From Halobacteriovorax sp. GB3 (GTDB taxonomy: Bacteria > Bdellovibrionota > Bacteriovoracia > Bacteriovoracales > Bacteriovoracaceae), in contig NZ_JAQSLN010000001.1 in NCBI RefSeq assembly GCF_028649655.1, positions 806,001 through 870,000 of the forward strand: a stretch of 64,000 nt of DNA, in the 5' to 3' direction. The position numbers and the translations under genes are program-made. Below the pieces are notes generated by a model. The model was not told where the DNA came from, ran no database searches, and saw only the letters and a program-made list of their open reading frames with translations. Positions 1-64,000 of the stretch are shown here, in pieces; position 1 is the first letter of the stretch, and the number at the start of each line of letters is the position of its first letter.

Positions 1-1
1 A

Positions 2-382
2 ATGACTGGCCACTTTAGAACACTTGAATCCCCTGGTGGGACAAAGGAAAACTTCATCGGTGTGGCCTATGTTGTTGGTGCAGGTATTCGCTTTAGTGAT
101 GTGTTGCGCCTCTATGCTGGCTGGATGCCTTCTGTTGAAATGAAGAGTACCGCCGATGAGAGCACTTATTCTGGAAGTGGTTTTAAAGGGGAGCTGTCTT
201 TTCTTATTTATCGTCCATGGATGATGCACTTTTTCTCCGAGTTTAAAAATGAGACTTTTGATACTCAAACAACAAAGAACGGAGTGATCACAAAGTTAGA
301 AGGAGATTTGAGCTTTGAAGTAAGTTCAATAGCGATTGGTGTTTCTTTTCCGTTTGATTTTTGGGGGAGGCAAGTTCGATGA
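2..382 (+). CDS. C-terminal part of an outer-membrane beta-barrel protein (5' end outside window)
   Basis: The frame is already open at the window edge, so the 126 residues seen are probably the end of a longer protein and the ATG at base 2 need not be the true start. The visible part alternates hydrophobic and polar residues in short strands such as VAYVVGAGIRF and AIGVSFPFDFW, with Trp, Tyr and Phe at likely membrane borders. This is the pattern of a Gram-negative outer-membrane barrel. Its TGA (380-382) overlaps the ATG (379-381) of the giant lipoprotein that follows, so the two are probably co-transcribed and translationally coupled. No family was recognised. The barrel assignment rests on pattern only. 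Confidence 0.55.
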   Translation: MTGHFRTLESPGGTKENFIGVAYVVGAGIRFSDVLRLYAGWMPSVEMKSTADESTYSGSGFKGELSFLIYRPWMMHFFSEFKNETFDTQTTKNGVITKLEGDLSFEVSSIAIGVSFPFDFWGRQVR

Positions 383-3300
383 GAAGTCTTGTTATCTCTC
401 TTATCCTCACTTTCTTTCTTAGCTCTTGCCTAGGTGGCGGGGGTGAAGAATCTATTATAACTCCTGTTATTCAGGAGGAAACGCTCTCGGTTGATGCCGG
501 AAACAAGATTTATACAAATTCAACGGCTACAGCTTCGCCAACGATCTCTGATGCTCCTAACAAAACTTATCTATGGGAAGTCGTCTCTGGAGCAGGTTCT
601 ATTGGATTTTCAAGCACGACTGTGTCACAACCAATCATTACTCCAAGTACAGAAGGCGATTATCAACTTAGACTAACAGTTACTTCTGGATCAAAAGTTG
701 TAAGTGATATTCTTGAACTAACTTATGATACAACTGATCCTGTTGTTAGTGCTGGTGGAGATAATCTTTTAGCAAATGCCGCTTTTTTTCAAACAGCTAC
801 TGTTACTGAGCTAAATCCAGTGACTTTAAGGTGGAGTGTCACATCTGGCCCTGGTTCGCTGACAGTCTCCTCTCACTCTACAAATCCTACAATTAGTGTT
901 AGCGCCGATGGCGATTATGTTATTCGATTGACGGCAACGGATGCTGCGGGAAATAGTGCATACGACGAGATGAATTTATCGTGGGATGGAACGAAGCCGA
1001 GTGTTTCTGTTGGTGCAGATGTCGTGGCCGGTGCGCTTTTTAATAAAGATGCAACAACCAGCGATGCTCATGCCATGACGTACTTGTGGGAAAAAGTATC
1101 GGGGCCTGGAAACTTAACTTTTGGAAGTGCTACAAGTGAAGATACGAGTGTCGTTGCCGATACTGATGGAAGTTATGTTGTCAGATTAAGGGCCACGGAC
1201 ACTTATTCAAATGTTGGTGAAGATAGTTTTACCTTGCTCTTTGATACGACTAATCCCGTTGTCGATGCAGGGGTTGATATTAATACAAATGTTGCTGTCT
1301 CAAGAACGGTTTCTGTGACAGATACAACGGCAACGACGATTGTTTGGTCTCAGGTTTCTGGTCCTGGAACGATGAGTTTTAATTCATCGACTTCTAAGAC
1401 GACGACAATTTCAGCTAATACTGAAGGCTCCTATGTCTTTCGTGCAACACTCACCGATGCTCTTGGAAACGTTGGAACTGATGATGTCAATTTTCTTTGG
1501 GATACCACTGCACCTGCTATTACAATGCCGGCCGATGTGATCACTGGAGCACTAGCAAACCTTGATGCAACGGTAACAGATTCCAATACTCTCACTTATT
1601 CATGGTCTAAAGTCTCGGGTCCTGGAACGATTGTTTTTGGAAGCTCAGCAAGTGAAGATACAAGCATTTTTACAACAACTGATGGCGATTATGTTCTTCG
1701 TCTAACAGCTACTGATGGAGCCGGAAATGTGAGTAGTGATACAGTCGCTCTCACTTGGGACTCTACAGATCCTGTTGTCGATGCTGGAGTCGATCAGGTC
1801 GTTAATGGCCTATTTTCTCAAGATGCAACAGTCAGCGATGCGACAAGTGTGACTTACTTATGGTCTAAAATCTCAGGGCCTGGGAATGTGACTTTTAGTG
1901 CAGGAACTTCAGAGGATACTGATATAAGTGTTGATGCCGATGGCCAGTATGTCATTCGTCTGACTGTCACTGATCAAGCTGGAAATATTGCAAGTGATGA
2001 TATGAACCTTGTTTGGGATACGACTGCTCCAGTAGTGGATGCTGGAGTTGATCAGAACACGAATGTCCTTGTTTCACAAGATGCAACTGTAACAGATTTA
2101 ACGAGTTTAACTTATTCTTGGACAAAGGTTTCTGGACCAGGAAATGTAACATTTTCATCTTCAACCAGTGAAGACACAGATATTAGTGCCGATGCCGATG
2201 GTATTTATGTCATAAGACTTACGGCCACTGATCAATTTGGACTTTCGTCCTTTGATGATCTTAGTTTTGAGTGGGACACAACAAACCCTTCTGTGAACGC
2301 TGGTGTTGATCAACTTGTGAATGCTCTTTTTAATCAAGATGCAACAGTCGTTGATGCAAACAGCACAATTAATTATCAGTGGTCAAAAGTATCGGGTCCA
2401 GGTTCAATTACCTTCGCAACTGCAACGGCGGAAGATACAACTGTAACTGCTGACACTGATGGAAGTTATATTCTTAGATTAACTGTTACCGATGGCGCCG
2501 GAAATAGTTCGAGTGATGACTTCTCGTTAACTTGGGATTCGACTGCTCCGGTGGTTGATGCAGGAAATGATCAAATTACAAATGTGCAAGTTAATCAAAA
2601 TGCAACGGTAACAGATGCCACGGCCATTACTTACTCTTGGACTAAAATCTCTGGTGTTGGAAATATTACTTTCGGTTCCGCCTCGAGTGAAGATACTTCA
2701 ATTGTTGCTGATGCCGATGGTGTTTATGTTATCCGCTTAACTGCAACTGATGCTGCTGGAAACTCTGGCTTTGATGAGATGAGTTTCACTTATGATACGA
2801 CTAATCCTACTGTTAATGTTGGCGTTGATATTGAAACAAATATTGCAGTGAATGTAGATGCAACAACGAGTGATTTAACAAACCTTACTTACGTTTGGAC
2901 AAAAGTTTCAGGGCCTGGTGCCATTATCTTTGGCAGCGGAACAAGTGAGGATACGTCAATATCGGCCAATGCCGATGGCGATTATGTTATCCGTCTTACT
3001 GTGACTGATGAAGTAGGTCAAAGTAGCTTTGATGAATTAAATTTTACTTGGGATACTTCTAATCCTGTTGTTGATGCTGGTGTTGATGTCGTTTCTAATG
3101 TTCAGTTCAATCAAGATGCCACCGTCACGGATGCAACGAACTTAACTTATTCTTGGACTAAAGTTTCTGGACCAGGAACGATAACCTTTGGAAGTGCTAC
3201 TAGTGAAGATACTACGGTCCAAGCTTCAAGTGATGGAACTTATGTTATTCAATTAGAGGCAACCGATGCTGTTGGAAATGTGGCCACTGATACTTTTCAA

Positions 3301-5832
3301 CTCGTTTGGGATACGACGGCACCTGTTGTTAATGCTGGAACAGATAAGACTTTAAATAATGCAACAACTCAAGATGCCACTGTTACAGACGCTTCAAGTA
3401 ATCTCTCTTATGTTTGGTCTAAGCAATCGGGTCCTGGGCTTGTTATTTTTGGAAGTGGGACAAGTGAAGACACAACTATTTCCCCAAACTCTGATGGAAG
3501 TTATGTTATACGCCTGACTGTTACAGATGAAGCAGGAAATAGTAGCTTTGATGAAATGACCCTTGTTTGGGATACAGCATCTCCTGTAATTGATGCAGGG
3601 GTTGATGTTGAAACTGATGTTCAAGTCAATCAAGATGCAACTTCAAGTGACTCGACGACCTTAACTTATCTATGGTCTAAAGTTTCTGGTGGTGGAAACT
3701 TAACTTTTGGAAGCGCCACAAGTGAAGATACAACAATTAGTGCTGATAGCGATGGGGTTTATGTCGTTAAATTGACTGGAACAGATGAGCTTGGACAATC
3801 TTCTAGTGATACGATGAACTTCACTTGGGATACGACTAACCCTGTTGTTAGTGTTGGCGCCGATCGAATCGAATCAGCTCAATTTACTCTAGATGCAAGT
3901 TCAAGTGATTTGACGACGATGACATATTTGTGGAGTGCTCCAGCTAATATTAGTTTTGGAAGTGCTACGAGTGAAGACACGACGATTCAAGCTTCTGCTG
4001 ATGGGAGCTACTTAATAACACTAACTGTAACAGACGCTGTCGGGAATTCATCTAACGATTCATTCACTCTCACTTGGGATTCCACTGCTCCTGTTGTTAA
4101 TGCAGGGGCCGATGCCACATCAAACGTTCAAATAAGTCAAAATGCTACGATTACTGAGACAAATATTTCAACGATCCAGTGGTCAAAGGTTTCAGGCCCT
4201 GGTTCTGTAAGCTTTGGAAGTGCGACTAGCGAGGATACGACCATTCTTCCTTCTACTGATGGAACATATGTTATTCGTTTAACAGTTGTCGATACGGCAG
4301 GGAATAGTTCTTTTGATGAAATGACTCTTGTCTACGATACAACTGCTCCTACGGTTAATGTCGGTTCTGATATTGTGGCCAATTCACTTCAAAATATCGA
4401 TGCAACAACAAGCGATCAGACGGCCATGACTTATTCGTGGACTGCACCGGCCAATGTGAGCTTTGGCAGTGCAAGTGCTGAAGATACGAATATCTCTGCG
4501 ATTGCAGATGGTACTTATCTTGTTACTTTGACCGTTACTGATGCTGCCGGAAATAGTGCCAGTGATTCACTAAGTTTTACATGGGATCAAACAAACCCTG
4601 TCGTCAATGTTGGCGCAGATCTCGAGTTAAATGCGCAATCGACAATCGATGCAACGGTTACAGAAACAAATGTTCAGTCATATGCTTGGACAAAAGTCTC
4701 TGGTCCTGGAAATATCGTTTTTGGAAGTAGCACAAGTGAAGATACGACGATTGCTGCCGATAGTGACGGCTCTTATGTTATTCGCTTAACTGTTACTGAT
4801 ACCGCAGGAAACTCCAGCTTTGATGAACTCTCGCTTCTTTGGGATACCAATGCGCCAAGTATCGTGGTGGGAAATAGCTTTAATGGAACGGGAATTGTTG
4901 CCGTTGCAATTGATGCAACAGTTACCGATACTTCAACTTTAACTTATTCATGGTCACAAAGCTCTGGTCCTGGAACGATCAACTTTTCTACGACCAATAC
5001 CGAAGATACAGCCGTTACGGCCGATACGGATGGTACTTATACAATTTTTTATCAAGTTACTGATCAACTTGGAAATTCGAGTTCGCGCTCTATTACATTG
5101 ACATGGACAGGTGCACCTTTTGCTCCTGCACGTGCTAGAGAAGGGCAACTCTCTCTCTCTATGAGTGATCAATTAAGTATTGGTGAAATTGAAATTTCAG
5201 CTTATGCCTCTAAGGGAAGTTATATTGTTCGCTCAATTAGTGGAAACTATGCAATAGAAAAAATGTGCGAAGTAGCACAGGTCATTTATACTTTTAACGA
5301 TAGTCACAAAGATAATGAGAGTGTTAATCTAAAAGACCGAGCACATCTTCCACTAGGTCAGTATAGCTATGCTCTTTGTTCTTTTGAGGGCGAGCTATTG
5401 AATATTCAAGAGGGGAACCCTGTCTTTTATCATCAGATAATTGAAGGTGAGTGTCGCGACAGAAATTCAATGGTTCTTGCAAAGTCTTATAGTAGAAGTG
5501 AGATTAAATCTTTTGAGATGCTTGGAAATCTCTACACGGAAAACAAAGAACTCATTGCCTATGATAAAGAAGCCTTAGTTGATTATATGGATGCTCGTTC
5601 TTTAGATCAACTTTGTCTAACAACACTGAATCGCCAATCTCTTGAGGTATTAGAAGACCGAATACTTCTAAAAGATTCTAAAAAGTATCTTGCTTATGTT
5701 CTTTCATTTGAAGTGATTTCAACTGATGATCAAAGTTATTACATTGATTCTATCGAGCAATTTCAAGAGGGAGAGTTTATTCTTCCAGATGGTCAAAAGA
5801 CGAAGGATATCTCGATACTACATCGCTTTTAA
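379..5832 (+). CDS. Giant lipoprotein with 18 tandem PKD/Ig-like repeats
   Basis: This is an 1817-residue exported lipoprotein. I chose the ATG at 379 because a strong Shine-Dalgarno (GGGGGAGG, 363-370) precedes it and it opens a lipoprotein signal peptide with lipobox LSSC and acceptor Cys17, followed by a Gly-rich linker. Residues about 37-1577 are 18 repeats of roughly 83-87 residues. Their shared signature is W(S/T)KVSGPG, then FGS.TSEDT, then DG.YVIRLTVTD.AGNSS and WDTT.P, which resembles PKD/K319L-type beta-sandwich domains. The last 240 residues are not repetitive, contain several Cys and may be a separate surface or binding domain. Such proteins usually act in adhesion or as envelope stalks; a role in prey contact is only a guess. 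The 3' end overlaps the convergent histidine kinase gene by 15 bp. Confidence 0.85.
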   Translation: MRSLVISLILTFFLSSCLGGGGEESIITPVIQEETLSVDAGNKIYTNSTATASPTISDAPNKTYLWEVVSGAGSIGFSSTTVSQPIITPSTEGDYQLRLTVTSGSKVVSDILELTYDTTDPVVSAGGDNLLANAAFFQTATVTELNPVTLRWSVTSGPGSLTVSSHSTNPTISVSADGDYVIRLTATDAAGNSAYDEMNLSWDGTKPSVSVGADVVAGALFNKDATTSDAHAMTYLWEKVSGPGNLTFGSATSEDTSVVADTDGSYVVRLRATDTYSNVGEDSFTLLFDTTNPVVDAGVDINTNVAVSRTVSVTDTTATTIVWSQVSGPGTMSFNSSTSKTTTISANTEGSYVFRATLTDALGNVGTDDVNFLWDTTAPAITMPADVITGALANLDATVTDSNTLTYSWSKVSGPGTIVFGSSASEDTSIFTTTDGDYVLRLTATDGAGNVSSDTVALTWDSTDPVVDAGVDQVVNGLFSQDATVSDATSVTYLWSKISGPGNVTFSAGTSEDTDISVDADGQYVIRLTVTDQAGNIASDDMNLVWDTTAPVVDAGVDQNTNVLVSQDATVTDLTSLTYSWTKVSGPGNVTFSSSTSEDTDISADADGIYVIRLTATDQFGLSSFDDLSFEWDTTNPSVNAGVDQLVNALFNQDATVVDANSTINYQWSKVSGPGSITFATATAEDTTVTADTDGSYILRLTVTDGAGNSSSDDFSLTWDSTAPVVDAGNDQITNVQVNQNATVTDATAITYSWTKISGVGNITFGSASSEDTSIVADADGVYVIRLTATDAAGNSGFDEMSFTYDTTNPTVNVGVDIETNIAVNVDATTSDLTNLTYVWTKVSGPGAIIFGSGTSEDTSISANADGDYVIRLTVTDEVGQSSFDELNFTWDTSNPVVDAGVDVVSNVQFNQDATVTDATNLTYSWTKVSGPGTITFGSATSEDTTVQASSDGTYVIQLEATDAVGNVATDTFQLVWDTTAPVVNAGTDKTLNNATTQDATVTDASSNLSYVWSKQSGPGLVIFGSGTSEDTTISPNSDGSYVIRLTVTDEAGNSSFDEMTLVWDTASPVIDAGVDVETDVQVNQDATSSDSTTLTYLWSKVSGGGNLTFGSATSEDTTISADSDGVYVVKLTGTDELGQSSSDTMNFTWDTTNPVVSVGADRIESAQFTLDASSSDLTTMTYLWSAPANISFGSATSEDTTIQASADGSYLITLTVTDAVGNSSNDSFTLTWDSTAPVVNAGADATSNVQISQNATITETNISTIQWSKVSGPGSVSFGSATSEDTTILPSTDGTYVIRLTVVDTAGNSSFDEMTLVYDTTAPTVNVGSDIVANSLQNIDATTSDQTAMTYSWTAPANVSFGSASAEDTNISAIADGTYLVTLTVTDAAGNSASDSLSFTWDQTNPVVNVGADLELNAQSTIDATVTETNVQSYAWTKVSGPGNIVFGSSTSEDTTIAADSDGSYVIRLTVTDTAGNSSFDELSLLWDTNAPSIVVGNSFNGTGIVAVAIDATVTDTSTLTYSWSQSSGPGTINFSTTNTEDTAVTADTDGTYTIFYQVTDQLGNSSSRSITLTWTGAPFAPARAREGQLSLSMSDQLSIGEIEISAYASKGSYIVRSISGNYAIEKMCEVAQVIYTFNDSHKDNESVNLKDRAHLPLGQYSYALCSFEGELLNIQEGNPVFYHQIIEGECRDRNSMVLAKSYSRSEIKSFEMLGNLYTENKELIAYDKEALVDYMDARSLDQLCLTTLNRQSLEVLEDRILLKDSKKYLAYVLSFEVISTDDQSYYIDSIEQFQEGEFILPDGQKTKDISILHRF
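487..5109 (+). repeat. Tandem coding repeat array, 18 units of about 249-261 bp
   Basis: Eighteen in-frame units each run from a V.AG.D motif to the next WDTT.P motif. The units whose limits I measured (11 to 17) are 258, 261, 258, 249, 258, 249 and 258 bp. The units differ at many codons, so the array is old and diverged rather than a recent slippage product. Units 14 and 16 lack three residues in the GPG loop (WSAPA or WTAPA in place of WSKVSGPG). Confidence 0.85.
3844..4857 (+). repeat. Higher-order duplication of a two-repeat unit (2 x 507 bp)
   Basis: Repeats 14-15 (3844-4350) and 16-17 (4351-4857) have the same length pattern, 249 + 258 bp. Units 14 and 16 share the short APAN loop and the variant YL(I/V)TLTVTDA. 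Units 15 and 17 share TETN and DTAGNSSFDE. The array therefore grew at least once by copying a two-domain block. Confidence 0.7.
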
Positions 5833-7302
5833 ATACTCATCTTTTTTCAGTTTTAATTTGATCTTGAAGGTTGTGTTCTTGGCGCTATCGTCATAAACGA
5901 GTGTTGTGTTGTGCCTTTTAAGGATTTTTTTACTGAAGCTTAGTCCAAGCCCAGTTCCCTGACCAAATTTCTTTGTGGTAAAAAATGGTCTCATTATTTT
6001 TTGAGCAATTTCTTGTGGTATGCCGTGACCAGCATCAATAACAAGAATTTCAATCTCATCACCATTTTCAATAAAGCGAATATCGACCCACCTCTCTGGT
6101 AGTTCGGCAACAGCATCAATAGCATTTGATATTAAATTCGTAAAAACTTGTGTTATCTCTCCTGGATAACAATAGACACAGTAGTGCTTAGGGATGTGCA
6201 TCTGAGAAAGAGAGACGTTATTTTTGATCATCTTATGCTTGAGAATTTCTACCGATTGATCAATAACTTCATGCAGAGGAAACCATTCAAGTTCGTCATT
6301 CTCTGTATTTCTAGACAGTGTTTTGATACTTTCAATGATCTTTTGAATCCGATTAGCCGTTTTAGAAATACTCTCGGCAGAATTTATAATATCTTCTGAA
6401 AGATTATTATTTCTTCTTAGAAGTTTTTCCGCTTGGGCCTTGATAATGGTGAGAGGGTTGTTGATTTCATGGGCAATTGAAGCTGTGACTTCACCTACTG
6501 TTGCAAGCTTTTCTGTCATGAATTGTTGAGTCATTTTTTCGACTTCTTCATCATGCAATTGCTTTTCGTGAGTGATGTCGTATCGAATGGATAAGAATTT
6601 ATCGATTTCCCCAGTTGGACCTAGAATTGGTGCAATTGTAGTAAAGACCCAATAGAGAGTTCCGTCTTTTCTTTTGTTACAAATTTCACCTTTCCATACT
6701 TTTTTATCTTGAATGGTTTCCCAAAGGTCTCGGTAAAATTCTTTATCATGAATTCCACTTTTTAAAATACGGTGGTTCTTTCCAATTAACTCGTCTCTGT
6801 TATAACCACTAATCTCGACGAAAAGATCATTGACGTGCACGATATTTCCTTTTTTATCTGTTACAGCGACAATTGCGACGTTATCAACAACATTTTGATA
6901 TTGAATGGCCAAGTTTTTTAAGTAATTCATGGTCGAAACATTCGTTTCTTCTCTCGATTTTCTTAGAGTCAGGTCTTTAATATAACCTTCATAGTAAAGA
7001 GAGTTACCTTTAAGGTCTCTAACCACTTGTGCGATGGCCTGCATTTTTCGTAGGCCAAATTTTGGAGTTTGTATTCTAAAGTAAGTATCGAAAATATCGA
7101 CTTGGTATTCTTTGTAGGCCTTTTGTGTTTTAAGTAGAACTTCTTGATCATCTTTATGGACGAGATCTAAAAAACTTTTATTAATGACCTCTTTGGGATC
7201 AATGCCATAAACTTCACATTCTGGACCAAAGCCAATAACTCTAAGCTCGGGGTCCGCTTCAATTTTAAAATAAATTTGGAAGTTATCCAGCGAGTTTTCC
7301 AT
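5818..7302 (-). CDS. Soluble PAS-domain sensor histidine kinase
   Basis: This 494-residue protein has two PAS-like regions (about 10-115 and 130-250, the second with the typical ISGYNRDELIGKNHRIL stretch and a PAC end). A HisKA segment follows with H-box IAHEINNPL (phospho-acceptor His278), then a HATPase domain with N-box NLISNAIDAV near 390, G1 VIDAGHGIP near 421 and GQGTGLGLS near 448. There is no signal peptide or membrane helix, so it should sense a cytoplasmic signal. No response regulator lies next to it, so it is an orphan here. The ligand of the PAS domains cannot be read from sequence. The 3' end overlaps the lipoprotein gene by 15 bp. Confidence 0.93.
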   Translation of the reverse strand: MENSLDNFQIYFKIEADPELRVIGFGPECEVYGIDPKEVINKSFLDLVHKDDQEVLLKTQKAYKEYQVDIFDTYFRIQTPKFGLRKMQAIAQVVRDLKGNSLYYEGYIKDLTLRKSREETNVSTMNYLKNLAIQYQNVVDNVAIVAVTDKKGNIVHVNDLFVEISGYNRDELIGKNHRILKSGIHDKEFYRDLWETIQDKKVWKGEICNKRKDGTLYWVFTTIAPILGPTGEIDKFLSIRYDITHEKQLHDEEVEKMTQQFMTEKLATVGEVTASIAHEINNPLTIIKAQAEKLLRRNNNLSEDIINSAESISKTANRIQKIIESIKTLSRNTENDELEWFPLHEVIDQSVEILKHKMIKNNVSLSQMHIPKHYCVYCYPGEITQVFTNLISNAIDAVAELPERWVDIRFIENGDEIEILVIDAGHGIPQEIAQKIMRPFFTTKKFGQGTGLGLSFSKKILKRHNTTLVYDDSAKNTTFKIKLKLKKDEYLKAM

Positions 7303-7640
7303 TTATTAAACCCATGAAAGTAAATGAAATTTATATTTTAATGGTAACGAATCCATGTTAACACGTTGCGCCTAAAGTTCTCTTTAATTTTTCATAAATC
7401 CTTAGGTATAAAAAATAATTAAATCACCATTTTTTTAAGCTTATAGCTTGTTGGAATGCTGTCACTTTTGATATTCATTAACTTTTGAATAATGCATATT
7501 GGTGACCCTCGTTTCTAGGGTTTACCTAGTTTATAAACTCTTGAAATTTAGTATAATGCTCAAGAGATTTTTTAACTTAGAAGTCAAAATCATAATTTAT
7601 AGGCGAAGGCCTAATAGAAATTAAATAAAAGGAAATTGTC
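7303..7640 (+). promoter_or_regulatory. 338-bp intergenic leader upstream of gltX, with a dyad over a TATAAT
   Basis: There is no gene here; the only frames are about 15 codons without a ribosome site. A TATAAT at 7552-7557 is a good -10 element but has no convincing -35 at 16-18 bp. It lies inside a 7-bp dyad, CTCTTGA (7538-7544) and TCAAGAG (7560-7566). Near the gltX start a short hairpin TAGGC-GAAG-GCCTA and the ribosome site AAAGGAAA are seen. The kinase gene also starts from this gap, to the left. Confidence 0.35.
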
Positions 7641-9065
7641 ATGACTGTAAGAGTTCGTTTTGCACCTTCACCAACTGGCTACCTTCACATCGGTGGAGCG
7701 AGAACGGCCCTTTATAGCTATCTTTTTGCTAAGGCCAATAATGGGAAGTTCATTTTAAGAGTCGAAGACACTGACCTTGAGCGCTCTAAAAGAGAATATG
7801 AACTAGCTCAAGTGAATGATCTAAAATGGTGTGGCATCGAATATGATGAGGGACCTGATAGACCTGGTGACTATGGGCCTTATCGTCAGTCAGAGAGACA
7901 AGAAATTTATAAAAACCTCGCAGAAAAGTTTATTCAAGAGGGCAAGGCCTATTACTGCTTTTTGACTTCAGAAGAACTAGAAGAGCTCACAGTTAAAGCT
8001 GAGGCCGAGAAGAAAGCGCCGCACACATACCACGGTAAGTATCGCGATCTTTCTCTTGAAGAAGCAAAAAAGAAAATTGAAGCAGGCGAAGACTACGTGA
8101 TTCGTTTTAAAAATCCTGGAAAAACTTGGGCGATTAAAGATATCGTTCGTGGTGATGTTTCATGGCCTGTTGATATGGTCGGTGACTTTGTCATTATTAG
8201 ATCAAATGGAATGCCTGTTTATAACTTTTGCTGTGTTGTCGATGATGCGATGATGAAAATCACTCATGTTATTCGCGCAGAAGAGCATCTAAATAATACT
8301 TGTCGTCAGCTTATGATTTACGAAGCAATGGGCGAGAAGGCTCCAGAGTTTGCTCACTGTTCACTTCTTGTTGGTGAAGATCGCCAGAAGCTTTCTAAGC
8401 GTCACGGAGCAACTTCAGTGACTCAGTACAAAGAGCTTGGTTATCTTCCAGAGGCCCTTGTGAACTATCTAACTCTTCTTGGTTGGTCACATCCAGAGGA
8501 AAAGGACATTTTTGATATCAATGCCCTTGAGAGCTTTGATCTTTCACGTTTATCTAAATCTCCAGCGATGTATGATATTAAAAAATTGAATTACTACAAT
8601 GAACAATATCTGCGAGCTCTTCCTGTTGAAAAAATGGTTGAAGGTTTTGAGACTTTTATTGGTGATGAGAGATTTAATTCTCAAACTCAAGAGTGGAAAG
8701 AGAAGTTTGCAACTCTTATTAATGAAAAGATTCAACTTTTCAGTGAAGCAAAAGACTTTCTCGATCTTTTCTTTGTTCCTGGAGCTGATGAAGATGAGCA
8801 ATACAAAGAGGCCATGAGCTGGGAGACGACTCCACAGATTAAAGAATATCTAAAAGCAGAACTTTCAAAAGTAGAAGGTGAATACGCAACGGAAGAAGAC
8901 GTTGGAAATTGGATGAACTACTTGAAGAAAGAATTAAAAATTAAAGGAAAGCCTCTTTTTATGGGGATTAGAGTTTGTTTAACGGGAAGAGCACATGGAC
9001 CTGATCTAAAAGGTGTTGTGGCCTTAAGTCCTGTTAAAGTAATTAAAGACAGATTGGAGAAGTAG
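7641..9065 (+). CDS. gltX: Glutamyl-tRNA synthetase
   Basis: The enzyme charges tRNA(Glu) with glutamate in the cytoplasm. Its 474 residues match the usual bacterial length. The class I signature is present as PSPTGYLHIGG (residues 10-19) and the KMSKS loop as KLSKR (250-254), with the family's EDTDLERS stretch between them. The ATG at 7641 follows AAAGGAAATTGTC. tyrS begins one base after the stop, so the two synthetases form one unit that ends at the terminator at 10342-10368. Whether the enzyme also charges tRNA(Gln) cannot be told here. Confidence 0.97.
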   Translation: MTVRVRFAPSPTGYLHIGGARTALYSYLFAKANNGKFILRVEDTDLERSKREYELAQVNDLKWCGIEYDEGPDRPGDYGPYRQSERQEIYKNLAEKFIQEGKAYYCFLTSEELEELTVKAEAEKKAPHTYHGKYRDLSLEEAKKKIEAGEDYVIRFKNPGKTWAIKDIVRGDVSWPVDMVGDFVIIRSNGMPVYNFCCVVDDAMMKITHVIRAEEHLNNTCRQLMIYEAMGEKAPEFAHCSLLVGEDRQKLSKRHGATSVTQYKELGYLPEALVNYLTLLGWSHPEEKDIFDINALESFDLSRLSKSPAMYDIKKLNYYNEQYLRALPVEKMVEGFETFIGDERFNSQTQEWKEKFATLINEKIQLFSEAKDFLDLFFVPGADEDEQYKEAMSWETTPQIKEYLKAELSKVEGEYATEEDVGNWMNYLKKELKIKGKPLFMGIRVCLTGRAHGPDLKGVVALSPVKVIKDRLEK

Positions 9066-9066
9066 A

Positions 9067-10341
9067 ATGAGCTTTTACAAAGACTTAGTTGAACGTGGAA
9101 TTATTGAAGCAAAATCACATGATGAGCTTGAAAAACATTTAGATGAAAAGTCGATGAAGTTCTACTGTGGGTATGATCCTTCTGCTAAATCACTTCAGCT
9201 TGGAAACCTTTTTTCAATCATTACTTGTATGCGCTTTCAAAAAGCAGGGCATACTCCTTATATTCTTGTCGGTGGTGCCACGGGAATGATTGGTGATCCT
9301 TCTGGTAAGAGTCAGGAGAGAAATCTTCTTGATCTGGCTACTCTTGAAGAAAATATCGCTGCCATTCGTGCTCAACTTTCGCGCTTCATTGACTTTGATG
9401 AGTCGAAGAACAATGGCGCTACGATGGTTAATAACCGTGATTGGTGGCAAAAAATCTCGTTTCTCGAACTTTTAAGAGATATTGGAAAGCGCTTTCGCGT
9501 GAATGAAATGCTCAATAAAGATTCTGTTAAATCGAGAATTAATTCTGATTCAGGAATTAGTTTTACAGAGTTCTCTTATCAAATTCTTCAAGGTTATGAC
9601 TTTGCTCACTTAAATAAGGCCCATGGCGTAGAACTTCAAATTGGTGGTTCTGATCAATGGGGGAATATGACAGCAGGAACGGATCTCACTCGTAAAATGA
9701 ATGGGAACCAAGTTTACTGCATGACAACTCCACTTGTTACTGATGCCAATGGAAAGAAGTTTGGTAAGTCTGAAGGAAATGCTGTCTACCTAGATGGTGA
9801 TATGACATCTCCTTATAAAATGTATCAATTTCTACTTAATACTGATGATGCCATTGTTGTTCAGCTTCTAAAGTTTTATACATTTCTCTCACTTGAGCAG
9901 ATTACTGAGCTTGCTAATAAAGTTGAGTCCGAGCCTCATCTTCGCCAAGCGCAGAAAACTCTCGCCAAGCACGTTGTTGAACTCGTTCATGGTGAAGAGG
10001 GCCTTAATGCAGCTCTTCGCGCAACAAGCTTCTTCTTTGGTGAGAAAATTGAAAATGTATCGGATAAAGAAGTCTCTTCAATCTTTGAAGATGTACCTTC
10101 TGTCGAGCTTTCTATGGCCGATTTAAGCGCTGGATTTCCAATTCTTGATATGATCTCGCAAACACCTCTTTTTGGCTCTAAAAAGGAAGCGAGACGCTCT
10201 CTTGATCAAAATGGTGTAAGCATCAATAACATCAAGGCAAAAGGTGTTGATCAAGTGGTGACAAAAGAAGATCTCGCCAGTGAGACTTCTCTGATCCTTC
10301 GAAAGGGAAAGAAAAACTACTGTGTTGTAAAGTTCGCATAA
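9067..10341 (+). CDS. tyrS: Tyrosyl-tRNA synthetase
   Basis: This 424-residue class I synthetase for tRNA(Tyr) has the N-terminal signature as PSAKSLQLGNL, a variant of the usual HIGH-like motif. It also has the conserved GGATGMIGDPSGKS loop, QIGGSDQWGN in the tyrosine pocket and KFGKS (231-235) as the KMSKS loop. The C-terminal 80 residues form an S4-like RNA-binding domain (EARRSLDQNGVSINN). The gene is separated from gltX by one base and is followed directly by a strong intrinsic terminator. Confidence 0.97.
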   Translation: MSFYKDLVERGIIEAKSHDELEKHLDEKSMKFYCGYDPSAKSLQLGNLFSIITCMRFQKAGHTPYILVGGATGMIGDPSGKSQERNLLDLATLEENIAAIRAQLSRFIDFDESKNNGATMVNNRDWWQKISFLELLRDIGKRFRVNEMLNKDSVKSRINSDSGISFTEFSYQILQGYDFAHLNKAHGVELQIGGSDQWGNMTAGTDLTRKMNGNQVYCMTTPLVTDANGKKFGKSEGNAVYLDGDMTSPYKMYQFLLNTDDAIVVQLLKFYTFLSLEQITELANKVESEPHLRQAQKTLAKHVVELVHGEEGLNAALRATSFFFGEKIENVSDKEVSSIFEDVPSVELSMADLSAGFPILDMISQTPLFGSKKEARRSLDQNGVSINNIKAKGVDQVVTKEDLASETSLILRKGKKNYCVVKFA

Positions 10342-10368
10342 AAAAAGGCTCCCATTGGGAGCCTTTTT
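10342..10368 (+). terminator. Intrinsic terminator of gltX-tyrS
   Basis: The stem GGCTCCC / GGGAGCC (10347-10363, loop ATT) is preceded by As and followed by TTTTT. It starts one base after the tyrS stop codon. Confidence 0.9.
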
Positions 10369-10377
10369 ATTTTCTTC

Positions 10378-10579
10378 TTAAATTTTGAGCAAAAAAAATC
10401 GACGCTCTCCAAATCCTCTTGTCAAACGTCGATACTTATCAATCTCGTGTCTCTGTAAAATCCATTCTAGAGTAACCTTAAATTTAATTAAAGGTAGTTT
10501 TTCTTAACTTTTCTAACACTGAGTTGAGCCAGTTAGTCCGGTATTTGTAACCAACTGAAAGTGGAAACTTAGTCAACAT
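10378..10579 (-). pseudogene. Possible frameshifted small coding remnant (about 70 codons in two frames)
   Basis: On the minus strand an ATG at 10579 opens 31 codons ending at 10484 (starts MLTKFPLSVGYKYR). An overlapping +1 frame, open from 10503 to a TAA at 10378-10380, reads like protein (for example LEWILQRHEIDKYRRL). Joined, they would make about 70 residues. There is no good ribosome site and no standard start in the second frame. The same bases also form a terminator-like hairpin (separate entry), so this may be chance. Confidence 0.22.
10390..10433 (-). terminator. Terminator-like hairpin downstream of the START-like gene
   Basis: On the minus strand, ATCGACG (10433-10427) and CGTCGAT (10404-10398) can pair across a 22-nt loop and are followed by a run of eight Ts. 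It would end a transcript coming from the START-like gene, whose stop is about 160 nt upstream. The loop is long, so confidence is moderate. Confidence 0.4.
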
Positions 10580-10593
10580 TAACAGCTTGCGTC

Positions 10594-11277
10594 TTATTTT
10601 CTTTTGTTTAGAGTGTAGACTGATTTTCCATTTAAAGAATCGAGAATGAAGCCTTTATATTTTTTTAAAAGCTCCTTTTTCTTATTTTTACAATAAACGA
10701 TATGATCTTTAATTGCTGATAGAGATTTTTGTACATCCTTTATCATTGTTCCTTTGATGAAGCTCGCAAGAATTGATTTTGGAATGACATAGTTTTGATA
10801 AAGCATCAAAGTCTTCCCTTGATCAAAGGGGAGAAATTCTGCATGTCCTTTGACAAGCTCTGTTGTATTTGAGCTCTCCATCCACCAATCAATTCTATAG
10901 TGATCTTTTGCTTTCTTTTTTAGCTTGTGGCCGTGTAAATAAACTGAGTTTGAAAGTGGCCATGGCATGTCCATTTCATATTCAACCCACACCTCTGTAG
11001 GTGAAACTACTTTTGCAATATCAGAGCGAACGAGGTTTGGTACGTAGTCTTTTTGGTAGTCCAAGGCAAAGAAAATAGCCGTGGCCTCAAGAGGCGAGGC
11101 ATCTATGACTTGATAGAGCCTAACGACAGGCCATGCCCCCTTGGGCGATTTTAATTCTTTAATTACTTGATGATTATCTCTCAACATCTTAAGTTCACTA
11201 GTATCAAGCTTCATTGGAGCATCACTGGCAAAGGCGTAAAATGAGAGAAAAAGGCTTGTTAAAATGAGTTTTTTCAT
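10594..11277 (-). CDS. Exported START/SRPBCC-like lipid-binding protein
   Basis: This 227-residue protein starts at the ATG at 11277, which opens a clear signal peptide (MKKLILTSLFLSFYAFA, cleaved near 17). A longer frame upstream adds 32 residues without a signal and is less likely. The body resembles START-domain proteins: PVVRLYQVIDASPLEATAIF near the start, DMPWPLSNSVYLHGH in the middle and TLMLYQNYVIPKS near the end. It should be periplasmic or outer-membrane associated, with a pocket for a lipid or other hydrophobic ligand. It faces away from the fatty-acid hydroxylase gene across a 121-bp gap, so a role in handling the lipids of this locus is possible but unproven. Confidence 0.6.
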   Translation of the reverse strand: MKKLILTSLFLSFYAFASDAPMKLDTSELKMLRDNHQVIKELKSPKGAWPVVRLYQVIDASPLEATAIFFALDYQKDYVPNLVRSDIAKVVSPTEVWVEYEMDMPWPLSNSVYLHGHKLKKKAKDHYRIDWWMESSNTTELVKGHAEFLPFDQGKTLMLYQNYVIPKSILASFIKGTMIKDVQKSLSAIKDHIVYCKNKKKELLKKYKGFILDSLNGKSVYTLNKRK

Positions 11278-11398
11278 GGGCCGACTGTATCCTATTATGA
11301 TCAATTTTTCATAGTTTATTTTCTCTGATTCTGAACATTTACGAACGCGGAAAATTATTGTAACTTGACGCAATAAAAAAGACGTCTAGGTGCTAGTT

Positions 11399-12037
11399 AT
11401 GAGCAAAAAATATAATTCCATTCGATTATTTAAAAACCCGATTCTTGAGGCGATGTCTCATGTTCATCCAATCATTCCTCTTGTTATGTGGACGCCGATT
11501 ATTTCTTATCTTCTCTATCGAGGTCATGCTCTTTATGGAATGAATACAAATGAGTTTGTCGCCCTTTTTTTTATTGGTATGCTAGTTTGGACATTGATGG
11601 AGTATCTTCTTCACCGTTTTATGTTTCACTTTCCAGTGATTGGGCCAATTTCAGATCGTTTTGTTTTTCTCTTTCATGGACTACACCATGATGATCCTAA
11701 TGATCCAACAAGATTGGTTATGCCACCAGTTCCGGCTTTGCTAATTTCAGGTCTTTTATATTTGATGTTTAGTCTTATTGTTCCCATAAAGTACCTCGAT
11801 GCTTTTATGGGATTTTTTATGATTGGTTATCTTTGCTATGACTATATTCACTTTGCTACTCACCACTTTAAAATGACAAGTAAGGTAGGGCGCTTTCTAA
11901 AGAAGTGGCACCTACAGCATCACTTTCGTCATGAAAAAGCAAAGTATGGAGTGAGCTCTCCACTTTGGGATTATGTTTTTAGAACTGTCACAGGGCCAAA
12001 AGAAGAGCACAAGTATTACAAAGATTCTAATGCCTAA
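11399..12037 (+). CDS. Fatty-acid 2-hydroxylase-like membrane di-iron enzyme
   Basis: This integral membrane protein of about 212 residues belongs to the fatty-acid hydroxylase/sterol desaturase superfamily. The His clusters that bind the di-iron centre are all visible: HRFMFH, HGLHHDDP, HFATHH and HLQHHFRH. Hydrophobic segments flank them. HGLHHDDPNDPTRLV and the overall size fit the FA2H group, which hydroxylates C2 of the N-acyl chain of ceramides. I chose ATG 11399 (AGG 8 nt upstream) over GTG 11390. It begins a rightward run with PAP2, VTT and redoxin genes that meets the ceramide operon tail-to-tail. This context supports 2-hydroxylation of ceramide as its job (inference). Confidence 0.8.
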   Translation: MSKKYNSIRLFKNPILEAMSHVHPIIPLVMWTPIISYLLYRGHALYGMNTNEFVALFFIGMLVWTLMEYLLHRFMFHFPVIGPISDRFVFLFHGLHHDDPNDPTRLVMPPVPALLISGLLYLMFSLIVPIKYLDAFMGFFMIGYLCYDYIHFATHHFKMTSKVGRFLKKWHLQHHFRHEKAKYGVSSPLWDYVFRTVTGPKEEHKYYKDSNA

Positions 12038-12055
12038 TCAGTAAAAGGTTAAACT

Positions 12056-12850
12056 ATGCGCGCATTGTTGTTAGCTGTTGTTCTCTTTTGTGGGAGCGCA
12101 TTTTCTAAAGAAGCGGACTCAAAGAGTTTTTTGGATCTAAAGAAAACGATCAATTATTTCGTTCGTGGTTCTTATTTACAATTTCAAGAAAAGAATAATC
12201 TCTACTACGCTGCGGCCGGTGTTCCTTTAACTTGGTATGCTTTTGAAGAAGATCAGAGAATGTCTGATTTACAGCGCTCAAAGCCTCTTAGAAAGTCTTA
12301 TGATATTGTTGGTGACCTTGGGATCGTTTTTAACTTTCCTCTTGTTCCGCTAGCATTTTATGCCTATGGCAGAAACAATAACAACACTCATGTTCAGCAA
12401 TTTGCGATGGAGTACATGGCAACCATGTATCTCACTCTTTTAGAGACGGGAATCATTAGTTATATCCCTGGCCATGAAAGACCAAATAAGGAAGGTCAAA
12501 GTAAGTGGGAAACTAGTTTTCGTGGAAAGAATTCATTTCCATCAGGTCATATTGTTCCCTATGCAACGCTCTTCTTTAAGACACTTCAATTCTATGGGCC
12601 ATATTGGTCATTACCGCCTTTAATTCTCACATATTGGTCTTCTTTACAAAGAGCAAGAGAAGGGCGCCACTATGTCTCTGACCTTATCGGTTCATTCTTT
12701 TTATCTGCCTTTGCAAGTGAAGGAGTGAGAAGAGCGGCCGGTTATAAGAATAACCATCCTTTTTATCAATGGTTATTTGAACATGAAGTTGAGGTTGGCC
12801 TTAGTTATCATGATGGTGCTTATGGACCGCGATTGATTTATCGATTTTAA
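12056..12850 (+). CDS. Exported PAP2-family phosphatase
   Basis: This 264-residue protein has a signal peptide (cleavage near 17, GSAFS-K) and the three PAP2 acid-phosphatase motifs: GHERPNK (variant of motif 1), SFPSGH (motif 2, with catalytic His) and REGRHYVSD (motif 3). The family removes phosphate from lipid phosphates such as phosphatidate, undecaprenyl diphosphate or sphingoid-base phosphates at the outer face of the inner membrane. Its gene follows the hydroxylase by 18 nt, so a lipid substrate from this locus is reasonable. The exact substrate is unknown. Confidence 0.85.
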   Translation: MRALLLAVVLFCGSAFSKEADSKSFLDLKKTINYFVRGSYLQFQEKNNLYYAAAGVPLTWYAFEEDQRMSDLQRSKPLRKSYDIVGDLGIVFNFPLVPLAFYAYGRNNNNTHVQQFAMEYMATMYLTLLETGIISYIPGHERPNKEGQSKWETSFRGKNSFPSGHIVPYATLFFKTLQFYGPYWSLPPLILTYWSSLQRAREGRHYVSDLIGSFFLSAFASEGVRRAAGYKNNHPFYQWLFEHEVEVGLSYHDGAYGPRLIYRF

Positions 12851-12888
12851 TATTTGTTTTCTAAATAGAGATTCTTTATGATAGGGAA

Positions 12889-13449
12889 ATGGATGCTAAA
12901 AGAAAAATTCTTCTCCTTATTATCTTTATCATAACGATCCTTATTGGTGCCAGACTTCTTGGCGTTCATGACTATCTCAGTGTTGCCAATGTAAAAACTC
13001 TATTTGAAAAAGAATTGAGTCTTTCAATCTTTCTCTTCGTTGTCTTTTTTAGTATCGCAAACTTGCTCTATATTCCAGGCTGGGTCTTTCTGTTTTCGGC
13101 CATTCTTGTGCTGGGTAAAATAGGCGGGGGAAGTTTAACTTTTTTAGCGGCCCTTATCTCATGTTTTTTTAGTTACTTTGTTGTCGGACTCATAGGGCAT
13201 AATACGCTAAGAGAAATCGATTCAAAGATTTTTAATAAAGTTTTTTCAAAGCTAGATCAAAGACCCATCCTCTCTATTGCTGTGCTGAGGATTCTTTTTC
13301 AAACCAATCCTGCTCTAAATTACACACTCTCTATGAGTGGAACAGGTTTCAAAAATTATGCGCTTGGAACTCTCATCGGTTTACCTCTGCCCGTTTTTTT
13401 ATATTGTGTATTTTTTGATTTTCTTATTCAATCGGTAAAAAACTTTTAG
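12889..13449 (+). CDS. VTT-domain (TVP38/TMEM64, DedA-like) membrane protein
   Basis: This 186-residue, strongly hydrophobic protein has about five membrane segments. It carries the VTT features: an IPGWVFLFSAILVLG re-entrant region, a GTGFKNYALGTLIGLPLPV motif near the end and LRILFQTNPALNYTLS before it. The family is linked to lipid scrambling or flipping and to envelope homeostasis. The ATG at 12889 sits close behind AGGG, so the exact start is not certain. It lies between the PAP2 and redoxin genes in one direction. Confidence 0.8.
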   Translation: MDAKRKILLLIIFIITILIGARLLGVHDYLSVANVKTLFEKELSLSIFLFVVFFSIANLLYIPGWVFLFSAILVLGKIGGGSLTFLAALISCFFSYFVVGLIGHNTLREIDSKIFNKVFSKLDQRPILSIAVLRILFQTNPALNYTLSMSGTGFKNYALGTLIGLPLPVFLYCVFFDFLIQSVKNF

Positions 13450-13457
13450 GATTTTTT

Positions 13458-13931
13458 ATGAAAAATGGTGATTCAGTTGATAACTTTCAAATTAGGCTTG
13501 TCAATAATTTGGATTTTGATCTCTTTCGATCTCTCAAGCATGGACCTGTCGTTTTAAATTTTATCATGGGAACATGGTGTCCCTTTTGTGCCAACCATTT
13601 GAAAAAAATTAGAAAGTGGCAGGAGAGTTTTAATAATAAGGCGACTATCTTAATTATTTCAGCTGAATCGAGTGAGAATCTTAGAGCATGGCTTGATCAA
13701 AATCCTATGTCCTATCTTTTTGCCAGTGATGAAGAATGTGAAATCATTCATCGCTTTGGTCAAAAGAAAGTCTTCATGAAAATGGCAACGCCGGCTACCT
13801 ATTTAATTGATCGAGATAAGGTTATTAAAATGGCCTTCAAAGGTGTTCGTACAGATAAGGCTCGAGAGGAAATGAAGTATACGATTTGCAAGTCGATGCT
13901 TAAAGCCAATCCCTCTGACGGTAGTCCTTAA
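13458..13931 (+). CDS. Thioredoxin-like redoxin with CPFC active site
   Basis: This 157-residue cytoplasmic protein of the AhpC/TlpA-like redoxin fold has active site GTWCPFC (Cys41, Cys44) after the strand VVLNFIMG and a cis-Pro loop near MATPATYLI. It could reduce disulfides or peroxides, or feed electrons to a neighbour enzyme. No signal peptide is seen. Its ribosome site overlaps the stop of the VTT gene. The last 32 bp overlap the end of the convergent reductase gene. Confidence 0.8.
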   Translation: MKNGDSVDNFQIRLVNNLDFDLFRSLKHGPVVLNFIMGTWCPFCANHLKKIRKWQESFNNKATILIISAESSENLRAWLDQNPMSYLFASDEECEIIHRFGQKKVFMKMATPATYLIDRDKVIKMAFKGVRTDKAREEMKYTICKSMLKANPSDGSP

Positions 13932-14886
13932 GAGTTTCGTGAACAGTTTTTTCAAGATCGTATTGATAAACTTGTTCTAAGTTTTTCACAGACTTTTCCT
14001 GATTGCATGTCCAGCTCATAGGAAGAATCTCATTAACTTTGTCTGGAGTCAGTCTGGCATCAATTTTAAAGAGGCCAATGAGAGTTGCGATGAACTTAAT
14101 TAAAGGATTTGGTGCCTTAATATAAAGTAGTCTTTTTATACCAAGTGCATCTTGAATCTTTTGTGTTAGTTCACCCATAGTAATAACTGTAGGGTATGAG
14201 CTATAGTAAGTATCAGCAAAGCTGAGTTCATTTTTCGTAAGAGTTTTCAAGATTGTTTCAACCAGATCAAAGACGCAAACAAAACTATATCTCTTCTCGT
14301 TTCCACTTATTCCAGGAACGAGAACGACTTTAGATTTTACCATTTTAAAAACATCTAAAACGGCAGGATCTCTTGGGCCTATTACCATGGGAGGTCTAAT
14401 TGTTGCTAGTTCAAAACGATTCTTTAAATTTTCTTTGAGCCAGATTTCTGCTTTCAGTTTCGATCGACCATAGTCGCTAACTGGACTTGCCTCATCTTTT
14501 TCTTTTAGGTGATCTCTTTGATCACTTGGTCCAGCGGCCGCGAGAGAAGAGATAAAAATAAATCTTAGCTTTTCAAAACGGATCATGAGATCGAGAGCTA
14601 ACTGCTTTGTTGCTTCAGTATTAATTTTATAAAAAACATCTGTATCAAGACTATGAACAATTCCGGCCGTGTGAATCACGGCATCGAGGTCACTTGGAAG
14701 TTCGTTGATCCATGAGTTTTCACCTTCACTACTCAATGAACCTTGAATGAGGGTTCCTGGAGTGTTGAATTCTTGTGCTTTTTTCTGCGTGCGAACGAGT
14801 GAGAAAACTTCATGACCTTGATCTTGAAGTTGTTCTACAAGGTGACTTCCGACAAAGCCTGTTGCACCTGTAACAAAGACTTTCAT
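13900..14886 (-). CDS. NAD-dependent epimerase/dehydratase-like reductase, candidate ceramide-pathway reductase (CerR-like)
   Basis: This 328-residue extended SDR has the Rossmann motif GATGFVGSHL at 7-16, IFISSLAAAGPS around the catalytic Ser/Thr and the YGRSK active site (YxxxK). It starts immediately after the acyltransferase stop (0-nt gap), so it is the last gene of the serine palmitoyltransferase operon. In other ceramide-making bacteria an NAD-dependent epimerase-type enzyme (CerR) reduces the 3-keto group of the sphingoid chain. That role fits this position well. The fold alone would also fit a nucleotide-sugar or steroid dehydrogenase, so the assignment depends on context. Confidence 0.72.
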   Translation of the reverse strand: MKVFVTGATGFVGSHLVEQLQDQGHEVFSLVRTQKKAQEFNTPGTLIQGSLSSEGENSWINELPSDLDAVIHTAGIVHSLDTDVFYKINTEATKQLALDLMIRFEKLRFIFISSLAAAGPSDQRDHLKEKDEASPVSDYGRSKLKAEIWLKENLKNRFELATIRPPMVIGPRDPAVLDVFKMVKSKVVLVPGISGNEKRYSFVCVFDLVETILKTLTKNELSFADTYYSSYPTVITMGELTQKIQDALGIKRLLYIKAPNPLIKFIATLIGLFKIDARLTPDKVNEILPMSWTCNQEKSVKNLEQVYQYDLEKTVHETLKDYRQRDWL

Positions 14887-16017
14887 CTAGAGCTCTTTTC
14901 CAAAGATACGGTACGTTCTATAAGGAACGGCGCCCATTCTTTGAAGAGGTTTATTCATTGGAAGATTGTCTTCAAGTATCCAACTCATCTCAACTTGCTT
15001 TACTTGTGGGTAGTTCTGATTGAGATTTCTCTTTGTTTCTCTATAAAGGAGAGTTTCTAGGCCATATCTTCTATATTCAGGAAGGACTCCCATTAAAAGA
15101 ACTCTTACTCTTGTTATATAGCGATCTGAAAAGAGGAGTTTAAAAATTCCTGTAGGAAAAAGTTTTCCAGATGGGTTTTTGTGTAGTGCTTGAAAGAGAT
15201 CGGGGAGACCTACAAGAAAACCAGCGGCCTTACCATCAACCTCAGTAAACATAATCAGGTCTTCTTTAACAAGCATTTTTAGATCTTTGGCCATGTGATC
15301 AAATTCGGCCCTTGTCATAGGGACAAAGCCCCAGTTCTTCTCCCAGGCCTTATTGTAAAGGTCAAACATAAGATCAACTTCTCGCGCCCAATTCTTCTTG
15401 TCGAGGGTTCTAAAAGTGATCTTGTTTTTCGCTACAGCACGATCTGCAATTTTATGAATGACTTCAGGAAGTTCACTATCGAGATCATAGATGTAGGCGA
15501 GGAGATCTTTTGATTTTCCATAGCCTCTTCTTTCAAGCTGCTCTTGATAATATTCTTTGTTGTAAGACATCATAAGTACGGGAGGTCCATCAAAGCCATC
15601 AATAAGAGTGGCTCCTTCGTAATTTGTCGAAGGGTTAAGTGGTCCTCTCATTTCAAGTAGGCCCTGAGACTTTAGGTCTTTTTCAGCTGTTTCAATAAGG
15701 AGGTCCCAAATTTCGTTATCATTAGGAGCTTCGATAAAGCCGAAGAAGCCTACATTTTCCTCATGGTATTTATTGTGAGCATCATTGACGATAGAACAAA
15801 TTCTTCCGACATCTTTACCGTTTTTAGAAACGATCCAAGACTTAAGTGAGCCTGTTTGATAGAAGGGGTGTTTTTTAGTGAAAAGCTCTTTGACGGCCAT
15901 TTTTAAAGGAGCAACCCAGTTTGGGTCATTTTTATAAATTGTCCAGGGAATGTCGACGAAGGCCTTAAGTTCTTTTTTGTTATTAAAAAGATCAACTTCT
16001 CTAATGGCCAAGCTCAT
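14887..16017 (-). CDS. GNAT-fold N-acyltransferase, candidate bacterial ceramide synthase
   Basis: This 376-residue cytoplasmic protein has a long N-terminal half (DPNWVAPL, VGFFGFIE, RGPLNPSTN, PPVLMMSYN) and a GNAT-like C-terminal acyltransferase half with VLPEYRRYGLETLLY near 318 in the acyl-CoA loop position. It lies between spt and the reductase, with gaps of 19 and 0 nt. Ceramide synthesis in bacteria needs an N-acyltransferase that joins an acyl chain to the product of serine palmitoyltransferase. This is the only candidate in the operon. Orthology to the known bacterial ceramide synthase was not tested. The family also occurs in bacteria without an obvious sphingolipid link, so the function is a strong inference, not proof. 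The start ATG follows AAAAGGGGATGTC. Confidence 0.65.
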   Translation of the reverse strand: MSLAIREVDLFNNKKELKAFVDIPWTIYKNDPNWVAPLKMAVKELFTKKHPFYQTGSLKSWIVSKNGKDVGRICSIVNDAHNKYHEENVGFFGFIEAPNDNEIWDLLIETAEKDLKSQGLLEMRGPLNPSTNYEGATLIDGFDGPPVLMMSYNKEYYQEQLERRGYGKSKDLLAYIYDLDSELPEVIHKIADRAVAKNKITFRTLDKKNWAREVDLMFDLYNKAWEKNWGFVPMTRAEFDHMAKDLKMLVKEDLIMFTEVDGKAAGFLVGLPDLFQALHKNPSGKLFPTGIFKLLFSDRYITRVRVLLMGVLPEYRRYGLETLLYRETKRNLNQNYPQVKQVEMSWILEDNLPMNKPLQRMGAVPYRTYRIFGKEL

Positions 16018-16036
16018 GACATCCCCTTTTAAAAGC

Positions 16037-17242
16037 TTATTGCATACAAGATGGTATTTCGAATTCTTTCTTTGCTACAGCAAACACTTCAAGAACTTTT
16101 GAAAGTTCTTCTTCGTTGTGTGTGGCCATGTAAGAAGTTCTAATTAGAGCTTCTCCTTTTGGTACCGCTGGTGGGATAACTGGAGTTGCAAAAATACCAT
16201 TATCAGCAAGAAAACGAGTTACTTGCATTGATTTTAAATCATCACCAATAAAGACTGGAATGATTGGAGTATGTGAATCATATGTATAGAAACCAATTTC
16301 TTTGAATCCCTTTCTCATGAATTCAACATTTTTCCATAGCTTCGTATGAATTGTATCATCTGAAAGAATAACATCTAGACAAGCAGAAACAGTTGCAACT
16401 GCTGCTGGCGCCATTGATGCTGAGAACATGAATGAGCGTGCGTTATATTTAACATACTCCATCGCTTCGTCTGAACCAGAAACAACTCCACCAATTGAAG
16501 CAAATGATTTAGAGAATGTACCCATGTTGAAGTCAACTTTGTCAGTTACTCCAAAGTGATCCATTGTCCCACGTCCACGATCACCCATGACACCGATACC
16601 ATGTGCATCATCAACATAAACATAAGCACCATACTTTTCAGCTAGTGCACACATCTCATCAAGTTTAGCGATATCACCTGTCATTGAGAAAACGCCATCG
16701 GCAACAATGATAACTTTTTGAAAGCGGTTAACATTTGAAGCGAGTTGTTCTTCAAGGTCTTCCATATTGTTGTGCTTGTATTTGAACGTAGCACCTAGAG
16801 CGAGTCTAGAGGCATCAATAATAGAAGCATGGTTCTCTGAATCAAAGAGCATGCAATCTCTTGGCCCACAAATTGCCGAAAGGGCACCAAGGTTTGTCTG
16901 CATACCTGTAGAGAAAACGAGGGCCTTCTCATGTCCTAGATACTTTGCGAGCTTCTCTTCAAGTTCCTCGTGAATGTTGAGGTTTCCATTTAGAAAACGT
17001 GAACCAGTACAACCTGTTCCATACTTTTCAATGGCCTTGATTGCTTGCTCTTTAACATGTGGGTGGTGAGTTAGACCGAGGTAGTTATTTGATCCGATCA
17101 TAATCTGATCTTTACCATCAATCTGAACAATCGTTCCCTCTGAGTCTTCAATCGAACGAAAGAAAGGATAGAGGTTATTGTCTTTAAGCATTTGGGCTTT
17201 TTCAACGGTACGTGTTCCCACGCCAACGAAAGGTCTAGTCAT
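16037..17242 (-). CDS. spt: Serine palmitoyltransferase (PLP-dependent alpha-oxoamine synthase)
   Basis: The enzyme condenses L-serine with an acyl-CoA to give 3-ketosphinganine, the first step of sphingolipid synthesis. Its 401 residues show GTGCTGSRFLNGN near 75-88, SENHASI with the ring-stacking His138, DDAHG (Asp211, His214) and GTFSKSF with PLP-binding Lys245. The N-terminal run NNLYPFFRSIE and the SNNYLGL motif are typical of bacterial serine palmitoyltransferases rather than KBL or BioF. Its position at the head of an operon with an acyltransferase and a reductase gives independent support. A soluble or membrane-associated homodimer is expected. Confidence 0.88.
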   Translation of the reverse strand: MTRPFVGVGTRTVEKAQMLKDNNLYPFFRSIEDSEGTIVQIDGKDQIMIGSNNYLGLTHHPHVKEQAIKAIEKYGTGCTGSRFLNGNLNIHEELEEKLAKYLGHEKALVFSTGMQTNLGALSAICGPRDCMLFDSENHASIIDASRLALGATFKYKHNNMEDLEEQLASNVNRFQKVIIVADGVFSMTGDIAKLDEMCALAEKYGAYVYVDDAHGIGVMGDRGRGTMDHFGVTDKVDFNMGTFSKSFASIGGVVSGSDEAMEYVKYNARSFMFSASMAPAAVATVSACLDVILSDDTIHTKLWKNVEFMRKGFKEIGFYTYDSHTPIIPVFIGDDLKSMQVTRFLADNGIFATPVIPPAVPKGEALIRTSYMATHNEEELSKVLEVFAVAKKEFEIPSCMQ

Positions 17243-17291
17243 AATATGTATCTCGTCTTTATAAATAGTTGCATGAATTGTGCAGTGTATT

Positions 17292-17320
17292 TAACTACAA
17301 CTTTGACTGATAAGTGTCAA
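17292..17320 (-). promoter_or_regulatory. Possible promoter of the spt operon, overlapping the divergent promoter
   Basis: On the minus strand TTGACA (17320-17315) is a perfect -35. The hexamer 17 nt on (TAGTTA, 17297-17292) is a weak -10. The spt start is about 50 nt further down. Confidence 0.3.
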
Positions 17321-17331
17321 TGCTTTAACAA
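17303..17331 (+). promoter_or_regulatory. Possible sigma-70 promoter for the 17374 gene
   Basis: TTGACT (17303-17308), a 17-nt spacer and TAACAA (17326-17331). The -35 forms the left half of a dyad, TTGAC-N8-GTCAA, whose right half is the -35 of the opposite promoter. Confidence 0.38.
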
Positions 17332-17373
17332 TGGAGTGAAATCTTTCATTAGTCTTAAATAAAAGGTGTAGTG

Positions 17374-18393
17374 ATGCTGCAAAAGCATGGCAAATTAATT
17401 TCAGGAATCTTCTTTGTTTTGGGAGGCTTAGGCCTTCTTTTTATTAATATTGCCCCTCGTTTAAAGGCTCCTGCTGATCCTGAGCAGCTGCTAAATAATG
17501 CAGTTGTTTCGAGTGATTTAGCGTCCTTAACAAGGCCTCAGGAAATGCAATTCTATGGTGCTTTTTTCAGACTGGCGCAAAAGAGAAATCAGCAGGCAGC
17601 AAAGTGGATGCTTAGTCATTATTCCTCTTTAAAATCAACACCGCGCTATCATGCCCTTGAATTTATGGGACATTACTATGATCAACAAGAATTTAAAGAT
17701 CTCTTTTTAAACTTGTGGAAAGCGAGTAGTTCATCAGATGATGAGATGGAGAAAATTGCTCTTTTAAAATCTCTTGGCAAGATCGTTTCCTCTTGGAATG
17801 AAATGCAGTTAGACAAAATTGAAACAAGTGAAAAAATGTCTGAACTTTTAAAAGTTCACTTCTATGCAAGTTTATTTAAAAGTGCTTTTGAAAGTAAAAG
17901 AAAGAAGCGCTCGATCAAAGAATTACTATCTCTTTCATCAGGTCGCTATAGTGAATTGGTTTTAACTTATCTGGGTCGCTTTCTTCCAAATCACCCTGAT
18001 GTACTCGACAAGATGCAGGAGTCTATCTATGTCTCTAAAGATGCAAGCTATCTTGAGATGGCACTCATTCATTTATCGAAGTATCGAAAGGAATGGATGG
18101 CCTTGCAGGGAGAAAGAATTATTCAATCTAAGAATAAAAATCTCGTATCTTCTTATGTGAAAACATCCTTTGTCTCTTGCTCTAAGACCATGAAAGAAGA
18201 GTTTGAGATGGTTTTATCAATGTATCCTGAACTTGCTTCTTCCGTTTTGGAAGTTCTTTTTTCTCTTCCAAGAAAGAAGGCCTATGAGTTCTTTATGGCC
18301 AATGAAGCTGCTTTCAAAAATATCATGAATGTAGAAAAAGCAAAGAATGCTCTTTCTAAAGGAGAGGTGTATTCGAGTTGCAAGAACTTTTAG
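17374..18393 (+). CDS. Membrane-anchored helical protein of unknown function
   Basis: This 339-residue protein has one N-terminal membrane segment (ISGIFFVLGGLGLLFINIA), followed by an all-helical body made of short amphipathic helices (for example YHALEFMGHYYDQQEFKDLF). The body may form a TPR- or HEAT-like solenoid. ATG 17374 is preferred over GTG 17371 because AAAGG lies 7 nt upstream. I recognise no family. It overlaps the convergent PilZ gene by 4 bp and stands opposite the spt operon promoter. Confidence 0.75.
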   Translation: MLQKHGKLISGIFFVLGGLGLLFINIAPRLKAPADPEQLLNNAVVSSDLASLTRPQEMQFYGAFFRLAQKRNQQAAKWMLSHYSSLKSTPRYHALEFMGHYYDQQEFKDLFLNLWKASSSSDDEMEKIALLKSLGKIVSSWNEMQLDKIETSEKMSELLKVHFYASLFKSAFESKRKKRSIKELLSLSSGRYSELVLTYLGRFLPNHPDVLDKMQESIYVSKDASYLEMALIHLSKYRKEWMALQGERIIQSKNKNLVSSYVKTSFVSCSKTMKEEFEMVLSMYPELASSVLEVLFSLPRKKAYEFFMANEAAFKNIMNVEKAKNALSKGEVYSSCKNF

Positions 18394-19118
18394 CTTTCAA
18401 GCTTTTTTCTAATTTCTTCAGCTCTTGCTTCACCATTGATTTCGCGAAAGAGGTCTTCTTCTATTCTTTCAGGAAGATCGATAAAAGCGATTCCAAGTTT
18501 GATTTTTCCAGTGAGTGTTCCATCGGGATGAGTTCCTTCCCAAACACCCATAACTTTACATTGAGGTATATCAAATTGATAACGATTGAGTCTCAAGCGA
18601 CAATTGGTATGAACTGACTGTTTTGAATAGGTTTCTTTTTCAACGTCATCGATCATGAAGCTAGTACCACCAGCAGAGATATCTAGAGCATCGTAGACTT
18701 GACCATTAATTTTTAATTGAATCTTTATATGGCGATTGGCCTGTAGTCTGTAGTTCGATCTTTTTTGACTTTTATAAACATCATTCATGACTCGAATAAT
18801 GAGTTTTCCATCTTCCGTTTTTTTAAGTGTTGAGTAGGAAAAGATGTTAATGGTTTCAAAGTTTATACGAAAAAAGATCTCTTTGTAGAGGAGGTCTGAG
18901 CCTGTTAACTTTGAGAGAAATCCACCTCTTTTTTCAATAATTAAAGTGTGATCACTATCGTTATAAGAAATGAGATCGTACTCTTCTACATCATCCTGAC
19001 TTTGGCCTTTCAACCATAGGGAAACAATTTTCTTTTCTTCTACGGCCCTTTTGAAAAAGCTATCAGCTTCGTCAATTTTTATTGTTGTAAAGTAATGTTT
19101 CTTGTTCGCATCACTCAC
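18390..19118 (-). CDS. PilZ-domain protein (probable c-di-GMP receptor)
   Basis: This protein of about 242 residues carries a C-terminal PilZ domain with both c-di-GMP motifs, KRSNYRLQ (RxxxR type) and DISAGGTSF (D/NxSxxG). The N-terminal half (about 1-120) resembles the YcgR-N-like beta domain that often precedes PilZ. It probably links c-di-GMP level to motility, envelope or predation behaviour. There is no ATG. GTG at 19118 has GGGG about 8 nt upstream and is preferred; TTG at 19136 is an alternative. It ends 4 bp inside the convergent gene. Confidence 0.85.
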   Translation of the reverse strand: MSDANKKHYFTTIKIDEADSFFKRAVEEKKIVSLWLKGQSQDDVEEYDLISYNDSDHTLIIEKRGGFLSKLTGSDLLYKEIFFRINFETINIFSYSTLKKTEDGKLIIRVMNDVYKSQKRSNYRLQANRHIKIQLKINGQVYDALDISAGGTSFMIDDVEKETYSKQSVHTNCRLRLNRYQFDIPQCKVMGVWEGTHPDGTLTGKIKLGIAFIDLPERIEEDLFREINGEARAEEIRKKLES

Positions 19119-19303
19119 GCAAGGCCCCAAAATCAAAAGAGTTTATGTTGATTTTAATCTTACAATGCTTCTTAAACAAGACAAGTGTAGGGAAAAAAGG
19201 TTCAAGTATTTTGGTAAATATACCCGAAATTACTGACAAAAAGAGCGTAATTGGGATAGGATGGCCAGAATTAGTGACGAAAAAAACAAAACTGGAGAAA
19301 GTG

Positions 19304-21952
19304 ATGAAAGGTAATACTCCGAATGAAGTTTTATTAAGCGACTATAAAACTCTGGATTACAAAATTGTTGATGTTTATTTAACGTTTGATCTCGATAATA
19401 CGGCCACAAAAGTTAAGGCCGTAATGAAAGTTATTCCTTCTTATGAAGGAGATGTTCAACCTCCTCTTATTCTTGATGGTGAAGAGCTAAAACTTGAATC
19501 TGTAAAAGTAAATGGTGAAAGCTTTTCAAGCTACAAAGAGGAAAACGATACTCTTATATTAGAAAATCTACCGACAACAGAATTTACGTTAGAAACAGAT
19601 GTTGAAATTAACCCTGAAGCAAATAAGGCCCTTGATGGTCTTTACAAGTCAGGAGGTATTTTCTGTACACAAAACGAAGCGCAAGGATTTAGAAGAATTA
19701 CTTATTTCCTTGATCGCCCAGATAACTTAGCTAAATTCACAACGAAAATGATTGCAGATAAGGCCGAATATCCAGTTCTTCTTTCAAATGGTAATCCACT
19801 TGAAGAGGGTGATCTGGAGAACGGTAAACATTTTGCTGTATGGGAAGACCCATTTTTCAAACCTTGTTACCTTTACGCACTCGTTGCTGGAGATCTTGCC
19901 CTCGTTCAAGACTCTTACACAACAGGATCGGGAAGAAAGATTGATCTTCGCGTCTACGTTGATAAAGGAAACGAAGGTAAATGTGACCACGCCATGGAAA
20001 GTCTTAAAAAGTCTATGAAGTGGGATGAGGATCGCTTTGGTTTAGAGTATGATCTTGATATTTATATGATCGTTGCCGTTGATTCATTCAATATGGGAGC
20101 GATGGAAAATAAAGGTCTCAATATCTTTAACTCTGCTTATGTTCTTGCTGACCAAGCTTCTGCAACAGATAAAGACTTCTACGGCATTGAATCAGTTATA
20201 GGACATGAATACTTTCACAACTGGACAGGAAACCGTGTTACTTGTCGTGATTGGTTCCAACTGACTCTTAAGGAAGGTCTAACTGTCTATCGTGATCAAG
20301 AGTTTTCGGCCGACATGAACTCTCGTGTCGTCGATAGAATCGATAACGTTAAAAGACTAAGAGCTGCTCAGTTCTCTGAAGACGCAGGTCCAAATGCTCA
20401 CCCAATTAAGCCTAAGTCTTATATTGAAATTAATAACTTCTACACTGCAACTATTTATGAAAAAGGTGCAGAGGTTATCCGTATGTATGAAACTCTTCTT
20501 GGGCGTGATGGTTTTAGAAAGGGGATGGATAAGTATTTTGAACTCTTCGATGGACAAGCCGTTACAACAGAGGACTTCCTCCATTCAATGAGTGTTGCTA
20601 ACAATAATTATGACTTCTCTCAATTTAAACTTTGGTATGACCAAGCGGGAACTCCTGTTGTTAAAGCTCTTTTCAATTACGATGAAGCAAATAAAGAATT
20701 TACTATTACATTTAAGCAATCAGTTCCTAATACTCCTGGTCAAGAAGATAAAAAAGCAATGCTTATTCCTATGAAGCTAGGACTTCTAGGGGAAAATGGA
20801 AAAGATCTTAAACTAGAACTTAAAAACAACTCTTCACAGACTAGACTTTCTGAAGGACTGCTTCTTCTTACAAAAGAAGAAGAGAGTTTTACATTTGTTA
20901 ATGTTGATTCAAAACCAACACCTTCTTTAAATAGAAACTTCTCTGCACCAATTGTTCTTGAGACTGAAAATACGAGAGAAGATCTCGCTTTCCTACTTGC
21001 CAATGATTCAGATGACTTTAATCGATATGAGGCAGGACAAGAGCTTGCAACTCAAATTCTATGTGATCTTGTAGAATCTAAGAAAAAGGGTGAGCAACTT
21101 GTTTGTGATCCTGTCTTTGTTAAGGCCTATGGCGAGTTATTAAAAGATGAAAATCTTGATGATATGTTTAAGGCGCTGGCCCTTTCACTTCCTGAGGCGG
21201 GTTCAATTCACCAAAGACAATCGACAATTGATTACGCGGCAACTGATGCGGCCATTAATTTTGTTAGATGTACACTTGCAACAGAATATAGAACTCAGCT
21301 TGAGTTTACTTACGAGCAAAAAAGTGGTGCTACTGAATTTTCAATTACACCAGAAGCTATGGGACAGAGAGCTCTTAAAGGGAAAGTCCTGTCACTTCTA
21401 ATGGAAATTGGAACTGATGATATCGTTGAAATCGTAAAGAAAGAGTATGATGAAGCAACAAATATGACAGATGAGTTAACAATGCTTACTCTTCTTGCTC
21501 ACAACGATACAAAGTACACTGATGAAGCTCTGAGTTCATTCTATGCTAAGTGGAAAGATCAAACTCTTGTGTTTCAAAAGTGGTTAGCCGTACAGGCAAC
21601 GATTCCATCAGACAAGGCCTATGATCTACTGTCTGTTCTTGAGAATGATGAGAAATACGATAAAACTGTTCCAAATATTGTGCGCTCACTTGTTGCTATG
21701 TTTGGAAGAAATTATCTCCAATTCAACCATGAGTCGGGAAGAGGATATAAGTATTTCGCTGATAAAATTTTAGAACTTGATAAGCAAAACCCACAAATTG
21801 CATCACGTTTTGCGACACTTTTCAAAGACTACTCACGTCTACCTGAGAACCTAAAGGGGCTTTGTAAAGTTGAATTAGAGCGTATCTCTTCTAAGTCAGA
21901 TCTTTCTAAAAACGTTTTTGAAATTGTTTCGAAGACGCTTGCGACTAAATAG
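19304..21952 (+). CDS. pepN: Aminopeptidase N (M1 family)
   Basis: This 882-residue zinc metallopeptidase removes N-terminal residues from peptides. It has the exopeptidase motif GAMEN (265-269) and the zinc site HEYFH (His301, Glu302, His305) with the third ligand Glu324 in TLKEG. Length and layout match PepN of gamma-proteobacteria. I set the start at ATG 19304 because GGAG lies 7 nt upstream. The frame is open for 53 more codons, but that stretch has no good ribosome site and no similarity to the family. No signal peptide is present, so it is cytoplasmic. In a predator it may help use peptides from prey, which is a guess. Confidence 0.95.
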   Translation: MKGNTPNEVLLSDYKTLDYKIVDVYLTFDLDNTATKVKAVMKVIPSYEGDVQPPLILDGEELKLESVKVNGESFSSYKEENDTLILENLPTTEFTLETDVEINPEANKALDGLYKSGGIFCTQNEAQGFRRITYFLDRPDNLAKFTTKMIADKAEYPVLLSNGNPLEEGDLENGKHFAVWEDPFFKPCYLYALVAGDLALVQDSYTTGSGRKIDLRVYVDKGNEGKCDHAMESLKKSMKWDEDRFGLEYDLDIYMIVAVDSFNMGAMENKGLNIFNSAYVLADQASATDKDFYGIESVIGHEYFHNWTGNRVTCRDWFQLTLKEGLTVYRDQEFSADMNSRVVDRIDNVKRLRAAQFSEDAGPNAHPIKPKSYIEINNFYTATIYEKGAEVIRMYETLLGRDGFRKGMDKYFELFDGQAVTTEDFLHSMSVANNNYDFSQFKLWYDQAGTPVVKALFNYDEANKEFTITFKQSVPNTPGQEDKKAMLIPMKLGLLGENGKDLKLELKNNSSQTRLSEGLLLLTKEEESFTFVNVDSKPTPSLNRNFSAPIVLETENTREDLAFLLANDSDDFNRYEAGQELATQILCDLVESKKKGEQLVCDPVFVKAYGELLKDENLDDMFKALALSLPEAGSIHQRQSTIDYAATDAAINFVRCTLATEYRTQLEFTYEQKSGATEFSITPEAMGQRALKGKVLSLLMEIGTDDIVEIVKKEYDEATNMTDELTMLTLLAHNDTKYTDEALSSFYAKWKDQTLVFQKWLAVQATIPSDKAYDLLSVLENDEKYDKTVPNIVRSLVAMFGRNYLQFNHESGRGYKYFADKILELDKQNPQIASRFATLFKDYSRLPENLKGLCKVELERISSKSDLSKNVFEIVSKTLATK

Positions 21953-21961
21953 ATTTATATT

Positions 21962-21985
21962 AAGGGGTCTTCGGACCCCTTTTTT
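21962..21985 (+). terminator. Intrinsic terminator of pepN
   Basis: GGGGTC and GACCCC pair over a UUCG tetraloop, preceded by AA and followed by TTTTTT, 10 nt after the pepN stop. Confidence 0.92.
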
Positions 21986-22032
21986 CAGTGACTTAAACAT
22001 ATCATCCATTTCTTTGACACCGCTGTAATTTC

Positions 22033-22061
22033 TTCACTTCGACCTCTCTAATTCTTAGAAT
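22033..22061 (+). promoter_or_regulatory. Possible sigma-70 promoter of the 1260-residue gene
   Basis: TTCACT (22033-22038), a 17-nt spacer and TAGAAT (22056-22061). The -10 sits in a small palindrome, AATTC-TTA-GAATT. The start codon is 20 nt downstream. Confidence 0.42.
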
Positions 22062-22080
22062 TTTAATAAGATAGAAGTCT

Positions 22081-25000
22081 ATGAAAATGCTACTCACTCT
22101 GCTGTTATTTACTACTGTACACTCCTTTGCTCAAAAGACTCGTTGTTTTGATCTGGCCAAAACGTTCAATGCTAAAGAGCTTACTTCAGTTCATCTTGAA
22201 GAAGTTATTAAAGAAATTATTAAAATTGAACCACTGGCCTTTGAAAAGAGAAGAAATCTTGAGCGTGGAGAGTTGCCAAAAGTCGACAAAATTTTAAATG
22301 AATTATTTCCTTCTTCGAAATTCACTAGACGAATGCTTGTTAATCGTATTTTAAAAGATGCCAAAACAACAAAATGGGAAGAGGCCACTAAGAAATTTAA
22401 TATTGATTCTTCAATTAAGACGACCTCATTCGATTTTTGGAGTGAAGATAAAATCATTTCTTTAGTTAAGTACTTAAATGATAATGAAAAAGTTGATATT
22501 CTTTTTCGCTCCTCTAAAAGTATGTCGAAAGAGGATGAAAAATTTTATTTAAAAACACTAGAAACTCTTTTTAATAGAACATTAACGCTTGATAATCTCA
22601 AAAGAAAAATGAAGGCCTTCAGTGGCACTAATAATGTCAAAGAGATGCTTACTTATTTTGGATTAAAAGAAAGGCATGTCTCAGATAAAAATGATCTTAA
22701 TTACCAACAGATTGCAAAGGGTCTGCGATTATTAGAGCTGAGTTTACATGAGGGGTTTTACCAGGCGACAGCTGTAAGACAGTATGATCAAGAGCTAAAT
22801 CGTAAATTGAGTGAAGCTTTAGGCGTTGAATATTCCTCCAATACATTTCATCTCTATGTCATGAAGAAATATGATCTTCAAAGTTGGAAGGATGTTCTTA
22901 TAAAGTTTGGTCACTTATCTTCTCCAGTTGATGTGAAATTAAGTAATGGAGTCTTTTGGGATCGTTCAAAAGTATTGCAGATTTATAGAGATTTAAAAAA
23001 GAGCGAAGTTTTTAATTTTGTTCAAAATGCGACAAAAATTCAAAAAGAAAATAATCAAATTGTTGATCGTATTGTTAAAAAACACACGAGTGACTACTTT
23101 TCTGGAAAGTCATTTCGACGTAATGCTTTAGATATTACGCTGTCGAAGAACTGGAAAGAGTGCCTTTCAAAGTTAGAGCGATTAGATTCTCTCTCTTATA
23201 TTTCAAAAGAAAAAATTTACGAATTCCTCACTTCACTACAAGATGCTGGTCACTATCTGACTCAAAATACAGTTCTTAATCTGAATCAAAAAGAGTTTGA
23301 TCGAATTTTTAAAAATGAGATCTCAAGGGAAGACATTGCTGATTATATTGAATTACATGGTGGATTTGATTCATTTAAAAAACGTTTCTACGATACAACG
23401 ACAAGAAATTACGAGAAGTATTCTTCAACATTTTTAAGGTCAATTGCTACGAAATTATTCGAACAACATATTTTCTTAGATCAAAACTATATTAAAGAGA
23501 ATGCCAAAGAAATTGATAAGATATTCAAAGATCGATACGCCTTAGAGGTCGATACTCTCGATTTTTACAGTTATGTTCAAAATTCAAAGTTAATCACTCA
23601 GTTGTATGAGCATCAATTAAGCCAATTTAGTGAAAAAGACTTAAAAAGTTTTCTCGATGTTTATATTGTATCAAGAGAAGCTGATAGCTTGAACAAAATT
23701 TATCGCTCTAAAGAATTTCATCAAATATTGAATGAACGATACCATGGAACTTTATCGGTTGAAGCTTTCTTCCATCTAGTTAAAAAGTATATTCCAGATT
23801 ATGGAGAGTATGTTCAAGGTATTCTTGATCAGTCGTTCACATTTAATCATGAAGTTGCAGTTAAGCTTTATGAAAGGTTAGATAAAGAGATGGTTCCATC
23901 GAGATGGACTATTAGTCGTAATTGGAATCGAGCAAAACCTATCATTGCTGAAGTTTTGGGTATTGAGTTATCACAAGCTTCCTTTTTTAGAAAAATCGAT
24001 CGGTTGTCCGGTGGTCAGGATGAAGTCGCTCTTTTTCTAGGAAATAAGTATAGCGGAGTTAAAAATTATAGTGAATATTCGGCCTTTCTCTATGATGTTT
24101 CTACTATTATAGGAAATGAGAACTTATCGCTTTTTGAACAAAGAAAAGCTGTCTCTAGTCTTTATAAAAAGCGATTTGGAGTTCGTCCATCAGATCGTGT
24201 TGTTATTAAGGCGATGAAAAAGGCCGTCTCTTCAAAAGATTCAATTATTACTATTGCTCGTTATATGCAAGCGAAAAAGGAAGAGGCAATCTCCTTGTTA
24301 AAAGAGAACTCTCAATTGTTTCAATTTTATTTTAGTAAAGATTTAGATAAGATAAAGAATCTTCTAATTCCCATTTATGACAAAGAAGTACTTAAAGACT
24401 TTTCTGATTACAGCTTTAGAGTCCTCTTTAAAGAGGCCTTTCCCAATTATTATGATCGCCATAAAGCGATGGTGAGTGAAAAAAGAGGTCATCTAATTAA
24501 GTCACTTGTTGAAGTGAGTAAAAAGTATGATTCATTTGAAGAGCGTGTTCACAAAGGCTCTGCTCTGGTTTCGAAATTTTTAGAAAAAGAGACTCTTCCC
24601 AAAGATGAGTTTTATAGCTTTCTCTACAAGTATGCCCCTGCGGTTCGAGAAAAATTTGTTTTAAATAGTTTTAAATCTTTGCAAATAGAGGAGTTTCGTA
24701 AGGCCCTAGCACTTGATCAAGAACTTCTTACTAGTCGATCTCTGCACGAGAGCTACTTGCGAGGGCGTGAATTAACGGCGAATTATTTAAAGGACTTTTC
24801 TTTGGAAAGTAGAGTTTCGATTCTTTTAGAAGCTGTTGGAGCTAATCGAGGTCACTATGTGGCGTTTGGACGTTTTGAAAAAAGAGAGCTCATCAAGCAA
24901 AAACTTAATGAGCTTCTTGAGCAATATAAAGAGGATCAGATTCGATTAGAAGAACTAAAAGAAATTCGAAAACAGTTAAATCTCTACGTTGGCCATAAGA

Positions 25001-25863
25001 TGAGCAATAGTGCTTTTACATCACTACTTCTTGAGGTAGCGCCAGTTGTTCATAAGAATAATGTTCGAATCAAAAACCAGGTTGTCATTGATCAGGTTAA
25101 AGATCAATTCTTAAAGAGACTAGAAGAACTTCGTCTCCCAAATAAGCACGAGAATCTGTCTGCGAACTGGTCTAGTGCAAAGTCTGTGCTTGAAGAAATC
25201 GTAGGATTTGAAGTTAAGTATTACACAATTAATCGACTTTTAAATGCTGTTATTACGCCTGAAAATAGGGGTTATTTCTCTAGAGCTACATCTAGAAAGT
25301 ATGTTTTAGAGCTTCTTCAAGAGCATTTTGTTCATCTCTTTGAAGAGACATTTGTTCTTAATACTCCTTCTGAAAATTATGCTCTTTTAGGAAGTACGAT
25401 TAAGAAAATAACAGGGAGAAATAGAGTCCACCGCTTTGACATTGCTTATTATGTCGCAACATTGGGACTTAATCCACAGGATTTTGCCCTTGATGAGGCC
25501 CTTGTCGATATCATTATTCTTCGAGAGGTTAAACCTAATCATTACGATCCTGAAATCAATTATGGCTATGAATACGTTGATGGTCAGGCCCAGCGTGTTC
25601 TTGTGGAATATGAATCTGAAGTGGACGAAGTTCTCTTTGATAGTGAACATGAAAACGTAGATGATATTGTGTCTTACTTTGGAATTACTGATGCCAATTG
25701 GATTAAAGTGATTGAAGCGATTGTTAATCATGATAAATTTGATATCATGGATATCTATCGTCATTATGAAGGCCAAATCTCTGTAGATGCGATCACAAAA
25801 ACAATGCAGGAAATGGTCAAGGATGATGAGTTTATTGGCTTTATCATGGATAAGTATAAATAG
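22081..25863 (+). CDS. Giant exported helical-repeat protein of unknown function
   Basis: This 1260-residue protein has a signal peptide (MKMLLTLLLFTTVHSFA, cleavage near 18). The rest is almost wholly helical, rich in Lys, Glu, Phe and Tyr, and poor in Gly and Pro. A weak unit of about 70-100 residues recurs a dozen or so times: a helix, then L.(E/K).(L/I)G or a similar turn, then (T/S)(F/L)...(V/L)...YA or YD, for example VLGIELSQASFFRKI, EIVGFEVKYYTINRL and EALGVEYSSNTFHLY. The pattern suggests a degenerate three-helix domain repeated along the chain. I recognise no named family. The next gene starts 9 nt after the stop and is probably in the same transcript. A structural or scaffold role in the periplasm is possible. 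Confidence 0.8.
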   Translation: MKMLLTLLLFTTVHSFAQKTRCFDLAKTFNAKELTSVHLEEVIKEIIKIEPLAFEKRRNLERGELPKVDKILNELFPSSKFTRRMLVNRILKDAKTTKWEEATKKFNIDSSIKTTSFDFWSEDKIISLVKYLNDNEKVDILFRSSKSMSKEDEKFYLKTLETLFNRTLTLDNLKRKMKAFSGTNNVKEMLTYFGLKERHVSDKNDLNYQQIAKGLRLLELSLHEGFYQATAVRQYDQELNRKLSEALGVEYSSNTFHLYVMKKYDLQSWKDVLIKFGHLSSPVDVKLSNGVFWDRSKVLQIYRDLKKSEVFNFVQNATKIQKENNQIVDRIVKKHTSDYFSGKSFRRNALDITLSKNWKECLSKLERLDSLSYISKEKIYEFLTSLQDAGHYLTQNTVLNLNQKEFDRIFKNEISREDIADYIELHGGFDSFKKRFYDTTTRNYEKYSSTFLRSIATKLFEQHIFLDQNYIKENAKEIDKIFKDRYALEVDTLDFYSYVQNSKLITQLYEHQLSQFSEKDLKSFLDVYIVSREADSLNKIYRSKEFHQILNERYHGTLSVEAFFHLVKKYIPDYGEYVQGILDQSFTFNHEVAVKLYERLDKEMVPSRWTISRNWNRAKPIIAEVLGIELSQASFFRKIDRLSGGQDEVALFLGNKYSGVKNYSEYSAFLYDVSTIIGNENLSLFEQRKAVSSLYKKRFGVRPSDRVVIKAMKKAVSSKDSIITIARYMQAKKEEAISLLKENSQLFQFYFSKDLDKIKNLLIPIYDKEVLKDFSDYSFRVLFKEAFPNYYDRHKAMVSEKRGHLIKSLVEVSKKYDSFEERVHKGSALVSKFLEKETLPKDEFYSFLYKYAPAVREKFVLNSFKSLQIEEFRKALALDQELLTSRSLHESYLRGRELTANYLKDFSLESRVSILLEAVGANRGHYVAFGRFEKRELIKQKLNELLEQYKEDQIRLEELKEIRKQLNLYVGHKMSNSAFTSLLLEVAPVVHKNNVRIKNQVVIDQVKDQFLKRLEELRLPNKHENLSANWSSAKSVLEEIVGFEVKYYTINRLLNAVITPENRGYFSRATSRKYVLELLQEHFVHLFEETFVLNTPSENYALLGSTIKKITGRNRVHRFDIAYYVATLGLNPQDFALDEALVDIIILREVKPNHYDPEINYGYEYVDGQAQRVLVEYESEVDEVLFDSEHENVDDIVSYFGITDANWIKVIEAIVNHDKFDIMDIYRHYEGQISVDAITKTMQEMVKDDEFIGFIMDKYK

Positions 25864-25872
25864 GAGCAGCTT

Positions 25873-26376
25873 GTGAGTGAAGAGTTTTCAAAAGAAGAAT
25901 TAGAAAAAAGAATGCACGACAAGAATGTAGAGATGCTTAGAAGTGAAGGAGGGCTTGAGTCTCTTCTTATTTTTAATCTCGAGAACTTTGCTTATCGCTA
26001 TCTTGAAACTGCATCTTGTAAAGATATTAAATGTAAAAGTGATGCTAAAGGTGATCTTTGGGTTGAATCATTTGAAGAAGATATTCTCGTTGCTCTCAAG
26101 TGGAACAATGAAGAACTCAAAAAGGGACTCATTGAGCTTTGTAAGATCTATCCTGGAGCTAAGTCAAAAGACTTAAAGGTGAAGCTCTTACTTGGAACAA
26201 AAATTGTCAGCGATAGTGAAGTCCAGTGCTATGGCCAAATTAATTGGGATTATCCCCAGTTTGATTACAAAAGTGAAAAGTCGATCTCGAAAAAAGAGAA
26301 CTTCTCATTTAATGATCCAATCCTTCTTCGTAATACTCATGCGGCCATCCTTGAGCGCATGGCCGATATTTTTTAA
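25873..26376 (+). CDS. Cytoplasmic protein of unknown function, partner of the giant exported protein
   Basis: This 167-residue protein starts with GTG behind AGGAGC, 9 nt after the giant gene, so it is very likely co-transcribed. It has a charged helical N-terminus (SKEELEKRMHDKNVEML), a central part with SCKDIKCK and a C-terminal part with INWDYPQFDY. No signal peptide or known motif is seen. The C-terminal codons overlap the next, convergent gene by 4 bp. Confidence 0.75.
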   Translation: MSEEFSKEELEKRMHDKNVEMLRSEGGLESLLIFNLENFAYRYLETASCKDIKCKSDAKGDLWVESFEEDILVALKWNNEELKKGLIELCKIYPGAKSKDLKVKLLLGTKIVSDSEVQCYGQINWDYPQFDYKSEKSISKKENFSFNDPILLRNTHAAILERMADIF

Positions 26377-26936
26377 TTCAGCTTTATTTTTCTCAATTCT
26401 TTAATCGTTTGTTGATTATAAAGGCTTATTCTAAGAGTAGAGTAAGCCGCTTCTTTCACAACATAGTCACGATATTCAAGTTTTGTTGCTCCACTGAGAG
26501 CATCAACCATGTCGCGTGGGTTCTTTATTCCTTTGAAAATAGGAGGATTCATGAGAACGAGTAATTCCAGCCTTTGATAGTCTTCAAAACTAAAAGGAGC
26601 ATGGTTTTTCTTTGTTAATCCTTCTTTTGATTGTAGCTGAAGATAGGATTTATCTGCTTTATAAAAAAGAGTGAAGACAACGGGAAGGCAAGCACTTTTA
26701 CAGCCTGTGGTTGTATTGATTTCTCGAATAAATCCTAGAAGCCTTTTCGAATTGTCATAGGCACTGAGTACTTTCGTATTGATTGGCTCTTCACTAATGG
26801 GATCAGCAATAGTGTGGGATTTTGTATAGGTGATTTTTTTGAAGGCCTTTTGATAATAGTCGAGTTTTTCTTTTGGAACAGATTCAAAGGCCAGTGAGTG
26901 ACTAATGAAAAGTGAGATTAGAATTAAGATTTTCAT
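26373..26936 (-). CDS. Exported protein with an FMN-binding-like DALSGAT motif
   Basis: This 187-residue protein has a signal peptide (MKILILISLFISHSLA). Near residue 145 it carries VDALSGATKLEY, which resembles the D-x-x-SGAT motif of periplasmic FMN_bind domains where flavin is attached or bound. Earlier parts (LLGFIREIN, GCKSACLPVVFTLFY) fit the beta-sheet part of such a fold. Two Cys in GCKSAC may form a disulfide. The residue after SGAT is Lys, not Thr or Ser, so covalent flavin is doubtful. It lies 41 nt after the aldolase gene, behind a hairpin. Confidence 0.5.
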   Translation of the reverse strand: MKILILISLFISHSLAFESVPKEKLDYYQKAFKKITYTKSHTIADPISEEPINTKVLSAYDNSKRLLGFIREINTTTGCKSACLPVVFTLFYKADKSYLQLQSKEGLTKKNHAPFSFEDYQRLELLVLMNPPIFKGIKNPRDMVDALSGATKLEYRDYVVKEAAYSTLRISLYNQQTIKELRKIKLN

Positions 26937-26944
26937 AGAAATAG

Positions 26945-26968
26945 AATACCGCTCCTTAGAGCGGTATT
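26945..26968 (-). terminator. Hairpin between the aldolase gene and the next gene
   Basis: AATACCGCTC and GAGCGGTATT form a perfect 10-bp stem with a CTTA loop just after the aldolase stop on the minus strand. The run after it is CTATTTCTAT, a poor U-tract, so it may only partly terminate and let some transcription reach the 187-residue gene. Confidence 0.5.
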
Positions 26969-26977
26969 CAAGAGTAT

Positions 26978-28003
26978 TTAAGCTAGGATTGATTTTCCAT
27001 TTGATTTTAGATCAGAACAAGCTTGTTTGATTCGATCACACATCGACTCTTCACCTTGTTTCATCCATGCTCTAGGATCGTAGAATTTTTTATTTCCAAC
27101 TTCACCTTCGATTTTTAGCATAGCATCGTAGTTTTTAAACATATGATCAACAACGGCCCTCGAGTAAGCATATTGAGTATCTGTATCAATATTCATTTTG
27201 ATTACACCATAACCAAGAGTTTCATGGATCTCACTTAGTTCACTTCCAGAGCCACCGTGGAAAACTAGATAGTGTCTGGCCTCTTTACCGAATTCTTTTT
27301 CAACGGCATCTTGTCCATCTTTTAGAATTTCTGGGCGAAGCTTAACATTACCAGGCTTGTAAACTCCGTGAACATTTCCAAAAGTTGCCGCATACATAAA
27401 TTTTCCAATTGGGCGAAGAACTTTTGCTACTTCTACCATCTCTTCTTTTGTTGTATAGAGTTTATCAGCAGGGGCATCTTCATTGTTAACGCCATCTTCT
27501 TCTCCACCAACAACACCAGTTTCGATTTCAAGAATGATTTCACTTTTTGCACATCTCTCAAGAAGTTCTTTACTCATTTTGATATTTTCTTCTGTAGGAA
27601 GAACTGAACCATCAAACATATGTGAATTGAAAAGATTAGGGAGACCCTTTTCTCTTCTTTTTTCTGTTTCTTCGATCAGAGGAATAAGGAAACTTTCTAC
27701 TTTTTCTGGGTGGCAGTGGTCAGTATGAAGGGCAATGCAAACATCATATTTCTCGGCCATAAGGTGAACGTGTTGGGCAATAGATATAGCACCAAGAACT
27801 TCATCTTTTACAGCGCTACCAGAGGCAAATGATCCTCCGCCAGTTGAAACTTGAATGATTCCATCTGACTTCATGTCGCTAAAGGCCTTCAAGGCAGCGT
27901 TAGCTGTTGATGTTGAAGTGACATTAATTGCTGGATAAGCGTATCCTTCGTTGGCCGCTTTATCGAGCATTTGGCAGTACTGTTCGTACGATGCTACTGG
28001 CAT
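26978..28003 (-). CDS. fbaA: Class II fructose-bisphosphate aldolase
   Basis: This enzyme of 341 residues splits fructose 1,6-bisphosphate in glycolysis and makes it in gluconeogenesis. It shows the class IIA zinc site ALHTDHCHP, the VTSTSTANAAL N-terminal region, GEEDGV and KMNIDTDTQYA near the phosphate-binding loop, and FHGGSGS. The length fits the E. coli-type class IIA enzyme. The start ATG has AAGGAGCTCTC upstream. Confidence 0.96.
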   Translation of the reverse strand: MPVASYEQYCQMLDKAANEGYAYPAINVTSTSTANAALKAFSDMKSDGIIQVSTGGGSFASGSAVKDEVLGAISIAQHVHLMAEKYDVCIALHTDHCHPEKVESFLIPLIEETEKRREKGLPNLFNSHMFDGSVLPTEENIKMSKELLERCAKSEIILEIETGVVGGEEDGVNNEDAPADKLYTTKEEMVEVAKVLRPIGKFMYAATFGNVHGVYKPGNVKLRPEILKDGQDAVEKEFGKEARHYLVFHGGSGSELSEIHETLGYGVIKMNIDTDTQYAYSRAVVDHMFKNYDAMLKIEGEVGNKKFYDPRAWMKQGEESMCDRIKQACSDLKSNGKSILA

Positions 28004-28150
28004 GAGAGCTCCTTAAATGATTGAATTATTACTCGCGAATATTAAAACATAGAGAGAGCGGGGTAGGCAAAGACTTTAGCTCTTTTGTGCAGTGAGTTTT
28101 GCTAGATTTTATGAGAGTTGTTTATGATGGGCAAAAAAAAGGGAAAAATC

Positions 28151-28786
28151 ATGGATAAACTTTTTAAAGGGATTATGAAGTTTAAGAAACAAGATTTTGA
28201 AAAGCATAAAGAGCTTTTTAAAAAACTTGGAAGAAAGCAAGAGCCGCACACTCTTTTTATCGGTTGTGCCGATTCACGAGTTGTGCCAAGTATGATCACA
28301 AATACCTTTCCAGGTGAACTGTTCATCATTAGGAATGTTGCTAATATCGTACCTCCTTATCGTGATACAGAGGAATGGGTATCAACGACTTCTGGAATTG
28401 AATACGCCGTAAAAGCACTTAATGTCGAAAATATCGTTGTCTGTGGTCACTCTAATTGCGGTGGGTGTGCTGCGATGAATGCTCCTGTTGAATCACTTGA
28501 TGAGGTGCCTCACGTAAGAAGATGGCTTGAAGTTTCTAAAGAAGTACGAGGGCGTGTTGATCGCTTGATGACAGGGGATTCAGAAGAAGAGCGCGAATGG
28601 CTAACTGAGCAGGTCAACATTCTGGTACAAATGAGAAACCTTCTGACGTTTCCCTATATCAAGGAGCGTTATGAAAGAGGTGAAATCAAAATTTATGGTT
28701 GGCACTATATTATCGAAACGGGTGATATTTATAATTATAACGACTCTGAAGATGAGTTTCAGTTGTTTGATCCCGCCTCATTGTAA
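28151..28786 (+). CDS. Beta-class carbonic anhydrase
   Basis: This 211-residue cytoplasmic zinc enzyme interconverts CO2 and bicarbonate. The zinc ligands and catalytic dyad are visible: CADSR (Cys39, Asp41, Arg43) and HSNCGGC (His100, Cys103). I chose the ATG at 28151 because AAGGG lies 7 nt upstream. In-frame ATGs at 28124 and 28127 lack a ribosome site. The C-terminal WHYIIETGDIYNYN is typical of the family. A large hairpin lies 34 nt after the stop. Confidence 0.93.
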   Translation: MDKLFKGIMKFKKQDFEKHKELFKKLGRKQEPHTLFIGCADSRVVPSMITNTFPGELFIIRNVANIVPPYRDTEEWVSTTSGIEYAVKALNVENIVVCGHSNCGGCAAMNAPVESLDEVPHVRRWLEVSKEVRGRVDRLMTGDSEEEREWLTEQVNILVQMRNLLTFPYIKERYERGEIKIYGWHYIIETGDIYNYNDSEDEFQLFDPASL

Positions 28787-28820
28787 TTTATTTATTACGC
28801 CTCTAAGTTCTTGATATTAT

Positions 28821-28861
28821 AGCTCCTTTAGTCACACGTCCATCGTGCCGATAAAGGAGCT
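28821..28861. promoter_or_regulatory. Perfect 10-bp inverted repeat with nested stem between carbonic anhydrase and E1 genes
   Basis: AGCTCCTTTA (28821-28830) and TAAAGGAGCT (28852-28861) pair perfectly. Inside, CACG and CGTG can form a second stem over TCCAT. The 3' side is followed by AATTTT, so it may be a weak terminator of the carbonic anhydrase gene. The octamer GCCGATAA (28847-28854), identical to a sigma-28 -10 consensus, lies across the distal arm, but no good TAAA -35 is present. Confidence 0.6.
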
Positions 28862-28981
28862 AATTTTCGCAAAGATTTTCCCATGAACACTGACTCCCTA
28901 AGGTTTACTGAATGGAGCCATTGTGTTTAATTATGGGGACTTAAACCATTCAATAATAATTCAACATAATGAGGAAAGATT

Positions 28982-31033
28982 ATGGCAAAGAAAGTAAAGC
29001 CAACTAAGCATTACACGCTTAAGAAAACGAGCAAAGATACTCTTCAAAATTGGTATGAGCTTCTTTCTCTTGGGCGCATGATTGACGATAGAGCGCCTAA
29101 CTACCTTAAGCAGGCCATCGGTTGGTCATATCACGCACCATATGCTGGTCACGACGGAATTCAGCTAGCGATTGGACAAACATTTGAAAAAGAAACAGAC
29201 CATCTGTTTCCATATTACAGAGATATGCTAACAGCTCTTGCTTCAGGTTTAAGCGCTGAAGAGCTTATTCTTAATGGGATCTCTAAAGCGACAGACCTCG
29301 CCTCAGGTGGGCGTCACATGTCTAACCACTTTGCTAAGCCTGAGTGGAATATTCACAACGTTTCTAGTTGTACAGGAAACCATCCTCTTCACGCTGTTGG
29401 TGTTGCTCGTGCTATGAATCGCTACGATCACAAGGGTGTAGCTTTCTCTTCTCAGGGAGAGTCATCAGTTTCTGAGGGATATGTTTACGAAGCAATTAAC
29501 GGTGCTTCACGCGAGAAGCTTCCGGTTGTTTTCGTTTTCCAAGATAATGGATACGGGATCTCTGTTCCAAAGTGTGATCAAACGGCCAACGAATTTGTTG
29601 CTGATAACTTCATGGGATTTTTAAACCTTCACATTATTCACTGTGATGGAAAAGATATCTTCGATTCAATGAACGCTATGAAAACGGCCAGAGAAATTGC
29701 TCTTGAAAAGAGCGAGCCAGTTATCGTTCACGCTCATTGTGTTCGTATTGGTTCTCACTCTAACTCTGATAAGCACGAGTTATATAGAGACGAAAAAGAG
29801 AGAGAAGATGTTAAAAAACAAGATCCTCTCGTGGCATTTAGAAAGACACTTATCAAAGAAGGAATCTTCACAGAAGCTGAGCTTGATGAAATTGATGCTG
29901 CTAAAAAGAAAGAGCTTCTTGAAGCTCACACTCTAGCGATGAAAGCACCAAACCCAACTCCAGAGTCTATTTATGACTTTGTTTTTGCACCAGCTCACGA
30001 GCCACAAACTTATGTTGATGGAACTCACAATGAGCAGGGTGAGCCAATGAAGTTCATCGATGCTCTTAATGGACAACTTAAAAAAGAATTCCGTGAAAAC
30101 CCAAATACATTTATCTGGGGTCAGGATATGGCCAACAAAGATAAAGGTGGGATTTTCAACGTTTCAAAGGGAATGCAACAAGAGTTTGGAAAAGAGCGTG
30201 TATTTAACGGGCCAATTGCTGAGGATTATATTCTTGGAACTGCAAATGGTTTCTCACGTTTTAGAAAAGACATTCGTGTTGTCGTTGAAGGTGCTGAGTT
30301 TGCTGACTATTTCTGGCCAGCAATGGAGCAATACCTTGAATGTTCTCATGATTACTGGAGATCAAATGGAGCTTTCGCTCCAAATGTTGTCATCAGATTA
30401 GCCTCTGGTGGATATATCGGTGGTGGACTTTACCACTCTCAAAACCTTGAAGGGAATATCGCTGGTATTCCTGGTGTTAGAGTTGTTTGTCCAGCTTTCG
30501 CAGACGATGCTGCAGGACTTTTAAGAACAGCTATGCACTCAGAGGGACCAACTCTTTACCTCGAGCCAAAAGCTCTCTACAACGCGAAACAGGCAATGGC
30601 CGTTGTTCCTGAGAACTTTGAAGTTCCATTTGGAAAAGCTCGCGTTAGAAAAGAGGGAAGTGATTTGACTGTTGTTACTTATGGAAATACTGTTCATCAC
30701 TGTCTTGAAGCGGCCGAAAAACTTTCGGCAGAAGGTTATAATGTTGAAGTTATCGACCTTAGATCTCTTGTGCCTCTAGATGAGCAAACAGTTATCGATT
30801 CAATCGCTAAGACTAATCGTTGTCTTGTTGTTCACGAAGACAAGGTCTTTGGTGGATTCGGTGGTGAGATTGTCGCGATGATTAATGAAAAAGCATTTGA
30901 GCACCTCGATGCTCCTGTTCATCGTGTTGGTTCAACATTTACTCCTGTCGGATTCAATAGAATCCTTGAGAAGGCCATCCTTCCAAATACAGATAAAGTT
31001 GTTGAGGCCATGAGAAAGCAACTTGCCTACTAA
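28982..31033 (+). CDS. Fused E1 (alpha+beta) thiamine-diphosphate 2-oxoacid dehydrogenase
   Basis: This 683-residue protein joins an E1-alpha half (about 1-340) to an E1-beta half (about 350-683). The alpha half shows LFPYYRDMLTALASG, GGRHMSNHF and the ThDP region SSQGESSVSEG...FVFQDNGYGIS. The beta half shows FIWGQDM, GVRVVCPAFADDAAGL and RSLVPLDEQTV. Fused E1 of this type belongs to the branched-chain or pyruvate dehydrogenase group. It would decarboxylate a 2-oxoacid and pass the acyl group to a lipoyl E2. No E2 or E3 gene is adjacent, so its complex partners are elsewhere. Substrate choice cannot be fixed from sequence. The ATG follows GAGGAAAGATT. Confidence 0.92.
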   Translation: MAKKVKPTKHYTLKKTSKDTLQNWYELLSLGRMIDDRAPNYLKQAIGWSYHAPYAGHDGIQLAIGQTFEKETDHLFPYYRDMLTALASGLSAEELILNGISKATDLASGGRHMSNHFAKPEWNIHNVSSCTGNHPLHAVGVARAMNRYDHKGVAFSSQGESSVSEGYVYEAINGASREKLPVVFVFQDNGYGISVPKCDQTANEFVADNFMGFLNLHIIHCDGKDIFDSMNAMKTAREIALEKSEPVIVHAHCVRIGSHSNSDKHELYRDEKEREDVKKQDPLVAFRKTLIKEGIFTEAELDEIDAAKKKELLEAHTLAMKAPNPTPESIYDFVFAPAHEPQTYVDGTHNEQGEPMKFIDALNGQLKKEFRENPNTFIWGQDMANKDKGGIFNVSKGMQQEFGKERVFNGPIAEDYILGTANGFSRFRKDIRVVVEGAEFADYFWPAMEQYLECSHDYWRSNGAFAPNVVIRLASGGYIGGGLYHSQNLEGNIAGIPGVRVVCPAFADDAAGLLRTAMHSEGPTLYLEPKALYNAKQAMAVVPENFEVPFGKARVRKEGSDLTVVTYGNTVHHCLEAAEKLSAEGYNVEVIDLRSLVPLDEQTVIDSIAKTNRCLVVHEDKVFGGFGGEIVAMINEKAFEHLDAPVHRVGSTFTPVGFNRILEKAILPNTDKVVEAMRKQLAY

Positions 31034-31046
31034 GCTTGTAATATCA

Positions 31047-31080
31047 AGAAATCCCCTCAAAAATGAGGGGATTTCTGTCT
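31047..31080 (+). terminator. Intrinsic terminator of the fused E1 gene
   Basis: AGAAATCCCCTCA and TGAGGGGATTTCT form a perfect 13-bp stem with a 4-nt A loop, followed by the modest tail GTCTTT. It lies 13 nt after the stop. Confidence 0.78.
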
Positions 31081-31212
31081 TTAGATAAACTCTTCAAGTT
31101 ATTGAAAATCGTATATATTCTTTTTTTTTCCAAAAATTAAGTCATCTTAAGTTTTAAACCCTACGAATATGTAAATAGAAGTTTTTCTATTTAAGTCAGG
31201 GGTTACATAATT

Positions 31213-32790
31213 ATGAAAAAGCTAAGCCTTAATACCAAGGTTCTTATCCTAGCTCTTGTTCCTTTTATCGTCTTTAATTTGATATCTCTAACGAGCTCAT
31301 ATGTATCGACAAAGGACGCTTTGATTAAAGAAAAGAAGTTCCTTTTAGAAGATGTCATTTTAACTGCTGAAAGTGTTCTACAGGCCTATGTTAATGAAGT
31401 AAAAGAGGGAAGATTAACTGAGAAAGAGGCCAAGGGGCTCGCTGCAAATTATCTAAGAACACTGCGCTATGGTCGCGATAAGGATGATTATCTTTGGGTT
31501 CAGGATTTTGAGCCAAGAATGATCTTTCACCCAAAGAGCTCTCTCGAAGGAAAGAGTCTTGTTGAATTTAAAGATAAGGGTGGAAAACTCTTTTTTAACG
31601 AGATGGTTGATGTCGTAAAAAAACAAGACCATGGTTATGTCGATTACCTGTGGACTGATAAAAAAGATCCTAAAAAACATGTTCCAAAACTGTCTTTTGT
31701 TAAAGCATTTAAGCCATGGGGATGGATTTTAGGAACAGGAATTTATATTGAAGATGTTAACGAATATATTTTCAATCTCATGGCCAAGTTTATTGGATTT
31801 TCAATTCTTGGAATGGTTGTGATGGCCTTTATTATTAGCTTCGCTATTAAAAAAGGAGTTTCAGCACCACTTCTTCTTATTGCTAATAAACTCAAGCAAA
31901 CGGCCGTTGAAGTTACTAAAGGCTCTAATGAAACACTAGAAACTTCAAAACAATTAAATAACTCAACTCAAAACCAAGCTTCATCGCTACAAGAAACGGT
32001 GGCCTCGATTGATGAAATTTCGGCCATGATTAATAGAAATAGTGATTCAGCTCAGATGTCTAGACAAACCAGTAGCGAAAGTCAAAGTGCTGCTGAAGAT
32101 GGAAAGGCGACAGTTGATGATATGTTGCAATCAATTCGAGAAATTACCGATACCAACTCTCACGTCATGAATAAGATGGAAGAGTCAAATAGACAAATCG
32201 AAGAGATTCTAAATGTTATTAAAGAAATTGATGATAAGACGAAAGTCATTAATGACATTGTTTTTCAAACAAAACTTCTCTCATTCAATGCCTCTGTTGA
32301 AGCCGCTCGTGCTGGAGAGTCAGGAAAGGGATTTGCCGTTGTTGCTGAAGAAGTCGGAAACTTAGCTTCTATGAGTGGTAAGGCATCTGAAGAGATTCGA
32401 AGCCTCATTGATCAAAGTATTAAGCGTGTTGAAGATATTGTCTCTGGAACAACATCTATGGTTGAGGGACTGATTAAAGAAGGAACTGCAACTGTTGAAA
32501 AAGGAACTTCTAAGGCCCAAGACTGTAAGATGGCCCTGGATGGAATTCTAAGAAATGTTATGAGTGTTAATGAAAAGGTTGGAGAAATTGCCATTGCTTG
32601 TGGTGAGCAGGCAACAGGTGTTGATGAGATTACAAAGGCCATGAGACTTTTAGATCAAGTGACTCATGAAAATACTCAGGCCGCTCAGCAGACCTCTTCA
32701 AATGCGGAACAATTAAGAAAACAAGCGGAGAATCTCGATGGCGTTGTCGTCAATGTTATTGAGCTTGTAAACGGATCTAAAGCTGCCTAG
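31213..32790 (+). CDS. Methyl-accepting chemotaxis protein with periplasmic single-Cache domain
   Basis: This 525-residue transducer has TM1 near 12-30, a periplasmic single-Cache (sCache_2) sensor of about 32-190 (DDYLWVQDFEPRMIFHP, WGWILGTGIYIEDV), TM2 near 192-215 and a cytoplasmic signalling domain. The hairpin tip VFQTKLLSFNASVEAARAG near 350, where CheA and CheW bind, is clear. Methylation helices lie on both sides. There is no CheR-binding pentapeptide at the end (NGSKAA). Such Cache domains usually sense small organic acids or similar ligands. It is alone, not in a che operon. Confidence 0.95.
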   Translation: MKKLSLNTKVLILALVPFIVFNLISLTSSYVSTKDALIKEKKFLLEDVILTAESVLQAYVNEVKEGRLTEKEAKGLAANYLRTLRYGRDKDDYLWVQDFEPRMIFHPKSSLEGKSLVEFKDKGGKLFFNEMVDVVKKQDHGYVDYLWTDKKDPKKHVPKLSFVKAFKPWGWILGTGIYIEDVNEYIFNLMAKFIGFSILGMVVMAFIISFAIKKGVSAPLLLIANKLKQTAVEVTKGSNETLETSKQLNNSTQNQASSLQETVASIDEISAMINRNSDSAQMSRQTSSESQSAAEDGKATVDDMLQSIREITDTNSHVMNKMEESNRQIEEILNVIKEIDDKTKVINDIVFQTKLLSFNASVEAARAGESGKGFAVVAEEVGNLASMSGKASEEIRSLIDQSIKRVEDIVSGTTSMVEGLIKEGTATVEKGTSKAQDCKMALDGILRNVMSVNEKVGEIAIACGEQATGVDEITKAMRLLDQVTHENTQAAQQTSSNAEQLRKQAENLDGVVVNVIELVNGSKAA

Positions 32791-32823
32791 ACCTGTCATA
32801 TTGGATAAGGAAAGTGAAGAATT

Positions 32824-33171
32824 TCACTTTCCTTGCCTTTCTAAAATTTCTAGAATTTCTTGATAATCTTTTTTCTTTAACTTTACAGCTTCTTCTTTGA
32901 AAATCTGGATAAAGCTATCCAAGTCACTTTCACTTGTCGTATCGACAATTTCAGAGAGATTTTTTCTTGGATCTTCATCACCTGAAATGACATGCCCATG
33001 TGCAAAGATGCCCTGATCCCAAGTGATGTAATAATCTTTTTTACCATGGAAGTGGATTTCAAAATAAATGAGTTCTTTGTCTTTTCTATGAAAGGAAAAC
33101 TGGAGATGAATATCACTCCAGTGTTCAATGATTTTACCGTCTTTTTTTTCTTTTCTAAACTTCTTTAACAT
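32824..33171 (-). CDS. Small protein of unknown function downstream of the adenylate cyclase
   Basis: This 115-residue protein starts at ATG 33171, two bases after the cyclase stop, so it is the last gene of the module and probably depends on coupled translation. A longer frame reaching back into the cyclase gene is less likely. It is charged, with a beta-rich middle (FEIHFHGKKDYYITWDQG) and a helical end (FIQIFKEEAVKLKKKDYQEI). No motif, signal peptide or family was recognised. Confidence 0.68.
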   Translation of the reverse strand: MLKKFRKEKKDGKIIEHWSDIHLQFSFHRKDKELIYFEIHFHGKKDYYITWDQGIFAHGHVISGDEDPRKNLSEIVDTTSESDLDSFIQIFKEEAVKLKKKDYQEILEILERQGK

Positions 33172-33173
33172 AA

Positions 33174-35414
33174 TTACTTCGATGTTAGAGTGTAGACCCC
33201 ATCCCAATTTGGTGCGGGAGGAACTTCTTTGTATTGCTTACAACGTTCAATGTAGATTTCAGAAGGATTTGTTTTCTTTCCCTTAAGGGCAGGAAAACGC
33301 TCATACTCATATTCGAGGGATTGATTAAAATACTCGAGTGCCTGATCCCACTGCTGAGAACGATAGGCTTCCAGTCCTTTTTGAAAAGTTTCACTTAAAT
33401 TAACGAGAAGTTTCTTGGCATCGGTTTTAATATCTAAGAGCTCAAATGTTGTAACAGGAATTGACTTTCCAACAACGCGAATCGTATCGAGTTCACGCCA
33501 AAGAAATACATCTCCAGTTAATTCTTTTGTATCTTTATTTACTTGTGTAAAAACACCATATTGCTTTGCGGACTCTTCAAGCCTGGCGGCTAGGTTAACG
33601 GCATCTCCCATCATTGTATAGTTCATCCTCGAGGCAGACCCCATGTTCCCAGTAACGATTTCTCCAGAGTTGATACCAATTCTCATTCTCATATCGTGGA
33701 CAATTTGCGGCCACTTATTACCTTGAGACTTCCATCTCTTTCTAAGTTTTCCTAGGGCCTTCTGCATACGGATGGCCACTCGACAGGCGCGTATGGCATG
33801 GTCTTCTAGTGGCATTGGAGCACCAAAGAAAGCGATAATGGCATCACCTTCATATTTATCAAGTGTTCCTTTTTCATCGAGAAGAATGTCAGTCATCTCT
33901 GTCAGGTATTCATTTAAAAGCTCAACCAGTTGAGTGGCCGTGAGTTTTTCAGAAAATGTTGAGAAACCTTGAATGTCAGTGAAATAAGCAGTTCGAACAC
34001 CGCTATCTCCTCCTAGCATTGGTGGTTTTCCAGATTCATACATTTCATCAATTAATTCTGGCGAGATATAAGATCCAAAGGCACTTTTTAAGAAGGCCTT
34101 GTCTTTATTGGCCAGGTAGAAGTGTAGAAATGTGTTCCATGAGTAAGAGGCGCCCATACTGAAGAGACAGAAAAAGAGTTTAATTTCATACCCTTTAGGA
34201 ATGAGGTAATAGGTATCAAAATAATAAACACCTAGAGAAACAGCAACAACTGTAACTAAGTCGGCAATAGGGTTTCCAAAAAATTGAACTCCTAAGACAA
34301 TGAGAGTACAGATGATAAGAATGACCCATGAGTATTTTGTCGATTCCCCTTGAGGTACGAAAAAACGGCCTTCTAAGAGCATATTGGTAAAGTTCATGTG
34401 AAAGTAGACCCCTGGTAGCATCGAGTCTACAGGCGTATGTCTAAGGTCATAGGCGCCAAAGGCACTGGCCCCTACAAAAACAGCTGTCCCATCAAATATC
34501 TCTTTCATTTTCTGGTCACTGTCACTTGCTGTAATGATGTCGTAAATGGGGACTTTTGGAAAATGATTTGATCCACCCAACCATCTTAGTTTTGTTTCAC
34601 CAAGAAAGTTTATGGACATGGTCCCATTTTTTACCGTGAGCTTTGCATCTTCTGGCGTTAAATATTCAAAGAGGGGTTTGTCATCAGTTAAAAATTCATA
34701 AGTAGCGAGAGCATAAGAAGGAAAATAGAGAGTGTCGACGTTTCCAATGAGTCGGTAGTGCCTCATAATCCCATCGGCATCTGCCTGCACTTGAATGTGT
34801 CCAAGGGCCGGCTCGGCATTTAAAAGGGGATCAATAGGATAAACAGATTTCGAAACCTCTGAATCGATGAGGTTAAGTCCTTCTGCTTGTTTTGTATCCA
34901 TTATATAGTTGTAAAGATGCTCTGGAATATCGCTAAAGACATCTTCTTGTTCTTGGTTTTTGAAATTGATTTTGTAGGGGAGAATGACCCTATTTCCTGG
35001 AACTTGTTGAAATCTTCTAATCGCATTTCCAAGCTCTATATCGGGATTTTCTTCGTTACAGGTTTGAGACTCTTCTGCAAAGAATACGTCAAAGGCAATA
35101 ACTTTAGCACCATAGGTTCTAAGCTTGTCGATTAGTTGTGTCCACGTCACTCTGGAAACTGGCCACTGTCCTAGATTTTGAAGGGAATAGTCATCAATAT
35201 CGGCCATGACTAAACGTTTTTCAACTTTGTCTGGGATGAGAGTACTTTTCATTCGATAGTCATAGAATCGATCTTCAAAAAATGATGTGTAATAGAAGAT
35301 TTTCTCGATTCTTGGATCAGTGAAGTCCCTTTTAGCAATGGAGAAGAAAACACTGATGGCACTGAAGCATATTATGATAAAGAGTCCAGTGTATTTGACT
35401 ATGCGAGAGATCAT
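33174..35414 (-). CDS. CHASE2-domain adenylate/guanylate cyclase with C-terminal TPR
   Basis: This 746-residue membrane cyclase has an N-terminal TM (about 5-25), an extracytoplasmic CHASE2 sensor (about 35-340, with FEDRFYDYRM and AFDVFFAEES), three TMs (about 355-430) and a class III cyclase domain. The catalytic domain keeps the metal site FTDIQGFS, KYEGDAIIAFFG and the NAARLEE region. The last 90 residues (ETFQKGLEAYRSQQWDQALEYF written in part: GLEAYRSQQWDQALEYF) look like one or two TPR units. It should make cAMP in reply to an envelope signal. It stands last but one in a unit with FecR and TPR-barrel genes; the CHASE2/FecR pairing is a known theme. Confidence 0.93.
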   Translation of the reverse strand: MISRIVKYTGLFIIICFSAISVFFSIAKRDFTDPRIEKIFYYTSFFEDRFYDYRMKSTLIPDKVEKRLVMADIDDYSLQNLGQWPVSRVTWTQLIDKLRTYGAKVIAFDVFFAEESQTCNEENPDIELGNAIRRFQQVPGNRVILPYKINFKNQEQEDVFSDIPEHLYNYIMDTKQAEGLNLIDSEVSKSVYPIDPLLNAEPALGHIQVQADADGIMRHYRLIGNVDTLYFPSYALATYEFLTDDKPLFEYLTPEDAKLTVKNGTMSINFLGETKLRWLGGSNHFPKVPIYDIITASDSDQKMKEIFDGTAVFVGASAFGAYDLRHTPVDSMLPGVYFHMNFTNMLLEGRFFVPQGESTKYSWVILIICTLIVLGVQFFGNPIADLVTVVAVSLGVYYFDTYYLIPKGYEIKLFFCLFSMGASYSWNTFLHFYLANKDKAFLKSAFGSYISPELIDEMYESGKPPMLGGDSGVRTAYFTDIQGFSTFSEKLTATQLVELLNEYLTEMTDILLDEKGTLDKYEGDAIIAFFGAPMPLEDHAIRACRVAIRMQKALGKLRKRWKSQGNKWPQIVHDMRMRIGINSGEIVTGNMGSASRMNYTMMGDAVNLAARLEESAKQYGVFTQVNKDTKELTGDVFLWRELDTIRVVGKSIPVTTFELLDIKTDAKKLLVNLSETFQKGLEAYRSQQWDQALEYFNQSLEYEYERFPALKGKKTNPSEIYIERCKQYKEVPPAPNWDGVYTLTSK

Positions 35415-35422
35415 CGTTGTTC

Positions 35423-37000
35423 CTAGTAATTATAAGTTATATCAGTCGTCGTTGAGTGCTTTGTATACTCTTGGTCGGCATCGTCCGATGTTTGTTTCGA
35501 GTAACTATAACCAAAATCAATACTGAAGTTTGGATTGATTTTTCTTGTTAATTTTATACTTGGATTAAGAAGCTTCTCTTGGCCTCTTTGCTCACTCTTC
35601 GTTTCATCATCATAACTTGTCAAAGTCGCTGAGAAGGCGAGGTTAAGTGATGTCTTAAACATAAAGTCTGGAATAATGTAGTCAACTCGAAAGAGATTTG
35701 TATTTGTTGAATTTGTCGTATCGTTGAAGTTATCGTTCATGTCATATTGCCAAAGAAAAATTCCAAGGTGACCACTTTTAAAAACCATGATCTGATCTAC
35801 GGAGATGGTGTTGGTGTTAAAGTGAAGAGTGTCTTTGTATGAACGAAATGTTTTTCTTTTATATTTTACAGTCGTATTTCCAAGAGAGAAGAACTTAAAT
35901 TTTTCTCCAAATGTATAAGTCCATGTCTTGTTATTGAAAACGAGAGTTTGCTCACTGTTTACATCTCTTTTTTTGTAATCGTAATCAACTTCAAAAAGGG
36001 TTGATGCTGGAGCATTGAAGAGCTTGTGTTCAAAAGTATTTTTCACATCAATACTATATTGAAAACTGTCGTTTGAATAAACTTCTGAATTATCTTGGTC
36101 TTGGTGCTTAACCTTGTTAAGTGAAAGGCTTGGCTTTACTGTGTAGCGCTTTTTAAAGTCAAAAAGGTAAGATGTTTTAATGTCAGTCTCAAAAATAAAA
36201 GAATCTTTCTGAGTGTCCTGAACATCTGGACTGTCTGTCGTAAGTGTAATGTTATTATCGTATTCAAAAGTTTGAGTTGCACTGAGACGAAAGCGCTTTT
36301 TTGAAAGTCTCTTTCCATTGATCATAAGATCAGGATCGAGTCCAAATTCTTTTTGAATCTCTTTAACTCTCTTTGCTGCATCTTTTGCGACTTGAGATTC
36401 TTCGTTCATTTTAACGACTTTGTTCATCTGAGGTAGGATGTAGCTTTTTACAAGTCTTCTCGCATCTTTTTTATCACGGGCCATCTCCAAGAGAACTTCA
36501 GCTAATTGAAAGCGAGAGACTTGTTTGAGTTCATCAGATGATGATTTTTCTTTTAGAACTTTGACATAAAAGGACTTTGCAATTTTATACTCTTCAAGAA
36601 CTTGAGAGATGTGGGCGATGTAATAAAAAGAAGTTTCCTTTTTAAAGTTGGATTTAGAGGCCTTAAAGAAGGCCTTTCTCGCTTTCTCTAATTCATTAGA
36701 AGCATAAAGAGATTGACCTAGCTCGTAGTAGACATCTTCTGTTTCGTTCTTGTTTAGAATGGCCTTTGAAAGATAGAAGGCCGCTTTGTCATATTGTTGT
36801 AGTCTCGAATAACTTATTCCAAGGAGATAGTAGCGAGTTCCATCCGTCTTTTTATTTTCTTTCATTTGCTCAAGAGTTTGTGCTACTTCGGCATAGGAAC
36901 CAAGTTTAAACTTTTTATAAACTTCTATAAATTGTTCAGGAGTTTGAGCAAGTGTAGCAGTTGAAAAGAGAAGTCCTAATACTAGGGGAGTCAATTTCAT
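35423..37000 (-). CDS. Exported TPR protein with C-terminal outer-membrane beta-barrel
   Basis: This 525-residue protein starts at ATG 37000 behind AAGGAAAGAAA and has a signal peptide (MKLTPLVLGLLFSTATLA). Residues about 20-230 are TPR-like helices (YYLLGISYSRLQQYDKAAFY, YYELGQSLYASNELEKARK). Residues about 250-525 are alternating strands with aromatic ends (RLSATQTFEYDNNITL, INPNFSIDFGYSYSK), and the last residues are ITYNY. The strands suggest an outer-membrane barrel with its TPR part in the periplasm. It lies 8 nt before the cyclase and after the FecR gene, suggesting that the barrel, FecR domain and cyclase sense one envelope state. Confidence 0.8.
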   Translation of the reverse strand: MKLTPLVLGLLFSTATLAQTPEQFIEVYKKFKLGSYAEVAQTLEQMKENKKTDGTRYYLLGISYSRLQQYDKAAFYLSKAILNKNETEDVYYELGQSLYASNELEKARKAFFKASKSNFKKETSFYYIAHISQVLEEYKIAKSFYVKVLKEKSSSDELKQVSRFQLAEVLLEMARDKKDARRLVKSYILPQMNKVVKMNEESQVAKDAAKRVKEIQKEFGLDPDLMINGKRLSKKRFRLSATQTFEYDNNITLTTDSPDVQDTQKDSFIFETDIKTSYLFDFKKRYTVKPSLSLNKVKHQDQDNSEVYSNDSFQYSIDVKNTFEHKLFNAPASTLFEVDYDYKKRDVNSEQTLVFNNKTWTYTFGEKFKFFSLGNTTVKYKRKTFRSYKDTLHFNTNTISVDQIMVFKSGHLGIFLWQYDMNDNFNDTTNSTNTNLFRVDYIIPDFMFKTSLNLAFSATLTSYDDETKSEQRGQEKLLNPSIKLTRKINPNFSIDFGYSYSKQTSDDADQEYTKHSTTTDITYNY

Positions 37001-37020
37001 TTTCTTTCCTTGAAAATGGT

Positions 37021-37043
37021 AAAAGGCCTTCATCGTGAAGGCC
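37021..37043 (-). terminator. Attenuator-type hairpin between FecR and TPR-barrel genes
   Basis: GGCCTTCA and TGAAGGCC (37025-37043) form an 8-bp stem with a 3-nt loop, followed on the minus strand by TTTT. It lies 45 nt after the fecR-like stop and before the next start, so it may lower expression of the downstream genes. Confidence 0.55.
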
Positions 37044-37087
37044 ATTATTTTAAATAACTTATGTTCTTATTATAGAGTGAAAATCTT

Positions 37088-38521
37088 TTATTGAGAATTG
37101 ATAATAAATTTTACCCGTGCTCTTTTCTCAATTGTTTCATTTACTGTCTCTTCGATGAAATCATCTCTATCTTCAACGATACAGTCTACACAAGCGAGAT
37201 CCTCAGGTAATTGAGGTGGTTCGAAATCATCAATTTCTACTTCTTCATTTATTGTTGGCTCTATTGGACCATCCGCGATTACTGGAGGTGCTTCCTCAGG
37301 TAATGGCTTTTCACCATCAAGGTTAGGTCCATCTCCTTCAGCCGAAGCTGGAGCTCTTCCATCTTTTCCATCGTTGGCGATAACTTCTTTTGGTTTATTG
37401 ACAAATTTTCCAGAAGCCGTCAGGTCAAACTTGTCATTTACATACTGCCCTGTAGAAGGGTCAAAGCGTCCAAAATCTGCTGGTGGAATAAATGTATTAG
37501 ACACAGGGTCAAATGCACTTCCTGGAGGAGGAGGAATATATTGAGCTGTTTTAAGGTCGATGTAACCACCTGCTGGAGGAGCATAGGCACCTGTTTCAGT
37601 GTCTTTCATCCCTTCTGGTGGAGGCGTGTTTGCTACGGCACCAAGTTCTTTTGAGATTTCTTTATCAACGGCCTTAACCATTTCGCTACCAAGACTCTTT
37701 GCCATTTCTTTTTCAATGCTTGATCCTGAGTTTGCAAATTCTTTACTATTTACACCTGGAGGAACAGGCTTTCTAAAAGTCTTTTTAGAGGCGCTTGAAG
37801 ATTGGACTTTTTCTTTTACAATTCCCGACTCGTTCTTTTTAAGTGTTTCAAATTGAGAAGGGTTCATTTTTGTTGGTAGTGTTGGTCTATTTCCCGCTCT
37901 AGGAGCAACCGCCGAGAATGTTCCTTGCTTAACCATAACGGCATTTGGATTTGATACGACTTTTTCTAAATTATCTTGAACATTTGATCTTGCTTGTTCT
38001 GCATTTTCAATTTGCCCCATGGCAACAGCACCTTCAAAGGTGATGAGAGTCGTGTTCTCATTTTCAGGAGAAAAGTTAACTTGAAAGTCCGTTCCACGAA
38101 CACCCATGGCCGCAGTTTTCGTTTTGATGTAGAGCTTCGATTTGCTCTTGTCCATATCCATGTAGTCTTTTGTAACTTTCGATCTCAATTGCCCTTTCAT
38201 GAGTGTGATAATTCCAGCTTTCTTTCTTGGGAATTTATCAATGATCATTTGAGAAGAGGGTCCTAAGTTCATTTGTGACTTATCAATAAAGAGAAATTTT
38301 ACAAAACTCTTTGGCTCTGTATTAACGATTGCGCCCTCTGGGAGCCAGTCGCCTTTTTTAATAGTTAAAACTTTCTCTCCAACTTTTGCTTGAACTGTAC
38401 CCCTTAGGATAATGGCCTTCGCAACACCTTTGTCTTTGGCGGCAAAGACTTGCTGAAAACTCATAAAGGTTCCCAGTAGGAGAGTAAAAATTAAGCAAAT
38501 TTGGATACTACCTTTTCTCAT
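37088..38521 (-). CDS. Exported FecR-domain protein with Pro-rich C-terminal half
   Basis: This 477-residue protein has a signal peptide (cleavage near QQVFAA, 28). A FecR domain spans about 40-180 (VGEKVLTIKKGDWLPEGA, TEPKSFVKFLF, KTKTAAMGVRGTDF). The C-terminal half is low complexity, with repeats around a P-P-x-G/F-D-P-x(S/T) theme (GSAFDPVSNTFIPP, GRFDPSTGQYV) and an acidic end. It is not the membrane anti-sigma FecR, as no sigma factor or TM anchor is near. FecR domains beside CHASE2 cyclases are thought to act as periplasmic sensors or ligands. It is the first gene of the leftward module. Confidence 0.85.
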   Translation of the reverse strand: MRKGSIQICLIFTLLLGTFMSFQQVFAAKDKGVAKAIILRGTVQAKVGEKVLTIKKGDWLPEGAIVNTEPKSFVKFLFIDKSQMNLGPSSQMIIDKFPRKKAGIITLMKGQLRSKVTKDYMDMDKSKSKLYIKTKTAAMGVRGTDFQVNFSPENENTTLITFEGAVAMGQIENAEQARSNVQDNLEKVVSNPNAVMVKQGTFSAVAPRAGNRPTLPTKMNPSQFETLKKNESGIVKEKVQSSSASKKTFRKPVPPGVNSKEFANSGSSIEKEMAKSLGSEMVKAVDKEISKELGAVANTPPPEGMKDTETGAYAPPAGGYIDLKTAQYIPPPPGSAFDPVSNTFIPPADFGRFDPSTGQYVNDKFDLTASGKFVNKPKEVIANDGKDGRAPASAEGDGPNLDGEKPLPEEAPPVIADGPIEPTINEEVEIDDFEPPQLPEDLACVDCIVEDRDDFIEETVNETIEKRARVKFIINSQ

Positions 38522-38646
38522 AAAATAAGCCTCAATTAGGTTAGGTGGGCAAATAAGTCTTAACCTGTATCGACATTATAGAAGGGTTCTTTATAGTAGA
38601 AGGTAAGTGTTTGATATTTAGTTATGATGAAAAGATCTTGATGATT

Positions 38647-38686
38647 AAAATGGCCAAAGATTCAGTCATTTGATGAACTTTGGCCA
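38647..38686 (-). terminator. Terminator of the ArsC-like gene
   Basis: TGGCCAAAG and CTTTGGCCA pair at the ends, and TTCA/TGAA plus TCA/TGA extend the stem inward. On the minus strand it is followed by TTTTAATC. It lies 14 nt after the gene's stop. Confidence 0.65.
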
Positions 38687-38700
38687 TAAATTTTAACAAT

Positions 38701-39054
38701 TTAGATGATTTGGAGAAGATTCTCTGGTGGACGGCCAACGGCTGCTCTGTCTTTGGATACTAGAAGAGGTCTCTCTAATAGAACAGGGTTTTCAACTATT
38801 GTCTTGGCCCATTGCTTGTCTGTCAGTGTCTTGTCTTTGAGATTTAGTTCTTTAAAAGTAGCTTCCTTAGTGCGGACTAGCCCTTCAAGAGGAGAGAGCT
38901 TTGCCTTTTTAAAGATCTCGAGAACTTCTTTTTCAGTCATTGGTTCTTTTAGGTAAAGTTTGACTGTAGGCTCAACGCCTTTTTCTTTTAAAAGCTCGAG
39001 CCCTTGACGGCTTTTTGAGCAACGAGGGTTGTGATAATAAGTGAGCTCTTTCAT
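38701..39054 (-). CDS. ArsC/Spx-family glutaredoxin-like protein (arsenate reductase type)
   Basis: This 117-residue protein has the ArsC active site YHNPRCSKSR with Cys12, and the downstream NPVLLERPLLV segment that holds the conserved Arg of the substrate site. ArsC enzymes reduce arsenate with glutathione or glutaredoxin. No arsenic efflux or arsR gene lies nearby, so it may belong to the YffB/YfgD-like branch with a general thiol role. The terminator downstream and an ATG behind AAAGGATAAAAA support a single-gene unit or the end of a short one. Confidence 0.88.
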   Translation of the reverse strand: MKELTYYHNPRCSKSRQGLELLKEKGVEPTVKLYLKEPMTEKEVLEIFKKAKLSPLEGLVRTKEATFKELNLKDKTLTDKQWAKTIVENPVLLERPLLVSKDRAAVGRPPENLLQII

Positions 39055-39064
39055 TTTTTATCCT

Positions 39065-39736
39065 TTAAAATATGACAAGCCCAATCGTTAGGATGAGGCT
39101 TACCGTTTTAATATCTTGATCAGCGTCCTGTTCAGAGAGGATATCTATTTCTTTTCTATCTGAACGATCGACTAAACTAACTTTTCGCGAGCGATAATAA
39201 GCTAGCATGAGTTGAACAAAAGCAGGGTGCTGTTCTTTGAACTCTGTCTGCTCTTCAACACCAATGACAAGGGCACCACCTTCGGAGTCATAAGTCAGTT
39301 TGTGATCTTTTACAGGAATTCCGTTGGATTCGAAATCATCGAGTTCAATACTTTGAAGAACCCACGAAGGGCCAGCGGCAAAGTAGATATTCCAATTCTT
39401 GTAGGGCATGTATTCCGTAGTGTATTTAAGTAGTGGCGTAAGGCTCACTGATCGAATATTTCCCGTTCCTTGAACTGAGTCATTTTGGTATTCAAATTTA
39501 AGTCCCTCGGCCTTGCCAAAATAGATCTCTGAAGAAACGTTGAGCTCAAACTTCTTTCGACGATAACCAAACATTGTTCCAAGGCCATAGCCTCCTAGCT
39601 GATCTGTCGTCTCTAGGCTTGTTCCAATCTTAGAGACTGACGCTAGAAATCCTCCTCGTAGGACGAGTTCATTTTCAAAGCCCATGGCCTGAATAGATGT
39701 AAGGATAAATAGGGTTGTTAAAAATTTGCTCATCAT
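39065..39736 (-). CDS. Small outer-membrane beta-barrel protein
   Basis: This 223-residue protein has a signal peptide (MMSKFLTTLFILTSIQAMG). It consists of alternating strands typical of eight-stranded OmpA/OmpW-like barrels (ELVLRGGFLASVSKIG, FELNVSSEIYFG, WNIYFAAGPSWVLQ, VSLILTIGLVIF), and the terminal Phe is a BAM recognition residue. No family name is assigned. It lies 10 nt before the ArsC-like gene and 17 nt after the DUF3943 gene, so the three may be one transcript. Confidence 0.72.
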   Translation of the reverse strand: MMSKFLTTLFILTSIQAMGFENELVLRGGFLASVSKIGTSLETTDQLGGYGLGTMFGYRRKKFELNVSSEIYFGKAEGLKFEYQNDSVQGTGNIRSVSLTPLLKYTTEYMPYKNWNIYFAAGPSWVLQSIELDDFESNGIPVKDHKLTYDSEGGALVIGVEEQTEFKEQHPAFVQLMLAYYRSRKVSLVDRSDRKEIDILSEQDADQDIKTVSLILTIGLVIF

Positions 39737-39753
39737 TAAAAAAATTCCAAAAA

Positions 39754-40452
39754 TTAAAAACTAATCGAGACGTTCATGGCCGCCTTTTTGTTGTCCACAT
39801 AGGGAACCATACGAATGCGACCCTCATAAAACCAAAAGAGTGTTGACGGGTTCATAAGATGGCCAAAAAAACGTCCAACTGCATTTCCTGTGTTGAGGAG
39901 ATATAAACTCAACTGCTCAATACCAATTCCAAGAACGGCCCCTAAAACAGGTGTCTGATAGAGGTCTTGCACACTGGCAGGTTCTGTATAAACTTCGACA
40001 GTGAATTCAAAGAGTGTTGACGAGATGAAGGCCATCGACAGTGCGCGAATACGATCATAGCCATTGGCGCGGTAGTAGAGAAAAAGCTGTGAACCACTAA
40101 TGGGGTGGACAACCCAGTTCCAAAAAGGTTCATCTTTATCGAAGACCAATTTCCCGAAGTTCCTTCCATATTTTTTTATCGAGCCTTTCTCTCTAAAAAC
40201 ATCTGGCTGTGTTATTGGGTAAACGGCCCATGAAGCGAGATAGACGCCACCGATATGTCTTAAACTTTCTTTGAAAGAGTGGTCCCTATCTCTGTAGTCG
40301 TAATAGTATTTTTTTTCTCGAAGTGATTTATTGAAATTTATGTTTGAATTCTTTTTATTAAATTCTGCTTCTTGAGCAAAAGAAAAGCTGCTCACAAAAA
40401 GTGAACTCATAATAAGAAAGAAAAGGCTTATGTATCTCATTTGATTCGTCAT
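39754..40452 (-). CDS. DUF3943-like exported protein
   Basis: This 232-residue protein has a signal peptide ending near SFSFA. It contains the sequence line typical of DUF3943 proteins: WVVHPISGSQLFLYYRANGYDR, SSTLFEFTVEVYTEPASVQDLYQTP, then VLGAVLGIGIEQL (each quoted in part). The family is found in the Gram-negative envelope and its function is unknown. It is the first gene of a leftward set with a small barrel and an ArsC-like protein, divergent from hemF. Confidence 0.7.
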   Translation of the reverse strand: MTNQMRYISLFFLIMSSLFVSSFSFAQEAEFNKKNSNINFNKSLREKKYYYDYRDRDHSFKESLRHIGGVYLASWAVYPITQPDVFREKGSIKKYGRNFGKLVFDKDEPFWNWVVHPISGSQLFLYYRANGYDRIRALSMAFISSTLFEFTVEVYTEPASVQDLYQTPVLGAVLGIGIEQLSLYLLNTGNAVGRFFGHLMNPSTLFWFYEGRIRMVPYVDNKKAAMNVSISF

Positions 40453-40455
40453 GTA

Positions 40456-40484
40456 TTCACACTGTATAGCACACCTGATATGAT
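40456..40484 (+). promoter_or_regulatory. Sigma-70-type promoter of hemF
   Basis: TTCACA (40456-40461), a 17-nt spacer and TATGAT (40479-40484). The start codon is 26 nt downstream. The -35 touches the start of the divergent DUF3943 gene. Confidence 0.6.
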
Positions 40485-40509
40485 CCTTGGAGAATAAAAG
40501 GGGCCTTTT

Positions 40510-41403
40510 ATGTTAGATTTACACAAAGCTTATTTTGCCGATCACGTTAAGAAATTACAAGATCAAATTACTAATAAAATCAGAGAGATAGATCCTGAAA
40601 TCGAAATTATTGAGGACTGCTGGAATAGAGAAGATGCCGCTGGTAATGAAGGCGGAGGAGGAATCACTCGTGCTTTTAGTGGTGAGGTTTTTGAAAATGC
40701 GGGAGTCAATACATCGCTTGTCTATGGCAAGGCCGATCCAGAGTTCATTAAGCGCATCGGTGGAACTAAAGATGAGTTCTGGGCCACGGGAATTTCACTT
40801 ATTATCCATCCTAAAAATCCAAAGGTTCCAACTGTTCATGCTAACTTTCGCATGATTCAAGTTGAGGAGAAGTTTTGGTTTGGTGGTGGAGCTGATCTGA
40901 CGCCTTTTTATCCCCATGTTGAAGACTTTAAGTTTTTTCATCAAACATGGAAGGATGCGCTGGAGCCTTATGGCCACTATGAGGCGTGGAAGAAGAAATG
41001 TGATGAATACTTCGTCAATAAACATCGAAATAATGAGATGCGTGGAATTGGTGGGTTCTTTTTTGATCATTTCAATACGGGAGACATTGAAAAAGATGTC
41101 GCCATGATTCAAGATATTTCAACTTATTTTAATGACTCTTATTTTCCAATTGTTGAAAAGCGAAAAGATGAAGCTTATACAAGTGAAGATGAGGACTTTC
41201 AACTTCACCGTCGTGGGCGTTACGTTGAGTTCAATTTACTTCACGATAGAGGTACTCACTTTGGTCTACAAAGTAATGGGAGAGTGGATTCTATTCTTAT
41301 CTCTCTTCCTGCTCGTTGCAAGTATACTTATAGGTATGCTCCGGCCGCAGGTTCAGCGCATGAACAAATGCTTAAGTACTACTACCCACAAAATTGGGCA
41401 TAA
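40510..41403 (+). CDS. hemF: Oxygen-dependent coproporphyrinogen III oxidase
   Basis: The enzyme converts coproporphyrinogen III to protoporphyrinogen IX in haem synthesis, using O2. Its 297 residues show the family stretches GGGITRAF, HANFRMIQ, WFGGGADLTPFYP, KHRNNEMRGIGGFFFD, RYVEFNLLHDRGTHFGL and YRYAPAAGSAHE (each quoted in part). It fits the haem demand of the di-heme peroxidase elsewhere in the window and an aerobic life. The ribosome site AAGGGG lies inside a small AAAAG/CTTTT hairpin just before the ATG. Confidence 0.96.
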   Translation: MLDLHKAYFADHVKKLQDQITNKIREIDPEIEIIEDCWNREDAAGNEGGGGITRAFSGEVFENAGVNTSLVYGKADPEFIKRIGGTKDEFWATGISLIIHPKNPKVPTVHANFRMIQVEEKFWFGGGADLTPFYPHVEDFKFFHQTWKDALEPYGHYEAWKKKCDEYFVNKHRNNEMRGIGGFFFDHFNTGDIEKDVAMIQDISTYFNDSYFPIVEKRKDEAYTSEDEDFQLHRRGRYVEFNLLHDRGTHFGLQSNGRVDSILISLPARCKYTYRYAPAAGSAHEQMLKYYYPQNWA

Positions 41404-41410
41404 TTTCAAG

Positions 41411-41437
41411 AGAAGGGACTTATTTAGTCCCTTCTTT
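41411..41437 (+). terminator. Intrinsic terminator of hemF
   Basis: AGAAGGGACT and AGTCCCTTCT form a 10-bp stem with loop TATTT, with a short T tail, 8 nt after the stop. Confidence 0.82.
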
Positions 41438-41528
41438 AACATCTTAGAAATACGTTCTTTTTATCTTTTCCTTGATTTATTTTCCTTTTTTAAGCCTCAG
41501 TAATCATTCCTAACGATAAACTAATACT

Positions 41529-41555
41529 TAATTAAAGAACTCAGTCTTCCGATAA
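41529..41555 (+). promoter_or_regulatory. Sigma-28-like promoter upstream of the 876-residue gene
   Basis: TCCGATAA (41548-41555) differs by one base from the FliA -10 GCCGATAA. TAAT lies 15 nt upstream where TAAA is expected. The start codon follows 24 nt later. Confidence 0.3.
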
Positions 41556-41579
41556 AGATGGGGGATTGTGAGGAAACGT

Positions 41580-44210
41580 ATGAAAAAGAGTGTCGCATTA
41601 CTAACATTATTATTTGCATCACATGCTATGGCCCTTCCTTATGGGGAAGATTGGATCATTAGTGTTAATAACAATAGAATGAGTGCGAAAGATTTAATTA
41701 AGTGTAGTGAGCACGAAAGTGTCGCTGATCAAGCAAAAAAAATCATACAAGACCTTGGACAGTTTGATTGTTCTATTCGTGAAAAAGACCCTGCTAAATT
41801 TTGTGATTGCGTTTCAGCGAGCTATACAGAAGAGGACCTTGAAAATGCGGATAAGTACAGAAAAGACTATCACCACGCTTTTAAGACATCACGCTATTTA
41901 TATAATAATAAAGACAGAAAAGAAGATATTAAAAGAGTAATGAATGAACTCTTTGTTCTGGATCAATTTCTTCTTAAAAATAAAAGGAAAACATGTTTTT
42001 CAGGCGTTAAAGAAATAGATGTTTTTAAATCCAGTCCTGTTCTCTTAAGTATTTTGAATAATTCTTATGAAAGTTTTAACGAAGAGGGGATTCGATTAAA
42101 TAAAAGAAATTATTCTCCTGTTATTGAAGTTATTGAGCAAGGCTTTAGCGAAGACTACTTTCTTCCAGCTGAAAATCAACTGACTATTCAAAATGCCTAC
42201 TTTACTGGAACAACAGATAAAAGTTTCAGAGATAAGATTGCACTTGAGGCGACGGATGCTGATTGTTCTCGATTGGTTTCTGAAGTTTTAAATATAACAA
42301 CAGAGGTTAAAGATTCTCCTCATGCTCTTAGCATTGATGATATGACAGCAAAACTTGCTTTCAATAAGGAGCTAAGAGAAGACGTTCTTTCTTCTTTTGA
42401 GCAATTTGATCAATTTTTAAAAGAGAATGGTTTTAATGATTCAACATCTCGATTAACAGATGTTCTCTTTTGTGAAAGTTTTAAAACACAAAAGGCAATA
42501 GTCGACGAAGTTAAAAATATAGCAATGAGGACTGGTGGAAGAATCGCTGATAAAACTGAAGCGACTATGACGAGGGTCGGTAAACTTAGAAAGGAATATG
42601 AGCAAAACCTTAAAGAAGCTAATAAGCTCAATGCTCTTGTTCTTGCACTTAGCTCTGAAGAGAGAATAGTTAAGCAGGATATTGAGGCCATTGAAAAGAA
42701 ATTACAGTCAGGAACTCAGTATAGCCCTTATATTGAAGACTCTCTCAACTCTTTAAAAGATTCTCTTACAAGAATTCAAAATTCTCTTGCTGATAAGAAA
42801 AAGAAAATGATGAGCTATTCTGAATCGGCTGTTAAAAATAGAGGAGAATTGAGAGATTTAGAATATGATCTCAAAAGAAAGTTAGGTCTTACAGAAGATC
42901 AGGTAAAGGCCTTTGTTACAGTGAGAACGAGTCGTGTTCGCTCTTTTCAAAATGCAGAAGGGAGCAGCCTTGCCTCTGGTGAAGAGAGTCAATCAATTAC
43001 TGCAGATCCAATCGTAGCTGGAATTGAAGCGGCTAAGTATAAAGAAATTGTTGAAGATATTTATGTCGTTGGAAAAGGAAATTATTCTATTACAACATCT
43101 GGTGCAGGTGGTTTTAAAAATGATGTAGAAACAGTCACTGAAGTTAACTTAGGTGAATCTGAAAGTCGTAACGAATCAATGTCAAAATCAAAGGTCTCGC
43201 AAGTTGTAGAAGAGGCTCCTTCTTATACTCCTCCTGTTGATGTCGCCCCTGTGCAAGAAAATGTTCAGTGGTTTGATCCAGTTGCAGTTAATGCTGAAAA
43301 TTACCCTGGTCTCGATCCTGTTTCACAGGTTATGAATAATGTTCAAACTGATATTCGTGATTCACGTGAAGCAAGTAGTATCATTGATTCTGACCTAAAG
43401 AATGAATTAAAAGAAATTCAAAAAGAAGTTGTGAAAGGTCTCCAGTCTGGAGAGAGCTCTAATGACAACATTAATGAAAGATTCTTAAAGGCCCTTGAAA
43501 AATCAAATAAGCAAATTGAACTTTTAGAGAAGAAGTTAACGAATCTTGAAAAAGAGAAAAAGGAATTAGAAGAAATCAAAAAAGAGCCACTTGTACAGAA
43601 TAATAAAACTAAGACGGCATCGTCTAAATCTGAATCAAGTTCAGGAAGTCCTTTTGCAAGTGCACTTTCTTCGAAATCAAACGCTAATACTCAAAGTGAA
43701 GCTCGCTATAGTGAGCCATCGAGTTCTACTGTGAGTTCGATCAATTCTCAGGCTTCTGCTCCAAGTAGCATTCAAAGTTCGCAGGGCAGAAGTTCAAGCT
43801 CTATCTCTGGACCAAGTACATCTTTTTCTGGTTCAAGTTCAAGTGGAAGTGTTGCTGGAATTAGAACTGGGGGAGCATTGAATTTCACGATCAAAGAAGT
43901 TTCAGGAAATGAAACTCAAAATATTGGTGTATCCCAAATCGCTACAGCTGATTCTGGTTTTTATCAATGGCCTGAATCCAGACAACAAGAGTATCTCAAT
44001 GGTCTCGTCGGTAACAAAGAATTTGTTATTGTTAAGCTACCTGATGGAAAAGTTGTGAAGCTTGAAGGTAAAAAGAGAATGGAGAGTCGTGCCATAGTTG
44101 AATCACTTATTAGTAGTGAAATCAAGAGCACAAACAATGATATTGATAGGGCCAAGGCTCGACATATAAGATTAAAAGAATTGATGAAAAAAACATATTC
44201 ACTTAAATAA
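41580..44210 (+). CDS. Large exported protein with coiled-coil and Ser-rich regions, unknown function
   Basis: This 876-residue protein starts at ATG 41580 (AGGA 6 nt upstream). GTG 41568 would add four residues. The signal peptide is MKKSVALLTLLFASHAMA. The N-terminal domain has six Cys (for example CDCV) that may form disulfides. Helical stretches follow, with coiled-coil heptads near 340-450 and 640-680 (NKQIELLEKKLTNLEKEK). A Ser-rich linker covers about 690-770 (SSSSISGPSTSFSGSSSSGS). A compact C-terminal part follows, with FVIVKLPDGKVVKLEGKKRM. The layout suggests a secreted or envelope protein with a flexible spacer. No family was recognised. A terminator follows at once. Confidence 0.8.
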   Translation: MKKSVALLTLLFASHAMALPYGEDWIISVNNNRMSAKDLIKCSEHESVADQAKKIIQDLGQFDCSIREKDPAKFCDCVSASYTEEDLENADKYRKDYHHAFKTSRYLYNNKDRKEDIKRVMNELFVLDQFLLKNKRKTCFSGVKEIDVFKSSPVLLSILNNSYESFNEEGIRLNKRNYSPVIEVIEQGFSEDYFLPAENQLTIQNAYFTGTTDKSFRDKIALEATDADCSRLVSEVLNITTEVKDSPHALSIDDMTAKLAFNKELREDVLSSFEQFDQFLKENGFNDSTSRLTDVLFCESFKTQKAIVDEVKNIAMRTGGRIADKTEATMTRVGKLRKEYEQNLKEANKLNALVLALSSEERIVKQDIEAIEKKLQSGTQYSPYIEDSLNSLKDSLTRIQNSLADKKKKMMSYSESAVKNRGELRDLEYDLKRKLGLTEDQVKAFVTVRTSRVRSFQNAEGSSLASGEESQSITADPIVAGIEAAKYKEIVEDIYVVGKGNYSITTSGAGGFKNDVETVTEVNLGESESRNESMSKSKVSQVVEEAPSYTPPVDVAPVQENVQWFDPVAVNAENYPGLDPVSQVMNNVQTDIRDSREASSIIDSDLKNELKEIQKEVVKGLQSGESSNDNINERFLKALEKSNKQIELLEKKLTNLEKEKKELEEIKKEPLVQNNKTKTASSKSESSSGSPFASALSSKSNANTQSEARYSEPSSSTVSSINSQASAPSSIQSSQGRSSSSISGPSTSFSGSSSSGSVAGIRTGGALNFTIKEVSGNETQNIGVSQIATADSGFYQWPESRQQEYLNGLVGNKEFVIVKLPDGKVVKLEGKKRMESRAIVESLISSEIKSTNNDIDRAKARHIRLKELMKKTYSLK

Positions 44211-44213
44211 AAG

Positions 44214-44240
44214 AAGGCCCTTAATAAGGGCCTTTTTATT
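44214..44240 (+). terminator. Intrinsic terminator of the 876-residue gene
   Basis: GGCCC and GGGCC (44216-44232) pair, with AA before and TTTTT after. It starts 3 nt after the stop. Confidence 0.88.
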
Positions 44241-44272
44241 TTCAATTAGGCTAGATAGTTTGAAATTTTTTG

Positions 44273-44295
44273 AAAAAGTGGCCCTTTCGGACCAC
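44273..44295 (-). terminator. Terminator of the 53-residue gene, GAAA tetraloop
   Basis: On the minus strand GTGGTCC pairs with GGGCCAC across a GAAA tetraloop (44295-44278), followed by CTTTTT-like Ts (44277-44273). It lies 68 nt after the small gene's stop. Confidence 0.72.
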
Positions 44296-44363
44296 CCTTA
44301 AAGAGATTGCGAAAACTGAAAAAGAGAAGAATAGGGAATTTACTACTAGGTAGGATCTAGCCC

Positions 44364-44525
44364 CTAACTGTTTTTATTTTTTAAATAGCGTCGAAGTGTT
44401 TCAACTAAAAGCTCATCACTGTCTAAGTCCTCGTTGATTGTTCTTAAAGACTTTCTTTGCTCATCCATGAGCTTTTCCAATTCACTTAACTCTGCGAGTA
44501 GTTCAAGGCAATTTCTAATGATCAT
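44364..44525 (-). CDS. Small acidic helical protein (53 residues), monocistronic
   Basis: The ATG at 44525 is preceded by GGAG with a 7-nt spacer, and the frame runs 53 codons to TAG at 44364-44366. The peptide is predicted to be one or two helices with heptad leucines (LELLAELSELEKLMDEQ, DELLVETLRRYLKN), acidic in the middle, with one Cys at residue 6. There is no signal peptide. A sigma-70-type promoter, an FNR-type palindrome and a terminator frame it exactly, which makes a real gene likely although the frame is short. Function unknown. A binding or anti-regulator protein is possible. Confidence 0.7.
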   Translation of the reverse strand: MIIRNCLELLAELSELEKLMDEQRKSLRTINEDLDSDELLVETLRRYLKNKNS

Positions 44526-44564
44526 GAGTATACTCCATGCGACTCATGTTTAACTCTTGAAACT

Positions 44565-44593
44565 AGTGTATGGTCTATCAAACAACTTGTCAA
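44565..44593 (-). promoter_or_regulatory. Sigma-70 promoter of the 53-residue gene
   Basis: On the minus strand the perfect -35 TTGACA (44593-44588), a 17-nt spacer and TACACT (44570-44565). Transcription should start near 44558, about 33 nt before the ATG. Confidence 0.72.
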
Positions 44594-44595
44594 CA

Positions 44596-44609
44596 CTGAT
44601 TTAAATCAG
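44596..44609 (-). promoter_or_regulatory. FNR/CRP-type palindrome upstream of the 53-residue gene
   Basis: CTGATTTAAATCAG is a perfect 14-bp palindrome that fits TGAT-N4-ATCA, the core of the FNR box TTGAT-N4-ATCAA. Its centre is about 44 bp upstream of the inferred transcription start, near the -41.5 position of class II activators. Confidence 0.45.
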
Positions 44610-44612
44610 GAC

Positions 44613-44642
44613 AAAAAAAAGGCCCTTGATCGGGCCTTTTTT
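44613..44642. terminator. Bidirectional terminator after the suf operon
   Basis: GGCCC (44621-44625) and GGGCC (44632-44636) are flanked by A8 on one side and T6 on the other. On the minus strand it follows the nfu stop codon directly and ends the SUF operon. Confidence 0.88.
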
Positions 44643-45207
44643 AAAAATCTGGTGCAATGTAAACATCAATTCCGGGGTCATATTCATCTCGAAGGATGCC
44701 TTTGATCGCCTCAAGTGTCCCAGTCGTTGAGCTAGGGCATGTTCCACAGGCCCCTTGGTATTTCACAAGCAGAATATTATCTTCGAGGCTCAAGGCCATG
44801 ATATCTCCACCGTCGGCCTGAAGCCCTGGGCGAATGGTTTTATCGAGGATCTCCTCAATTTTTAAAAGTTCTGGTGAGAGTGATCTTCTTCTCTCCGCTT
44901 CTGGATCCGGGTCAAAGTATTCAGGGTTGTGAGCTGGAAGGGCCTCGTTGAGCGCTCCTTCTATCTTTGGCATCATTTCATCCCATACTTCGTATCCAAA
45001 TTTTGAAAGTGTGATCGTATTTTCAAAAAAGTGAAGCTGATCAACTCCGCGAATAGTAAACAATTCTAGAGCAAGTTTATTTTCTCCACATTCCATTGGT
45101 GTACGGTATGTTGAGTTTCCTTCTTTTTTTACAGCACGATCGAGGATAAGCTTGATCGCATTTGGGTTTGGTGTTGGTTGTACGTGAAAATTAATGTCTT
45201 CACTCAT
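44641..45207 (-). CDS. Nfu-type iron-sulfur carrier (Nfu_N + NifU C-terminal domain)
   Basis: This 188-residue protein carries and delivers Fe-S clusters to target apoproteins. It has an N-terminal Nfu_N scaffold domain (QPTPNPNAIKLIL) and a C-terminal NifU-like domain with IRPGLQADGGDI and the cluster-binding CGTCP motif. This two-domain form is known from alpha-proteobacteria and mitochondria. It is the last gene of the Rrf2-suf operon, 15 nt after sufS. Confidence 0.93.
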   Translation of the reverse strand: MSEDINFHVQPTPNPNAIKLILDRAVKKEGNSTYRTPMECGENKLALELFTIRGVDQLHFFENTITLSKFGYEVWDEMMPKIEGALNEALPAHNPEYFDPDPEAERRRSLSPELLKIEEILDKTIRPGLQADGGDIMALSLEDNILLVKYQGACGTCPSSTTGTLEAIKGILRDEYDPGIDVYIAPDF

Positions 45208-45222
45208 AAAATATCCTTCTTC

Positions 45223-46440
45223 TTAGAGAAATTCTTTTGTCTTTTCAATTCCAGCAACAAGGGCATCCACTTCTTCTTTCGTGTTGTAGAAACAAAAAGA
45301 AGCTCTGGCCGTGGCCGGAACATTCATACGTTTCATAAGTGGCTGCGTGCAGTGGTGACCAGTTCTTACGGCAATTCCTTGGCGATCAAGTAGAGTTCCA
45401 ATGTCATGAGGGTGAGCACCATCGATGACAAAAGAAATAACTGAGGCCTTATTCTTAGCTGTTCCAACTATTCTTAGCCCTTCGATTTTTGAGAGCTTTT
45501 CTGTAGCGTAAGTCAGCAGGTCATGTTCATATTGCTCAATTTCTTTGATTCCAATTGAGCTAACATAGTCAAGGGCAGCCTTGAGAGCAATAACTCCTGC
45601 TATATGAGGTGTTCCCGCTTCAAACTTGTGAGGAAGATCATTATAAGTTGTCTCTTCGAAACTAACTTGATCGATCATATCTCCACCTCCTTGATAGGGA
45701 GGCATTTCATTGAGTAGTTCTTCTTTTCCATAAAGGACACCAACACCTGTTGGCCCAAAGATTTTGTGAGAAGAAAATGCTAGAAAATCACAGTCGAGAT
45801 CTTGGACATCAATCTTAGCATGGGCAACTGATTGAGCTGCATCGACAAGAAACTTTGCACCAACTTCATGAGCAAGAGCAATCATCTCTTTGATAGGATT
45901 AATTGTACCAAGACTATTTGAAATATGATTTGTCGCAACCATTTTCGTTTTAGGCCCAAGAAGTTTTTTGTACTCTTCAATGAGGATTTCACCTTGGTCA
46001 TTGATCGGAACTTCAACTACTTTAGCCCCTTTCTTTTTAGCGGCAATTTGCCAAGGAACAATATTTGAATGGTGCTCAAGTGTTGTTAGAAGAATTTCAT
46101 CACCTTCATTTAAGAAAGCTTCAGCAAAACAGTTGGCAACAAGGTTGATTGAATCAGTCGTCCCTTTGGTGAAAATAACTTCATGAGTGTTTTTAGCATT
46201 AATAAAGGCCTGAACAGTTGTTCTTGATTTTTCAAATTCAATTGTTCCTTGCTCACTTAGAAAGTGAACACCTCTATGGATATTCGCTGCATCTTCACTA
46301 TAGTGTTTATTCAAAGATTCTATGACAGGTCTACACTTCAATGTAGAAGCACCATTGTCGAGATAGATGAGAGGTTTCCCATGAACGCTTCTCGCAAGTT
46401 CTGGAAAGTCATCTCTAATTTTTTTTATATCTAAACTCAT
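45223..46440 (-). CDS. sufS: Cysteine desulfurase SufS
   Basis: This 405-residue PLP enzyme takes sulfur from cysteine for Fe-S assembly. It has THISNSLG-like ATNHISNSLGT, the PLP lysine motif SSHKIFGPTGVG and the active-site Cys loop RTGHHCTQPLM. These are group II (SufS/CsdA) features. SufS enzymes are normally helped by SufE or SufU, but neither gene is in this operon. It begins 2 nt after sufD. Confidence 0.95.
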   Translation of the reverse strand: MSLDIKKIRDDFPELARSVHGKPLIYLDNGASTLKCRPVIESLNKHYSEDAANIHRGVHFLSEQGTIEFEKSRTTVQAFINAKNTHEVIFTKGTTDSINLVANCFAEAFLNEGDEILLTTLEHHSNIVPWQIAAKKKGAKVVEVPINDQGEILIEEYKKLLGPKTKMVATNHISNSLGTINPIKEMIALAHEVGAKFLVDAAQSVAHAKIDVQDLDCDFLAFSSHKIFGPTGVGVLYGKEELLNEMPPYQGGGDMIDQVSFEETTYNDLPHKFEAGTPHIAGVIALKAALDYVSSIGIKEIEQYEHDLLTYATEKLSKIEGLRIVGTAKNKASVISFVIDGAHPHDIGTLLDRQGIAVRTGHHCTQPLMKRMNVPATARASFCFYNTKEEVDALVAGIEKTKEFL

Positions 46441-46442
46441 TT

Positions 46443-47702
46443 CTATGAATCCTTCACTTCATCTAAGTGTTCAAAGGTTTTCTTTTCAAATGATTCAAAG
46501 AGAACTTCAGATAGGAAGTTTTCTAATTTGTCGTCTTCTAGTTTTGAAATAGCATCTGAGCAAAAAGCGTGGATCAGTAATTTTTGAACGCGCTCGCGTG
46601 ATAGACCCCTTGATTGAAGGTAGAAAGCTTCTTCATCACTTAGCTGACCAACAGTTGCTCCGTGCGCACACTTAACATCATCAGCGTAGACTTCAAGTTG
46701 TGGTCTTGTATCGGCGTGGGCCTTTTTTGAAAGCAGTAGATTTTTATTTAACTGCTCTGAATTTACTTTTTGTGCATCTTTTTGAACGAGAACTTTTCCT
46801 GTAAAAACTCCGCGAGCTTTGTCATCGAGAACACCTTTAAAAAGTTGTGAACTCTCTGTGTGTGGCATTCTGTGATCAATGAGTGAGAAGTTATCACAGT
46901 GTTGATTTTCTGAAATGGCATAGAGTCCATCAACTGAACAATTGGCCCCTTCAGCTAGAAGGGCAACTTTAATATTATGTCTTGCTTTAAGTGCTCCCGT
47001 GTTAAAGGTAAACGTTTTAAAGAGAGCATCTCTTTTAACATCAGCGTTGACTGAGCTGACGTGAAAAGAATTAAGACCTTCTGTTTGGACTTTTATATGA
47101 GTGACAATGGCACCATCATTAATATTAAAATTCGTTACTGCTGCTTGGTTATAACTTAGCTCGTCATTACCTTTGAAAATTTCAACGAAGTTTACTTTGG
47201 CAAAGCTTTCAACTTCAATGTGTGTTCTTGGCATGGCAAAACTTTCTTGAAAGTCTGAGAGATGAACAATGTTGATATTGTCATCAACTTGAGCATTCTT
47301 AGAAACTTTGATTGATAGAATTTGATCATTTGCACTGGCATTAAGCATGGCAAAAATATCATTCTTATCATCTATAAAGTTTTTCTCTGAAAGTTCAGTT
47401 GCACTTATTAGCGTTGCTTCTACTTCATCTGGAAGAAAAGAATCTTCTTTAGAATAAGCACCATTCAGGAATACGATTTGGTATTTTCCGGCCAGCTTAA
47501 CATTTTTTAGAATACCTTTCTTAGACACCTTGTCAAAATTCTCTGGTAGTACATCAGTTAGCTTTGTATAGAGCCAGTCTTCCATTTTTGTATGGGGAAG
47601 GCCTCTTGCTTGAAAGTTAGATAGAGCGTTTTTTTGAAAGTCACTTACTGCTAACTCTTTGAGCTTTTCTGTATATTTAGAAGTTAGTTCATTTATAGTC
47701 AT
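46443..47702 (-). CDS. sufD: SufD, Fe-S scaffold subunit
   Basis: This 419-residue protein forms the SufBCD scaffold with SufB and SufC. I set the start at ATG 47702 (MTINELTSKY), 10 nt after sufC; an open stretch upstream overlaps sufC and is rejected. Family features are GLPHTKMEDWLYT near the N-terminus, the long beta-helix core and the C-terminal CAHGATVGQLSDEEAFYLQSRG with the His of the cluster site (each quoted in part). Confidence 0.93.
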   Translation of the reverse strand: MTINELTSKYTEKLKELAVSDFQKNALSNFQARGLPHTKMEDWLYTKLTDVLPENFDKVSKKGILKNVKLAGKYQIVFLNGAYSKEDSFLPDEVEATLISATELSEKNFIDDKNDIFAMLNASANDQILSIKVSKNAQVDDNINIVHLSDFQESFAMPRTHIEVESFAKVNFVEIFKGNDELSYNQAAVTNFNINDGAIVTHIKVQTEGLNSFHVSSVNADVKRDALFKTFTFNTGALKARHNIKVALLAEGANCSVDGLYAISENQHCDNFSLIDHRMPHTESSQLFKGVLDDKARGVFTGKVLVQKDAQKVNSEQLNKNLLLSKKAHADTRPQLEVYADDVKCAHGATVGQLSDEEAFYLQSRGLSRERVQKLLIHAFCSDAISKLEDDKLENFLSEVLFESFEKKTFEHLDEVKDS

Positions 47703-47712
47703 AATTGATACC

Positions 47713-48480
47713 TTATTTAATAAGCCAGTCGTAACCTTTCTCTTCAAGTTCAAGGGCAAGTTCTTTACCACCAGATTTAATAATTTGTCCGTTAAAGAGA
47801 ACGTGAACGTGATCTGGAACAATGTAGTCGAGTAGACGCTGATAGTGAGTGACAAGAACAACGGCGTTAAATGGACTCTTAAGAGCGTTTACACCTTTTG
47901 CAACAATTTTTAGCGCATCAATATCTAAACCTGAGTCTGTTTCATCTAGAAGAGCTAGTCTTGGATTTAAAACGGCCATTTGAAGAATTTCGTTTTTCTT
48001 CTTTTCTCCACCTGAAAATCCTGTGTTTACTGGACGATCAAGAAACTCATCTCTCATCTCAAGGAGTTCAAGTTTTGGCATAAGGAACTCTCTAAAAGAC
48101 TTGTCATCCATTTCCCCAGCTCCTTGTGCTTTACAAATGGCATTGAACGATTCTTTTAGAAAATTGAAGTTTGTTACACCTGGGATTTCAATAGGGTATT
48201 GAAAACCTAAGAAAATTCCATTTTTTGATCTCTCATCAGCTTCAAGCTCTGAAAGGTCAGTTTCCTTACCATTAATATTGTAAGAAATTGATCCCTCTGA
48301 GATCTCAAATGCAGGGTGACCAGCGATAACTTTTGAAAGCGTACTTTTTCCTGAACCATTTGGCCCCATGATTGCGTGAATTTCTCCTGGCTTAATTGTT
48401 AGATTAATCCCTCTGAGAATTTCTTTTTCATTATTATCTGAGTCTGTAACTTTCGCGTGTAGGTTTTTAATTTCAATCAT
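47713..48480 (-). CDS. sufC: SufC, ATPase of the SUF machinery
   Basis: This 255-residue ABC ATPase drives SufBCD. It has Walker [10 protein letters not shown], the signature [11 protein letters not shown], Walker [13 protein letters not shown] (the SufC form) and H-loop LVTHYQRLL. It is soluble with no membrane part. It lies between sufB and sufD with gaps of 18 and 10 nt. Confidence 0.96.
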
Positions 48481-48498
48481 TGTTATATCCTTAATATT

Positions 48499-49932
48499 TT
48501 ATCCAATTGAGTTTTCTAATTTCATTTCAATAAGTTTGACCGCTTCAACAGAGAATTCGAGTGGAAGTTCTTTGAAAACATCCGAGCAAAATCCGTTAAC
48601 GATCATTGAGATACACTTTTCCATATCAAGTCCACGAGACTGAAGATAGAAAAGTTGCTCTTCACTTATCTTCGCTGTGGAGGCCTCGTGCTCTACAGTT
48701 GCTGTATTATTTTTTACATCGATATAAGGAAAAGTATTGGCCGAGCACTTATCTCCAACGAGCATTGAATCACACTGAGAGTAGTTTCTAGCTCCTGTTG
48801 CAGAAGGCATAACCTTAACAAGACCACGGTAGTTATTTTCACTTTCCTCTGCTGAGATTCCCTTTGAGATGATTGTTGATTTGGTATTCTTCCCAATGTG
48901 AATCATCTTGGTACCAGTGTCAGCTTGCATTTTATTATTAGTGAGAGCGACAGAGTAGAAGGCACCTTGTGAGTTATCGCCAATAAGGTTACAGCTTGGG
49001 TATTTCCAAGTAATGGCCGATCCAGCTTCAACTTGAGTCCATGAGATTTTAGAGTTCACACCAAGGCAATTACCACGCTTTGTAACAAAGTTGTAAATTC
49101 CACCTTTTCCTTCTCTGTCACCGGCATACCAGTTTTGAACAGTAGAATAGCGTACTTCTGAATTATCAAGGGCTACAATTTCAACAATGGCCGCGTGTAG
49201 TTGATTTTCGTCTCTTTGTGGAGCTGTACATCCTTCGAGATAGTTTACGAAAGAGCCTTTGTCGGCAACAATAAGTGTTCTTTCAAACTGTCCTGTCTCT
49301 TTTGCATTAATTCTAAAATAGGTAGATAGGTCCATTGGACAAGTTACACCTTCAGGAATGTAGACAAAAGATCCATCAGAGAAAACAGCAGCGTTTAGGG
49401 CCGCATAAAAGTTATCAGCGTAAGGAACAACTGTTCCTAGATATTTTTTTACAAGTTCTGGATACTCTTTTACCGCTTCTGAGATTGAGCAAAAGATAAC
49501 TCCAACTTTTTCAAGATCTTCTTTGTAAGTCGTTGCAACAGAAACAGAGTCAAAGACAGCATCGACAGCAACACCTGTAATTCTCTTTTGTTCAGTGAGA
49601 GGAATTCCAAGCTTTTCAAATGTCGCAAGAAGTTCTGGATCAATTTCATCAAGACTCTTTGGAGCATCTTCTTTTCTCTTTGGAGCCGCGTAGTAGTAGA
49701 GGGCCTGAAAATCAATTTCAGGAATATCAAGTTTCGCCCAGTTTGGAGCTTTCATTTTTAGCCAATGACGAAATGCTTTTAGACGGTATTCAAGAAGCCA
49801 TTCTGGCTCTTCCTTTTTCTGTGAAAGAAGGCGAATGATGTCCTCGTTTAGACCTTTTGGAAACTCTTCAGTTTCAATGTCAGTATAAAAGCCATACTTG
49901 TATTCACTGGCCGTTAAATCTTCTGTACTCAT
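48499..49932 (-). CDS. sufB: SufB, Fe-S scaffold subunit
   Basis: This 477-residue protein is the scaffold on which the cluster is built. It has the N-terminal [17 protein letters not shown], the central [15 protein letters not shown], the beta-helix core [15 protein letters not shown] and the C-terminal [21 protein letters not shown] that contains the conserved acidic/His site (each quoted in part). Its ATG overlaps the stop of the Rrf2 gene by 4 nt (ATGA), so translation is coupled to the regulator. Confidence 0.97.
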
Positions 49933-50381
49933 ACATTTATCTCACTTTGATTGATCATTTGTTCTAAAATTTGTGGTTCGTCTAAAAGAAGTTCTTTAAG
50001 AGTTAACTCTTCTAGATAACCATTTACCTTTTCATAGAGCTTTTGCATTGGAGCAGAGATATTGCAGGTTCCAAGAAACTCGCAAAGTCCACTTTTTGAT
50101 TGGCAAATACTCTGTGATTCCTTTCCTTCGATCATGCGAACAAGGTCCATGAATGTAACGGTCTCAAGGTCTTTGTTAAGTGAGTAGCCACCTTTAATAC
50201 CTTTAACTGAAGTTAAAATTTCATTGGAATTCATCGTTTGCATCACTTTGGCAGTGGTATCGAAAGGCGTATGAAATTTGTCACAAATCTCTCTGGCAGA
50301 TGTTAATTTGCCATCTTCTCTTGTCGCTATAAATTTTAACGCCATTAGGGCGTATTCTATTTTCTTATTAACCTTAAGCAT
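49929..50381 (-). CDS. Rrf2-family Fe-S regulator of the suf operon
   Basis: This 150-residue winged-helix regulator has the Rrf2 start [15 protein letters not shown], a recognition helix region [12 protein letters not shown] and wing GIKGGYSL. Three Cys (Cys93, Cys100, Cys106) have nearly the spacing of the IscR cluster ligands, so it probably holds an Fe-S cluster and senses cluster status. I start it at ATG 50381; GTG 50393 is an alternative. As the first gene of the suf operon it most likely controls its own promoter. The symbol (iscR or sufR) is left open. Confidence 0.93.
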
Positions 50382-50442
50382 CTTGGCCACCAAGCTTCAT
50401 AGGATCTTTAAAATTTTCAAATGTTTAGACCCGTATACCTTG

Positions 50443-50479
50443 AAATAGGTCAAAAATAAACCTATTTTTCCCTACTATA
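50443..50479 (-). promoter_or_regulatory. Possible suf promoter and Rrf2 operator
   Basis: AAATAGGT (50443-50450) and ACCTATTT (50460-50467) form an 8-bp dyad with a 9-nt centre. On the minus strand it lies directly downstream of a -10-like TATAGT (50479-50474), a suitable place for a repressor. The -35 is weak. Confidence 0.4.
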
Positions 50480-50587
50480 GCATGAATATACGGCAAAAAA
50501 AGACGTATTTCTAGTGGTTAATTTATAAATATCCGAATTTATTTAAATATTAAGAAAGTGGTAAACTAGGTCGATAAGAGATCTACC

Positions 50588-52297
50588 ATGAAAAATATAC
50601 TGTTAAGTTTTCTTGTTTTTACTTCACTCATATTTGGCCTTTCCAATCATGCGGTGAGCTGTGAGAAGTTTCTCCAAGCAATAAACGATCAATTTAGTTC
50701 TAAGACGATAGGCCTTCTTTCAAAAGAGCGTGAGCTCTTAAAACATTCTGACCAAGCACTTAAATACAAAGAAGAGTATGCCAGTGTTGATTTCAAGGCA
50801 GACAATAGAGAGTATATGCGTTTTCTTGATGAAGATGTTCAACAATCGTCAAAAGATGTCCTCTATCTCGATGTGGAAAATGCTGTTTTAAAAGATATGA
50901 ATGATTTTATGATTGAAGACAAGAGGCTAGTCGATTCAATTTCTAACTCTTTTAAAGATAAGCTTTTTAAGTCGATGCGAGAAAATCCAGATATAGCTCC
51001 GCTTATTAAAGGGGAGTATGAAGACTATAAAGGAGTTCGTCTTCGCTTTGATACTAAAGGGAAAAAGAACTCTGAGGTCGAAAAGAAAATTAAAGAAGCA
51101 TATGAATCTGCCTATAAAGAGTTTTTAACTGAAATTGACTCACAGTCTTTCAATCTCCTATGGAAGGCGAACCAAGGTTCTACTGGAAATAGTGGAAAGT
51201 GGTTTATGGCCGGTGTGGGAGAGAGCTCGGCGAAGGCCAATCTTGCGGCCAGAAAGGCCAGAGATGCAGGATCAAAAAATGTTGGTGAATTTGTTAATTA
51301 CTCAAAAGTTGATGGGGACATTGCACAGAGTATTAAAAAGATTCAGGACAATTTATCTGAACTTGGTGTTCGAAAAGAGTTTAGAGACAATGGAGTCTTG
51401 AAATTAAATGGAGGGCAGCGTGCTGTTCCTTCGACGCTTACGATTGAAATTCTAAGAAAGACTAAGAAAAATCCAATCGAGCTCGATTCAGTATATTTAG
51501 AAAGGTTGAAAGAAAAGTTTGAATCGACTTTTAATACGACATTTGAACAGCGAGAAATTGAGCTTTTAGTAGATAGTTTCAAGCGAACAGATGCTCTCTC
51601 TCCGCCTGTTTATATTCGCGATCGAAACTTCATTCCCTATAATGAGGCCAAAGAGGGGATTATTTCGGTGGATTTTGCTGGCGTTGGTAGTAAGAACGCT
51701 CATGCGGCCATGAATGCAATTATGGATCAAGGAAAAAAGAGACAAACTAAGCCTACTGATGAAGTCATCGTTGGTATTTGGGATCAGGTGGAAACGGTTA
51801 CAAAGAATCTCAATATGGATAAGAGATTTCTCAATGAAAGTATTGGTGAGATCGATGGTTCAAAGGCAAAGGCCCATTTTTCTGGAGATGACGGGGTTTA
51901 TTTTCCCAAGCAAGAATGGAATGCGCAAAAGAAAGTTGATTTTATGTCGCGTGTATCGAAACAGAACCCTAGTGGTTTTCGAGTGACCTTTGTCCCAAAG
52001 AAATTTGCTTCTGGTAAAGATATTCCTATTTCACAAAAGTCGAGCTTCATTGTTGAAGCTGAAACTGTAGAGAAAGATCTTAGAAAGGTTATTAATCGCA
52101 GGGACTCTCTTGGAAAAGATATTTCAGAAAATCTCTCTATTGGAGTTGACTTTGTTCCAAATGACCGTGGTCCGGCCAAAGTCTCTTTAATTGTTAAAGG
52201 TAATTTGAATGCTGTACAAAGAGATATGTTAGAAGAGACTGCAAAAGGCATTGTGAGTAAAGACAAAAACTTTCAAGGCATATATTATATTGAGTAA
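50588..52297 (+). CDS. Exported protein of unknown function, coupled to a fatty-acid hydroxylase
   Basis: This 569-residue protein has a signal peptide (MKNILLSFLVFTSLIFGLSNHAVS). A lipobox is not convincing even though Cys25 follows. The N-terminal half is helical (YEDYKGVRLRFDTKGKK follows). A middle part has FMAGVGESSAKANLAARKAR. A stretch near 365 reads IISVDFAGVGSKNAHAA, and the C-terminal 80 residues alternate strands (SIGVDFVPNDRGPAKVSLIV). I recognise no family. The last base of its TAA is the first base of the hydroxylase ATG, so the two are translated together. Confidence 0.8.
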   Translation: MKNILLSFLVFTSLIFGLSNHAVSCEKFLQAINDQFSSKTIGLLSKERELLKHSDQALKYKEEYASVDFKADNREYMRFLDEDVQQSSKDVLYLDVENAVLKDMNDFMIEDKRLVDSISNSFKDKLFKSMRENPDIAPLIKGEYEDYKGVRLRFDTKGKKNSEVEKKIKEAYESAYKEFLTEIDSQSFNLLWKANQGSTGNSGKWFMAGVGESSAKANLAARKARDAGSKNVGEFVNYSKVDGDIAQSIKKIQDNLSELGVRKEFRDNGVLKLNGGQRAVPSTLTIEILRKTKKNPIELDSVYLERLKEKFESTFNTTFEQREIELLVDSFKRTDALSPPVYIRDRNFIPYNEAKEGIISVDFAGVGSKNAHAAMNAIMDQGKKRQTKPTDEVIVGIWDQVETVTKNLNMDKRFLNESIGEIDGSKAKAHFSGDDGVYFPKQEWNAQKKVDFMSRVSKQNPSGFRVTFVPKKFASGKDIPISQKSSFIVEAETVEKDLRKVINRRDSLGKDISENLSIGVDFVPNDRGPAKVSLIVKGNLNAVQRDMLEETAKGIVSKDKNFQGIYYIE

Positions 52298-53094
52298 TGA
52301 ATGAATTATCATTAAGACCAATTATTTTTCTTTTCACTCTCGCTCTTTTTTTCATATTAGAGCACATCTTTAAAAGAAGAGAGGCGATCTATTTTAAAAA
52401 AGAAAAGTGGCATAGAGTTTTTTCAAATCTCTCTCTCGTTTTTATAGGAAATTTTCTCGTAAAGCATTTGCTCCCCTTTGCTCCCTATGGGCTTGCTCTT
52501 CTCGTAGAACAAGACAAAGTGTGGTCATTACAGCTTTTAGGTCAAATTGATTCTCATGTGAGCTTTGTTATAGGATTAATTAGTTTAGATTTCTTTATTT
52601 ATTTTCAACATGTCCTCTCACATCGAGTTGCTTTTATTTGGCGCATTCATCGCGTTCACCATGCAGATAGAGAGTTAGACAGTACTAGTGCCCTTCGCTT
52701 TCATCCTTTAGAAATCTATGGATCAAGTCTTTATAAAATGGCCTTGATTGTTCTTATGGGATACTCATCAACGACGATCTTTTGGTTTGAAGTAATTTTA
52801 AGCTCTAGTGCTATTTTTAATCATTCTAATCTTTATCTGCCAAAGAAAATCGATCAAGTGATACGTCTTTTCTTTGTTACACCAGACTTTCATAGAAGCC
52901 ACCACTGTGAAAATAGACTCAGGCACGATCGTAACTATGGTTTTTGTTTTTCTTTTTGGGACTATCTCTTTAAAACTTACGAATCGGTAGATTTCAAAGA
53001 ACAAGAACAATTGAAAATTGGATTGAAAGAGTTCGAAAAAAAAGAGGAAACTCTTCCTCTTTTTAATCTATTAAAAATGCCATTTCGAAAATAA
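52297..53094 (+). CDS. Fatty-acid hydroxylase/sterol desaturase-family membrane protein
   Basis: This 265-residue membrane di-iron enzyme has His motifs HVLSH, HRVHHADRELDSTSALRFH, FNHSNLYLP and FHRSHHCENRLRHDRNYG (quoted in part), with four or so membrane segments. It belongs to the same superfamily as the hydroxylase at 11399 but to another branch (sterol desaturase/C4-hydroxylase-like). With a ceramide operon in the window, a second hydroxylation such as C4 of the sphingoid base is a possible job. Other lipids are equally possible. Confidence 0.85.
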   Translation: MNELSLRPIIFLFTLALFFILEHIFKRREAIYFKKEKWHRVFSNLSLVFIGNFLVKHLLPFAPYGLALLVEQDKVWSLQLLGQIDSHVSFVIGLISLDFFIYFQHVLSHRVAFIWRIHRVHHADRELDSTSALRFHPLEIYGSSLYKMALIVLMGYSSTTIFWFEVILSSSAIFNHSNLYLPKKIDQVIRLFFVTPDFHRSHHCENRLRHDRNYGFCFSFWDYLFKTYESVDFKEQEQLKIGLKEFEKKEETLPLFNLLKMPFRK

Positions 53095-53355
53095 TTAAGC
53101 TGCTTTTTTATAGCTTGTTTGAACGTGAGATGTTTGGTGCATCTCATTTTGGTATGTGTACCAAAGAAAATCGAGAGCTCTATCATTGTATGTTTTAATG
53201 ATTCCAAGATAGACGAGTGATTCGATTGTTTCACTATTGTAAAAAGGAGTCTGCTCTTTTTGTAGATCGAAAAGTAGGTTCATCTCGTGTTCGATATTTT
53301 TTGTTTCCATAAGAGTAGCAACTCTTTGATCGATGAGATTTTTATAATTTGCCAT
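53095..53355 (-). CDS. Small soluble protein of unknown function (86 residues)
   Basis: The ATG at 53355 is preceded by a perfect AGGAGG with good spacing, so this short frame is very likely translated. The peptide is helical and charged, with FLWYTYQNEMHQT near the end. No signal peptide or motif is seen. Its stop codon abuts the stop of the convergent hydroxylase gene with no base between. Confidence 0.7.
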   Translation of the reverse strand: MANYKNLIDQRVATLMETKNIEHEMNLLFDLQKEQTPFYNSETIESLVYLGIIKTYNDRALDFLWYTYQNEMHQTSHVQTSYKKAA

Positions 53356-53452
53356 AGTGACCTCCTACGCTTTTGAACTAACTTCTACATACTTATCGGC
53401 AATTCTATGATAGCCTTTAAACGTGTTTCTATTCTAGCAGGAAGGAATGTCC

Positions 53453-54373
53453 ATGGACGTTAAAATCGCCGAATTAAAGGACGGAGAGCTCGCAAGGAAA
53501 ATTGTTGAAGAGCTAAGAAATCAGTCAGTTAGCGCCTCTTGTCAGCGTGAAATCATTCCTGATCACGGTGAAATTTTTGGTCTTTATATTGCTAATGAGA
53601 GCGATAGAGAAAGGGCCATTGAAGTCTTTTGTCTGATGACAGGACTTGGCAGTCCAAGACCTAAGGAAATGCCAAAAGAGTGGCTTGCTATGCGCTCTCT
53701 TTCAATGGGTCCAGTGACTCTTGTCGTTTTGGTCCTTTGTGCAGTGGTATTCTTTAGCTGGAAGGTCATGGGCAGTGAAAATGTGTATCGACTTTTTCTC
53801 ATAACAAATCTTCAAAATGCAGGTTTATTGGAAATTACCAATGGTGAATTCTGGCGCCTTGTAACTCCAAGTTTTCTGCATTTTGGATGGATGCACGTTA
53901 TCTTCAACCTTCTTTGGTGGAAAGATCTTGGAAAGGTTGTGGAGAGCACTAAGGGCCCACTGTATCTTGTTCTCTTTGTCATTCTCATTTCACTTGGCTC
54001 CAACCTTGGGCAATACTATATTAGTGGCCCTCTCTTTGGAGGACTGTCAGGTGTCGTTTATGCTCTTTTAGGACGTCTTTGGGTTCAAAGACTTATAGAT
54101 GATAAATTTGAATTTGGTCTTCCCAAGCAAGATGCTATCTTGATGATCGCCTGGTTCTTTTTAGGTCTTCTCAATATTATGGATATGAGGATGGCAAATA
54201 TGGCCCATGCCATGGGACTGACTCTAGGAATGCTCTCTTATCTTCTTGTTCCAGAGTGTTTTAAGCTTTTAAAAAGCTATGCAAAATTAAAGCTTTACGG
54301 TGCATTGTTGAGCTTTGCACTGCTTATTCCGGTGATCACATATTTTGTTGAACTCTTTCATGGTAGAAATTAG
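53453..54373 (+). CDS. Rhomboid-family intramembrane serine protease
   Basis: This protein of about 306 residues has an N-terminal cytoplasmic domain (about 1-75) similar to that of GlpG, followed by a six-helix rhomboid core. The catalytic dyad is visible: Ser199 in GGLSG and His252 in MAHAMG. The loop-1 motif GEFWRLVTPSFLHFGWMH and the HVIFN helix are typical (quoted in part). It cuts membrane proteins within or near the bilayer. I prefer ATG 53453 to ATG 53447, since GGAAGGA abuts the first but is 6 nt from the second. Confidence 0.94.
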   Translation: MDVKIAELKDGELARKIVEELRNQSVSASCQREIIPDHGEIFGLYIANESDRERAIEVFCLMTGLGSPRPKEMPKEWLAMRSLSMGPVTLVVLVLCAVVFFSWKVMGSENVYRLFLITNLQNAGLLEITNGEFWRLVTPSFLHFGWMHVIFNLLWWKDLGKVVESTKGPLYLVLFVILISLGSNLGQYYISGPLFGGLSGVVYALLGRLWVQRLIDDKFEFGLPKQDAILMIAWFFLGLLNIMDMRMANMAHAMGLTLGMLSYLLVPECFKLLKSYAKLKLYGALLSFALLIPVITYFVELFHGRN

Positions 54374-54453
54374 CTGGTTTTTGTTTTTTGCGTGACTCAA
54401 AGCTTCAATGTTGTTAGAAGTGGGCCTTAGAAAAGATAAAACTTGAGGTCTTG

Positions 54454-54831
54454 ATGAAAAAGCTAACAACAGCTCTGTTATTTCTATTGTGTTCAACTGC
54501 TTTTGGACAAACGATACTAGATAAGTGCTACCAAGCATCTTATGCTACAAATTACGTCTACGAAGACACTTTCAAGGTAATTATTGATACAAATTCTGAA
54601 GACTATTCTCTTCACTCTGAAAATAAACTTTGGAAACTTCTTTCTAACTCTGTTGTTAAGAAGCTTACTCTGCCTGAGGGAATTAGTGCAGGTCAAAGTT
54701 TAGAGGGCAAAGGCAAGATCATTGCTTCGTTAAAAGTTGATGTGGCCAAGTGGAATTACTCTAGTAATCTTCTCGAAGTTCTTGGGCAAATTAGCTTTGT
54801 ACGAGTGGATTGTAAGTATAAAATTAAATAA
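54454..54831 (+). CDS. Small exported protein of unknown function
   Basis: This 125-residue protein starts at ATG 54454 (GAGG 5 nt upstream) with a signal peptide ending at TAFG (MKKLTTALLFLLCSTAFG). The mature part is about 107 residues, mostly beta-like, with two Cys (DKCYQ near the start and DCKYKI at the end) that could join the termini. It is followed by a strong terminator. Unknown family. Confidence 0.75.
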   Translation: MKKLTTALLFLLCSTAFGQTILDKCYQASYATNYVYEDTFKVIIDTNSEDYSLHSENKLWKLLSNSVVKKLTLPEGISAGQSLEGKGKIIASLKVDVAKWNYSSNLLEVLGQISFVRVDCKYKIK

Positions 54832-54837
54832 TTCGAG

Positions 54838-54866
54838 GGCCCTTTTTAAGGGCCTTTTTCTTTTTC
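54838..54866 (+). terminator. Intrinsic terminator after the small exported gene
   Basis: GGCCCTT and AAGGGCC pair with a short T loop, followed by TTTTTCTTTTT. It starts 6 nt after the stop. Confidence 0.88.
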
Positions 54867-54924
54867 TCGTCTTCACTCCCTCTCTTTCACCTCTACTATT
54901 TCGCACTGTAAACAAATTGTCGGC

Positions 54925-54941
54925 CGTCTAAAAAATGGACG
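54925..54941. promoter_or_regulatory. Possible activator dyad upstream of the sigma-54 promoter
   Basis: CGTCTA and TGGACG form a near-perfect dyad (5 of 6) with a 5-nt spacer, about 76 bp upstream of the inferred start. This is a plausible distance for an enhancer-binding protein. Confidence 0.25.
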
Positions 54942-54982
54942 ATTATCCTATAGTAACTACTCAAATTTATTGGACCTTTGGC

Positions 54983-54998
54983 CGGCACTCTCTTTGCA
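54983..54998 (+). promoter_or_regulatory. Sigma-54-type promoter
   Basis: CGGCAC-N5-TTGCA matches the -24/-12 consensus TGGCAC-N5-TTGCA at all but one position, with the GG and GC pairs 12 bp apart. The transcript should begin near 55009. Confidence 0.65.
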
Positions 54999-55040
54999 TT
55001 CTTATAGGGCGTACCTATGAATGATGAAACTGGAGGCCCA

Positions 55041-56369
55041 ATGAGTTCACTTCCTCACTTTGAAAGAAGTCACAATTCACTACTAGAAGTTAACCAACTC
55101 ATTAATCAGCGAGACTTACCAAATGCTGAAACATTATTAGAACAATTAAAAAGGATCGCACCTTCAGACAGACGATTTAAAGAACAACTGAGAAGTAAAA
55201 TTCACTTCTTTAAAGGTGAACTTGATCGTTGTATTCATCTTCTTGATAAAGCAATGAATAATCATGGTGAGCATGTTGGTCTTCTTTGTGATATGGCCTA
55301 TGCCCAGTATTTGAAAAAAGATTATTTTGAATTTGAAGAAACTGTCGCACGACTAGAGCAAGAATATAGAGACAATTATCTCGACTTTGGTCCTGAAACA
55401 CTTATTGAGACGACAATTCGTCTAGGACATTTTTTTGAAGAGCTTGGAAACATTGAAAAGGCCATGAAGTTACATGAAAGAGTTTTAGAAGACCTTCATG
55501 ATCTCGATGATGGAGCCTTCTATCGTCCTCATATTTTAGCGCAAGTTTTGCGTATTCAAGTTTCCTTTTCCCAGTTAGATCATGCAAGAGAGAATCTTCA
55601 ATCTCTTCGTCGACTCATTCGCGGTGATCAAGATATTAAAAGAGATGCAGAAATCCAGCGCTCACTTGTTGTTGCCATCGATGCTCTCGAAAATAAAGAT
55701 GAGGCCATTCGCTATCTAGGCGAACTTCAGTTAAATGAAGATGAAAAGCGAAAAATTGCAATTGAACTAATCGAAGCAAGACTTCGACGAGGAGAGATTG
55801 TTCATAAAGATCTATCAAAAACTATTGAGAACTCTCAGTTTGAATTTGAGAAATCTCTAGTGAAAATCATTAATGGCGAAAGTGTACTCTTTGCTAGAAT
55901 TAGTAAAGACCTTCCTCTTGCTCAAATTTTAAAGCTCATGACCATTTCTATTCAACGCTCTAATGGGACAAGTGTTCTCATGGGTCAATTTGAATTTTTA
56001 ATGGAAACGCTAAGAGCAAAAGATCGTGCTTATTGGCAAGCTCTTGTGGTTCTCGATGACAATGAAAAACACATTGTTGAAATCGATAGAAGCAATAGCA
56101 AAATTGCTCACAAAGGGATGATCTTAGATTTCAAGAGAAGACCACTGATGAAAATCCTCTTTTCTCTTTTTAAAGATGAAAGTACCAGGTCCGTTGATGA
56201 ATTGATCCTAGCATTTTATGAAGTTGAATATTCTAGTGCTCACGAAAAGAGATTAAAAACAGCGATTAAGAAAATGAATCAAGATCTTTATAAGGCACTT
56301 TTAATCAATGAATTTTTTATTCTTGATTCTAAAGAATTAAAAATGAATGAAAGTATTTTATTAAAGTAG
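55041..56369 (+). CDS. TPR protein with possible winged-helix C-terminal domain
   Basis: This 442-residue cytoplasmic protein has TPR-like helices from about 15 to 250 (NAETLLEQLKRIAPSDRRF, GNIEKAMKLHERVLEDLHD). The last 90 residues (RRPLMKILFSLFKD, KRLKTAIKKMNQDLYKAL) resemble an OmpR/SARP-type winged helix. I set the start at ATG 55041 (GGAGG just upstream) instead of ATG 55017, because the sigma-54 start near 55009 would leave the first ATG with almost no leader or ribosome site. It is the first gene of a two-gene unit. It may be a transcription regulator that senses by TPR contacts, but the DNA-binding call is tentative. Confidence 0.8.
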   Translation: MSSLPHFERSHNSLLEVNQLINQRDLPNAETLLEQLKRIAPSDRRFKEQLRSKIHFFKGELDRCIHLLDKAMNNHGEHVGLLCDMAYAQYLKKDYFEFEETVARLEQEYRDNYLDFGPETLIETTIRLGHFFEELGNIEKAMKLHERVLEDLHDLDDGAFYRPHILAQVLRIQVSFSQLDHARENLQSLRRLIRGDQDIKRDAEIQRSLVVAIDALENKDEAIRYLGELQLNEDEKRKIAIELIEARLRRGEIVHKDLSKTIENSQFEFEKSLVKIINGESVLFARISKDLPLAQILKLMTISIQRSNGTSVLMGQFEFLMETLRAKDRAYWQALVVLDDNEKHIVEIDRSNSKIAHKGMILDFKRRPLMKILFSLFKDESTRSVDELILAFYEVEYSSAHEKRLKTAIKKMNQDLYKALLINEFFILDSKELKMNESILLK

Positions 56370-56378
56370 GAAACAAAA

Positions 56379-56996
56379 ATGAAAATAGTAGTACTAACAT
56401 TTGCCATTGTCTTTAACCTTGGGGCCCAGGCCGGAGTTTTAGATTCCGTTAAAGACTATTATGTCGAAAAGACGGGAAGCCCTCTTGAAAAAGTCGCTCG
56501 TGGTCTGGTTGCACCAAGTACTGCTTGTCTAGATTATATGGAAGCGCGTGGCTTCGAGCAAAATGATGACCTTTTTGATGCTTGTCTTGATCTTAATACT
56601 ACTGAGAACTTTGAGTGTGCCTATCGTTTGTTGAGTAGTACAAGTGTTCGTTCCGGCGCTCTAAAGGCTTGCTCTGGAGTTGAAAGTCGTTATGCGCTCA
56701 ATTTACAGGCGCAATTTATGAGAAAATATAATAGCACTCCTTTTTATACGGCGATCATTGCTTTTGGTGCTGTTGATAATGAGAGGGAGTATACTTGTAT
56801 GAATAATTATTTTAGAAAAGATCGTTTCCAAATTAGTGAAGTCGAATCAAAGTGTTTAGAAGAGGAACCCTCTGTTCTCGATCAAAGAGAGTACGATATC
56901 ATGGGCCATGTTCTTCAGCCTAGAACGGCAACTCGCTCAGTTAGTGAGACGGGAAGAACGCTTATGGAATCGATAAAAGACGTATTTAATTTTTAA
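56379..56996 (+). CDS. Exported Cys-containing protein in the sigma-54 unit
   Basis: This 205-residue protein has a signal peptide (MKIVVLTFAIVFNLGAQAG) and a mature part with six Cys, most in pairs that could be disulfides (ACLDYMEARG, DACLDLNTTENFECAY). It begins 9 nt after the TPR gene with a good ribosome site (AGGAAACAAAA), so both share the sigma-54 promoter. Unknown family. Confidence 0.78.
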   Translation: MKIVVLTFAIVFNLGAQAGVLDSVKDYYVEKTGSPLEKVARGLVAPSTACLDYMEARGFEQNDDLFDACLDLNTTENFECAYRLLSSTSVRSGALKACSGVESRYALNLQAQFMRKYNSTPFYTAIIAFGAVDNEREYTCMNNYFRKDRFQISEVESKCLEEEPSVLDQREYDIMGHVLQPRTATRSVSETGRTLMESIKDVFNF

Positions 56997-57001
56997 AACA
57001 A

Positions 57002-57027
57002 AAGGCCCTTATAAGAGGGCCTTTTTT
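57002..57027. terminator. Bidirectional terminator between the sigma-54 unit and the peroxidase gene
   Basis: AAGGCCC and GGGCCTT pair over TTATAAGA. On the plus strand TTTTTT follows; on the minus strand TTTTGTTTT follows. It serves both convergent units. Confidence 0.86.
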
Positions 57028-57030
57028 ATT

Positions 57031-58350
57031 TTACCACGGACGATAGAATGTTGGCTTTTTCTGAGTGAGTGATTTTTCTAAAAATTCTAATAAATCACTT
57101 TTTTCTTCTGGAGTTAAAAAGAGCGGAGGCCAGACGAATTCATCGAGGTTCTCAAACATAGAGATGACTTCCTCTCTTACAAAAACTCTCTCAATATCAC
57201 CTTGATAGCTATAGCGAAATTTTCGGTTAATATTACTTGTCGAGTAATGCATGAATGAGTGGCGAACATGATCATAGTGATCGATAACTTCACTTAAGTA
57301 GACAAAGGCACCATTGTGCATATAGGGAGCTGTTAGAGCAACGTTACGAAGGGCCGGAACTTTAAATTTGAATTTGTCCTCTTGGCTCTTTGTGACATAG
57401 TAGCGGCCATAGTCTTGTTTATTGGCGCTCTTTCCTGGTCCAATAGGTGGGATGGCAATATTTTTAAATTCAAAATTTGATAGGTGAGGACCATTGTGGC
57501 ACTCTGCACATCGAGCTCTCTCACTAAAAATAATTGCCCCACGTTTTTGTTTGTCGCTAAGAGCACTTTTTTGTCCACGTAGATAACGATCCCATGGTGT
57601 GTCGTTAATGACAAAGGCATGTTTTTCAAAAGCATAGATCGCTTCGGCAACATGACCAATATTGATTTCTTCAACTTTTGTATCAGGAAAGGCCTTTTCA
57701 AACATTTTTTGGTAGAAACTTGCACTTGGTCCATAGAGAAGTCTTTCCACTAGGGCCTGCCATTTTTGCTCATCTGTTTTGAGATCGGCTATAGGGTTAG
57801 AGCCAGGCTTTCCAAGCATTTCTTCATGGGAGAGAATTGGAAAGAGGGCCTGTGCTGAGTTGGCGTGTGTGAGGGCCATTTTAATTTTATTTTCTATTGG
57901 ATCTTTTCCACTGATATTCGCATTCGGCGTTTCGAAGAAGTCTTCACTTTCATTGTAAGAGACTCTACCATCCCAAAACATGAAGGCCTGTTCGTCAAAA
58001 CCAACATTGAAAAGATGGGGAGCATTTCGTGGAAGAATTTCTCCATCAGATTTTACGCGAACTTTTCCATTGAAAGTAAGTCCAACACCAAGGGAGAGTG
58101 GAAGGCCATCACCTAGTCCCTCACTTACCGCGTGGCAAGTGGCGCAGTTGATATTGTGATTTCCTGAAAGGGCATTTTCAAAAAAGAGTGCTGCTCCAAG
58201 TTTCACTTCCCCCTCTGTTGATTCAGCTGGATCACCTAGGGCCTGATAATTAAATTTCTCAATATAATTTTGAAGTTCAAGATCGAGGTCGCTGGCCTGG
58301 ATGTTTAGAGAGATGAGAGAAAAGAAAACTAAAAGAAATGAACCGTTCAT
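57031..58350 (-). CDS. Di-heme cytochrome c peroxidase / MauG family
   Basis: This 439-residue periplasmic protein has a signal peptide (cleavage near LNIQA, 19) and two c-type haem sites, CATCH (Cys69-His73) and CAECH (Cys281-His285). PRNAPHLFNVGF and ALRNVALTAPYMHNGAF are family signatures (quoted in part). Members reduce H2O2 with electrons from small cytochromes or, as MauG, make protein cofactors. No cytochrome partner gene lies next to it. It is 93 nt downstream of argS and its leader holds a 15-bp inverted repeat. Confidence 0.92.
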   Translation of the reverse strand: MNGSFLLVFFSLISLNIQASDLDLELQNYIEKFNYQALGDPAESTEGEVKLGAALFFENALSGNHNINCATCHAVSEGLGDGLPLSLGVGLTFNGKVRVKSDGEILPRNAPHLFNVGFDEQAFMFWDGRVSYNESEDFFETPNANISGKDPIENKIKMALTHANSAQALFPILSHEEMLGKPGSNPIADLKTDEQKWQALVERLLYGPSASFYQKMFEKAFPDTKVEEINIGHVAEAIYAFEKHAFVINDTPWDRYLRGQKSALSDKQKRGAIIFSERARCAECHNGPHLSNFEFKNIAIPPIGPGKSANKQDYGRYYVTKSQEDKFKFKVPALRNVALTAPYMHNGAFVYLSEVIDHYDHVRHSFMHYSTSNINRKFRYSYQGDIERVFVREEVISMFENLDEFVWPPLFLTPEEKSDLLEFLEKSLTQKKPTFYRPW

Positions 58351-58359
58351 CAGAATCCT

Positions 58360-58407
58360 CTTGTGTTCCTCTTAATAAGTGGTGTGTGTAAGTAAGAGGA
58401 ACACAAG
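58360..58407 (-). other. Perfect 15-bp inverted repeat in the [16 protein letters not shown]
   Basis: CTTGTGTTCCTCTTA (58360-58374) and TAAGAGGAACACAAG (58393-58407) are perfect complements with an 18-nt loop. The hairpin ends right next to the ribosome site AGGA (58356-58359) of the peroxidase. No U-tract follows in either direction, so it is not a standard terminator. Confidence 0.75.
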
Positions 58408-58443
58408 ATAATTAAGTTGGTTTGAAGTGTCAAACTATTGTTG

Positions 58444-60204
58444 CTACATTCTACTTGGAGATTGAATCCCAAGGATAGAAAGACCCATTTCAATTGTTGA
58501 AGCAACGGCCTTTGAAAGGGCGAGCCTTGCAACTTTTATCTGCTGATCTTCTTCTTTGTTTATTGGGCACTCAGCGTAGAAGCTATTATAGAGCTTCCCA
58601 AGTTCAAAAAGGTAGCTTGTTAGATGAATTGTTTTATTCTGTTCATGACATTTTAAAGCGATATCATTAAATGACTGAAGCTTTAAAAGTAGGGCAACTT
58701 CTTGGTCTTTAGAAAGTTTATTCCAAGCGATATCTTCAGGGATTTCTAGATCAATCTTTTTAACAAGTGAATTGACCCTAGCATAAACATATTGAAGATA
58801 AGGACCTGTGTCGCCATCAAGTTTAAGCCATTCTTGCATATCAAAAACAATTTTTCTGTTATTATCTACACGAATCATTCCATATTTAATGGCACCGTTG
58901 GCGATAATTTTAGCCGTTGATTCGATCTCTTCATCTGACCAATCTCCGCGGTAGCTTTCGAGATAATTCTCTTTGATTGTCGATTCCATTTTAGAAATGA
59001 GCTCCATGAGTGGAACGATATTTCCCTTTCTCGAACTCATGGCCCCATCTGGCAGTTCAACAACATCGTAAGGGAGATGATAGCAGTCTTTGGCCTCTTC
59101 AAAGCCAATTTTCTCTAGAACTTTAAAAACTTGTTTGAAGTGAAAGCTCTGGCGATCATCAACGATATAGATATTTTTCTTGATTCCAAATTCAGTAAAT
59201 TTCTTAATGGCCAGCTCTACGTCTTTTGTCGAATAGAGTCCGTTACCATCGGATTTAATGAGAATACAAAATCCAAGTTTCTCTTCACTCAGATCCATTC
59301 CAATGGCACCATCGTCTTTTGTGAGATGACCCTCTTCATACAATCTTTTGGCCGTTTGAAGGGAAGGGCGATCCACTTCCGATTCAAAAAACCAGCGATC
59401 AAAATCAACATCTGCCCAAGAGTAAGCTTGATTCATAAGTTCAAGAGACCATTTCTTTGTCTCTTGCCAAAGATCAAAGTATTCACCACTTTCAGCCTCA
59501 AGCTCTTTTAAAATGGCCGTGAGCTCAGCTCTATTTTGATCTTCTTTATCTGTCCCTTTCTCATCTTCAAGTAGAAGGTTGGCCGTGGAATAAATCTTAC
59601 CTAACCATGCCCCCTTATTTTCAGATGGGATATCCTCTTGTTTAACGTGTTTTTTTAGATACCAAAGACATTTTGCAACGTGTGTCCCAGAATCTCCTGG
59701 GTAGGTTGTGGCGATAACTTCTTGGTTACAATAGCGCTTAATACGAACAAGGGCATTTCCAAGACAGAGGTTTCTCATATGTCCTACGTGAAGCTCTTTG
59801 TGTGTATTGGGTTGCGAGTATTCAATCATCGTTTTAGGACGCTCATCAGTGAGATCTTTTTTAAAGAATTCTCCCGAGAGAATATCTTTTACGACAAGAG
59901 CACCAAAGGCTTCATTTGATAATTTAAAATTGAGATATGGCCCTGTTGGATTCACAGCTTCAATAAAAGTTGAAGTCTCTATTTTTGCCGCAATTTCCCC
60001 TGAAATTTGTGGCGGACCTTTTTTAAGGGCCTTTGCTAATGGAAAACATGGAAAGGCAAATTGTCCCATTTTTAAGTTCGGCGGAATCGAAATGAGATCA
60101 TAAACTTTCTGTTGAGTCAGTCCGTGTTCAGGGTAGAGTTCTTCCAGTGCGTTAAAAATCTTTTCGCTAACGAGATTTAAAAGTGGGTTATGTAAAATGG
60201 CCAT
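58444..60204 (-). CDS. argS: Arginyl-tRNA synthetase
   Basis: This 586-residue class I synthetase charges tRNA(Arg). It has an N-terminal Add-1-like domain, the HIGH motif as HVGHMRN, PGDSGTH in the active site and a KMSKS-position loop as MSSRKGN (arginyl enzymes often lack the standard KMSKS). The C-terminal DALR anticodon domain contains YVYARVNSL. The length fits the family. It stands alone upstream of the peroxidase. Confidence 0.96.
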   Translation of the reverse strand: MAILHNPLLNLVSEKIFNALEELYPEHGLTQQKVYDLISIPPNLKMGQFAFPCFPLAKALKKGPPQISGEIAAKIETSTFIEAVNPTGPYLNFKLSNEAFGALVVKDILSGEFFKKDLTDERPKTMIEYSQPNTHKELHVGHMRNLCLGNALVRIKRYCNQEVIATTYPGDSGTHVAKCLWYLKKHVKQEDIPSENKGAWLGKIYSTANLLLEDEKGTDKEDQNRAELTAILKELEAESGEYFDLWQETKKWSLELMNQAYSWADVDFDRWFFESEVDRPSLQTAKRLYEEGHLTKDDGAIGMDLSEEKLGFCILIKSDGNGLYSTKDVELAIKKFTEFGIKKNIYIVDDRQSFHFKQVFKVLEKIGFEEAKDCYHLPYDVVELPDGAMSSRKGNIVPLMELISKMESTIKENYLESYRGDWSDEEIESTAKIIANGAIKYGMIRVDNNRKIVFDMQEWLKLDGDTGPYLQYVYARVNSLVKKIDLEIPEDIAWNKLSKDQEVALLLKLQSFNDIALKCHEQNKTIHLTSYLFELGKLYNSFYAECPINKEEDQQIKVARLALSKAVASTIEMGLSILGIQSPSRM

Positions 60205-60293
60205 AATCTTCCTTAGTGTTTTTTCAAGGGGATTCTTTGATACAATAGGGGATAATATACTGAAAAACTTCGCTTCCGACTAGGGGTAAGTAC

Positions 60294-60698
60294 TTGCGAC
60301 TTTTAATTCTTACGGCCTTTCTTATCACTTTTCCATGTTTGTCTATCGAACAAAAGCACTCTCGTGACTCTAAAGAAAATAAGTATGAAACAAAAGAGCA
60401 GATTGATGCCTTTTTTCGCTTTGAAAATGAGCCAAAGATTTCGAGTGAGTATCGAAGAGGCCAATTTCTAATTTATGATTGTAAGAAAAAGAGCTTTATT
60501 TGTGTGGATAAAGATTCTTTTGAACTGTGCAAGTCAAAGAGATTGGAAATGAGAGAGCTTAAAAGCCGTCACTTGAGCTGTGCTCCGCTAAAAGACTTTA
60601 AAGATCAAAAGGTTTGCTTTGATAATCAACTCGACAATATCTATCGAGCGAGAATTAAAACATATTGTTATACGAGAAAAAAGAGACTCAATTTATAA
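60294..60698 (+). CDS. Small exported protein of unknown function, TTG start
   Basis: This 134-residue protein starts with TTG, 7 nt after AGGGG. The frame has a signal peptide (MRLLILTAFLITFPCLS). The mature part is charged, with six Cys (DCKKKSFICV, ELCKSKR, LSCAPL, VCFDNQL, TYCYTRK) that may pair. It overlaps the end of the convergent GNAT gene by 6 bp. No family recognised. Confidence 0.7.
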   Translation: MRLLILTAFLITFPCLSIEQKHSRDSKENKYETKEQIDAFFRFENEPKISSEYRRGQFLIYDCKKKSFICVDKDSFELCKSKRLEMRELKSRHLSCAPLKDFKDQKVCFDNQLDNIYRARIKTYCYTRKKRLNL

Positions 60699-61127
60699 GT
60701 TCTTATACATGAGGATGTGTTCACCAATATCTTCGACATTGAAAACTTCACCTGTTTTTTCAAAGCCTACTTGCTGGTAAAACCCTTGAGCACTTGTTCT
60801 CGCATCACACCAAACGAGATTACAAAAGTTCTGTTTAATTACTGGAAAGGCAACTTTAAGCAACTCACTTGAAAGTCCTTTTCCACGATGTTCTTCCAAA
60901 GTGGCCATTCCTCTTAGTTGGAATTGGTTCTCTTCTTCGAATGTGTCGTTTTTGTGGTAGAAAAATGAAGCGATACTGACAAGCTTTCCATCGACGAAGG
61001 CGCCGAGGTGAAATGTTTGTTCCTCTTCATCTCCTTCGAAAACACATTTTTCTAAAGGAAGGTGAGGAGCAAGCACTTGCTTGCGAATATTGTGAGTGTC
61101 ACTTGCGCTGATTCTTAAAACTTTCAA
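60693..61127 (-). CDS. GNAT-family N-acetyltransferase
   Basis: This protein of about 144 residues has the GNAT fold: motif A LRGMATLEEHRGKGLSSELL (R-G-x-G pattern for acetyl-CoA), a strand LVWCDARTSAQGFYQQVGF in the motif B position (quoted in part) and GAFVDGKLVSIASFF before. The substrate is unknown. No ATG is available. TTG 61127 has AGGA 5 nt upstream and is preferred; TTG 61181 lies in an inverted repeat. Confidence 0.82.
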   Translation of the reverse strand: MKVLRISASDTHNIRKQVLAPHLPLEKCVFEGDEEEQTFHLGAFVDGKLVSIASFFYHKNDTFEEENQFQLRGMATLEEHRGKGLSSELLKVAFPVIKQNFCNLVWCDARTSAQGFYQQVGFEKTGEVFNVEDIGEHILMYKNL

Positions 61128-61160
61128 ACTTATCCTATGGTCAATTGCTTTGTTGGTGCG

Positions 61161-61182
61161 ATTGATCGTAGTACCGATCAAT
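61161..61182. promoter_or_regulatory. 8-bp inverted repeat upstream of the GNAT gene
   Basis: ATTGATCG (61161-61168) and CGATCAAT (61175-61182) are perfect complements with a 6-bp centre. It lies 34 nt upstream of the chosen start, so it may be an operator. Confidence 0.45.
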
Positions 61183-61233
61183 TCGAAGCATTGATGTTTT
61201 ATAGTTCATGCTTGGCCATATTACAAGTTATGA

Positions 61234-61842
61234 TTAAATTAACCTCGAGATTCGAAAGAGGATCTCCATCGACTTCTCAGAGAGTGTGTTAGCAAATAAT
61301 TCAAAAACCATATTGGGAATTCCCGTGTGCTTTCCCTTCCATTTTGCTTCACTATAAAAGAGACAGCGATTGTGAGGGCCTTGATAAACGTGTATGGTTC
61401 CTTTGAGTTCTTTTAAGAACCCTTTGTCAAAGCTAAAGGGGTAGCTGCCTTTTTTGGTAATTCTTGGGATTTTAAAATCGAGAATCATGTTGAAGGGCAG
61501 TATCGCCGATTGCATGAAAAAACGAACTCGATTTGTTTTTTCGCTATATTGGCTTTTTTTAATGAAGTCGAGATACTCGTGATAATTTTCGTATTGGGAG
61601 AGTTTTGCCAGTGCAGTGTGGCATGAGTTTGGGTGTAGACCTGAAATGGAAAAGTCTAACTCTTGTAAACGATTTCCTTTTTCTTCAATAGTTCTTATTG
61701 TTGTCTTTCGATAGATTTGCCCATTTTTGATGCGCGTCACAATGCTGTCTTTAAAAGGAAGTTTATTGAGTTCAGAAGCCAAAATGTTGGAATTAAACAA
61801 AATAACTATAAAAAAGCTCGTAATATTAGTCAGATAACGCAT
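61234..61842 (-). CDS. Exported START/SRPBCC-like protein
   Basis: This 202-residue protein has a signal peptide (MRYLTNITSFFIVILFNSNILA). The body resembles SRPBCC/START-type proteins: ALAKLSQYENYHEYLDFIK, a strand FFMQSAILPFNMILDFKIP and the end GIPNMVFELFANTLS. It may bind or carry a lipid at the envelope. It is distantly like the START-like protein at 10594. The assignment is by pattern. Confidence 0.5.
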   Translation of the reverse strand: MRYLTNITSFFIVILFNSNILASELNKLPFKDSIVTRIKNGQIYRKTTIRTIEEKGNRLQELDFSISGLHPNSCHTALAKLSQYENYHEYLDFIKKSQYSEKTNRVRFFMQSAILPFNMILDFKIPRITKKGSYPFSFDKGFLKELKGTIHVYQGPHNRCLFYSEAKWKGKHTGIPNMVFELFANTLSEKSMEILFRISRLI

Positions 61843-61928
61843 TGTCTCTTTTCACTACCTTTATGGCCTAATACCATGGATGTTACAAAAGGATTTTAGC
61901 TTAAACTCGCCAAGAGGGGAATGCACGG

Positions 61929-64000
61929 ATGGCCAATATCGAATCAGTCAAAAGAAAAGGTCGCACAAAAGACGCTGTCATTGAGAGTAAAGATCAGCGT
62001 TGGCACTGTCGTAACCGAATCACACTCGTTTTTGGAAGTAACGATGTGGAAGAACTTGATACGTATGTTTATGACGACTCAGGGGTTGTCTTTAAAACGG
62101 TTCAATTTCATCAGGCCAAAAGTAAGGCCATTGAAGAGATTCTCGATAACTGTATTGATGAATATTATCGTGGACACGTCACGGAAGTTCACACCTATCT
62201 TTCTGAAGATAAGAAAACTGTTGCCATTGAAGATAACGGGATTGGTTTTCCTTATGAGAAGGCCAAGCAAGTTTATTCTGAATTTAGAACTGGTTCTAAG
62301 TTTAAAGATGAAGAGGTTGATGAGAAGGGATTTCTCCATAGAACTCTTGGTCAAAATGGGCTTGGAGCAGCGGCCACTTGCTTAACGGCCGATCTTTTTA
62401 AGGCGAGAATCAGACATTATAACTCTAAAAAAGAGCAAACTTGGACTTTTGAAGATGGAGCATTAAAGGCGAAAAAAACAAAGCCAAAACCATTTAAAGG
62501 CCACTCAGGTGTTCGTGTTGAAGTTGTTCTATCAAAAGAAGTTTATAAAAATAATGTGATCGATGAGGAGCTTCTAAGAAAGCGTATCATTGATCTTGCT
62601 TACAATAATCCTGGTCTCGCCTTCTATTTCAATAAAGAGAAGTATCACTTTAAAAAAGGTCTATTCGAGCTTGCTCAAAGAGTTGATGAAGCTACGGCGC
62701 AGCACTTTGGTGATTTTGATTATGTTTATGAAACAACCAATACAAAAGGGAAAAAAGTTAAAGGGAAAATTGATATGTCCCTCTCTTTTTGTATTGATAA
62801 GTCTTCTGAAGAAAGAGAGAAATTTATCTCTTTTGTGAACTCCACTCCAACATATGACGGTGGTTTTCACCACGATCGTGTGAAGAGAATTTTTATCAAC
62901 GCCATTAAGGCCAAGCTTGAAAGAGCCGCCAAGAAAGAAAAGTGTTCAGTTGTAGATAATGATATCCTCTCTGGTCTGACATTTATTTTAGGAATTACGA
63001 TGCCAAACCCAAGGTTTGAGTCGCAAACAAAGCGTAAGCTTGTTCGTGATCTTCAGCTTGAAAAAGGGATCGAGAATTTTATGGAAAAGAATGTCGATAA
63101 ATTTCTCAGAAAGAATAAGGAATATCTCGAAGTTGTTTTAGAAAGAGCTAAGTCTCGCCATAAATATCAGGCCTTAAAAGAAGCTTCGAAAAAGGCCAAA
63201 AAACAAAAGAAACAAAGAGTTGAAAAACTACTTGATGCCAACGAAAGAAAGCATCGTGAATTGTGTTCACTATTTATTTGTGAAGGGGACTCGGCCATTG
63301 GTGGTCTACGTTCGGCCAGAAATAAACTCTATCAGGGTGGTATCGCCTTGAAAGGGAAGCCGATGAACGTTGCCCAAGCTGGGATCAAAGATATTCTAAA
63401 TAACCAAGAATTTCTCGATATCATGGCCAGTGTTGGTCTTGTTCTTGGTCAAAAAGCTGAGATTGATGATCTTCGCTATTCAAAAATTGTCTTTCTTGCC
63501 GACTCAGATGTCGACGGTGGACATATTAACACTCTTTTAACGAACTTTTTCTTTCAGTTTTGGCCAGAGCTTTTCGAGCAAGGGGCCATTCAGTTAGCGA
63601 AAGCTCCTCTCTTTGAAGTTATCACTGATAAAGGTGTTAAGTTCTTCGAAACACCAGGTCAGCTAGAAGACTTCAAAAAAGTGACAAAATTAAAAATTAA
63701 AGAAGTTCAGCGAAATAAGGGACTAGGTGAGATGTCGCCTGAGGCCTGGAAACACGTTATGAATAGAGAGAATTATACAAAGATCTCTATTGATCAAATG
63801 AGCCGCGCCAAAGAAATGCTCAATGTGTGCTTTGGAAAAGATACGAGCCTTCGAAAAGAACTTCTCATCGATCAAGAGAGTTCTGATGTTACGGTCTCTC
63901 GCTCTGCAGAGAGACAAAAATCATATGATAAAAAGTCTAAAGCAAAAAAAGAAGTAACAAAGAAAGAAGAAACTTCTTCGCAAAAGAAGACAATTAAGAA
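61929..64000 (+). CDS. Type IIA DNA topoisomerase B subunit (GyrB/ParE-like), 3' end outside window
   Basis: There are 690 codons in the window and the frame is open at the edge. It has the GHKL ATPase part with EEILDNCIDE (69-78), IEDNGIGFP and LGQNGLGAAATC, the transducer part, and the TOPRIM part with CEGDSA (Glu452), DSDVDGGH (525-) and RNKGLGEM (595-602). The last 60 or so residues are Lys-rich. The usual ParE/GyrB forms (GLHGVG, RYKGLGEM) are altered, so it is a divergent member. It forms the ATPase and TOPRIM half of an enzyme with an A subunit that must lie outside. The start is ATG 61929, 8 nt after AGAGGGGA. parE or gyrB cannot be fixed. Confidence 0.92.
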   Translation, partial: MANIESVKRKGRTKDAVIESKDQRWHCRNRITLVFGSNDVEELDTYVYDDSGVVFKTVQFHQAKSKAIEEILDNCIDEYYRGHVTEVHTYLSEDKKTVAIEDNGIGFPYEKAKQVYSEFRTGSKFKDEEVDEKGFLHRTLGQNGLGAAATCLTADLFKARIRHYNSKKEQTWTFEDGALKAKKTKPKPFKGHSGVRVEVVLSKEVYKNNVIDEELLRKRIIDLAYNNPGLAFYFNKEKYHFKKGLFELAQRVDEATAQHFGDFDYVYETTNTKGKKVKGKIDMSLSFCIDKSSEEREKFISFVNSTPTYDGGFHHDRVKRIFINAIKAKLERAAKKEKCSVVDNDILSGLTFILGITMPNPRFESQTKRKLVRDLQLEKGIENFMEKNVDKFLRKNKEYLEVVLERAKSRHKYQALKEASKKAKKQKKQRVEKLLDANERKHRELCSLFICEGDSAIGGLRSARNKLYQGGIALKGKPMNVAQAGIKDILNNQEFLDIMASVGLVLGQKAEIDDLRYSKIVFLADSDVDGGHINTLLTNFFFQFWPELFEQGAIQLAKAPLFEVITDKGVKFFETPGQLEDFKKVTKLKIKEVQRNKGLGEMSPEAWKHVMNRENYTKISIDQMSRAKEMLNVCFGKDTSLRKELLIDQESSDVTVSRSAERQKSYDKKSKAKKEVTKKEETSSQKKTIK

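Follow-up and report, generated by a model that had tools for sequence, protein, structure and literature searches.

Comparison across relatives assigned a short minus-strand gene in the window, the 64,000-nucleotide stretch of DNA that was analysed and to which all coordinates refer, to a candidate iron-starvation regulon of Bacteriovorax-type predators. We estimate a probability of about three in four that this gene encodes a small, usually single-copy, alpha-helical protein of that regulon, repressed by a DtxR-family regulator. According to the proposed mechanism, when Fe2+ is sufficient the repressor would occupy the operator GTTTGRYATRYCAAAC across the -35 or -10 hexamer and block transcription, and when iron is scarce it would leave the box and the small protein would be made.

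The small gene and its conserved box

The 53-codon ORF MIIRNCLELLAELSELEKLMDEQRKSLRTINEDLDSDELLVETLRRYLKNKNS lies at 44364-44525 (-) and starts with ATG, 7 nt behind a Shine-Dalgarno GGAG (44533-44536, -), as an earlier note on this DNA had described. The promoter proposed there was also located, at 44593-44565, and consists of the -35 hexamer TTGACA (44588-44593, -), a 17-nt spacer and the -10 hexamer TACACT (44565-44570, -). It agrees with the consensus at 10 of 12 positions and was the top of five hits in 2 kb, while shuffled sequence gave 3.2. The GAAA-loop terminator is present as a hairpin of 11 pairs followed by a U tail (44274-44299, -; z = -3.5). A hairpin around the start codon in the 5'UTR (z = -1.3) was rejected as an element, with no matching repeat apparent in the sister genome G001.

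A protein search recovered a copy with 62% identity in G001 (Bacteriovorax sp. BSW11_IV record), together with more distant ones. The family profile, built from nine members and searched against 129 genomes of the bacterial family, returned homologs in 68 genomes at E<=0.05 and at 58 places at E<=1.1e-4, typically as one short ORF per genome and mostly starting with M[IV]I. Searched with the single sequence, 22 genomes of other families yielded weak hits only, and no relatives were found in annotated plasmids. Codon changes among the homologs gathered at third positions, and dN/dS was 0.02-0.21 in all 16 computable pairs (for L062/L063, dN 0.03 and dS 1.33); in three pairs, G000/G001 included, synonymous sites were saturated and dN/dS was not computable. 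Because homologs occur in about 60 of the 129 genomes and bear the signature of purifying selection, we regard the ORF as a real protein gene on comparative grounds. The idea of a genuine, self-contained regulated small gene is thereby borne out, including the coding check named in the earlier note, in which synonymous changes proved to be favoured. No Pfam/NCBIfam family scored above cut-off for the protein; the scattered matches were weak, the best far below cut-off, with no MntS model among them. FbpA/FbpB/FbpC or any other named family was accordingly rejected as its identity, and the protein is treated as a member of an unnamed family.

The earlier note overlooked a conserved element, GTTTGATAGACCATAC, at 44568-44583 (-), which covers part of the promoter spacer, overlaps the -10 hexamer and matches at 14 of 16 positions the sequence GTTTGRYATRYCAAAC that the upstream regions of homologs have in common. 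Among 62 distinct homologs, picked by protein similarity and independently of the box, 61 had a match of at least 13/16 within 120 nt upstream, placed 10-54 nt before the start codon, and 26 of these were perfect; the controls gave 0/62 for downstream regions and 0.5/62 for shuffled sequence. The box of G001, GTTTGATATGCCATAC, matches at 15 of 16 positions. In 27 of the 62 homologs the best -35 begins two bases inside the box, and placement over the -35 or over the spacer and -10 would both fit a repressor blocking RNA polymerase. We therefore infer that the box is an operator, and propose a DtxR-type iron box. This genome contains 274 sites with at most two mismatches to GTTTGAN4TCAAAC; the box of the window gene, with its two mismatches (14/16), would not stand out without the orthologs.

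Proximity to the suf operon, which the earlier note had pointed out, is true in the window, where the upstream neighbour (44641-45207, -) is the last gene of the suf cluster and encodes a 188-aa protein with a NifU-type C-terminal domain. The small gene adjoins the last suf gene in just 16 of the homologous loci examined, and the remainder lie elsewhere, among them about 15 between another conserved neighbour pair, 5 beside hemF and 5 beside a TauE-like gene (neighbour names assigned by eye, NifU excepted). Since the same gene with its box was found in at least four different neighbourhoods, the two, judged by these arrangements, stay coupled whatever their location, suf being just one of several settings. 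Linkage to suf was rejected as a functional clue, as it holds for 16 loci only.

Box-bearing genes and the candidate regulator

Pattern searches detected the strict box in 84 of the 129 genomes and 31 of 48 genera, and the reversed-pattern control gave single hits in 2 genomes only. Box-bearing genes confirmed by Pfam/NCBIfam encode FeoA (five cases), TonB receptors (three), a BFD ferredoxin, a class II fumarase scoring above the NCBIfam cut-off, ChaN-like proteins of the haem-binding type (two), CCP_MauG proteins (four), solute-binding proteins (two) and a glutamyl-tRNA reductase. Feo, TonB, Bfd and FumC are established content of iron-starvation regulons. Because feoA, TonB, bfd and class II fumarase genes share the box, the gene set has, by its annotations, the make-up of an iron-starvation regulon. 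The window itself holds a second box with perfect half-sites, GTTTGAAGTGTCAAAC (58420-58435), upstream of a MauG-like di-haem cytochrome c peroxidase gene (57031-58350, -), a pairing that recurs in other genera.

Several further gene types were observed repeatedly behind the box, including secreted proteins of ~160-170 aa (L195/L037 1565-2059, L036 1556-2038, L152) and, in several genera, a large secreted, weakly TolB-like protein (L031, L134, L154, L156, L163, L174). In L035, around 1479-1530, a longer inverted repeat, CTTCCTTT...AAAGGAAG, encloses the box ahead of a gene for a secreted protein.

A DtxR-family match (PF01325) was present in 79 of the 84 box-bearing genomes, and four of the five genomes without one are at most 84% complete; genomes without a listed match were counted as negative in these tallies, which are sensitive to how complete each assembly is. 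A Fur-family hit (PF01475) was missing in 31 of the 84. The sole Fur-family gene of this genome sits with znuC/znuB-like ABC-transporter genes and its product is therefore probably Zur. Fur was rejected as the box binder on both counts.

The form of the box, TTTGRN4YCAAA, has the same 5-4-5 layout as the IdeR/DtxR site, which has been redefined as TTAGGN4CCTAA (PMC8464063), and differs from it in the third base, where T replaces A. A second, island-borne dtxR of this genome (dtxR2) has GTTAGGCATACCTAAC just upstream of itself, an intermediate that appears to bridge the box form found here and the IdeR/DtxR form. A near-identical island occurs in three genera (L218, at G000:C4:329500-336500; L224; L227) and looks like a recent horizontal transfer; it contains the second DtxR gene with its GTTAGGCATACCTAAC box, a 647-aa permease-like gene (FTR1-like by eye) and a 281-aa gene.

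For the near-universal DtxR1 (G000:C4:105777 type), the candidate binder, the metal positions are His20, Cys113, Glu116 and His117, which its orthologs keep; the C-x-x-E-H motif is conserved across the aligned orthologs and the recognition helix is nearly invariant. The metal site consists of Met10, Cys102, Glu105 and His106 in DtxR, and of Asp8, Glu99, Glu102 and His103 in MntR (PMC4805248). The C-x-x-E-H of DtxR1 matches Cys102/Glu105/His106 of the DtxR iron site; its Cys takes the place of Glu99 of MntR, and its His20 that of Met10 in DtxR and Asp8 in MntR. The Cys points to iron, though PgMntR (Asp19/Cys108/Glu111/His112) binds Mn(II), so that a Cys at this place is also compatible with manganese. 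Binding of DtxR1 to the box with iron as the signal is, on these comparisons, a well supported inference.

Alternative regulators, signals and products

The earlier note had taken the palindrome CTGATTTAAATCAG (44596-44609) for an FNR box, by which an FNR/CRP-family activator bound just upstream of the -35 would turn the gene on at low oxygen. The palindrome exists, its TGATN4ATCA core has an activator-like position and suf adjoins the gene; it is nevertheless unremarkable, being one of five perfect 14-bp palindromes in the 38% GC window, and its two outer positions deviate from the FNR consensus, TTGATN4ATCAA. Neither G001, at the corresponding place, nor G003 has it, so that the gene is kept in relatives while CTGATTTAAATCAG is lost, the outcome named beforehand as speaking against the proposal. 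An FNR-type core precedes only 4 of the 62 homologs, the window gene included, and the search for matching boxes gave 8 window sites within one mismatch of TTGATN4ATCAA against 7.3 expected, which is chance level. Control by FNR, oxygen or redox state through CTGATTTAAATCAG was rejected on these grounds and we consider it very improbable; comparison across relatives turned an FNR reading that is plausible for a single genome into an iron reading.

The transcript might mainly, or also, act as a regulatory RNA, with a pyrimidine-rich 3'UTR segment of the suf clade pairing with mRNAs of iron-using proteins. The segment TCAGTTTTCGCAATCTC (44303-44319, -), just before the terminator, is identical in G001, and five genomes of another genus have a shorter core. 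Directly in front of the terminator, seven suf-linked genomes from two genera (G000, G001, G003, G091-G094) keep a pyrimidine run followed by an TCAGTTTT-like core, while the flanks diverge; in G003 a complement of the core lies 27 nt before the start of a cytochrome c gene. That complementarity is not kept in the close relatives G092 and G093, and pairing with the cytochrome c leader, seen in G003 only, was rejected. Moreover, the segment was not seen outside the suf-linked clade whereas the ORF was, selection acts on the protein, and the window gave no Rfam family match at gathering cut-offs, which together make an RNA role improbable. Besides the window, the loci of the suf-linked clade with this core in the 3'UTR are L059, L062-L064, L069 and L082; an RNA function of the core is possible.

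The box could also be an iron or metal operator read by another regulator, such as a divergent Fur-family, Rrf2/RirA-like or unrelated repressor. DtxR1 has no box in front of its own gene and hence no autoregulatory site, Fur-family proteins are present in 80 of the 129 genomes, and an Rrf2-like regulator (by eye; 49929-50393, -) heads the suf operon in the window. No box with at most one mismatch was found beside that Rrf2-like gene. The lack of Fur-family hits in part of the box-bearing genomes, the IdeR/DtxR geometry of the box with its intermediate form at dtxR2, and the nearly invariant recognition helix of DtxR1 all speak against another binder, and we judge it unlikely. A little less likely still is that manganese or several divalent metals are the signal, with the regulator an MntR and the small protein a counterpart of MntS, itself an MntR-repressed small protein (PMC4361602). 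DtxR1 is MntR-sized, lacks the SH3 extension and has its highest-scoring matches among MntR models and structures; yet the box precedes iron genes, namely feoA and those for TonB receptors, Bfd and class II fumarase, and in the metal site a DtxR-type Cys replaces Glu99 of MntR and His replaces its Asp8.

The protein and comparison with known systems

M1, L10 and E17 are nearly invariant in the homolog alignment and fall in what would be an amphipathic helix at the N-terminus, its hydrophobic residues recurring every 3-4 positions. AlphaFold2 with the single sequence predicted one helix over residues 2-52 (pLDDT 96.5), which is weak evidence since lone helices are easily predicted, and a fold search with this model gave no matches. 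A Pro near the middle is found in several homologs, and a two-helix fold is therefore also possible. Cys6, considered as a conserved redox or metal ligand, was rejected because many homologs have Ser or other residues there. The conserved N-terminal helix may self-associate or bind a partner protein. As a small helical protein for metal shortage whose gene stands apart from uptake operons, it resembles MntS and FbpB most in role, and by that analogy the likeliest action is that of an adaptor or inhibitor in an iron-sparing or iron-uptake response; this proposal is tentative and the least certain step of the reading.

No study of iron control in this predatory lineage was found in the open-access literature, and the subject appears to be undescribed so far. 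We lean slightly towards the view that the gene represents a new family of small proteins made in iron starvation, at the core of a Fur-independent, DtxR-run regulon in Bacteriovorax-type predators, in which the mRNA of the suf clade may additionally carry a 3'UTR regulatory RNA. The box gives easy access to the regulon as a whole. The small protein gene is the one most consistently tied to it, so the protein probably matters when iron is short, and it is perhaps used outside or inside prey.

Among known systems, MntS of E. coli, a 42-aa protein repressed by MntR and proposed to block the exporter MntP (PMC4361602), is similar in having a stand-alone small-protein gene, repression by a metalloregulator of the DtxR family (MntR) and production when the metal is scarce. 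The metal there is manganese, whereas iron is proposed here, and the two are likened by role, not by sequence. FbpA, FbpB and FbpC of Bacillus subtilis are Fur-regulated, basic proteins thought to assist the sRNA FsrA (PMC7430163); they resemble the present protein in their size of ~50 aa (FbpB, 48 aa), their production under iron starvation and their place in an iron-sparing response (PMC7430163), and differ from it in that the gene described here has a DtxR-type box and encodes an acidic protein without a Pfam/NCBIfam match. The IdeR/DtxR regulons of Actinobacteria share a DtxR-family repressor, the 5-4-5 half-site layout and iron-gene targets (PMC8464063). In the Gram-negative predators, by contrast, T takes the place of A as the third half-site base, and the candidate regulator, short and of MntR size, carries His at the position of Met10. 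Delta-proteobacterial Fur regulons likewise place feoAB and porin-like genes behind a lineage-specific palindrome (PMC545781), but their box, WTGAAAATNATTTTCAW, is read by Fur (PMC545781), whereas the box described here differs from it and Fur is often missing from the genomes that carry it.
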